This document shows, piece by piece, positions 1 through 32,025 of a DNA stretch of 32,025 bases (positions are counted from its first letter, which is position 1; every line of letters starts with the position of its first letter). The stretch spans positions 1 to 32,025 of the forward strand of contig ONAH01000066.1 in the NCBI GenBank assembly GCA_900315715.1. Direction: 5' to 3'. The notes under the pieces are model-generated. The model searched no databases. It had not been told where the DNA came from and saw only the letters and a list, made by a program, of their open reading frames with translations. The translations under genes were made by a program, and so were the position numbers. Source of the DNA: an uncultured Eubacteriales bacterium. Lineage in GTDB: Bacteria > Bacillota > Clostridia > Oscillospirales > Acutalibacteraceae.

Positions 1-115
1 CAATTGTTTAAATCTTTTCGCTTTGAAATCAAAGTTTCCAACAGTAATGACACCATATTATTGAAGTGTTTCCAAGTATCTTATTTACATTTCTGTATAT
101 TATTGTCAAAATATG

Positions 116-853
116 TTACACTAATAATCCGTATTGTATCAATGTTTTCTTATTGTTCTCAACTCTACGATTCACTTCTTTATACAATTCCTCCTGCAAT
201 TTTCTGCTTGCCCAAACTCTATCTCTGCTTTTTACAAGATCATTTCTAATTATCTCTTTTATTTGCTTCATATAATTAATGTAAGCTTCATTTGTAGGAT
301 CGTTTGAGTATATTCTTGTTGCGATTTTATCCTCCCAATTTATTCTGTCTTCAAAAGTATCATGATTATTTGTTATAATGAGGAGAACGGAATCACGAAA
401 AAAGGTATCGACCGGATAAAGCATACCCAATTTATATTTAATTAGAAAATCAAGACTGTTTTTTAGATTATTTACATCTAAAAGAACCGGAATAGCAACA
501 TCAACAGTCTGTTTCAGTGCTTTATCAATTATTGCCGAAAGACTGGTTTCATCATAAATAAAATTGACATCATGAACATATGGGGTAGTATCAGTATTAT
601 AGCATATGAGGCTTATACCCGATAGTCCTAATTGGTATTCTGATAGATCATAACTATAAATAGTTTGAACTCCTGAGATAATATCAAAAGCTTTTTTTCC
701 ACGATCGGGCGGACTACATTTTTTTATTAAAACATACAGCAAAATTTCATTATTAATTAGTTTTCCAAAGCAGTTTGTACCTTTCATCTTTTTAAATCCA
801 AAGAGTTCAAGTCCAGTTTGAAAGGCTTTTTTATATTCGGTAATCAAAGACAT
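116..853 (-). CDS. Hypothetical protein, possibly DUF4304-like N-terminus
   Basis: Predicted soluble protein of 245 residues, with no signal peptide or membrane segment. The first 45 residues (an amphipathic start, then GFKK, then a strand-rich NNEILLYVLIKK stretch) loosely recall the DUF4304 family, but this is recall of a pattern and not a firm match. The C-terminal 60 residues are charged and look helical (repeated K, R, E), which could be a coiled coil. No catalytic motif was recognised. It lies 19 bases downstream of another small minus-strand gene (873-1151), probably cotranscribed from the promoter at 1190-1218. The ribosome binding site is poor (TTGAAAT before ATG), so translation may be weak or coupled. 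The reading frame is long and open, so it is probably real; the function is unknown. Confidence 0.65.
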   Translation of the reverse strand: MSLITEYKKAFQTGLELFGFKKMKGTNCFGKLINNEILLYVLIKKCSPPDRGKKAFDIISGVQTIYSYDLSEYQLGLSGISLICYNTDTTPYVHDVNFIYDETSLSAIIDKALKQTVDVAIPVLLDVNNLKNSLDFLIKYKLGMLYPVDTFFRDSVLLIITNNHDTFEDRINWEDKIATRIYSNDPTNEAYINYMKQIKEIIRNDLVKSRDRVWASRKLQEELYKEVNRRVENNKKTLIQYGLLV

Positions 854-872
854 ATTTCAACTAAATTAAAAT

Positions 873-1151
873 TTACGTTTTTTCAAAACATATGACGACA
901 ATGTCCAAATTAGAATAGGGGTAAATTATTCCTGAGATAGACATATAATAATCGTCAGCCTCCCCGAAAATCCCTGTTATTTTATTACCTTTTGGAGTAA
1001 TCAAACAAACTTTATAGATGTTACCAATCAAGAAAAATGTATGAATAATATTATTCTTATCAATAATAATATATTTTTCTACACCGACAATACCTACATC
1101 TATTACAATTATTGGAGTATAGAACCTTTTATTGTAATGAACACTATTCAT
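873..1151 (-). CDS. Small hypothetical protein (92 aa)
   Basis: Not recognised. The frame is open back to a TTG at 1175, but the ATG at 1151 is preferred because AGGA sits nine bases before it and it lies about 32 bases downstream of the transcription start predicted from the promoter at 1190-1218. The product starts MNSVHYNKRF and is rich in Ile, Val and Tyr in alternating patterns, which suggests a compact beta-rich fold. No signal peptide, cysteine cluster or obvious membrane helix is seen. It is the first gene of a two-gene unit with the 245-residue protein at 116-853. It is separated from the pyr operon by a terminator, so it is probably unrelated to pyrimidine synthesis. Confidence 0.55.
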   Translation of the reverse strand: MNSVHYNKRFYTPIIVIDVGIVGVEKYIIIDKNNIIHTFFLIGNIYKVCLITPKGNKITGIFGEADDYYMSISGIIYPYSNLDIVVICFEKT

Positions 1152-1189
1152 AATGTATATTCCTGTAATCTGCAATTTAGTCTACTAAA

Positions 1190-1218
1190 ATCATATCACA
1201 AACGCACTTCTATGTCAA
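1190..1218 (-). promoter_or_regulatory. Sigma-A type promoter for the two small genes
   Basis: Read on the minus strand, TTGACA (1213-1218) is followed by a 17-base spacer and TATGAT (1190-1195). The -35 is a perfect consensus and the -10 has five of six matches. Transcription would start near 1183, about 32 bases before the ATG at 1151. It lies immediately downstream of the pyr terminator, so it starts an independent transcript. Confidence 0.75.
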
Positions 1219-1224
1219 TAATAG

Positions 1225-1261
1225 AAAAAAGCACCCTTGACGTAAAAACCAAGGGTGCTTT
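1225..1261 (-). terminator. Rho-independent terminator of the pyr operon
   Basis: A perfect 12-base stem (AAAGCACCCTTG at 1228-1239 pairing with CAAGGGTGCTTT at 1250-1261) encloses a 10-base loop. On the minus-strand transcript the stem is followed by a U run (the A run at 1225-1230). It lies 18 bases after the pyrI stop. It could also act weakly on the plus strand, where AGTTTTA follows. Confidence 0.9.
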
Positions 1262-1279
1262 AGTTTTATTCATAGTGTT

Positions 1280-1696
1280 TTATTTCGCCTTACTCTCACA
1301 GTAAATACATCTGTATATTCTCTTTTCTCTGTCGGTAAGCTTGAAGATATGTTTTAACTCCTGTTCTTCCTGAGAGATACATCTTGGGTTTTTGCACTTA
1401 ATAACATCAACAAGCTTTTCTGGGAGTTCCGGCATAAACTTGCTTGCAATAGTACCGTCTTTGATTATATTGACGGAAACACCCGGGTCAAGATATCCCA
1501 ACATATCTAAATCTATATCAATGAGAGTATCAATTTTAATAATGTCCTTTTGACCGTTTTTTGAACTTGGGGCATTTTTAATGATAGCGACGGTGCAGTT
1601 GAGTTTATCAAGTCCTAATTTTTGATAAAGCAACATACTCCTGCCGGAAGTGATATGATCAATGACAATACCGTTATTAATAGAATCTATAACCAT
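1280..1696 (-). CDS. pyrI: Aspartate carbamoyltransferase regulatory chain
   Basis: This is the non-catalytic zinc-binding chain that assembles with PyrB and carries nucleotide allosteric control of aspartate transcarbamoylase. Its 138 residues are slightly shorter than the E. coli chain of about 153. The four zinc cysteines are clear: C101 and C106 (CKNPRC) and C130 and C133 (CIYC). The N-terminal nucleotide-binding part contains GIVIDHI and an LGL turn typical of the family. The start codon abuts the pyrB stop (TAA then ATG), and the SD (GGTGGAG) lies inside the end of pyrB, which implies translational coupling and a matched subunit ratio. It is the last gene before the operon terminator. 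Having PyrI predicts an enzyme under feedback control, unlike the unregulated PyrB-only enzyme of Bacillus. Confidence 0.96.
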   Translation of the reverse strand: MVIDSINNGIVIDHITSGRSMLLYQKLGLDKLNCTVAIIKNAPSSKNGQKDIIKIDTLIDIDLDMLGYLDPGVSVNIIKDGTIASKFMPELPEKLVDVIKCKNPRCISQEEQELKHIFKLTDREKRIYRCIYCESKAK

Positions 1697-2611
1697 TTAC
1701 TCCACCCCCAAAAGCATAAGAATTAAAGCCATACGCATATATTTGCCGTATAAAACTTGTTTAAAATAGCATGCACGTTGGTCGTTATCAACGGCTACGG
1801 ATATTTCGTTAACTCTTGGCAGCGGATGCATAACAGCAAGATCGTCTTTTGCTGTTTCAAGCTTGTCAGGAGTAAGAATGTAGCTGTCTTTCAGTCGAAT
1901 ATAATCCTGTTCATTGAAAAATCTTTCTCTCTGTACACGTGTCATATAAAGAATATCAAGATCAGGCATAGCAGCAAGGAGATCGGTAGTTTCGGAGTAC
2001 GGAATGTTTTTCTTTTTCAGAACATTATTTACTACATACTCAGGCAATTTTAATTCATCAGGAGAGATAAGAATAAACTTAATTCCGCTGTATCTTGACA
2101 ATGCGTTGATAAGAGAATGTACCGTTCTACCGAACTTTAAGTCACCGCATAAACCGACAGTAAGATTATCAAACCCACCTTTTTCACGGTAGATAGTGAG
2201 AAGATCGGCAAGTGTCTGTGTAGGGTGATTGTGACCGCCGTCACCGGCATTGATAATAGGAACACTTGCTGCCATAGATGCAACCATAGGGGCGCCTTCT
2301 TTAGGGTGACGCATAGCGATGATATCAGCATAGCAGGAAACGGTTTTCACAGTATCAGAAACGCTCTCACCTTTAGCGGCAGAAGAATTGTTTGCAGCGG
2401 AGAAACCGATGACATTACCGCCAAGCTCATACATAGCGGCCTCAAAGCTCAGACGAGTACGAGTTGATGGTTCAAAGAAAAGAGTAGCAAGCTTTTTTCT
2501 TTTACATTTCTCAGCATACTTATCAGGATTATCTATTATATCACACGCAGTATGTATGAGATTATCAATTTCCTCCGTGGATAAATCGAGAATATCAATT
2601 ACACTTCTCAT
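1697..2611 (-). CDS. pyrB: Aspartate carbamoyltransferase catalytic chain
   Basis: Condenses carbamoyl phosphate with L-aspartate to N-carbamoyl-L-aspartate, the committed step of pyrimidine synthesis. Its 304 residues are the normal length. Visible motifs are [13 protein letters not shown] around residues 45-57 (carbamoyl-phosphate loop), the AKGES segment around 79-83 (flexible loop lysine shared between subunits), HPTQTLADL near the middle, and VMHPLPRV near residue 265. The start ATG overlaps the upstream pyrE stop by one base (TAATG), and AGGAG lies about eight bases before it. The gene is followed without a gap by pyrI, which fits a PyrB-PyrI holoenzyme. No missing key residue was seen. 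Confidence 0.97.
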
Positions 2612-3903
2612 TATGCTTCTCCTATCCAGCTTTCATCGGACGGATTGTTACGGAATTTAATAAGTTTTTCCTTATCCTCAGGCTTAATATAACCCTGTTC
2701 TGCAGCAACATCAGCGATAACATCAAGGTTAGTAAGGCTGATATTTTTAACATTAGCAGCATTAAGTCTGTCGATACCCTTCTGCATACCGTATGTAAAG
2801 ATACTTGCAATACCAAGTACCTCAGCACCAGCATCACGAAGAGCATTAACAACCTCAATAACGCTGCCTCCTGTTGAGATAAGATCCTCAATTACAACAA
2901 CCTTCTGACCTTTTTCAAGTTTACCCTCAATCTGATTACCTCTGCCGTGATCCTTAGCGCCTGAGCGAACATAACCCATAGGAAGATTGAGGATAGTAGC
3001 AGTTATAGCAGCATGAGCGATACCTGCAGTACTTGTTCCCATAAGAACTTCACACTCAGGGTAGTTTTCTTCAACAACTCTTGCAAGAGCGTTTTCTACA
3101 TCATCTCTGACTCTTGGTGCAGAAAGTGTAAGTCTGTTATCGCAGTAAATAGGGCTTTTAATACCGCTTGCCCAAGTAAAAGGCTCCTGAGGTCTTAAAA
3201 AGACAGCGTTTATAGATAACAGATCCTTAGCAATAATTCTCTCCATAGTAAAAACTCCTTTTAATAAAAAATTTTCCAAATTATCAACAGTATCAATAAT
3301 ATAATCTGCATGATACTCAATGGCTTCTTGAAGATTGCCGTAACCATAGAGTATGTAAGCACATTTTATTCCAATATCATTAGCACCAAGCACATCATGT
3401 TTCCTGTCGCCAATCATCAAGACATCTGAAAGGTCAGAAACACCTGCCTTATCAAGAGCATATTTAATAACTTTAGCTTTAGTGTTTCTTTCCTCATCAA
3501 GAGTACTGCCGGCGATAACGTCAAAACAATCAGAAACGCCGAAATTTTCAATTATCCTAACAGCAAAAACCTCAGGTTTTGAAGTAGCGAGAATAACCTT
3601 TTTTCCGCATGATTTCAGTTTGCGAAGCAGGCTTTTAATACCGTCATAGATACAGGCTTCATTAATTCCCTTGTCGGTATAATACTCACGGTACAGCTTA
3701 ATACCTCTGTCAATTTGTTTTTCATCGAAGTTGTAAAACTCCTTAAAAGATGAGGAAAGGGGAGGACCAATAAATTTTTTAAGTGAAGCCTTATCGGATA
3801 CCTCAAAACCCATATTACATAAAGCATAATAAACAGAGTTTATGACACCTTCTGCGGAGTCAGCGACTGTACCGTCCAAGTCGAACAGAATATATTTATA
3901 CAT
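2611..3903 (-). CDS. pyrE: HAD-family phosphatase fused to orotate phosphoribosyltransferase
   Basis: One open frame of 430 residues joins two enzymes. Residues 1-217 are a haloacid-dehalogenase phosphatase of the phosphoglycolate phosphatase/pyrimidine nucleotidase type: FDLDGT gives nucleophile D8 and acid D10, ATSKP is motif II, and MIGDRKHD is motif IV. Residues 220-430 are a full-length PyrE, which converts orotate plus PRPP to [18 protein letters not shown] is the catalytic loop near 313-327 and [13 protein letters not shown] is the PRPP motif near 335-347. A strong SD, AAAGGAG, encoded in the linker (3255-3261) precedes ATG 3246, so a separate 211-residue PyrE could also be made. The fusion start at 3903 has hardly any SD. 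The HAD substrate is unknown; a nucleoside monophosphate is plausible from context. Confidence 0.9.
3244..3261 (-). promoter_or_regulatory. Internal ribosome binding site and ATG for stand-alone PyrE
   Basis: On the minus strand AAAGGAG (3255-3261) lies eight bases before ATG (3244-3246), in frame with the HAD-PyrE fusion. The same bases encode Leu-Leu-Lys-Gly-Val in the linker between the two domains. It is a much better initiation site than the one at 3903, so PyrE may be made mostly from here. Confidence 0.7.
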
Positions 3904-3915
3904 AATACTAACCAG

Positions 3916-4614
3916 TTAGCCGACAAAGTCAGCAACACAGCGTCTGTAAGCGGCAACAGGATCATCAGCCTGAGTGATAGGACGTCCGACAACGATATAA
4001 TCTGAGCCTATCTCACGAGCCTTGGCAGGGGTAGTAACACGAACCTGATCACCAATATCACCGTCAGCGAAACGAACACCCGGAGTAACGGTAACGAAAT
4101 CATTTCCGCAAATATTATGAACCTTAGCAGCTTCAAGCGGGGAGCAAACAACACCGTCAAGGCCGGCTTTTTTAGCGTTCAAAGCGTAGTGCATAACAAC
4201 TTCATCAATAGGCTTGTTAATGAGAAGTTCTTCGTTCATACGTTCCTCACTTGTAGAGGTAAGCTGAGTAACTGCGATAAGTAAAGGGCGAGTACCGTCC
4301 TCTCTGGTGAGACCTTTAATGGCAGCCTCCATCATAGAGATAGTTCCTGCAGCGTGGAGGTTACACATATCAACATCAAGTTTAGAAAGAACATTCATAG
4401 CCTTCATAACAGTGTTGGGAATATCATGCAGTTTAAGATCAAGGAAAATTTTATGTCCCATGGCTTTAATTTCTTTAACGATCTCAGGGCCAGCTGCGTA
4501 GAAAAGTTCCATACCTATTTTTACGAAAGGTTTTTCCTCAGTAAACTTTGAAAGAAAACTAATAACCTCTTCTTTGCTGCTGAAATCGCAGGCAATAATA
4601 ACATCACGTCCCAT
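3916..4614 (-). CDS. pyrF: Orotidine 5'-phosphate decarboxylase
   Basis: Catalyses OMP to UMP, the last step of de novo synthesis. Its 232 residues match the short bacterial (type I) family. The catalytic DxKxxDI signature is [11 protein letters not shown], giving D59, K61 and D64; K32 in FVKIGMELF is the companion lysine. TPGVRF and YIVVGRPIT near the C terminus form the phosphate-binding part of the TIM barrel. The start overlaps the pyrD stop by one base (TAATG), with GGAGG about nine bases upstream inside pyrD. Twelve bases separate its stop from the HAD-PyrE gene, so the last two enzymes of the pathway are encoded side by side. Confidence 0.97.
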
Positions 4615-5525
4615 TAGTGTGAACCTCCTATAATATCTGATAGATTTTCTATATGATACTGCTCCATAACACGTGGCAGTTCATCAATAATATTTTTGCA
4701 AGCACAGGGATTAACAAGATTTGCAGCACCAACCTGTACTGCAGTAGCACCTGCTAGCATCATTTCTATTACATCACGAGCAGTCGAAACGCCGCCCATG
4801 CCGATAATAGGTATAGATACAGCTTCATAAACCTGATATACCATTCTAAGGGCAACAGGAAAGATTGCCGGCCCAGAAAACCCGCCCATTTTATTTGCGA
4901 TAACGGGCTTTCTTGTTTTGAGATCTATTCGCATACCCAAAAGAGTATTAATAAGGCTGATACCATCGGCGCCGCCATTTTCGCAGGCTTTTGCAATTGA
5001 AGCAATGTCAGTAACGTTTGGGCTAAGCTTAATATAAACAGGTTTAGTAGTAACAGCTTTTACAGCTTTAGTGACCTCATATGCTGATTCAGGTGTTGTG
5101 CCGAAACTCATCCCTCCATTGTGAACGTTAGGACAGCTAATATTAACTTCAATCAAGCCAACCTGTTCCTGTGAGTCGATTTTCTCACAAGCAAAGGCAT
5201 AATCTTCGATAGAGAAACCGCTGATATTTGCGATAACAGGTTTGGAATAGACCTTAGCTAGTTTGGGAAGTTCTTCGCTGATAACTTTGTCAACACCAGG
5301 ATTTTGCAGACCAACTGAGTTAATAAGACCTTGAGTACATTCTGCAATACGAGGAGTAGGGTTGCCGAAACGTCCCTCTCTTGTAGTACCCTTGCAGGAA
5401 ATAGAACCAAGAATATTGATGTCATATATGTCTGCAAATTCATAACCAAACCCAAATGTACCGCTTGCAGGAATCACAGGATTATCAAGCGAAAGACCGC
5501 TGAGAACAACATTAGTGTTTACCAT
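4614..5525 (-). CDS. pyrD: Dihydroorotate dehydrogenase, class 1B catalytic subunit
   Basis: Oxidises dihydroorotate to orotate on FMN and passes electrons to PyrK, finally to NAD. It is 303 residues long, typical for class 1B. The class 1 catalytic base is cysteine 131 in [12 protein letters not shown]45 in SCKGTT and K166 in IKLSPNV contact FMN, and [10 protein letters not shown] with GATAVQVG form the phosphate site at the C terminus. There is no N-terminal membrane helix, so the enzyme is cytosolic. It overlaps the end of pyrK by seven bases, and its SD (GGAGG) lies inside pyrK, so the two subunits are translationally coupled. The pairing with pyrK excludes the class 1A fumarate-linked and class 2 quinone-linked types. 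Confidence 0.97.
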
Positions 5526-6253
5526 ACAATTTCCTCCTTTTCGAGTACAGGACCGTCTTTGCAGATACGCTTGTTACCGTACTTAGTTTTACAGGAGCAG
5601 CCCATACAAGCACCAAATCCGCAGCCCATTCTTTCTTCAAAGCTGAATTGACCGCTTGTGTTTGTAGCATCGTAAACAGCCTTAAACATAGGCATAGGAC
5701 CGCATGTGTAAAAATATGAATAATCCCCAACAAGTTGGAAAGCGTCGGTAACAAACCCTTTAATACCGTATGTTCCATCGACAGTAGTGATAAACACGTC
5801 TGCACCGAGTTTGTTGAAGGATTTCTCAAAGAAAACTTCGTCTTGAGAATTAAATCCGAGGATAACAGCAGGCTTTGCACCTTGTTCGATAAGTTTTTTA
5901 CAGAGATTGTAGAGAGGCGGAACACCAACACCGCCACCGATAAGCAAGGGTCTTTCTCCGGCTTTAGATAGATCGTACCCGTTGCCGAGACCGGTCAGAA
6001 TATCAAGATTGTGATAAGCCTCAAAGCGGCTCATCATTTCAGTACCCTGACCAACGACCTTATAAATAATAGTGATGGTGTTTTCATCATAATCGCAGAT
6101 AGAGATAGGTCTGCGAAGATAAAAACCGTCAAGTTTAATATTAATAAACTGACCGGGAGCAGTTATTGAACTTGTGTCGCCGCCGATTATCATTTTATAG
6201 ACATCTTTAGCAATTTTAATGTTTGATAAAACAGAGTAGATACCTTGATACAT
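5519..6253 (-). CDS. pyrK: Dihydroorotate dehydrogenase B electron-transfer subunit
   Basis: This FAD and [2Fe-2S] subunit moves electrons from PyrD to NAD. Its 244 residues are the normal length. The ferredoxin-reductase fold is shown by RRPISICDYD (FAD binding, around 48-56), the Gly-rich GGGVGVPPLY (pyridine nucleotide side, around 107-115), and CGP at 184-186. The iron-sulfur ligands are C211, C216, C219 and C231 in the pattern CGFGACMGC followed by RICKDGP. A good SD (GGAGG, six bases before ATG) lies in the 19-base gap after the dockerin/amidase gene. Its stop falls within the first codons of pyrD. Confidence 0.96.
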   Translation of the reverse strand: MYQGIYSVLSNIKIAKDVYKMIIGGDTSSITAPGQFINIKLDGFYLRRPISICDYDENTITIIYKVVGQGTEMMSRFEAYHNLDILTGLGNGYDLSKAGERPLLIGGGVGVPPLYNLCKKLIEQGAKPAVILGFNSQDEVFFEKSFNKLGADVFITTVDGTYGIKGFVTDAFQLVGDYSYFYTCGPMPMFKAVYDATNTSGQFSFEERMGCGFGACMGCSCKTKYGNKRICKDGPVLEKEEIVW

Positions 6254-6272
6254 AATTACCTCCGTTTGTTAT

Positions 6273-7433
6273 TTATTCAAGAGAACCTATAATAGTTTCT
6301 TCCGTTTCGTAAATTTCCTCATTAAGAAGTTGTTCAACATCATTTCTGAAGTCGTCCATAGTTTTATTGTGAAAAATGAACCAGTGATCCGGATCGTTGT
6401 GTTTAGTTCCGATACCCATCTGACCGGCTTCGTAGTGACTGATGATTTGATCAGTATCGAAATCATAAGTGTAAGCAAGATAAGCAGCATAAACAGTGGC
6501 ATTTTCCCAAATCTTATCGAAATATTTCTGTTGTTCTTCTGTATTATACTTTGTGATATTCCAGTTTTTATCATACTCAAATCCAGCAGGTTCACAAATT
6601 TCAAAGTCTATTCTTGTGTCATTGACGGGAATACCTGCATGCCAAGCAGTTTGTTCAAACGGGAGATACTGATAAACGCCTTCATCGTCAAGAAAAGCAT
6701 GAACACATGCAGGAGTACCGCCCTTATTCCACATAGAATACCATTGATCAGCCTTTATACCTGGTTCAGCAGTAGAGTGTACAACCAAACCGAGAATATT
6801 ATCAAAGTCATAAGTTTCGCTGTAACAGTCATTATATATCATAATTTCTTTGGTGCTTTTGAGAGTATGTTCTCCGACATGGATAATTTTTTCTGTTTTA
6901 TTATTGACGACAGTAACATTACATTCTGCAGTCAAACCATTTGAAGCCTTAACGACAACGTGATCAGTTCCGAGATGGTAACCTTTCACAAGACCGCTTG
7001 CATAAGATACTTCAAGAACAGGTTCCCCGGTTCCGTCATCAGAAACAGCACCGTCAAAAGTATAAGTGTAGGTAAGTCCTTTGTCGCTTCCGTTAATAAC
7101 TTTAGGATTAAGAGTAGTTCTGTCCCCGCAGTTAATGGTAATTTCTGAGGGGAGATAGAGCATAGGGACATTAAGATTAATAGTGCTTCTAAGAATAAGA
7201 AGAGCATCAACATTAGTGATTTTTCCATCATTATTATAGTCAGCAGAAGCTTGTTGTACATCATTAAGCTTGGTAAGTCCAACCGTATGTCTTTGAACAA
7301 GAAGTGCATCTGCCGAACTCACCTTACCGTCACCGTTTATATCTCCCTTTAAAAAACTATCAGCAAATGCAGAAAGGGTTGATAGTGATAGTATGACAGA
7401 CGCAGAGAGTATAGTAGAAATAAATTTTTTCAT
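6273..7433 (-). CDS. Exported dockerin-containing N-acetylmuramoyl-L-alanine amidase
   Basis: Predicted secreted peptidoglycan amidase of 386 residues. The start is ATG 7433, because AGGAG lies nine bases before it and a signal peptide follows at once (MKKFISTILS, hydrophobic core, cleavage near AFA at 22-24); the longer frame from TTG 7454 adds a non-signal extension. Residues 30-87 are a type I dockerin with two calcium loops (DINGDGKVSSAD at 31-42 and DYNNDGKITNVD at 65-76). Residues 95-177 look like an Ig-like domain. Residues 185-360 are an amidase_2 domain, with likely zinc ligands H219 (VVHST), H265 (WHAG) and H350 (NDPDHWF). A dockerin at the N terminus is less common than at the C terminus. 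It sits 19 bases upstream of pyrK, inside the pyr cluster, with no metabolic link apparent. A cohesin partner is not in this window. Confidence 0.88.
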   Translation of the reverse strand: MKKFISTILSASVILSLSTLSAFADSFLKGDINGDGKVSSADALLVQRHTVGLTKLNDVQQASADYNNDGKITNVDALLILRSTINLNVPMLYLPSEITINCGDRTTLNPKVINGSDKGLTYTYTFDGAVSDDGTGEPVLEVSYASGLVKGYHLGTDHVVVKASNGLTAECNVTVVNNKTEKIIHVGEHTLKSTKEIMIYNDCYSETYDFDNILGLVVHSTAEPGIKADQWYSMWNKGGTPACVHAFLDDEGVYQYLPFEQTAWHAGIPVNDTRIDFEICEPAGFEYDKNWNITKYNTEEQQKYFDKIWENATVYAAYLAYTYDFDTDQIISHYEAGQMGIGTKHNDPDHWFIFHNKTMDDFRNDVEQLLNEEIYETEETIIGSLE

Positions 7434-7554
7434 TAATAAATTCTCCTGTATCAATAAGTATTACCACACATAAATAGTTTGTATAAAAGACTTCAAATCC
7501 ATTTGGAGCAGAAGATGTTAAGATTATTACAAAGGAGACAACGCTATTTCTTTT

Positions 7555-7582
7555 GTAATCGATTATAACTGTAACCGATTAC
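7555..7582. promoter_or_regulatory. Tandem cre/LacI-family operator-like sites
   Basis: Two near-palindromes with a central CG lie 16 bases apart centre to centre: GTAATCGATTAT (7555-7566) and GTAACCGATTAC (7571-7582). The second, with flanks, reads TGTAACCGATTACT and fits the catabolite-responsive consensus TGNAANCGNWNNCW; the first misses one position. Each has one mismatch from perfect dyad symmetry. They lie about 120-150 bases upstream of the dockerin/amidase start. Binding by CcpA or another LacI-family regulator is inferred, not shown. Confidence 0.5.
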
Positions 7583-7726
7583 TTCACTGCCAAATCAAAA
7601 AGGCGATAAATACAGCGGTATAAGCGAAAATTCGTTTGTCAAAGAGATAGTTTGTGAATACTGCTAATACTAAAAAACAGTTTTATAGTATTGTCAATTA
7701 ATCCACTTATCTATTATTTAACGAAA

Positions 7727-7812
7727 CACTGATTAAATCAAGTGTCCAAATCCTCATAAAAAGCTAAAAACAGATTTGGACGCTCAGCCCGTTGGCAGAG
7801 ATTTAATCAGTG
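7727..7812. repeat. Compact three-stem inverted-repeat element
   Basis: An outer perfect 13-base inverted repeat, CACTGATTAAATC (7727-7739) and GATTTAATCAGTG (7800-7812), encloses a second perfect pair, GTCCAAATC (7744-7752) with GATTTGGAC (7773-7781), and a small hairpin CTC-A-GCC/GGC-A-GAG (7783-7800) closed by CGTT. The inner stem extends by a G-C and a U-G pair only on the plus-strand RNA. The whole folds as a Y with a three-way junction. It could be a structured RNA or a small mobile repeat with terminal inverted repeats. I could not assign it to a known riboswitch class. Confidence 0.6.
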
Positions 7813-7866
7813 AATACGAATTTATCAACCTAAGCAAATATCATCTTCAGTCAGACAAAAATGCTT

Positions 7867-10800
7867 TTACATATCAATAGTTGAAATACAAAGTGTAGTT
7901 TCTTCAAGAACGTCAAGTAATGCCCTAACAGTATCAAGAGCTGTAAATATAGCTACATTGTTTTCGACAGCCCAGCGTCTAATGCGATAACCATCGTGGC
8001 TGTTTTCATGGTAGATATCCTTAGTGTTAATAACATAGCTGATATAACCTGATTGGAAAGATGAGAAAATATCGTCATTTTCATCAAGCTTCTGTCTAAC
8101 TCTTGTTCTTATTCCGTGACTCTTAAGGAACTGTGCAGTACCCTCAGTAGCCTCAATGTTAAATCCAAGGTTATAGAAACGTCTGATTAGCGGGAGTGCT
8201 TCCTCTTTATCAACATCAGCAATAGTAGCGAAAACTGTACCGTAATTAACCATTTTTGTACCTGAAGACTGTAAAGCTTTATAAAGAGCTCTGGTAAGTG
8301 TGTTATCATATCCGATAGCCTCTCCGGTAGATTTCATTTCAGGTGAGAGGTAAGCATCAAGACCACTTAGTTTAGAGAAGGAGAAAGCAGGTGCCTTAAC
8401 ATACCAGCGTTCCTTTTCCTTAGGATAAACAACATCAATACCTTGTTCTTTAAGGCTTTTGCCAAGAATAGCCAGAGTAGCAATATCTGCAAGAGAATAT
8501 CCGGTAGCTTTTGATAGGAATGGAACAGTTCTTGAAGAACGAGGATTTACTTCGATAACATAAACATCATTGTTCTTATCTACAATAAACTGAATGTTAT
8601 ACAGACCAACAATACCGATACCAAGACCAAGTTTAACAGTGTAGTCGATAATAACGTCTTTGACCTCCTGAGGAATAGTGAAAGACGGATACACACTTAT
8701 AGAGTCACCGGAGTGAATACCGGTACGTTCAACATGTTCCATGAGTCCAGGGATAAATACACCTTTTCCGTCGCATACAGCATCAACTTCGCACTCTTTG
8801 CCTACAATATACTTATCAACGAGTACAGGTTTATCCTCATCAACCTCAACTGCGGTTTTAAGGTAATGTCTAAGCATATTTTCGTTTGCAACGATCTGCA
8901 TAGCACGGCCGCCAAGTACATAACTGGGGCGAACCAGAACTGGGTACCCGATATCAGCAGCGGCCTTAACGCCGTCCTCAATATTAGTAACAGCCTGACC
9001 CTTTGGCTGAGGAATTTTAAGCTCCTCCATGATTTTTTCAAATGAATCACGATTTTCAGCCTTTTCGATAGCCTCAACATCAGTACCGATAATCTTAACT
9101 CCTCTTTTCATAAGAGGTTCGGCAAGGTTAATAGCAGTCTGACCGCCAAGAGAAGCGATAACTCCCTCAGGTTTTTCGAGTTCAATAATGTTCATAACAT
9201 CTTCAACAGTAAGAGGCTCAAAATAAAGCTTGTCACTTGTTGTATAATCTGTTGAAACGGTTTCAGGGTTGTTGTTGATGATGATAGCTTCATAGCCGTT
9301 GTTTTTAATAGTAGCAACAGCGTGAACTGTGGAGTAGTCAAACTCAACACCTTGACCGATACGGATAGGACCGGAACCAAGAACGATAATCTTCTTTCTG
9401 TCGCTAACAATAGACTCATTTTCCTGTTCATATGTTGAGTAGAAGTAAGGAATATAGGATTCAAACTCAGACGCACAGGTATCTATCATTTTGTAAACAG
9501 GGAACATACCCAGTTTTTTTCTGAGATAATAAATATCGTCCTCAGTAGTTTTCCAGAGTTTTGCGATATATTTATCAGAGAAGCCCATTCTTTTTGCACG
9601 ATAAAGAGCATCGGTATCGTCTTTATTCTCAGCAACTATACGCTCAAACTCAACGATATTTTTGATCTTCTCAAGGAAGAACATATCGATTTTAGTAATA
9701 TTGAAGATTTCTCTCAAATCGATTCCGTTCCAGATAAGCTCAGCAATAGCGTAAATTCTGTCATCGGTACCCTTGCGGATATAATCGAGAAGGTCATCGT
9801 TAGACATATCATTGAACTTTGGTTTATAAAGATGATATACACCGATTTCGAGAGAACGTACAGCTTTGAGCAGGCTTTCCTCAAAAGTTCTGCCGATACT
9901 CATGACCTCTCCTGTTGCTTTCATCTGAGTACCGAGTACGTTTGAGGCATCAGAGAATTTGTCGAAAGGAAACCTTGGCATTTTAGTAACAACATAGTCA
10001 AGAGTAGGTTCAAAGCTTGCAGGAGTGTTAGCAATCTGAATTTCATCGAGTGTCATTCCAACTGCAATTTTAGCGGAAACTCTTGCGATAGGATAGCCGC
10101 TGGCTTTTGAAGCAAGAGCAGATGAACGTGAAACTCTGGGATTTACTTCGATAAGATAATAATCAAACGATACAGGATCAAGTGCAAACTGAACGTTACA
10201 GCCACCTTCAATTTTAAGGGCACGAATGATTTTCAATGCCGAGTCACGAAGCATGTGGTATTCTTTGTTAGTAAGTGTCTGACTTGGTGCAACAACGATA
10301 GAGTCGCCGGTATGAATACCAACAGGATCAAGATTCTCCATGTTACAAATAGTAATAGCTGTATCGTTAGCATCTCTGATTACTTCGTACTCTATTTCTT
10401 TAAATCCTTTAACGCTTTTTTCTACAAGAACCTGATGAACAGGGGAGAGTTTAAGTGCATTTTTCATTATTTCGACGAGTTCTTCTTCGTTATTAACGAA
10501 ACCGCCGCCGGTACCTCCAAGAGTAAAGGCAGGACGAAGAACGACAGGATAACCGATTTCCTCAGCAGCTTTAAGACCCTCTTCTATTGAGTGAGTAATG
10601 ATAGATGGGAGAACAGGTTCACCGATTTCTTCGCATAACTCTTTAAACAATTCTCTGTCCTCTGCTCGTTCGATACTTTCTACCTTAGTACCAAGGAGTT
10701 CGACCTGGCACTCTTCGAGAACGCCTTTTCTTGCAAGTTTCATAGCAAGGTTAAGACCTGTCTGTCCGCCAATACCCGGTACAATAGCGTCCGGACGCTC

Positions 10801-11040
10801 ATATCTGAGAATTTTAGCCATATATTCAAGTGTAAGCGGCTCCATATAAACCTTATCTGCAACAACAGTATCAGTCATAATAGTTGCAGGGTTAGAGTTA
10901 CATAGAATAACCTGATACCCCTCTTCACGCAGAGCAAGACAAGCCTGAGTACCTGCATAGTCAAATTCAGCAGCCTGACCAATAACGATAGGACCGGAGC
11001 CTATAACCAAAACCTTTTTAATATCACTTCTCTTAGCCAT
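7867..11040 (-). CDS. carB: Carbamoyl-phosphate synthase large subunit
   Basis: Makes carbamoyl phosphate from bicarbonate, two ATP and ammonia supplied by CarA. Its 1057 residues and internal duplication are typical: the first ATP-grasp half starts at [17 protein letters not shown] (around 14-30) and the second at [16 protein letters not shown] (around residue 555). Each half has an IEVNPR metal/ATP segment. The last 130 residues are the MGS-like allosteric domain. Its SD, AAGGAGG, lies within the end of carA, and one base separates the two genes. It is followed by the 433-base gap that splits the pyr cluster. No frameshift or missing motif was seen. Confidence 0.98.
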
Positions 11041-11041
11041 A

Positions 11042-12130
11042 TTATTTGTCCTCCTTCATGAAACCAATGAACTTGTTAAACAGGTATGAGCTGTCCTGTG
11101 GTCCCGGTGCGCTTTCAGGATGATACTGCACACTGAATACTTTATCTTTTTCGCAGGAAACTCCTTCAACAGTGTTATCAAGAATATTGATGTGAGTTAC
11201 GGATAGATCAGTGTTCTTAATGCTTTCGGTATCGACAGCGTAGTTATGGTTCTGGCTTGTTATTTCGATTTTTCCTGTTTCAAGGTTCTTTACAGGGTGA
11301 TTTCCGCCTCTGTGACCGAATTTCAGCTTATATGTTTTAGCACCGTAAGCTAAGTTAATGAGCTGATGACCAAGACAAATACCAAATATAGGGTATTTAC
11401 CTCTGAGTGCTCTTACAAGTTCGATAGTCTCAGGAACATCCTCAGGGTTGCCCGGACCATTTGAGAAAAACACACCGTCGGGATTAAGTTTTTCAATCTC
11501 TTCAGCTTTAGTGTTATAAGGTACTACCGTAACATTACAGCCAAGCTTGTTAAGACTTCTGATAATGTTAAGCTTAATACCGCAGTCAACAGCAACAACC
11601 TCAAGTTTCGGGTGAGCGGTACGAGAATACCATTTTTTCTTACAGCTAACCTTTGAAACAGCGTCTGTGGGAATACTTGTTGTACGGAGAATATCCATAC
11701 ATTCTTCCAAAGGCTTGTCAGCGTCAGTGATAAGCACCTTACAACAGCCGTTGTCTCTGATTTTTCTGGTAAGGAGTCTTGTATCAATACCGGAAATTCC
11801 GGGAATTTCATAATCCTCAAGAATTTCGTCAAGAGTTTTTGTATATCTGAAATTAGACGGTATATTATTATATTCACGAACGATCAAGCCACCGATAGTA
11901 GGAGTTTTAGTTTCGAAGTCGTCATCAGCAATACCGTAGTTGCCGATAAGTGGATATGTCATAACAACCATTTGATAAGTATATGACGGATCCGATACGA
12001 TTTCCTGGTAGCCTACCATGGAAGTATTGAATACAAGTTCGCAAACTTTATCGCAGTTATGACCGAAGCCTGTACCAAAGAAAACGCTTCCGTCCTCCAG
12101 TACGATTTTTCTGTTGTTTATTGTTTCCAT
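11042..12130 (-). CDS. carA: Carbamoyl-phosphate synthase small (glutaminase) subunit
   Basis: Hydrolyses glutamine and channels ammonia to CarB. It has 362 residues, the usual length. The N-terminal CPSase_sm domain includes [13 protein letters not shown] and [11 protein letters not shown]. The C-terminal class I glutamine amidotransferase domain has [11 protein letters not shown], the nucleophile elbow GICLGHQ, and the His-Glu of YHPESAPGP. The start ATG 12130 overlaps the end of pyrC by 13 bases, with AAGGGGG upstream inside pyrC. It sits between pyrC and carB, so arginine synthesis would share or duplicate this enzyme; no arginine genes are in the window. Confidence 0.97.
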
Positions 12131-13374
12131 TTTATTTCCCCCTTAACAATTGTCATTACGCACTTGCCGTAAACCTCCATGCCTTCAAAAGGAGTTGCAC
12201 GCCCCATAGAAAGAAAGTCATCGGGATTTACTACGTATTTATCATCAAGCTTCCATACGCATAGATTCGCAGGAAGTCCTTCTTTAATCTCGTTGTTCAT
12301 TCCGAAACGTTTGCCGGGATTAATGCTCATAAGCTCAATGAGCTTTTCCAGAGAAACAACATTTTTTTTAACAAGATTTGTATATAGCACAGGGAATGCC
12401 GTTTCCAAACCGACAACACCCATAAGGCTTTTCTCAAGACCTTTCGATTTCTCCTCCTTGCTGTGGGGCGCATGATCAGTGGCTATCATATCGATAGTAC
12501 CGTCTTTAATGCCATTGATGAGTGCAATTCTATCTTCTTCGCTTCTGATAGGAGGGTTCATCTTGAATCTTCCGTCCTCTTGAAGCATACTGTCATTAAA
12601 AACAAGGTAATGCGGACCTGTTTCACAAGTAATGTCGACACCATTATTCTTAGCTTGTCTAATAAGCTCAACGCTTTCTTTTGTAGAAATATGACAAACG
12701 TGATACTTACAGCCGCTTTTAGCGGAAAGCTCAATGTCACGTTTAATCTGTCCCCATTCGCTTTCAGAGCAAATACCTTTGTGACCATGTGTCTTAGCAT
12801 AATCACCGTCATGAATATATCCGCCATTAAGAAGATCATTGACTTCGCAATGAGCGGCAATGATTTTGTTAAGTGATTTAGCCTTTTTCATAGCCTCAAG
12901 CATCATATCATCACTTTGTACACCTTTGCCGTCATCAGAGAAGGCAACAGCAAAATCGTTCATACCATCCATGTCTGAGAGAATGTTTCCTTCTTCATTA
13001 ACGGTAATGGAACCATAAGGATGTACGTTAATAACAGCGTCCCTATTTATAATATCAGTCTGTACCAGAATATGTTCAACACTATCCGGAACAGGATTAA
13101 GATTGGGCATTGAACAAATGTCAGTATAACCTCCATGTGCTGCTGCAAGTGAACCTGTTTTAATTGTTTCTTTATACGAAAAACCCGGTTCTCTTAGATG
13201 TACATGAACATCAATAAAACCGGGAAAAATGAAACAATTATTAAGATCAATAATGTTACAATCAGCAGAAAGGCCGGTACCAACAGAAACAATTTGCCCG
13301 TCGCAAATAAGAATATCTTTTTTGCTAATAGCAGAATTGTGAAAAACCATAGCATTCTTCAGCAAATAGTTCAT
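12118..13374 (-). CDS. pyrC: Dihydroorotase (class I)
   Basis: Interconverts N-carbamoyl-aspartate and dihydroorotate. It has 418 residues, as in Bacillus-type class I enzymes. Zinc-binding residues are visible: H57 and H59 in DVHVHLREPG, H175 in AHCE, H228 in CHIS and D300 in ATDHAPHS. D148 in FSDDGK takes the place of the carboxylated lysine found in other amidohydrolases. It is the first gene of the operon. The leader from the predicted transcription start is only about 55 bases, with an AAAGGGG site nine bases before ATG. It overlaps carA at its 3' end. Confidence 0.97.
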   Translation of the reverse strand: MNYLLKNAMVFHNSAISKKDILICDGQIVSVGTGLSADCNIIDLNNCFIFPGFIDVHVHLREPGFSYKETIKTGSLAAAHGGYTDICSMPNLNPVPDSVEHILVQTDIINRDAVINVHPYGSITVNEEGNILSDMDGMNDFAVAFSDDGKGVQSDDMMLEAMKKAKSLNKIIAAHCEVNDLLNGGYIHDGDYAKTHGHKGICSESEWGQIKRDIELSAKSGCKYHVCHISTKESVELIRQAKNNGVDITCETGPHYLVFNDSMLQEDGRFKMNPPIRSEEDRIALINGIKDGTIDMIATDHAPHSKEEKSKGLEKSLMGVVGLETAFPVLYTNLVKKNVVSLEKLIELMSINPGKRFGMNNEIKEGLPANLCVWKLDDKYVVNPDDFLSMGRATPFEGMEVYGKCVMTIVKGEIKWKQ

Positions 13375-13435
13375 CTTGGAAAACCCCTTTGCAAATTACA
13401 TACGAGAAACGAAAACTCCGTAATTCTCTCAGAAT

Positions 13436-13464
13436 ATTTTATCATTTTAGACAAAGCTTGTCAA
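13436..13464 (-). promoter_or_regulatory. Promoter of the pyr operon
   Basis: On the minus strand TTGACA (13459-13464) is followed by a 17-base spacer and TAAAAT (13436-13441). Transcription would start near 13429, leaving a leader of about 55 bases before pyrC. That leader is too short for a PyrR attenuator and contains no PyrR-box-like AGAGAGG sequence or terminator. Control is therefore more likely at the promoter itself. Confidence 0.8.
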
Positions 13465-13467
13465 GCT
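13455..13467. promoter_or_regulatory. Palindrome over the -35 of the pyr promoter
   Basis: AGCTTG-T-CAAGCT is a perfect dyad with six-base arms and a single central base, and it covers the whole -35 hexamer. Its position suits a repressor operator. The regulator is unknown, and chance cannot be excluded for a 13-base palindrome. Confidence 0.4.
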
Positions 13468-13604
13468 ACAAAATTATTAAAAAACGAATAAATATACAAA
13501 AACATGAATATAATTCAAAAAAACCGGTATAAATATTCGCAGAATAATAATCTGCTAAACAGAAATAATATTAATACTGAATACAGACAAAGGAGGAGAA
13601 TTGT

Positions 13605-13835
13605 ATGTTTCCGAAAGGGAAAATAAGGCCGCAGGAGGAAAGAAGAAGGACAATAAAATATTCAGACAAAGTTCAGCCTGAAGAATACACCGACAGTGTA
13701 CTAAGGTGTGGTCCGATAAATCAGACGATAATGTCATCGGAGCGAAATAAAACAGATGAAAAGACAAAAGCTTCAATTCCAAGTGATACAGCAGTTGAAA
13801 ACATGCGTGATTGGAGTATAGAGAAGAAAGTGTAA
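13605..13835 (+). CDS. Small charged hypothetical protein (76 aa)
   Basis: Very hydrophilic protein of 76 residues, rich in Arg, Lys, Glu and Thr, starting MFPKGKIRPQEERRR. A strong SD (AGGAGG, eight bases before ATG) makes it a real gene. The C-terminal part, IPSDTAVENMRDW followed by charged residues, faintly recalls the small clostridial DUF3787 family (spore-associated in some species), but this is from memory and weak. There is one cysteine and no membrane segment. It is divergent from pyrC, with about 230 bases between them, and convergent with the lipoprotein gene at 13837, whose stop lies one base away. Confidence 0.6.
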   Translation: MFPKGKIRPQEERRRTIKYSDKVQPEEYTDSVLRCGPINQTIMSSERNKTDEKTKASIPSDTAVENMRDWSIEKKV

Positions 13836-13836
13836 T

Positions 13837-14193
13837 TTAGTCTGTATATTTATAGAAAACAATTTTTTCACCGTATTTCTCAAGAGTTAATGATGTACCG
13901 CTGAGTATATAAGGAAAAACGAACTCACTTTCGAGATTGTTGTCGATAATAATAATATTGTTGTCTGAGAAAACGCAAAGCCCTTTGATAATGCAGTTCT
14001 CATCATAGCTGTTTATGGTAAGAACTGCATTTTCGTCGTTAAAAGTTAAGTTTGCACAAATATCCTCATCATTTGAAAACCACTGATAAGCTCTTATTTC
14101 ATCTTCTTCATTGTTAATTGTTTTGGTACAGGCACTAAATAGAATAAATGTCGAAGAAAGGATTATAAAAAACAATTTACTGATACTTTTCAT
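13837..14193 (-). CDS. Small predicted lipoprotein (118 aa)
   Basis: The start is ATG 14193, because AAGGAG lies seven bases before it and a lipoprotein signal follows: MKSISKLFF, a hydrophobic core, then the lipobox FSAC near residues 19-22. The mature part is acidic and strand-rich (repeated Ile/Val with Asp/Asn turns), ending EKYGEKIVFYKYTD, which resembles small lipocalin-like lipoproteins of Firmicutes that report protein stability or bind ligands; no specific function can be given. The frame extends upstream to ATG 14220, but that would bury the signal. It is a single gene with no clear promoter motif, and it converges with the gene at 13605. Confidence 0.75.
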   Translation of the reverse strand: MKSISKLFFIILSSTFILFSACTKTINNEEDEIRAYQWFSNDEDICANLTFNDENAVLTINSYDENCIIKGLCVFSDNNIIIIDNNLESEFVFPYILSGTSLTLEKYGEKIVFYKYTD

Positions 14194-14287
14194 GTTGATC
14201 TCCTTGAAATACTCTAACATAGTAATAATGTATGCTTGTTAATAGATTAGTATGAATGATGATACAGAAAATTTATTTCTTTATATA

Positions 14288-14316
14288 TTGCCCGAAGCAA
14301 TAAAATGTGTTATAAT
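14288..14316 (+). promoter_or_regulatory. Promoter of the ruvC gene cluster
   Basis: TTGCCC (14288-14293), a 17-base spacer and a perfect TATAAT (14311-14316). Transcription would start near 14323, which rules out the possible ruvC start at 14319 and supports ATG 14346. It probably drives ruvCAB and perhaps the genes beyond. Confidence 0.75.
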
Positions 14317-14345
14317 AAATGAAATGTGTATATTTGGAGAATAAT

Positions 14346-14852
14346 ATGGTAGTGTTAGGAATAGATCCTGGTTATGCGATAGTTGGGTTTGGAGCAATAG
14401 AATTTTATAGTTACAAGTATCATACACTTGGATATGGGGCTATATTAACTGAATCGGATCAGATGTTTGAAGATAGATTAGAAAAAATATTCAGTGAAAT
14501 GAATACTATTATAGAAAAGTGCAAACCCGATGTAATGGCAATAGAAAAATTGTATTTTCAGAACAATCAGAAAACAGCAATAGATGTTGCCCAGGCAAGG
14601 GGAGTAATACTACTGTCAGCAAAGCTTAAGGGAATACCGATATTTGAATATACGCCATTACAGGTCAAAAGTGCAGTAACAGGCTACGGAAAAGCTAAAA
14701 AAGAGCAGGTCATGGAAATGACAAAACGATTGCTGAAGCTTGAAAACATGCCAAAGTATGATGATACAGCAGATGCACTTGCAATAGCCATTTGCCATAC
14801 GCAGGCAAACGGATCTCCCATGAGAGAATTTTTAAGCAGAAAGGGAATTTGA
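14346..14852 (+). CDS. ruvC: Crossover junction endodeoxyribonuclease RuvC
   Basis: Resolves Holliday junctions by paired nicks, together with RuvAB. It has 168 residues, the family length. The acidic catalytic residues are D7 (GIDPG), E67 (AIEKLYF), and D140 and D143 (KYDDTADALA). GGAG about seven bases before ATG 14346 and the classic MVVLGIDPG start decide the N terminus; the open frame from 14319 would begin before the predicted transcript. Three bases separate it from ruvA. Confidence 0.97.
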   Translation: MVVLGIDPGYAIVGFGAIEFYSYKYHTLGYGAILTESDQMFEDRLEKIFSEMNTIIEKCKPDVMAIEKLYFQNNQKTAIDVAQARGVILLSAKLKGIPIFEYTPLQVKSAVTGYGKAKKEQVMEMTKRLLKLENMPKYDDTADALAIAICHTQANGSPMREFLSRKGI

Positions 14853-14855
14853 TTA

Positions 14856-15461
14856 ATGATATACAGTTTAAGAGGAACTCTTATCTACGAAATGCAGGGA
14901 TATGTTGTAGTCGAATGCGGAGGAGTAGGATACAAGTGTACCACATCAATGTCAACATTGAGAGTAATGCCTAAAATTGGCAGTGAGGTCACATTGTTTA
15001 CATATATGGCAGTTCGTGAAGACGCAGTAGAATTGTTCGGATTTGCAACATCACAGGAGCTTGAGTGTTTTAAGATATTAACAGGAGTCAGCGGAGTGGG
15101 TTCAAAGGTAGGAATAGCAATACTTTCCGAATTTTCACCAGAACAGGTTGCTGTGTGTATAGCATCATCAGACGCAAAAACATTAACAAAAGCCTCAGGA
15201 GTTGGCAATAAGCTTGCACAGAGAATAATTCTGGAACTTAAAGATAAAATGAAAAAGCTTGGAGTAACAACATCAATAACGGAAATATCAAAAACATCTT
15301 CATCGTTTGTCTCTGTTGGAAACATAGCAGCAGCATGTGAAGCACTTGCTGTACTTGGATACACCTCAGAAGATGTAATGCCGATATTGTCTGCATTTGA
15401 TCCAACATTGAAGGTTGAGGAGTTAATACATAAAACGCTTGTAGAAATAGGAAAGAAATAG
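14856..15461 (+). CDS. ruvA: Holliday junction DNA helicase subunit RuvA
   Basis: Tetrameric junction-binding subunit that loads RuvB rings for branch migration. It has 201 residues, the normal size. The N-terminal OB-fold begins [11 protein letters not shown], and two helix-hairpin-helix motifs follow ([16 protein letters not shown] near 75-90 and [18 protein letters not shown] near 110-127). After a Ser/Thr-rich linker, the C-terminal RuvB-binding domain ends at [10 protein letters not shown]. It is closely packed between ruvC and ruvB, the usual Firmicute order. Confidence 0.97.
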
Positions 15462-15472
15462 GAGGGATTTTC

Positions 15473-16519
15473 TTGCAGGAAATGGATTTTGAAGACAGAA
15501 TAATGTCTGCTGAGGAGATACCCGAAGATACAGTAAGTTCAGATAATCCGCTTAGGCCCAAAACGCTTGATGAATACATAGGACAGGAAAAGGTCAAAGA
15601 AAATCTGAAAGTGTTTATAGAAGCTGCAAAGAAGCGCGGCGAAATACTGGATCACGTTTTGCTATACGGTCCTCCCGGACTTGGAAAAACGACGCTTTCA
15701 TCAATAATAGCAAATGAGATGAATGTAAACCTGAGGATAACATCCGGTCCAGCGATAGAGAAACCCGGAGATCTTGCAGCATTGTTGACAAACCTAAGTT
15801 CAGGCGATGTGCTGTTTATAGATGAGATACATCGAATATCCAGGGCGGTAGAAGAGGTTCTCTATCCGTCAATGGAGGATTTTGCGATTGATATTATTAC
15901 GGGAAAAGGACAAATGGCAGCATCATATCATTTGCCGCTGCCGAAATTCACGTTAGTAGGAGCAACAACGAGAGCCGGACAGCTTACAGCACCACTCAGG
16001 GATCGTTTTGGTGTAGTATTACGACTTGAGTTATATACGCCAGAGGAGTTGGCACAGATAGTTACACGAAGCGCAGGTATCTTAAATATAGAGATTGAAG
16101 ATGACGGTGCATTGGAGATAGCCTCACGCTCAAGAGGTACACCAAGAATTGCAAACCGTCTATTAAAGCGTGTGCGTGATTTTGCACAGGTAATGAGCGA
16201 TGGAGTAATAACTTGTGAAATAGCAAGAATAGCTTTGGATAAGCTTGAAATTGATGAATTGGGATTAGATGCCAACGACAGACGAATGTTGGAAGCGATA
16301 ATAAAGTTTTACAACGGAGGACCTGTCGGACTTGAAACGCTTGCGGCCGCAATAGGAGAAGAAGCGGTAACAATAGAAGATGTATATGAACCATATCTCA
16401 TGCAGATTGGATTTTTGAGCAGGACACCTAGGGGTAGATGTGTTACTTTTGCAGCGTGCCAGCATTTGGATATGACACCTCCTAACGGAGTAATGCCCGG
16501 TAGTCCCACATTGTTTTAA
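15473..16519 (+). CDS. ruvB: Holliday junction DNA helicase ATPase RuvB
   Basis: AAA+ motor for branch migration. Its 348 residues include Walker A GPPGLGKT (66-73), Walker B FIDEIHR (around 115-121), sensor 1 VGATTRAG and the arginine finger segment RDRFG, followed by the winged-helix C terminus. The start is taken as TTG 15473 because GGAGG lies seven bases upstream; the next ATG (15482) is 16 bases from that site and would lose only three residues. The gene ends 25 bases before glmM. Confidence 0.97.
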
Positions 16520-16544
16520 AGAATAATTAATAAGGAGTATTATT

Positions 16545-17900
16545 ATGGGAAGATTATTTGGTACAGACGGAGTAAGAGGAGTTGCAAATTCAGAACTTAC
16601 TTGTGAATTAGCTATGAATATAGGAAGAGCCGCAGCTATGGTTCTTCTTGATAATGAAGATACAAGCGAAAAACCGACAATACTGATAGGAAAAGATACA
16701 AGAATATCATCAGATATGCTAGAGGGAGCGCTCACAGCGGGCCTGTGTTCAGTGGGAGCAAATGTAGTACATCTGGGAACAGTTCCAACACCTGCCGTAG
16801 CATATCTCGTGAAAAAATACAATGCAAATGCCGGAATAATGATATCCGCATCTCATAATCCTCATGAGTTTAACGGAATAAAAATATTCAATTCAGACGG
16901 ATATAAGCTTCCTGATGCATTGGAAGATAAAATAGAAGCTTTAATTAATGGTGAATGTGAGAAATTTGCAGTACCTGTTGGTAGAAATTTAGGATCTGTA
17001 AGAACAGCACCTGAAGCAATAGATGAGTATATAGACCATATTGCAGGAAGTATAGAGGGATCTCTTGAGGGAATAAAGGTTGCGGTTGACTGTTCAAACG
17101 GTTCTGCAAGTGCAACAGCAAGAAGGCTGTTTACAAAACTAGGTGCAGATTTTACAATAATAAACGATACTCCTGATGGTATCAATATTAATGAAAAGTG
17201 TGGATCGACACATATAGAAGGTCTTTCTGATTTTGTGAAAGCACATAATATGGATTGCGGTGTAGCGTATGATGGAGACGCTGACAGATGCTTAGCTGTT
17301 GATGAGAATGGTGAACTTGTAGATGGAGATTTTCTTATAGCTATCTGTGCAAAGGCACTCAAAGATATAGGAAAGCTGAGCAATAATACCGTTGTAGGTA
17401 CAGTAATGACAAACATGGGATTTACTAAATTCTGTGAGAAAAACGATATAAATTTTATCTCAACGTCTGTTGGTGATAGATATGTGCTTGAGAATATGCT
17501 TGAGAATAATTATAATATAGGTGGAGAGCAGTCTGGACATATAATTTTTCTTGATTATGGTACAACAGGAGACGGACAGCTTACGTCTGTACAGCTTTTG
17601 AGTATTATAAAAAAGAGCGGAAAAACTCTTTCTCAGCTTGCAGGAATAATGAAGAGATATCCACAGGTTTTAATAAATGTAAAGGTTGCAACGGAGAAGA
17701 AGGATCAGTATTTCACTGATAATACAATAAAAACTGAGATAGATAAAGTAGAAGAAGAGCTTAGTAACAGGGGAAGAATACTGGTAAGACCGTCAGGAAC
17801 GGAACCGTTAATAAGGGTAATGCTTGAGGGAGAGGATTATTCGGAAATTTCCGAACATGCAAATGTAGTGGCAGACCTTATTCGTGAGAGACTTTCTTGA
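16545..17900 (+). CDS. glmM: Phosphoglucosamine mutase
   Basis: Converts glucosamine-6-phosphate to glucosamine-1-phosphate for UDP-GlcNAc and peptidoglycan synthesis. Its 451 residues show all four alpha-D-phosphohexomutase domains: MGRLFGTDGVRG at the start, the phosphoserine loop ISASHNP (S103), the metal loop DGDADRC in the middle, and the phosphate-binding loop RPSGTEPLIRVM near the C terminus. An AAGGAG site precedes ATG. Its stop overlaps the upstream frame of the next gene but not that gene's chosen start. Its place after ruvB suggests one long housekeeping transcript. Confidence 0.97.
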   Translation: MGRLFGTDGVRGVANSELTCELAMNIGRAAAMVLLDNEDTSEKPTILIGKDTRISSDMLEGALTAGLCSVGANVVHLGTVPTPAVAYLVKKYNANAGIMISASHNPHEFNGIKIFNSDGYKLPDALEDKIEALINGECEKFAVPVGRNLGSVRTAPEAIDEYIDHIAGSIEGSLEGIKVAVDCSNGSASATARRLFTKLGADFTIINDTPDGININEKCGSTHIEGLSDFVKAHNMDCGVAYDGDADRCLAVDENGELVDGDFLIAICAKALKDIGKLSNNTVVGTVMTNMGFTKFCEKNDINFISTSVGDRYVLENMLENNYNIGGEQSGHIIFLDYGTTGDGQLTSVQLLSIIKKSGKTLSQLAGIMKRYPQVLINVKVATEKKDQYFTDNTIKTEIDKVEEELSNRGRILVRPSGTEPLIRVMLEGEDYSEISEHANVVADLIRERLS

Positions 17901-17917
17901 TAAACGGAGCGTATTGT

Positions 17918-18778
17918 ATGAGAGAAGCAATATGGAAAGAATATGAACTGATAGACACATCATGTGGTGAAAGGCTTGAGAGGTGGGGCGATAAGATATT
18001 GATTCGTCCCGATCCGCAGATAATATGGAATACAGAAAAAGCAAATCCGTTATGGAAAAATGCTCATGCCAGATACCACCGCTCAAAAACAGGGGGAGGC
18101 AGCTGGGAAGTCTATAAAAAGCTTCCACAGGTGTGGAATGTTGGTTACAAAGATATAGTATTTGGTGTAAAGCCGATGGGATTTAAGCATACAGGGATTT
18201 TTCCTGAGCAAGCTACGAACTGGGATTATGTAATGAATAAGATCAGTACTTCCGACAGACAACTTAATGTACTGAATCTATTTGCATATACAGGGGGTGC
18301 GACATTAGCCTGTTTGAAAGCAGGAGCAAAAGTATGCCATGTTGACGCTTCAAAGGGAATGGTACAGTGGGCAAAGGAAAATGCAGCATTATCTTCAGTT
18401 GCAGACCGACCTGTCCGTTGGATAGTAGATGATTGTCTGAAATTTGTACAGCGTGAGATCCGCAGAGGAAACAGATACGACGGTATAATAATGGATCCAC
18501 CTTCATACGGCAGAGGACCCGGTGGAGAAGTATGGAAATTAGAGGAACAATTGTTTTCTCTTGTTACACAGTGTCAGCAGCTTCTTGATAAAAACTCAGT
18601 ATTCTTTATACTTAATTCCTATACAACAGGGCTTTCACCAAGTGTAATGAAGTATATGCTAGGTGTAACACTACAAAAGCAGTTGGGCGGAAGTGTATCT
18701 GCTGATGAAATAGGACTTAAAGCGACTGATACAGGAATTGTATTGCCATGTGGTTCAACAGCGATTTGGGAAAAATAG
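17918..18778 (+). CDS. Class I SAM-dependent methyltransferase, RlmI/RlmK-like
   Basis: Probable RNA methyltransferase of 286 residues. SAM-binding motif I is LNLFAYTGGATLACLKAGA at 119-137, the acidic D143 follows in HVDASKG, and the catalytic-type loop is MDPPSYGRG at 192-200, as in enzymes that methylate 23S rRNA bases or similar substrates. It lacks an obvious PUA domain at the N terminus; instead residues 1-100 form a strand-rich region with a conserved-looking WKNAHARYHRSKTGGG stretch. The ATG 17918 is chosen over TTG 17897 because GGAG precedes it by about eight bases. The exact RNA target cannot be told from sequence. Confidence 0.85.
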   Translation: MREAIWKEYELIDTSCGERLERWGDKILIRPDPQIIWNTEKANPLWKNAHARYHRSKTGGGSWEVYKKLPQVWNVGYKDIVFGVKPMGFKHTGIFPEQATNWDYVMNKISTSDRQLNVLNLFAYTGGATLACLKAGAKVCHVDASKGMVQWAKENAALSSVADRPVRWIVDDCLKFVQREIRRGNRYDGIIMDPPSYGRGPGGEVWKLEEQLFSLVTQCQQLLDKNSVFFILNSYTTGLSPSVMKYMLGVTLQKQLGGSVSADEIGLKATDTGIVLPCGSTAIWEK

Positions 18779-18795
18779 TTTAAGAGTTGATAAAA

Positions 18796-19638
18796 ATGCA
18801 TTTTATAGATGTTGAAAAGGTAGTTTTCAGTTATGAGAACGAAGAAGATAACAATACTGTTGTATTAAAAGATCTTTCTTTGAGAGTGGAAAAAGGTGAA
18901 TTTGTAGCATTACTTGGTCATAACGGCTCAGGAAAATCTACATTAGCGAAGATGTTTAACGGCATACTATTGCCGGATAGCGGAACAGTGTCAATATGCG
19001 GAAAGACTACAAAAGAAGACGAAAATCTACTTGAAATAAGGCGTAAAGTAGGATTGGTTTTGCAAAACCCCGATAACCAGTTGGTAGCAAGTATTGTAGA
19101 AGAAGATGTGGCGTTTGGGCCGGAAAATCTTGGAATTGATCCTGCCGAAATACGTATAAGAGTAGATAATGCGCTAAGATCGGTTGACATGTATGAGTAT
19201 AAAGGACATGCTGCATACAAGTTGTCAGGCGGACAGAAACAGCGTGTAGCAATAGCAGGAATAATTGCGATGGAGCCTGATTGTATAGTGCTTGATGAGC
19301 CTACCGCAATGCTTGATCCTCAGGGCAGACAGGAAGTAATGGATACAATAGTAAAACTTAATAAAGAAAAGAATATAACTATAATTCTGATTACACATTA
19401 TATGGACGAAGCGGCACTTTCAGACAGGGTTGTGGTTTTAGACGACGGAAAAATTCTTACTCAGGGAACACCAAGAGAAGTTTTTTCGCAGATTGAACTA
19501 CTCAGACGCCATAAGCTGGATGTACCGCAATCCACACAGCTTGCACACAGATTGAATTCATGCGGGTTTAAGATAAAGGAATATCCGTTAACCGTAGAAG
19601 AATGTGTAGGAAAGATACTTGAACAGCTGAGTATTTAG
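18796..19638 (+). CDS. ecfA1: ECF transporter ATPase EcfA1
   Basis: First ATPase of the energy-coupling factor module that drives vitamin or metal uptake through separate S components. Its 280 residues contain Walker A GHNGSGKST near 38-46, the Q-loop LQNPDNQL, the ABC signature LSGGQKQRVAIAG and Walker B CIVLDEPTAMLDP, followed by the H-loop THYMDE. ATG 18796 is preferred to TTG 18787, which lies only nine bases earlier; the SD is weak (AAGAG). It is followed by ecfA2 and ecfT in the conserved order A1-A2-T-truA. No S component is in the window, so the substrate is not known and the module is probably shared. Confidence 0.95.
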   Translation: MHFIDVEKVVFSYENEEDNNTVVLKDLSLRVEKGEFVALLGHNGSGKSTLAKMFNGILLPDSGTVSICGKTTKEDENLLEIRRKVGLVLQNPDNQLVASIVEEDVAFGPENLGIDPAEIRIRVDNALRSVDMYEYKGHAAYKLSGGQKQRVAIAGIIAMEPDCIVLDEPTAMLDPQGRQEVMDTIVKLNKEKNITIILITHYMDEAALSDRVVVLDDGKILTQGTPREVFSQIELLRRHKLDVPQSTQLAHRLNSCGFKIKEYPLTVEECVGKILEQLSI

Positions 19639-19674
19639 TGGTAGTATAGAGTTGTATTTATTGAGGAAAGTGTA

Positions 19675-20538
19675 ATGTCATTGTTAGAAATAAAGAATTT
19701 ATCCTTTACATACGGTGTAGGAACGGCATTTGAGAAAGAAGCCGTAAAGGACGTATCGTTAAGAATAGATAAAGGGGATTTTATCGGAATAATAGGTCAT
19801 ACAGGCTCAGGAAAATCCACTTTTATTCAAATGCTTAACGGTCTGATAAAACCTACAAAAGGGCAAGTTTTGCTTGATGATACAGATATATGGAAAGAAC
19901 CAAAAAAGATACGCAAGGTACGATTTCGTGTAGGAATGGTTTTTCAATATCCGGAGTATCAATTATTTGAAGAAACCGCAGAAAAGGATATAGCATATGG
20001 ACCAAAAAACATGGGGCTGAGTGACGAAGAAGTAAAGGAAAGGGTATATCGTGCTGCAAAATTTGTAGGATTAAAACCTGAACTTCTGAAAAAATCCCCA
20101 TTCGAGTTATCGGGCGGAGAAAAAAGAAGAGTAGCGATAGCAGGCGTAATAGCGATGGAACCTGATATATTGATATTGGATGAACCGACAGCAGGACTTG
20201 ACCCCAACGGCAGAGATATTCTTCTGGCGCAAATATCTTCATATCATAGAGAAAAAGAAAACACAGTGCTACTGGTGTCACATAGTATGGAGGATATTTC
20301 GCAGATAGCAGACAAGATACTTGTAATGAACAAGGGAAAAATGTTTGCTTTTGACGAAACAAAGAGAGTTTTTGCGAGAGGGCAAGAGCTTGAAAAAATA
20401 GGACTTCGTATTCCGCAGATAACCAAAATAATGATACAGTTAAAAGAACAGGGTTATAATGTTAATACCGACATATACACGATAGAACAGGCTGTAAATG
20501 AGATAATAAAGCTAAAAAAGCCTGATAGGAAAGGGTGA
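19675..20538 (+). CDS. ecfA2: ECF transporter ATPase EcfA2
   Basis: Second ATPase of the heterodimer. Its 287 residues have Walker A GHTGSGKST, the Q-loop FQYPEYQLFEET typical of EcfA2, signature LSGGEKRRVAIAG, Walker B ILILDEPTAGLDPNG, and the H-loop VSHSMEDI. Both subunits carry the catalytic glutamate after Walker B. An SD (GAGGAAAG) precedes ATG. Its stop is four bases from ecfT, so ATPase and membrane subunit are coupled. Confidence 0.96.
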   Translation: MSLLEIKNLSFTYGVGTAFEKEAVKDVSLRIDKGDFIGIIGHTGSGKSTFIQMLNGLIKPTKGQVLLDDTDIWKEPKKIRKVRFRVGMVFQYPEYQLFEETAEKDIAYGPKNMGLSDEEVKERVYRAAKFVGLKPELLKKSPFELSGGEKRRVAIAGVIAMEPDILILDEPTAGLDPNGRDILLAQISSYHREKENTVLLVSHSMEDISQIADKILVMNKGKMFAFDETKRVFARGQELEKIGLRIPQITKIMIQLKEQGYNVNTDIYTIEQAVNEIIKLKKPDRKG

Positions 20539-20542
20539 GTAA

Positions 20543-21367
20543 ATGCTAAAAGAAATAACCTTGGGACAGTATTTTCCTGGTAAGTCGGTTTTGCATAAAA
20601 TGGACCCAAGAATGAAAATAATATTGCTCACAGTATTTATAGTTTTTATTTTTATAACAAAAAACTATATATCTCTTGGTATAATGTTTTTGTCGGTAAT
20701 ATGCGTGATACTGTTATCCGGAGTATCAATGAAACTGTATTTCAAAAGCTTGAAAGCGATAATATTTATAGTACTGTTTACTTCGGTGCTAAACTTGTTT
20801 TACGGAACAGGAGAACCGGTGTTTAAGTGGAAATTTATAGAGATAACTCAAGCAGGAATAAACACATCAATATTTGTAGCAGCAAGAATAATTGCACTAG
20901 TGTTAATCAGTTCGGTGCTTACATACACGACTTCACCTACTGATTTGACAGACGGGATAGAGAAATTGTTGAAGCCTCTTACAGTGTTTCATATAAAAAT
21001 ACACGAAATAGCAATGATGATGACAATAGCACTTCGATTTATACCGACTCTTCTTGAGGAAACAGATAAAATAATGAGTGCGCAAAAAGCAAGAGGTGCA
21101 GATTTTGAGAGCGGAAATGTGATGACAAGAATAAAAGCGCTTATACCGATACTCATACCATTGTTTGTGTCAGCGTTTCGCCGTGCATACGACCTGGCGA
21201 TGGCAATGGAAAGTCGTTGTTACCATGGTGGAGAAGGCAGAACAAGAATGAAGGTACTAAAGTATTCAAAATATGACTTTACAGCACTGCTTGTAGTGTG
21301 TGTAGTTTGTATTGGAGTGATAATATGCAATATCAAGCTTCCTGTAACGCTCCGAACAGGAATGTAA
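20543..21367 (+). CDS. ecfT: ECF transporter transmembrane subunit EcfT
   Basis: Integral membrane scaffold that links EcfA1/A2 to substrate-binding S components. It has 274 residues. Hydrophobic segments lie near 25-42, 44-62, 70-86, 108-128 and 255-268. The two coupling motifs are ARG at 183-185 (QKARGADFE) and SRC in AMESRCYHG at 222-229, the latter a variation on the usual ARG. The long cytoplasmic helices between them are as expected. The gene overlaps truA by 43 bases. Confidence 0.95.
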   Translation: MLKEITLGQYFPGKSVLHKMDPRMKIILLTVFIVFIFITKNYISLGIMFLSVICVILLSGVSMKLYFKSLKAIIFIVLFTSVLNLFYGTGEPVFKWKFIEITQAGINTSIFVAARIIALVLISSVLTYTTSPTDLTDGIEKLLKPLTVFHIKIHEIAMMMTIALRFIPTLLEETDKIMSAQKARGADFESGNVMTRIKALIPILIPLFVSAFRRAYDLAMAMESRCYHGGEGRTRMKVLKYSKYDFTALLVVCVVCIGVIICNIKLPVTLRTGM

Positions 21368-22098
21368 AAATAACAATAATGTATGACGGAAGGACATATC
21401 ACGGATGGCAAATCCAGGATAATGCTGTTTCGGTTCAGGAAGTATTTCAGAAAGCGCTGTCACAGATTGTGGGTGACGATATGGATGTAAAGGGATGTAG
21501 CAGGACCGATACAGGCGTACATGCTAATATGTATTGTATAGGATTGAGAACATCACACAGGATACCCGCCGAACGACTTAAAGCCGCGTTGAACCGCCAT
21601 CTACCAAATACAATAGCAGTTACGGATTGCTGTGACATGAGTATGGATTTTCATCCAAGATATGACTGCACAAGGAAGCAATATATATATAAGATATGGA
21701 ACAGTGAGGTTAGAAACCCGTTTTTAGACGGATACGCACTACATTACAGGTACAAAAATTTTGATGAAAAGATGCTTGATGAAGCCTGTAAACACTATCT
21801 TGGTACTCACGATTTCACATCTTTTTGTACACCTGACAACAGACGCCCAGGGGATATGAGGAGAACCGTATATTTATCAAAGGTTGAACGCAGCGGAGAA
21901 ATGGTAACGTTTACAGTTGAAGCAGACGGTTTTTTGTACAATATGGTGCGGATAATGACAGGAACTCTGTTGCGTGTAGCACAGGGAAAGATTAAGGCAG
22001 ATGAAATACCTCAGATAATTGAGAGAAAAAACAGACAGCTTGCAGGACCAACTGCACCTGCATGTGGATTGTATCTAAATAAGGTATATTATGAATAA
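21325..22098 (+). CDS. truA: tRNA pseudouridine(38-40) synthase
   Basis: Isomerises uridine in the tRNA anticodon arm. Its 257 residues show VKITIMYDGRTYHGWQ at the start, the catalytic aspartate D62 in GCSRTDTGVHA, and the C-terminal FLYNMVRIMTGTLLRV motif. The start at ATG 21325 has GGAG seven bases upstream and lies inside ecfT, a 43-base overlap in another frame. The 10-15 residues before the family's usual start are an unremarkable extension. Position after ecfT is conserved in Firmicutes. Confidence 0.96.
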   Translation: MQYQASCNAPNRNVKITIMYDGRTYHGWQIQDNAVSVQEVFQKALSQIVGDDMDVKGCSRTDTGVHANMYCIGLRTSHRIPAERLKAALNRHLPNTIAVTDCCDMSMDFHPRYDCTRKQYIYKIWNSEVRNPFLDGYALHYRYKNFDEKMLDEACKHYLGTHDFTSFCTPDNRRPGDMRRTVYLSKVERSGEMVTFTVEADGFLYNMVRIMTGTLLRVAQGKIKADEIPQIIERKNRQLAGPTAPACGLYLNKVYYE

Positions 22099-22112
22099 CA
22101 GGAGGTGAAAAG

Positions 22113-23270
22113 ATGGCTGAAGGAAAAAGTACGCCAAAGAACAAAAAAAATATTATCTCAAAACTAATGATAGCTGTAGTTTTTATACTATTGTTTAGTA
22201 TAGCTGTAGTTTTAAACAATATGTGGGATAAGGTTTCCCCCGATAATTTGCCTAATACGATTATCCAGACATCTACTGCAAAGGAGGAGTTTTCCGAGAA
22301 GCTGTCAGGAACTTCCGTACAAGAAAAAAACATTGTAAATACAGGAAAAGGGATTTATTATATAAGCGATACTTCGATATTGTCACTGGATTATAATGGA
22401 AACAAAAACTTTTCAGGACAGCACAGCTATACAAGTCCGTTTATAAAATGCTCCGGAGATTATGCTATTGCATATGGAGTGGGAAGTGATAAGTACCGAG
22501 TAATATCACCGTCATATAATGTGTATAACGGAACACAGGGAACGTCAATAATAGATTGTGATATTAACTCAAAGGGAACATACTGTGTAATGTCAGATCA
22601 TACAGGTTATTTATCAGTGATTTCAGTATTGGATAAGGATAATGAGTTTATATTTTCATACTCTTTCAACAATTACTACGGAATTTCTTGTACAATAAAT
22701 GAGAGTGGTACGATGGCTGCGGTAGGAGCAGTTAATACGGTTGACGGAGCCTTGATGTCGAAGGTTTATATTCTTGACTTCAGCTCAAGTGAACCTATTG
22801 CGGTTTTTGATTATAAGGATAATATGATATATGAAGTGGATTTTATAGACAATAATAAAATCGCAGTTGTAACAGATTCGCTTGTATCAGTAGTTGATAG
22901 TACGAATAATAAAGAGACACCATATTCATTTGATGGTAAATTCTTAGCTTCATACGATATTGAGTACGAGAACAGCATTACAGTTGCATTGGCTCAATCA
23001 GATGACGGTAGAAATTGTTCAATAGTAACACTGGATTCAAATGGAAGAGAAATAAATAAGTTTAGTACAGTTCATAAGGTATTTTCTATTGATACAAAAA
23101 AAGACAAAATAGCATTGTTGGCGGATAATACGTTGTACAGCTATAATACACTTGGAGACGCATTAAACAACTGGCAGGTAGGACACGATGCGAAAAGTGT
23201 AATAATGATCAACGAAAAAACAGCGTATATTCTTGGAGTATCGGAAATTAGAAAAATAATACTTGAATAG
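22113..23270 (+). CDS. Membrane-anchored DUF5711-like protein
   Basis: Protein of 385 residues with a basic N terminus (KNKKNIISK), one membrane helix near 18-37 and no lipobox, so it is probably anchored with a large outside domain. The rest is a series of about 40-residue strand-rich units with Gly/Asp/Asn turns (for example SILSLDYNGN, GYLSVISVLDKDNEFIFSYSF, VYILDFSSSEPIAVFDY), which suggests a beta-propeller, as in DUF5711 proteins. An AGGAGG site precedes ATG. It is 32 bases upstream of the CvpA-like gene, a pairing that may point to a shared envelope role. The function is unknown. Confidence 0.75.
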   Translation: MAEGKSTPKNKKNIISKLMIAVVFILLFSIAVVLNNMWDKVSPDNLPNTIIQTSTAKEEFSEKLSGTSVQEKNIVNTGKGIYYISDTSILSLDYNGNKNFSGQHSYTSPFIKCSGDYAIAYGVGSDKYRVISPSYNVYNGTQGTSIIDCDINSKGTYCVMSDHTGYLSVISVLDKDNEFIFSYSFNNYYGISCTINESGTMAAVGAVNTVDGALMSKVYILDFSSSEPIAVFDYKDNMIYEVDFIDNNKIAVVTDSLVSVVDSTNNKETPYSFDGKFLASYDIEYENSITVALAQSDDGRNCSIVTLDSNGREINKFSTVHKVFSIDTKKDKIALLADNTLYSYNTLGDALNNWQVGHDAKSVIMINEKTAYILGVSEIRKIILE

Positions 23271-23302
23271 GATTTTATCAAAAACGAAAGGCGGTGAGGT
23301 GA

Positions 23303-24013
23303 ATGCTTGATCTATTTACGATAGTAATAATACTAATATTTGTATTTATTGGATTTAAAAAAGGCGTTGCGAGAACGGCTCTATCATCAGCGAGTACACT
23401 TATTGCAGGAATTGTATCATCAACACTATCGAAGCCAATAGCTGTAAGCATATATGAATCAAGTGTAAAACCATCATTGGTAAACAAAATTGATAAAGCA
23501 GTAAAAACAGCACAACAGTCAGGAAAAAACGTTCCCACAAGCGATATAATAAAATCACTTCCAAATTATGTAAGAAACTCATTGCCAAGCTTCGATATAA
23601 CAAACGAACGATTGAGGGATGCAATAAGAGATGGATCAATAGCGGCAGAGGGATTAATCAGACCGATAATAGTATCATTTATAACTTGTATAGTAACGGT
23701 TTTATTATTTCTTGTGCTAGTAATAATTGCAAGGGTTGCGATAAAAGTAATATGTGACAAAATGGATATGGTCACAAAAGGTATAGTTGACAGCTTTTTT
23801 GGAGCATTGATTGGACTGTTGGAAGGGTTTCTGATCATAATAGTGATAGCATTTGTAATGCGAATAGCTATACCACACATGAATGAGGTACCAGAGTTGT
23901 TTACCGATGAGTCAATATCAGATTCATATGTATTCAGAGGAATATATGATAGTCCGATATTGCGCGAGGTAATCTCAAATACAACAGATTCGCCAAACGT
24001 AGATGAGGTATAA
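23303..24013 (+). CDS. CvpA-family membrane protein
   Basis: Protein of 236 residues. CvpA-like hydrophobic segments lie at about 3-17, 24-42, 121-148 and 160-189, with the family pattern of a first helix ending in GFKKG and a last one beginning GIVDSFFGALIGLLEGFL. A long soluble loop (45-115) is basic and Ser/Pro-rich. In other bacteria CvpA is linked to colicin V export and envelope integrity, but the molecular role is unclear. GAGGTGA is next to ATG. It is in one run with the DUF5711-like gene, and is followed by a 97-base gap before the Clp gene. Confidence 0.82.
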   Translation: MLDLFTIVIILIFVFIGFKKGVARTALSSASTLIAGIVSSTLSKPIAVSIYESSVKPSLVNKIDKAVKTAQQSGKNVPTSDIIKSLPNYVRNSLPSFDITNERLRDAIRDGSIAAEGLIRPIIVSFITCIVTVLLFLVLVIIARVAIKVICDKMDMVTKGIVDSFFGALIGLLEGFLIIIVIAFVMRIAIPHMNEVPELFTDESISDSYVFRGIYDSPILREVISNTTDSPNVDEV

Positions 24014-24110
24014 AAATCTATTTACAAAATATTAAAGCTTTACAAGAAGATATATGTTATATTAATATCAAACAAGAAAGCACATTACACTTATGTAAAG
24101 GAGAGAAAGT

Positions 24111-26453
24111 ATGATTTGTGTAAGATGTAAAAGACGTCCGGCAGTTGTTTTTGTAACGACAAGTGAGGATAATAAACCAAACGGCTACTGTATTTCCTGT
24201 GCAAGGGAATTAGGAATAAAGCCTGTAAATGATCTGATGGAAAAAATGGGAATTACAGACAAACAGATTGACGAATTATATGATCAAATGGGAGACTTAA
24301 TGGATGAGAACGGAGATTTTGATGTATCATCGTTAGGTCAGCTGTATAGCGATATGATGAATGGCGAAATAGTAAATGAAGTTGAAGATACATCTGAGGA
24401 AGAGGGCGACGATGATGATTTTATGCATGGTGCGCCTGCATTCCCGCCGTTTCTAAAAAACATGTTAAACGGAAAAGGTGAAACTTCATCAAGCAAGGAC
24501 AATAAGAGTTCCGAAAGCAAAAAAGCAAGAAACGAAAAAAAGAAATATAAGCATTTAAACACATATTGTGAAAACCTAACGAAAAAAGCATCAGACGGAA
24601 AACTTGATATGATAATCGGAAGGGATCAGGAGATAAACAGAGTGATCCAGATCTTATCGAGACGAACAAAGAATAATCCATGTTTGATAGGAGAACCTGG
24701 AGTTGGAAAAACAGCAATTGCAGAAGGACTTGCACAGAGAATAGCATCAGGAAATGTTCCGCAGCGTTTGAGAGACAAACAGATATACTTACTTGATCTA
24801 ACATCGCTTGTTGCAGGGACACAGTTTAGAGGACAGTTTGAAGCAAGAATAAAGGGATTAACATCAGAAGTAAAAGATCACGGGGATGTTATTCTGTTTA
24901 TAGATGAGGTACATAATCTAGTCGGAACAGGAGATTCCGAAGGTACAATGAACGCAGCAAATATACTTAAGCCGGCACTGTCCAGAGGAGAGATACAGGT
25001 AATAGGAGCAACAACTTTCAACGAATACAGAAAGTATATAGAGAAAGATGCAGCGCTTGAGCGTCGTTTTCAGCCAGTAACAGTTGCAGAACCGTCAATA
25101 GAAGCGACGGTAGAAGTACTTGAAGGCGTAAAGAAGTATTATGAAGAATATCATAAAGTAACAGTAAGTGACAGATTAATTAGGCGTGCAGTAGTTGTAT
25201 CGGAGAGATACATAACAGACAGATATTTGCCGGATAAAGCAATAGACTTACTTGACGAAGCGTGTGTAAGTGCAGCGTTGAGAAACAAGAATGCAGATAA
25301 ATACTACACGATAAAGGCTGAGCGTGATGCGTTGGCAATAAAAGAAAGTGAATTATCCTCCTCTGAAGATATAGACTATGCAGAGCTTTCGAAGATAAGA
25401 ACAGAACTAGCAAGACTAGATAAAAGGTTAGGATTGTTTACAAAAGAAGATCTGAACACAGCGGTAACAGAAGATGATATTGCGCATGTAGTAGAATTAT
25501 GGACAGGAATACCTGCTTCAAAGGTAAGGGAAAACGAATTAAAGAAACTGGCAGACCTTGATGAAAAGCTGAAACAAAAGATTATAGGACAAGATGAGGC
25601 GGTAGCGTCGCTTGCAGCGGCAATTAGAAGAAGTCGTGTTCAAATAAGTCCAAGACGTCATCCGGCATCGTTTATATTTGTAGGACCGACAGGAGTTGGA
25701 AAGACAGAGTTGGTAAAGGTGATGTCAGCAGAGTTGTTTGATTCACCTGAAACACTAATAAGACTAGATATGTCCGAGTTTATGGAGAAGCATTCGGTAT
25801 CAAAGATAATAGGATCACCTCCAGGATATGTAGGATATGACGAAGCAGGTCAGGTAACAGAGAAAGTACGCAGACGACCGTATTCTGTACTGTTGTTTGA
25901 CGAAATAGAGAAAGCTCACCCGGATGTACTCAATATACTTCTCCAGATACTTGATGAGGGCAGACTAACAGATGCGCATGGCAGAGTAGTAAACTTTGAA
26001 AATACAGTTATAGTTATGACGAGTAATGCAGGAAGCGATATGAGAGAGGGTGTTCTGGGATTTAACAAGAGTGAGAATGAGCAGAGCAGAGAAAAGGCAA
26101 TGAAGGCACTTTCAGAATTTTTACGACCTGAGTTTCTTGCAAGAGTAGATGAGATAATAACGTTTAATGTGCTAACGGAAGAGAACTTCAAAGATATAAC
26201 AAGACTGATGCTTGATGAGTATGTTACAACGTTAAAAGAAAAGGGCATAACGTTTGAATATGACGATAAAGCCGTAGAATATATTGCGAAACACTCAGGA
26301 GGAGGAAAGAGTGGAGCAAGAGATCTTCGCAGCTTTATACGAAAAGAAGTAGAGGATGCTATAACAAATGAGATAGTATTCAGAGGAGAAGGAAGTATTA
26401 CAAAAGCAATCATTACAGAGGATAATGATAAGATTAAGCTTGAAGTAGAATAA
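24111..26453 (+). CDS. ClpE-like AAA+ unfoldase with N-terminal zinc finger
   Basis: Hexameric ATPase that unfolds proteins, probably for ClpP. It has 780 residues. The N terminus carries a four-cysteine zinc finger (C3, C6, C27, C30), as in ClpE, in place of Clp_N repeats. Residues 60-145 are acidic then Lys/Ser-rich and probably disordered. AAA domain 1 has Walker A GEPGVGKT (194-201) and FIDEVHNLVG. A short middle region near 400-440 is UVR-like but degenerate. AAA domain 2 has GPTGVGKTE (around 525) and LLFDEIEKAHPDV. The LGF near 647-649 is the ClpP-docking type loop. A strong SD (AAAGGAG) precedes ATG. No CtsR-box (tandem GGTCAAA) is seen upstream, although ClpE-type genes are often CtsR-controlled. 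A hairpin terminator follows. Confidence 0.9.
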   Translation: MICVRCKRRPAVVFVTTSEDNKPNGYCISCARELGIKPVNDLMEKMGITDKQIDELYDQMGDLMDENGDFDVSSLGQLYSDMMNGEIVNEVEDTSEEEGDDDDFMHGAPAFPPFLKNMLNGKGETSSSKDNKSSESKKARNEKKKYKHLNTYCENLTKKASDGKLDMIIGRDQEINRVIQILSRRTKNNPCLIGEPGVGKTAIAEGLAQRIASGNVPQRLRDKQIYLLDLTSLVAGTQFRGQFEARIKGLTSEVKDHGDVILFIDEVHNLVGTGDSEGTMNAANILKPALSRGEIQVIGATTFNEYRKYIEKDAALERRFQPVTVAEPSIEATVEVLEGVKKYYEEYHKVTVSDRLIRRAVVVSERYITDRYLPDKAIDLLDEACVSAALRNKNADKYYTIKAERDALAIKESELSSSEDIDYAELSKIRTELARLDKRLGLFTKEDLNTAVTEDDIAHVVELWTGIPASKVRENELKKLADLDEKLKQKIIGQDEAVASLAAAIRRSRVQISPRRHPASFIFVGPTGVGKTELVKVMSAELFDSPETLIRLDMSEFMEKHSVSKIIGSPPGYVGYDEAGQVTEKVRRRPYSVLLFDEIEKAHPDVLNILLQILDEGRLTDAHGRVVNFENTVIVMTSNAGSDMREGVLGFNKSENEQSREKAMKALSEFLRPEFLARVDEIITFNVLTEENFKDITRLMLDEYVTTLKEKGITFEYDDKAVEYIAKHSGGGKSGARDLRSFIRKEVEDAITNEIVFRGEGSITKAIITEDNDKIKLEVE

Positions 26454-26459
26454 GAAAAA

Positions 26460-26496
26460 ATTGGAGTTGGCATTGAAAAAAGATGTCAACTCCAAT
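26460..26496 (+). terminator. Hairpin terminator after the Clp gene
   Basis: ATTGGAGTTGGCAT (26460-26473) pairs with ATGTCAACTCCAAT (26483-26496) over 14 positions with one G-U pair, around a nine-base loop. The following sequence (TGATTT) is only weakly T-rich on the plus strand, and an A run precedes the stem, so strength is uncertain. It begins six bases after the stop. Confidence 0.65.
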
Positions 26497-26601
26497 TGAT
26501 TTAGTAGTATAAAGTGATAAACAAAAGCTGTGATATATAACAATAATTCACTTTATATTCAGTATAAAATAAACAAAGTGAACTTTTTTAAGTATGTATT
26601 G

Positions 26602-26630
26602 TTGCAATTTTGGTGCAGATATGCTATACT
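26602..26630 (+). promoter_or_regulatory. Promoter of the surface-protein gene
   Basis: TTGCAA (26602-26607), a 17-base spacer and TATACT (26625-26630) preceded by TGC, which makes an extended -10. The predicted start near 26637 falls inside the left arm of the inverted repeat at 26632-26661. The leader to ATG 26720 is about 83 bases. Confidence 0.75.
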
Positions 26631-26631
26631 C

Positions 26632-26681
26632 AACCTAAAGTCCACGATGTGGATTTAGGTTAAAAAGCAGGATTATCCTGC
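26632..26681 (+). promoter_or_regulatory. Two hairpins at the transcription start of the surface-protein gene
   Basis: The first is AACCTAAA, a bulged G, TCCAC, loop GAT, then GTGGA and TTTAGGTT (26632-26661), 13 pairs in all. The second is GCAGGA-TTA-TCCTGC (26667-26681). The first spans the predicted start point, so it may act as a DNA operator, or, if transcription starts a few bases upstream, as a 5' RNA stem that protects the message. Confidence 0.5.
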
Positions 26682-26719
26682 GGAATACATCTTTGTAAAT
26701 AGAAGAAAGGATTGATATT

Positions 26720-29700
26720 ATGAGTAAATTCAAACGAGAATGCCAGTCAGCATTAGCGACAGCGTTAACAATAATGCTTGTTCTCTCAATGATGATGGGG
26801 GTATTTTCTCTATCTGCAAGTGCAGATGAGAATAATAACTTTCCAACAGTACTCAACAAACCGGTTTTGGTGTATAGAGATGCTTGGTGGACGAATGGTA
26901 CACTTTCAAATAACGTGTTCTCTACAATAAGTATAAGATTGGATGATTCGAATTCGAATTTTAATATATCTGATATTACAGATATTAGATATCACTATAC
27001 AGTTGAGGATGATGGAATTAGTCGAGATGATCAAGCACGATGGTATATAGCAGATAGATTTGGTGCAGTGCTTGTTAATGTAGGAACATTGATATCAAGT
27101 TATGAAGGCTTTAGTAGTAATGATGATTATTTTAGAAGCAGTACTTCACGTAAACAGTTTCTTTTTGTTTTAGAATCATTAGGACGTTCCAGTCTTTCGT
27201 TAGATGTTTATTTTAAAAATGGGGATGTTATGCCTATAGAGGTAGGGGTTGTTGATGAAAAACTTGTATCAAGTACGCGTTCCACTGCATGGGAGACAGC
27301 AGGATCAATTCTTGTTCGTCTTGCCCACAGCAAGTTAATTGAAGATGAAGATTTTTATAGTCTTGGAAATGCGATAGCAGGTGTTCAAAGTGTAAATGAT
27401 AATACAACAAATAAATACTATGTTGACATAGACAGCAAAGACGAAGTGAAGATACCTATGAATGAAATGTCAGACACAGTAGAACTTGTTCAAACACGAG
27501 TAGGAAGTAATGTTGTCTACAATTCATACGGAAGTGTAGATTTTGGAGATAATATTCCATCAGTATCAAATGGCCAAGCTGACGTAGGTACAGTTTATTA
27601 TTTGCCTAACGGTGCATATGCAAGTAATGATGACCCAACAGAATTGGTAAACTATATTCAGCAAAAGGGTATTTTTTATCCGGTAGGTGAAATTCATGGT
27701 AATCCAATTAATCTTTGGAATTTCTATGCAGATGATTCATATGATATTTCAAGTTTATATCAAGAAAATTTCGGAGATTTTGTGGATAATTTGTACTTTT
27801 ATTCCGATTTTTATACTAATTTAGACGGTGATAGTGGAAGCAAAACAAATGAATTTGCTAAAATACTTATTTATCAGAAGAATTACGGAGGTACTAACTA
27901 CAATATAGGTACAGACTTTGAGTCATACCCTGAGGGTTCGTTTTCATATATAAATTCAAACGGATACCATTCTTTGTATCCAAGTTATTATCGTGAATAC
28001 TATTCTGTAACTCCTTTCTTATTAACTTTTGATGGAGACCATACTTCAAGCGTGAGATTTTTGAATAATCTAAAATCATTTTTAGAAAATAACTCTAATG
28101 CTCCATTAACACAGTATATTAAATATAATTACTTCTATGGGTATACTAATAATGATTATCCAGTGTCTTATTATTATGAAGATAGTGAACGTGCTCGATC
28201 ATCGTCTTATCAAACAGGAAAAGGATATGGAGGTACACAAAGATGGTTTCAACTATATTATTCTTACAAGGATCAATACGGAAAAGCCCAAATAGGTAAT
28301 ACCGAAATACTGAGTTCACAAGATTCAACAGATGTTTCATCCGGAATAAGAAGAGTTATAAATGATTTTGAAAATAACAATTACACTGACGAAACATTAC
28401 TAAATATTTATTTTACACCTGCTGATTTTAATAAAAAGAAAGCTTTGTTTATTCCAGATGAAAAGGCGTATCAGGCATATGACCAGCTTATTGCAATTGC
28501 TGAGAATTCTGGATTGACTATTAAGAATAGCCAATCTATAATGCCAAGACGTGATTACGAGAATTGTGAAAAAATAAGTTTTAAAGATTTAATAACATCT
28601 TTGGGTGTTGAAATAGGAACAGCTCAGGAACAGAGAGTGCGCCCATACCTTACTTATTATTATAATTCGTATGATGAAGAAACAAAGACAACAGGTTCTT
28701 GGGATTACGCTGATCCAAATAAAACCCATGCTCTACATGAAGATTATGAACTTGTTCAATATGGAGATTTTGTTTTTAATACTAAAGACAGTAGTTTTCC
28801 AATAATCACAGATACATATTATGATACATTGTTTGACTCAGACAATGAAAAGAATGAAGGTGATGAACCTAATCCTAATCCTGATCCTGACCCTGAAAAT
28901 ACAAATTCTAACGAAGAAACAAAAGAAGAAAATAAAAGAGAAAAAGGTGTTAAATTTAAGGTTGACGATATTCGTACAAATATTAGAAAAGGTGTTTCTT
29001 ATAACGTTGTAAATCAAGTACAACTTGGATTAGTAAGTGATTATTATGCTTCTGGCCGCTATGGTGGAAAGATGTATGATACACAATACACTGATGTTGG
29101 TTATGGCTATAATTTTGTTAGTAACGGAAATAACTATTATAGCAATGGTGTATTAAGTGACTGGAATCATGATATGCGTTTGGGTGAATGGCTGGGTTAT
29201 AGCTATACTGATGATAATGGGCAGAAAAAAATGTTTACAAAAGGTAATGTTTATTATGTCGGAGGAGAGTTTATTACCCATAGTAATACTGTTACAACAG
29301 GAAGTCACTATTTTGTAGGAGTTACATATGATAACGATGGTTTTATGAATACCACAAGAATAATAGATAGTGTTGCAAAAAAATATGGAACAGGTCCTGC
29401 TACACACTGGGGAGTAAAAGACGGACGTGACGCAGCTATGCGCAACACCGAATATAAATGGGGTGAGATGGTATTTGTTTCAAAGCCCGATCCAGTAGTT
29501 GATCTTTCTTACAATAAGGCGAATCAGACTATTTCATGGAATAAACCTGTTGATGAAGGCTTCGGTGTTAAAGGTAAGAATAAGACAGCCACAGATGATT
29601 ATATAAAAATAGAAGATTATACTGTAAAGGTTACAGACGAGACTGGTAAAGAAGTAGGAAGTGCTAATATTCCACGTGCAGGTTTGAACAATGTTACCTA

Positions 29701-32025
29701 TGATATTTGCAAGTTAATTAAAAAGAGTGGAACATACAAAATAGCAGTAACAGCTAATAATCCGATAGGTGATAGTAAAGAATCTGTTTTGGAGGATGTA
29801 GTAGTTTACATTGCTGATATGGATGTTAAAATGACTCCTGATCAGCCTGTTCATGATGAAGATGACATTGTGGAATTCAAAGAAACTATAACAAATACAG
29901 GAAGGGTTAAGCTTACTAATGTTATAGTTTATCAGTCATTAACCGGTGAATATGTACCACAGAATGGCGTGACGATTAAGGGTTCCAAAGCTTCGGTTGC
30001 AGAGATAGATGTTGGAAAGAGTGTAGAAATTCTATACCGTGTTCCCGCTAATAAAGCAAAAGATGGTATTTTAACAAACACAATAGAAGTTACAACCAAT
30101 GACCAGAAACTTTCTGAAACAGCAACTGCGTCTGTAAAGATTATTCATCATAATATAAAAATGGGATTAACAGCTGTTTCCGATAAGAGTGTCTATACAG
30201 ATGAAGATACAGTAGTAATTAAATCAACTATTGAGAATAAGGGTGAAGAGATATTAAATGATATTACAGTAAGCAACAGCATTGCAGGTGGAAAGTATAC
30301 AAATCTTGATAATGAAAAAGTTACCGTTATGGAAGATAATAATATAATTATTAATACACTTGATATAGGTGATACGGTTACTCTTAATTATGAAATACCT
30401 GCAAAGGATATTGAAACAGGTAAAAACGGTGCTGTACAGTCAACAGTAAATGCAACAAATGGTAAGTTATCTTCTAGTGATCTTGTTGAATTCAAAGTTG
30501 TAAGACCTGCAATTACAATAAAAGCATCGCCAGCAAAGAATGAGTATAATAATGACGAAGATGTAACATATACTGCACTTATTAAGAACACAGGTAATAT
30601 TCCGCTTAATGATGTAACAATAGGTGCAAGTATTAAGGGTAAATTTGCAGAAAATGAGTTTGGCCAGATAAATAGTAAAGGTGATATGGTTATTTCAGAA
30701 CTGCCTGTAGGAAAGAGTATATCACTTACTTATACGGTAAGATCTGAGAATACAACATTTGGAACGATGAACAATACATTTACAGTATCAGCAAAACAAG
30801 ATGCAATGGCAGAAGCGGAAACAGAAATAAAAGTTGCATTTTATGGTATTGATGTAATGAAGACTGTTGATTCGGAAACATATGTTGTAGGTGATACAGT
30901 TGTGTTCCACACAAAGATAACAAATACAGGTGACGGAGAACTCAAGGATATTTATATCACAGAGAGTACGGATGGTACATTTAAGCTATCTGAAGGTGCA
31001 TTGATTTACACAGATGACACAATAGTAATTTCCGCAATAAAGCCTGGAGAAAGCTACAGTTATGATTTTTATGTAACTGCAACAGAAGACAATATTGTTG
31101 ATGGTGTAGTATCAGGTGAATCTGTTGTAAGTGTTGACGACAAATTAGTTGGTTCAGACAGTGCTTCTGCTAAAGTATATACACAGTCCTTGACGTTTAC
31201 AAAGACTGTTAATGAAGATAATGAATACAGAAGAGGCGATAAGGTCGTTTGGACTGATACGGTTACGAATACAGGTGAATGTGATTTAACAAATGTTGTT
31301 ATTACAGAGAGTCTGATAGGTGAATTTGATAAAGAGTTTGAAACCACAGCAAATAGTATAACTATTCCTAAAATTGCTAAGGGAGATAGCGTAGAGGTTC
31401 AGTTTACAACAACTGTAACTCCTGCAGATGTAAAAGACAGAATGTATGAATGTACAGCCGAAGTCACTGCAAAAGAACATTTGACAGATAGTGCATCTGC
31501 AAGTGTAAAGATAATAGGACCAGCTGTAAAAGTAGGTAAATATGCAGATAAACCTGTTTATGGCAAGGGAGAGAGAGTAGTCTTTACAGAGGTTATTACG
31601 AATTCAGGTGACAAGCCGTTGACTAATGTAATGGTAACAGAAAACCTTGACGGTAAATTCATGAGATACGACAAGAGTTTCAAGGTAGATGGCAGAACTC
31701 TCACTATTCCTAATATAGCAGTAGGAGACAGTGTAGTTTTAACATATGCAATTGATCGCAGTCTAATTGAAGGTAATAGAGTTGAGAGTACTGTAACGGT
31801 TACATGTGATCAGGAAGTAACCGATAGTGCAACAAATATTGTAATGCTTGATGATACTTCCAAGGATAACACAGATACAAATACATCAAAGGATAACACA
31901 GATACAAACACATCAAAGGATAACACAGACACAAACACATCAAAGGATAACACAGATACAAATACATCCAAAGATAACACAGATACAAACACATCCAAAG
32001 ATAACACAGACACAAACACATCCAA
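26720..32025 (+). CDS. Giant repeat-rich surface protein, 3' end beyond window
   Basis: The frame runs without a stop to the window edge, 1768 codons. ATG 26720 has AGAAAGGA nine bases upstream. A signal peptide is clear: positive SKFKRE, hydrophobic core, cleavage after ASA (33-35). Residues 36-710 are Tyr/Asn/Asp/Ser-rich with no fold that I recognise. A Pro/Asp linker (PNPNPDPDP) lies near 718-726, and a second Tyr/Gly-rich region runs to about 920. A fibronectin-III-like segment spans 925-1029, from DPVVDLSYNKANQTISWNKP. Six DUF11-like Ig-fold repeats follow (starts near 1030, 1146, 1265, 1375, 1489 and 1600), each with a TxTNTG turn. From 1714 a nine-residue repeat begins. The anchor is not visible; it may lie past the edge. 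The role is likely adhesion or cell-surface interaction, inferred from architecture alone. Confidence 0.88.
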   Translation, partial: MSKFKRECQSALATALTIMLVLSMMMGVFSLSASADENNNFPTVLNKPVLVYRDAWWTNGTLSNNVFSTISIRLDDSNSNFNISDITDIRYHYTVEDDGISRDDQARWYIADRFGAVLVNVGTLISSYEGFSSNDDYFRSSTSRKQFLFVLESLGRSSLSLDVYFKNGDVMPIEVGVVDEKLVSSTRSTAWETAGSILVRLAHSKLIEDEDFYSLGNAIAGVQSVNDNTTNKYYVDIDSKDEVKIPMNEMSDTVELVQTRVGSNVVYNSYGSVDFGDNIPSVSNGQADVGTVYYLPNGAYASNDDPTELVNYIQQKGIFYPVGEIHGNPINLWNFYADDSYDISSLYQENFGDFVDNLYFYSDFYTNLDGDSGSKTNEFAKILIYQKNYGGTNYNIGTDFESYPEGSFSYINSNGYHSLYPSYYREYYSVTPFLLTFDGDHTSSVRFLNNLKSFLENNSNAPLTQYIKYNYFYGYTNNDYPVSYYYEDSERARSSSYQTGKGYGGTQRWFQLYYSYKDQYGKAQIGNTEILSSQDSTDVSSGIRRVINDFENNNYTDETLLNIYFTPADFNKKKALFIPDEKAYQAYDQLIAIAENSGLTIKNSQSIMPRRDYENCEKISFKDLITSLGVEIGTAQEQRVRPYLTYYYNSYDEETKTTGSWDYADPNKTHALHEDYELVQYGDFVFNTKDSSFPIITDTYYDTLFDSDNEKNEGDEPNPNPDPDPENTNSNEETKEENKREKGVKFKVDDIRTNIRKGVSYNVVNQVQLGLVSDYYASGRYGGKMYDTQYTDVGYGYNFVSNGNNYYSNGVLSDWNHDMRLGEWLGYSYTDDNGQKKMFTKGNVYYVGGEFITHSNTVTTGSHYFVGVTYDNDGFMNTTRIIDSVAKKYGTGPATHWGVKDGRDAAMRNTEYKWGEMVFVSKPDPVVDLSYNKANQTISWNKPVDEGFGVKGKNKTATDDYIKIEDYTVKVTDETGKEVGSANIPRAGLNNVTYDICKLIKKSGTYKIAVTANNPIGDSKESVLEDVVVYIADMDVKMTPDQPVHDEDDIVEFKETITNTGRVKLTNVIVYQSLTGEYVPQNGVTIKGSKASVAEIDVGKSVEILYRVPANKAKDGILTNTIEVTTNDQKLSETATASVKIIHHNIKMGLTAVSDKSVYTDEDTVVIKSTIENKGEEILNDITVSNSIAGGKYTNLDNEKVTVMEDNNIIINTLDIGDTVTLNYEIPAKDIETGKNGAVQSTVNATNGKLSSSDLVEFKVVRPAITIKASPAKNEYNNDEDVTYTALIKNTGNIPLNDVTIGASIKGKFAENEFGQINSKGDMVISELPVGKSISLTYTVRSENTTFGTMNNTFTVSAKQDAMAEAETEIKVAFYGIDVMKTVDSETYVVGDTVVFHTKITNTGDGELKDIYITESTDGTFKLSEGALIYTDDTIVISAIKPGESYSYDFYVTATEDNIVDGVVSGESVVSVDDKLVGSDSASAKVYTQSLTFTKTVNEDNEYRRGDKVVWTDTVTNTGECDLTNVVITESLIGEFDKEFETTANSITIPKIAKGDSVEVQFTTTVTPADVKDRMYECTAEVTAKEHLTDSASASVKIIGPAVKVGKYADKPVYGKGERVVFTEVITNSGDKPLTNVMVTENLDGKFMRYDKSFKVDGRTLTIPNIAVGDSVVLTYAIDRSLIEGNRVESTVTVTCDQEVTDSATNIVMLDDTSKDNTDTNTSKDNTDTNTSKDNTDTNTSKDNTDTNTSKDNTDTNTSKDNTDTNTS
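29807..31858 (+). repeat. Six DUF11-like protein repeats
   Basis: Six diverged units of 110-119 residues start at 29807, 30155, 30512, 30842, 31184 and 31517. Each has a Val/Ile-rich first strand, a Tyr or His before a (V/D)xGD or DED turn, then I-T-NTG and a final VGxS/KGDS turn before the last strands. Sequence divergence between units is high, unlike the following short repeat, so this array is old. Confidence 0.75.
31859..32025 (+). repeat. 27-bp tandem repeat encoding SKDNTDTNT
   Basis: Six complete copies start at 31859, 31886, 31913, 31940, 31967 and 31994, and a seventh starts at 32021 and runs off the window. All complete copies encode the same nine residues; they differ only at third codon positions. 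The GAT/GAC and AAT/AAC choices recur with a period of three copies (81 bp). The true copy number is unknown because the window ends within the tract. Confidence 0.95.

Follow-up and report, generated by a model that had tools for sequence, protein, structure and literature searches.

Several dockerin-bearing proteins related to wall degradation have been described in ruminococci. According to the descriptions given in one review, lysozyme activity was reported for the cellulosome of R. champanellensis (Morais 2016, as cited in PMC6403190), and further dockerin-bearing wall hydrolases come from a rumen set (Bensoussan 2017, as cited in PMC6403190); the term 'lyticome' was put forward in the same review. 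RflaF_05439 of R. flavefaciens combines a dockerin with an NlpC/P60-like module that resembles peptidoglycan peptidases (PMC3573020). In the R. bromii amylosome, a system of few cohesins, dockerins, anchored scaffoldins and dockerin-bearing amylases, the published dockerin enzymes belong to GH13 (PMC5814915).

The gene analysed here encodes a predicted exported amidase with a dockerin. As far as the descriptions in PMC6403190 go, it resembles the wall hydrolases of ruminococcal cellulosomes in being a secreted peptidoglycan hydrolase with a dockerin, encoded in a cohesin-bearing ruminococcal genome, but differs from them in its Amidase_2 domain, in the N-terminal position of the dockerin and in the location of its gene, which lies either within the pyr operon or after upp. 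It differs from RflaF_05439 in fold, which is cysteine peptidase-like there and that of a zinc amidase here. The genome also shares the general make-up of the R. bromii amylosome, including alpha-amylase and CBM26 proteins with dockerins, but the dockerin enzyme in question is an Amidase_2 rather than a GH13 protein. The enzyme type is largely known, and the new part is its repeated pyrimidine neighbourhood; our literature search found no paper in which a dockerin amidase is connected with upp or pyr genes. As an explanation of the whole, to which we give an even chance of being correct, we propose that a dockable wall amidase, ancestrally part of a upp unit, moved once into the pyr operon and is expressed there by growth-linked read-through.

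The amidase gene and its product

The stretch of DNA analysed (the window; 32,025 nucleotides) is the whole of contig C49 of a 2.25-Mb assembly in 241 contigs (G000), the closest named relatives of which are the rumen assemblies RUG10651 and RUG14234 (uncultured Ruminococcus). The features discussed below are as follows; gene starts, the signal peptide and membrane helices were judged by eye from the sequence.

1280..13374, minus strand: pyr operon, pyrC-carA-carB-[amidase]-pyrK-pyrD-pyrF-HAD/pyrE-pyrB-small gene (Pfam; gene order in congeners)
13436..13464, minus strand: best promoter-like site, upstream of pyrC, TTGACA-17-TAAAAT (11/12, TG before the -10; consensus match only)
7867..11040, minus strand: carB, upstream neighbour, 433 bp from the amidase gene (Pfam)
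7727..7812, minus strand: hairpin between carB and the amidase gene, arms CACTGATTAAATC/GATTTAATCAGTG and GTCCAAATC/GATTTGGAC, no T run after it
6273..7433, minus strand: dockerin-amidase gene, 386 aa, ATG at 7433, TAA at 6273-6275 (translation, Pfam, orthologues)
7362..7433, minus strand: signal peptide, about residues 1-24 (MKKFISTILSASVILSLSTLSAFA), by eye from the sequence
7194..7349, minus strand: type I dockerin, residues 29-80, two EF-hand-like loops, DINGDGKVSSAD and DYNNDGKITNVD (Pfam Dockerin_1, PDB dockerins)
6906..7172, minus strand: beta-rich linker, about residues 88-176 (conserved in the alignment; low-confidence model)
6309..6875, minus strand: Amidase_2 catalytic domain, residues 187-375 (Pfam, invariant columns, fold comparison)
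Within the Amidase_2 domain: putative Zn ligands H219, H333 and D347; putative catalytic residues E278 and H345
5522..6253, minus strand: pyrK, downstream neighbour, 19 bp from the amidase gene (Pfam DHODB Fe-S binding, NAD_binding_1)

We take the last small gene of the operon to be pyrI, from its position and general knowledge. The original prediction described an exported Amidase_2 protein with an N-terminal type I dockerin, encoded 19 bp before pyrK and codirectional with the pyr genes, and the sequence agrees with it in each of these respects. The gene occupies exactly 6273-7433 on the minus strand, which also carries all of the pyr genes, and the 19 bp between its stop codon and the ATG of pyrK contain the GGAGG of pyrK. 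Both domains score well above their Pfam cut-offs: Dockerin_1 (PF00404) at residues 29-80 with an E-value of 2.4e-12 and 47.3 bits against a cut-off of 22.9, and Amidase_2 (PF01510) at residues 212-348 with an E-value of 1.2e-15 and 58.5 bits against a cut-off of 26. The dockerin region is also matched by the PDB dockerins 2ccl/1ohz (E about 5e-6), both of its calcium loops read DxNxDGxxxxxD, and the hydrophobic N-terminus is kept in all orthologues in the alignment. The linker is probably Ig-like; the Pfam search of the protein returned no match at residues 88-176.

The structure model (mean pLDDT 56.8 overall) is confident for the amidase domain only, and its use is confined to that domain. 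The fold of residues 187-375 is close to those of the staphylococcal AmiA/AmiE, XlyA, PlyL, PlyP100 and LytA (VIA Z 13.4-14.9; for 4knl, Z 14.5 over 155 residues at 2.6 A), and Foldseek matched the amidase model to 3lat (E 1.7e-7). The AmiA/AmiE autolysins and the XlyA/PlyL/PlyP100 endolysins (4knl, 3lat, 3rdr, 1yb0, 9htu) thus have the fold in common with the present domain, at 18-24% identity. Wall targeting in these enzymes is provided by repeats or SH3-like domains, instead of which a dockerin is attached here. Five residues, H219, E278, H333, H345 and D347, are invariant in 18 aligned orthologues, and the same five are invariant in endolysin-like relatives from viral contigs that are about 44% identical. 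In the alignment with XlyA, E278 falls on the glutamate of its IGIEIC motif and H219 is also matched; the roles of H333, H345 and D347 are presumed from family knowledge, a literature search on the active-site residues of AmiA having returned nothing. With its Pfam match, its solved-amidase fold and these invariant residues, the protein looks like a genuine AmiA/XlyA-type N-acetylmuramoyl-L-alanine amidase with an intact active site, which upholds its earlier identification as a cell-wall amidase; peptidoglycan cleavage is its predicted activity.

Three other readings were considered and rejected. The amidase domain is endolysin-like and has 59 relatives on viral contigs, but vertical inheritance of the whole protein within the genus and the pyr genes on either side of its gene speak against phage cargo. 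A recently acquired foreign gene is not indicated by base composition, the GC content (0.376) and GC3 (0.282) of the gene being close to the values of its neighbours. Nor is the gene a solitary oddity of one genome, as orthologues occur in 20 of the 22 genomes of the genus.

Cohesins and dockerin-bearing wall hydrolases in the genus

The docking on a cohesin scaffold that was originally predicted calls for cohesins in the same genome. We found five cohesin matches there (four above the cut-off and one weaker) next to 54 dockerin matches, and cohesins are present in all 22 genomes of the genus, so that the lack of cohesins which would have refuted the original prediction is not seen. Three single-cohesin proteins of this genome, two from adjacent genes on contig C72 and the third from C241, have a hydrophobic helix at the C-terminus, suggesting that they are membrane-anchored, and a protein on C33 contains two cohesins and one dockerin. 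Since the cohesins include such small, apparently anchored ones, docking of the amidase at the cell surface is plausible. Under the explanation that we prefer, the exported amidase would use its N-terminal dockerin to plug into cohesins on the cell surface, the small membrane-anchored ones among them, and would trim peptidoglycan there.

Within the genus, the amidase is one of a few kinds of dockerin-bearing wall hydrolase, alongside CHAP and GH24 proteins. CHAP proteins with dockerins occur in 17 of the 22 genomes. Seven GH24 proteins of the lysozyme type were found in the genus, each with a dockerin; their seven carriers are exactly the six species with the amidase gene in the pyr operon plus G021. 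Dockerin-bearing wall hydrolases are therefore ordinary in this genus. The original prediction had treated a dockerin on a wall enzyme as unusual, a surprise that is only partly justified in view of these CHAP and GH24 proteins and of the precedents in PMC6403190.

Other dockerin proteins of the same genome include a GH24 lysozyme with Big_2 and SH3_3 domains, a CHAP protein, a CAP protein and an S41 peptidase (L013/L224, L023/L256, L035 and L007). A 1097-aa poly-dockerin frame (G000:C159:106-3216; L014, L016, L030, L032) has about ten dockerin modules in tandem and a weak LRR_5 match. An Amidase_2 protein with a C-terminal rather than an N-terminal dockerin (L147, L148) is encoded in g70, another genus of the family, which suggests an independent fusion. 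In Ruminococcus sp. FMBCY1, our query was matched by dockerins only, not by an amidase.

Gene order and history of the amidase locus

Among the 20 orthologues, 19 consist of signal peptide, dockerin and amidase, and the twentieth is cut by a contig end. Conservation of this protein is far beyond chance. In G003 (L110 8531-10046), a frameshift or assembly error has put the dockerin and the amidase into different frames, on either side of a TD-rich repeat linker.

The amidase gene lies directly before pyrK, at a short distance, in six species, namely G000, G008 (RUG10651), G003, G017 (RUG14234), G006 and G001, and carB is located upstream in all five of them in which the upstream side is on the contig. 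The gene is thus codirectional with, and inside, the string of pyr genes in 6 of the 22 genomes, all from one clade. This retained position, together with the recurrence of a pyrimidine neighbourhood behind upp described below, bears out the embedding in the pyr operon that had been predicted. The same prediction asked whether relatives have carB directly followed by pyrK, and they do: the pair is unbroken in all 22 testable other genera of the family, with gaps of 13-165 bp (mostly <42 bp), and in eight congeners without an insert the two genes are 73-290 bp apart, a much wider gap than in most other genera. Six further outgroup loci lack carB within 1.5 kb and have pyrC in its place. The amidase gene is therefore a newcomer between carB and pyrK. 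Outside the genus, no pyrimidine gene was found within about 1.5 kb of amidase genes in 17 loci.

Three congeners have unrelated genes in the same slot, namely five small ones of unknown kind in G018 and G009 and two in G020 (L112 7896-10245, L113 4070-6355, L114 4947-7294), indicating that it accepts inserts in general. A small conserved ORF of about 119-129 aa separates carB from the amidase gene in G008 and G003 (L036 7583-7942; L110 about 8098-8487) but is absent from the window, and the HAD-pyrE junction of the operon has likewise been opened in congeners.

In seven other species (G007, G010, G013, G002, G012, G004 and G005), upp, the gene for the uracil phosphoribosyltransferase of uracil salvage as called by equivalog match, lies directly 5' of the orthologue, co-directional and with a gap of 20-70 bp, and the amidase genes behind it mostly have a ribosome-binding site. 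G016 probably has the same pair, across a contig break. The pair occurs in at least three wider neighbourhoods, at the typA side in G007/G010, in G004/G005/G016 and in G002/G012, where gene identities, including the typA-like one, were assigned by reading rather than by profile. Only in six genomes does the amidase gene lie away from pyrimidine genes, and our search found upp in none of these; wherever upp and the amidase gene occur in the same genome, the latter stands in one of the two pyrimidine contexts (only probably so in G016). A Fisher test of context against upp presence gives 1.8e-4, a value that ignores relatedness and the trivial need of upp for upp adjacency and is not to be read as a probability. 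Overall, upp was not found in eight congeners, seven of which keep the amidase; the genomes are mostly fragmented assemblies and this absence may partly reflect incompleteness, but five of the eight are >=95% complete. In G020, the amidase gene is still near the gene cluster that adjoins the upp-amidase pair in G007.

When rooted with an outgroup, the tree of Pyr proteins unites the six species with the pyr context in one clade (bootstrap 100), whereas species with the upp context fall on either side of the root (the deep split of the genus is less well supported, at 75-89). The amidase tree unites the same six species. Since the upp context occurs on both sides of the root and the pyr context in one clade only, there was apparently one move from the upp unit into the pyr operon, and the simplest history consists of an ancestral upp-amidase unit, this one move and several losses of upp. 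In the explanation proposed above, the amidase gene would ancestrally have been second in the upp-amidase unit, and would have entered the once tight carB-pyrK junction in the ancestor of the six-species clade.

The gene may also be a neutral passenger, which landed by chance in a permissive carB-pyrK site and borrowed a steady housekeeping transcript there, its earlier place behind upp being likewise incidental. We take this reading seriously, at a probability well short of even. It accords with the filling of the same slot in G018, G009 and G020, with the extra ORF in G008 and G003, with the parting of HAD and pyrE in congeners and with the location of the amidase gene elsewhere in six genomes. 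It does not readily account for a pyrimidine gene beside the amidase both before and after the move, for the persistence of the upp-amidase pair in several different neighbourhoods, or for the restriction of all genomes with both genes to the two pyrimidine contexts, G016 again being a probable case.

The upp-amidase unit also raises the possibility of attack and salvage, in which a surface 'lyticome' of the amidase and the dockerin-bearing CHAP and GH24 proteins would lyse neighbouring bacteria and Upp would salvage the uracil released. The ancestral unit itself, the three types of dockerin-borne wall hydrolase in the genus, and the R. champanellensis lysozyme activity and 'lyticome' idea, as described in PMC6403190, are consistent with this. 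However, a move into the operon for de novo UMP synthesis is ill-suited to salvage, and seven of the eight congeners in which upp was not found retain the amidase; we consider the idea highly improbable.

Transcription of the locus and a possible pyrimidine link

Neither the 433-bp gap behind carB nor its hairpin figured in the original prediction. The stretch 7690-7830, which holds this hairpin, has a folding energy of -37.1 kcal/mol (z -3.7), and hairpins after carB reach z-scores of -4.5 to -10.8 in six of the seven congeners tested, the one in G004 being weak. At L036, L110, L111, L116, L117 and L122, their sequence has changed while pairing was kept, and a T run is absent. Because they lack a T run, these hairpins are not typical terminators; they may be structures of mRNA ends or processing.

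A promoter of its own in the 433-bp gap could drive the amidase gene and the genes from pyrK onwards, with the hairpin ending or separating the upstream transcript. The length of the gap, the hairpins after carB in most congeners checked and a weak promoter-like site at 7741-7713 on the minus strand would suit such an arrangement. This site matches at only 9/12 positions, though, promoter-like sites occur near chance frequency (33 found against 23.8 expected), the hairpins are not of the terminator type, and congeners without the insert have pyrK after the hairpin in the usual pyr gene order. We therefore regard an independently transcribed amidase gene as rather unlikely, and read-through from pyrC into it, as in the preferred explanation, as likely. 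With the amidase gene probably read through from the pyrC promoter, its output would follow the growth-linked, UMP-making transcript.

Regulation by UMP in particular is a further claim. No PyrR scored above the cut-off in a profile search of the 22 genomes, and no Rfam element matched at gathering score within the window; attenuation by PyrR and membership in a PyrR regulon were rejected on these grounds. In its overall interpretation, the original prediction is upheld as to the fold, the cohesins and the recurring pyrimidine neighbourhood, but its proposed tie between amidase expression and UMP synthesis is not supported, given the unrelated genes in the slot, the hairpin after carB, the lack of PyrR matches and the six congeners with the gene elsewhere. 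What speaks for a pyrimidine link is that the gene has had two different pyrimidine neighbourhoods in turn, with short gaps in both; UMP-specific coupling is possible. A fuller version, in which a surface-docked set of peptidoglycan hydrolases includes an amidase under pyrimidine-linked expression, first via upp and then via pyr, and wall cutting follows UMP and hence the supply of UDP-sugar precursors, appears unlikely to us; its argument from UMP to wall precursors is an inference. The plain reading is that steady transcription linked to growth benefits a wall enzyme.

A functional pyrimidine link would mean that a wall hydrolase is coupled to nucleotide supply, which is rare, and that cohesin-dockerin assemblies reach beyond the digestion of food to the upkeep of the cell's own wall. 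In the neutral case, too, the gene of a secreted enzyme has been relocated into a core biosynthetic operon, with the states before and after both represented in the sampled species.

Within the same operon, a single 430-aa frame (window 2611-3903, minus strand) encodes a HAD phosphatase domain with PyrE fused behind it; several congeners have them as separate genes, <=1.3 kb apart.

Follow-up and report, generated by a model that had tools for sequence, protein, structure and literature searches.

The usual view of bacterial MITEs is that they arise passively from IS by deletion and that their hairpins are incidental. As far as the general account of prokaryotic MITEs in PMC10969869 goes, they are small and geneless, have terminal inverted repeats and a target duplication, occupy AT-rich intergenic sites, form stable stem-loops in would-be transcripts and have ends in common with an IS. 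IS5-family IS (NF033581) duplicate a YTAR target upon insertion, according to the part of PMC10359306 used here. In Streptococcus pneumoniae, BOX, RUP and SPRITE are small structured repeats enriched between convergent genes; BOX and RUP have terminal inverted repeats and a duplication, and RUP is tied to IS630 in trans (as summarised in PMC3049150). The Bacillus cereus repeats bcr1-bcr18 include bcr1-bcr3, which are MITE-like and located in UTRs, and bcr10 and bcr18, which have conserved secondary structure (as outlined in PMC3446304). Correia/NEMIS, ERIC, RPE and CIR are presented in the overview of PMC2229807 as small mobile repeats whose transcripts are long stem-loops, NEMIS being a proposed RNase III substrate.

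The repeat family described here resembles each of these systems in the traits just listed, including the YTAR duplication and an IS5-family transposase found in a relative between similar ends; the action of such an IS in trans would be a further shared trait. It is represented in the window (the whole 32,025-nt stretch of DNA analysed) by an element that is very probably an IS5-type MITE copy, old and decayed, which an IS5-family transposase would have moved in trans, with a fold that has been maintained and that would serve the element's own spread or tolerance.

A Y-shaped element in the gap after carB

The gap is flanked by carB and a dockerin/amidase gene, both confirmed by Pfam. The element is located 54 nt past the carB stop (codon 7867-7869, minus strand), and its plus strand is antisense to carB. 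It probably extends over 7722-7817, decayed terminal-repeat tips included, that is, 96 bp without a long open frame in any of the six frames (Table 1). The outer arms (7727-7739 and 7800-7812) are complementary at 13/13 bases, and the inner arms (7741-7752 and 7773-7784) pair at 12 positions, including one G-U; the minimum-energy fold gives the third stem 3 bp, as the hairpin GCC-CGTT-GGC of 7787-7796. The first-pass annotation had proposed stems of 13, 9-11 and 6 pairs: the first is exact, the second is slightly longer than proposed, and the 3-bp hairpin replaces the third. Its statement that the folding exceeds chance was borne out. As RNA, the plus strand of 7720-7820 reaches -34.2 kcal/mol against -13.0 in shuffles (z=-7.35), and the minus strand -33.5 (z=-5.18), with 0/200 shuffles as good in either case. 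A covariance model, R1, built from 17 copies with the window copy among them, matches the window at 7716-7823 (72.2 bits, E=3.7e-12). No riboswitch class had been recognised in the element, in agreement with the Rfam search at gathering score, which returned 0 matches in the window and, for 14 loci of the family, just a tRNA.

Table 1. Parts of the element in the window
Feature	Position	Strand	Remarks
Whole element, very probably a decayed MITE copy	7722..7817	+	Family orientation, with the side hairpin toward the 3' end; placed by the R1 match and the letters
TTAA by the left end	7718..7721		By the family rule, perhaps what remains of a 4-bp YTAR target duplication
Left terminal inverted repeat	7722..7739	+	CGAAACACTGATTAAATC (family: GGAAnCACTGATTAAATC)
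Inner stem, 5' arm	7740..7752	+	AAGTGTCCAAATC; 7741-7752 paired
Inner stem, 3' arm	7773..7785	+	GATTTGGACGCTC; 7773-7784 paired
Side hairpin	7787..7796	+	GCCCGTTGGC; 3 bp in the window copy, whereas most copies of the family have 4 bp
Right terminal inverted repeat	7800..7817	+	Inner 13 nt (7800-7812) intact; tip AATAC (7813-7817) decayed

The right-end counterpart of TTAA is absent, positions 7818-7821 being GAAT. Because the right tip has decayed and the right-hand duplication is missing, the window copy is regarded as a relic, and for the same reasons its own insertion is read from the behaviour of the family.

Dispersal, target duplication and the IS5 link

BLASTN for dispersed copies had been suggested as the check on whether the element is a small non-autonomous mobile repeat. 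It retrieved 1 match in the window's own genome, whereas over 60 genomes (own and relatives) the element ends were found at many places. The own-genome test would miss a mobile repeat of this kind, since the copy is nearly alone in the window's genome; R1 retrieved two further, weaker matches there, both on contig C195 (45.1 bits, E=4.1e-6; 27.4 bits, E=0.035). At E<=0.001, 15/22 congeneric genomes carry the family, the highest counts being at least 111 copies in G003, at least 72 in G021 and at least 67 in G010; copy counts are lower bounds, with 150 candidates scored per genome in the congeneric set and 28 in a set of 120 genomes sampled from the taxonomic family. R1 matched 7 of these 120 genomes, five of which belong to other genera (5/118 sampled; G024, G029, G089, G124 and G151). 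Among the records that bear a name, most come from rumen MAGs assigned to uncultured Ruminococcus or Clostridia. This dispersal, together with the YTAR duplication and the lack of a full copy at the carB sites of 20/20 relatives (both described below), upholds the mobile repeat proposed in the first-pass annotation.

A plasmid or phage origin was rejected: no plasmid match was found for the element, phage records gave 2 weak 26-nt matches (E=0.6), both to records of one phage, and viral contigs contained 0 exact 21-mer matches. A 21-mer match in Peribacillus (L176) lies within a coding-like stretch and looks like chance. Separately, a G+C-rich stretch, GTCTGCCGGTGGCAGACG ... GCAACAGCACC, was observed inside two MITE cores and, nearly identical, in a carB-downstream gap (L042, L107 and L219); it is perhaps another dispersed repeat.

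Intact copies have terminal inverted repeats of ~18-20 bp, GGAAnCACTGAWTAAATC. The target duplication was assessed in 107 copies of 96-463 bp, obtained with a pattern that gave 205 oriented rows, one orientation being retained. Identical flanking 4-mers were present in 79/107 copies, compared to a mean of 26.7 and a maximum of 39 in 2000 shuffles, and YTAR was found at 83/107 left flanks and 81 right flanks. Among the flank lengths tested, from 2 to 9, agreement at the others was in no case comparable to that at 4 bp; after this test, a TA-only duplication of the IS630/Tc1 type was dropped in favour of YTAR. A larger, later set yielded identical 4-mers in 109/148 copies (shuffle mean 44, max 59).

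A DDE_Tnp_1 search of the 22 congeneric genomes led to a 1216-bp IS (locus L224, 1304-2519) bounded by TTAA and TTAG, the ends of which match the MITE consensus at 14/18 and 16/18 positions. Its 303-aa transposase, containing DDE_Tnp_1 and DUF772, scores 292 bits with NF033581 IS5 (cut-off 140). Pieces related to this IS at 89-97% occur in four other genomes, while the window's own genome holds relatives at only 33-67%, several of them with stops. The 5 genomes with relatives at 89-100% all belong to the 15 MITE carriers, a coincidence that could be due to chance (p about 0.11). This IS5-family IS is likely the parent of the MITE, the two being paired by their ends only and differing inside; an intact parent from which the inside had been deleted was rejected, as only the ends match. 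At another locus (L238, 650-790), a MITE 3' end and a copy of the right end of the IS adjoin each other (CTAG then TACTCAGCCC...), possibly an IS insertion into a MITE.

In the mechanism that we propose, an IS5-family transposase (for example, that of the ~1.2-kb IS of genome G021) would have bound the shared ends and transposed MITE copies in trans through a cut-and-paste route, after which the window copy would have lost its right tip and become immobile.

Maintenance of the fold and strand polarity

The outer stem, the inner stem and the side hairpin are kept family-wide by compensatory changes, and one strand folds better than the other. In a structure-blind alignment of 29 congeneric copies, compensated double changes were seen in 30 cells, compared to 10.5 in shuffles (0/500). 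From the same alignment, RNAalifold retrieved only 19 pairs, most of them in the outer stem, and its covariation term was close to zero, which warns against over-reading the within-genus data by themselves. When 25 copies drawn from genus g1 and 5 other genera were compared, doubly changed cells rose to 89 against a shuffle mean of 32.2 (0/500), with slid controls reaching at most 16. Double changes affected 18 pairs (0/500 shuffles), and the tally of further pair types lay well within the shuffle range (128/500). The copies in the alignments were hand-picked (A1, n=29; A2, n=17; A3, n=25). The inner stem is GAGTGCCC/GGGTGCTC in genus g1, GAACGTGCA/TGTGCGTTC in G124, TGATGTGCAG/CTGTACATCA in G024 and TGGTGCGCA/TGTGTGCCA in G089, and it is missing in the G029 copy.

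The covariation cells are not independent events, since copies share subfamily founders. The fold might be unselected, its inner stem and side hairpin being left over from a palindromic founder and the covariation arising from a few amplified founders. The clonality of copies within subfamilies, a shuffle control that ignores relatedness and the near-zero term within the genus all point in that direction. However, at least four founder types, in four genera, have inner stems that differ and are nonetheless well paired; the slid controls fall far short of the 89 cells observed; and the same Y recurs in a second family with other ends. Moreover, in 61 distinct inner-stem haplotypes, G-U cells outnumber A-C cells by 110 to 18, a bias in the non-standard pairs that is unlike the neutral decay of a palindrome. 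The haplotype count excludes copies lacking the inner stem according to our own rule (9/148 in the first family and 1/16 in the second). On balance, we consider an unselected fold improbable and retain a maintained one.

The plus strand is the more stable in 135/139 copies of the first family (mean -67.9 vs -54.0), and with DNA parameters it is lower in energy in 136/139; orientation was taken from sequence similarity rather than pairing, and N-containing copies were omitted (139/148 kept). The G-U pair of the window copy, read in the first-pass annotation as favouring the plus strand, thus reflects a family-wide polarity. This polarity could be explained by RNA or by a single DNA strand.

The match on C195 in the window's own genome has different ends, GGCAATACCGC.../...GCGGTGCTGCC, of a GGCAAYACCGC type. 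The corresponding end pattern was retrieved in 22/22 congeneric genomes, with up to 84+116 in G020 and several genomes at control level. Copies of this second family fold as the same Y; for instance, L324 has the outer stem, an inner stem TTGTGCCGAA/TTCGGTACAA and the hairpin GCCGTTAGGC. The two end types have alignable cores, 23/25 pairs scoring better than the best of 200 shuffles (best pair, 80/91 identical), and both failing pairs involve L326. Their ends may have been exchanged, or may have diverged along with the transposases that serve them. The target duplication of the second family is weakly supported, with 8/16 identical flanks (shuffle mean 3.8, max 8). In the window's own genome, an IS5-like insertion sequence has ends of this second type, TAAGGCAACACCGC, standing 1.0 kb apart around a transposase interrupted by stops (L327, G000:C15:3430-4490).

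A three-way junction held on one strand by compensatory change, in several genera and with two end types, argues for a role of the fold in the life of the element. We tentatively suggest, as a possibility that we rate below even, that the Y works as a single-stranded module, either RNA or a DNA strand that is exposed, and is selected independently of sequence and transposase. One core would then carry two sets of ends, each matching a different IS5-type IS, and a single structured parasite would ride two transposases.

The carB site, gene context and known repeats

carB is present in 21/22 genomes, the window's own included. The R1 scan found a full copy at carB in none of the 20/20 relatives, some of whose loci end early at contig ends; the sole match was a 13.7-bit fragment (E=1.3). 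The empty site is not readable to the base, because the gap around the window copy has diverged. One promoter-like site was found, a weak one, against 2.9 expected. These results bear on a stand-alone regulatory RNA, either riboswitch-like or antisense to the pyr operon. A stable three-way junction whose plus strand is antisense to carB would suit such an RNA, but the dispersal of the family with its target duplications, the lack of a full copy at the relatives' carB, the lack of an Rfam match and the paucity of promoter-like sites make it highly improbable. The three-way-junction RNA offered in the first-pass annotation therefore survives as a fold characteristic of the family, not as an independent RNA.

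In G012 and G021, the carB gap contains a short open frame plus a stem-loop after carB, and the alignment shows the stem-loop segment to be missing from the window. A stem of at least 9 bp starting at most 25 nt from the carB stop was detected in 12/16 readable relatives and not in the window (4/21 loci were unreadable). The window copy could accordingly have been co-opted as the 3' end of the carB message, as a terminator or an RNA-processing or stability hairpin replacing the stem-loop of relatives, and the convergent or 3'-end placement common in the family would fit this role. Yet intrinsic-terminator-like sites, with a G+C-rich stem and an immediate U run, numbered 0 at 7300-8000 against 0.3 expected, the strand that folds better is in this case antisense to carB, and the fold is a family trait at hundreds of sites. 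We therefore deem co-option unlikely and favour a decayed MITE copy with a fold of its own.

Two further observations concern the surrounding sequence. Window positions 7455-7720 align with the small open frame of the carB-dockerin gap in G012 and G021 and are broken by stops, likely a pseudogene remnant. Upstream of the pyr genes, the minus strand at 13837-14220 contains a 127-aa open frame without a Pfam match.

Placement among genes was examined, with crude ORF calling, in three genomes sampled as 40 tiles of 20 kb, which contained 38 copies. The first family was found in 14 convergent, 13 tandem and 1 divergent gaps, once inside an ORF and twice at edges, and the second in 7 tandem gaps; as background, convergent gaps amount to 16.7 kb, divergent gaps to 20.9 kb and tandem gaps to 63.3 kb. 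Pneumococcal repeats likewise prefer convergent gaps, which the relevant part of PMC3049150 reads as tolerance. In tandem gaps, 9 copies had the same orientation as the neighbouring genes and 11 the opposite, and a pattern-fetched sample gave 17 and 32; since the even tiles were split 9 to 11, we do not claim an orientation bias. The antisense role on the pyr message that had been attached to the G-U pair finds no counterpart in this even split. As copies lie in either orientation near gene 3' ends, we infer that the fold, as an element transcript or a single strand, would serve the spread or tolerance of the element rather than a host gene.

The family provides hundreds of natural copies for testing the function of the fold. 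It also illustrates that a lone structured gap in a genome can be all that is left of a MITE family, a trap for regulatory-RNA searches.

Structured MITEs as such are already known, and among open-licence paper titles we found none describing the family of the window element. Unlike IS5-family IS, the MITE is without a transposase, and what it has in common with the IS found is confined to the terminal ~18 bp. BOX, RUP and SPRITE, compared by their description in PMC3049150 only, belong to another host and IS family. The bcr repeats also come from another host and, in the description of PMC3446304 on which the comparison is based, MITE-like and structured-RNA bcr are named apart, whereas both traits meet here in one family. 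Correia/NEMIS, ERIC, RPE and CIR mostly form a single long stem-loop, with two arms in CIR, and the overview in PMC2229807, in the part used here, describes no three-way junction. With respect to prokaryotic MITEs as characterised in the cited portion of PMC10969869, the present family differs by an internal Y with cross-genus compensatory change and by one core with two end types. It is unusual in that matched mutations preserve a three-stem fold as the sequence, and even the ends, change.
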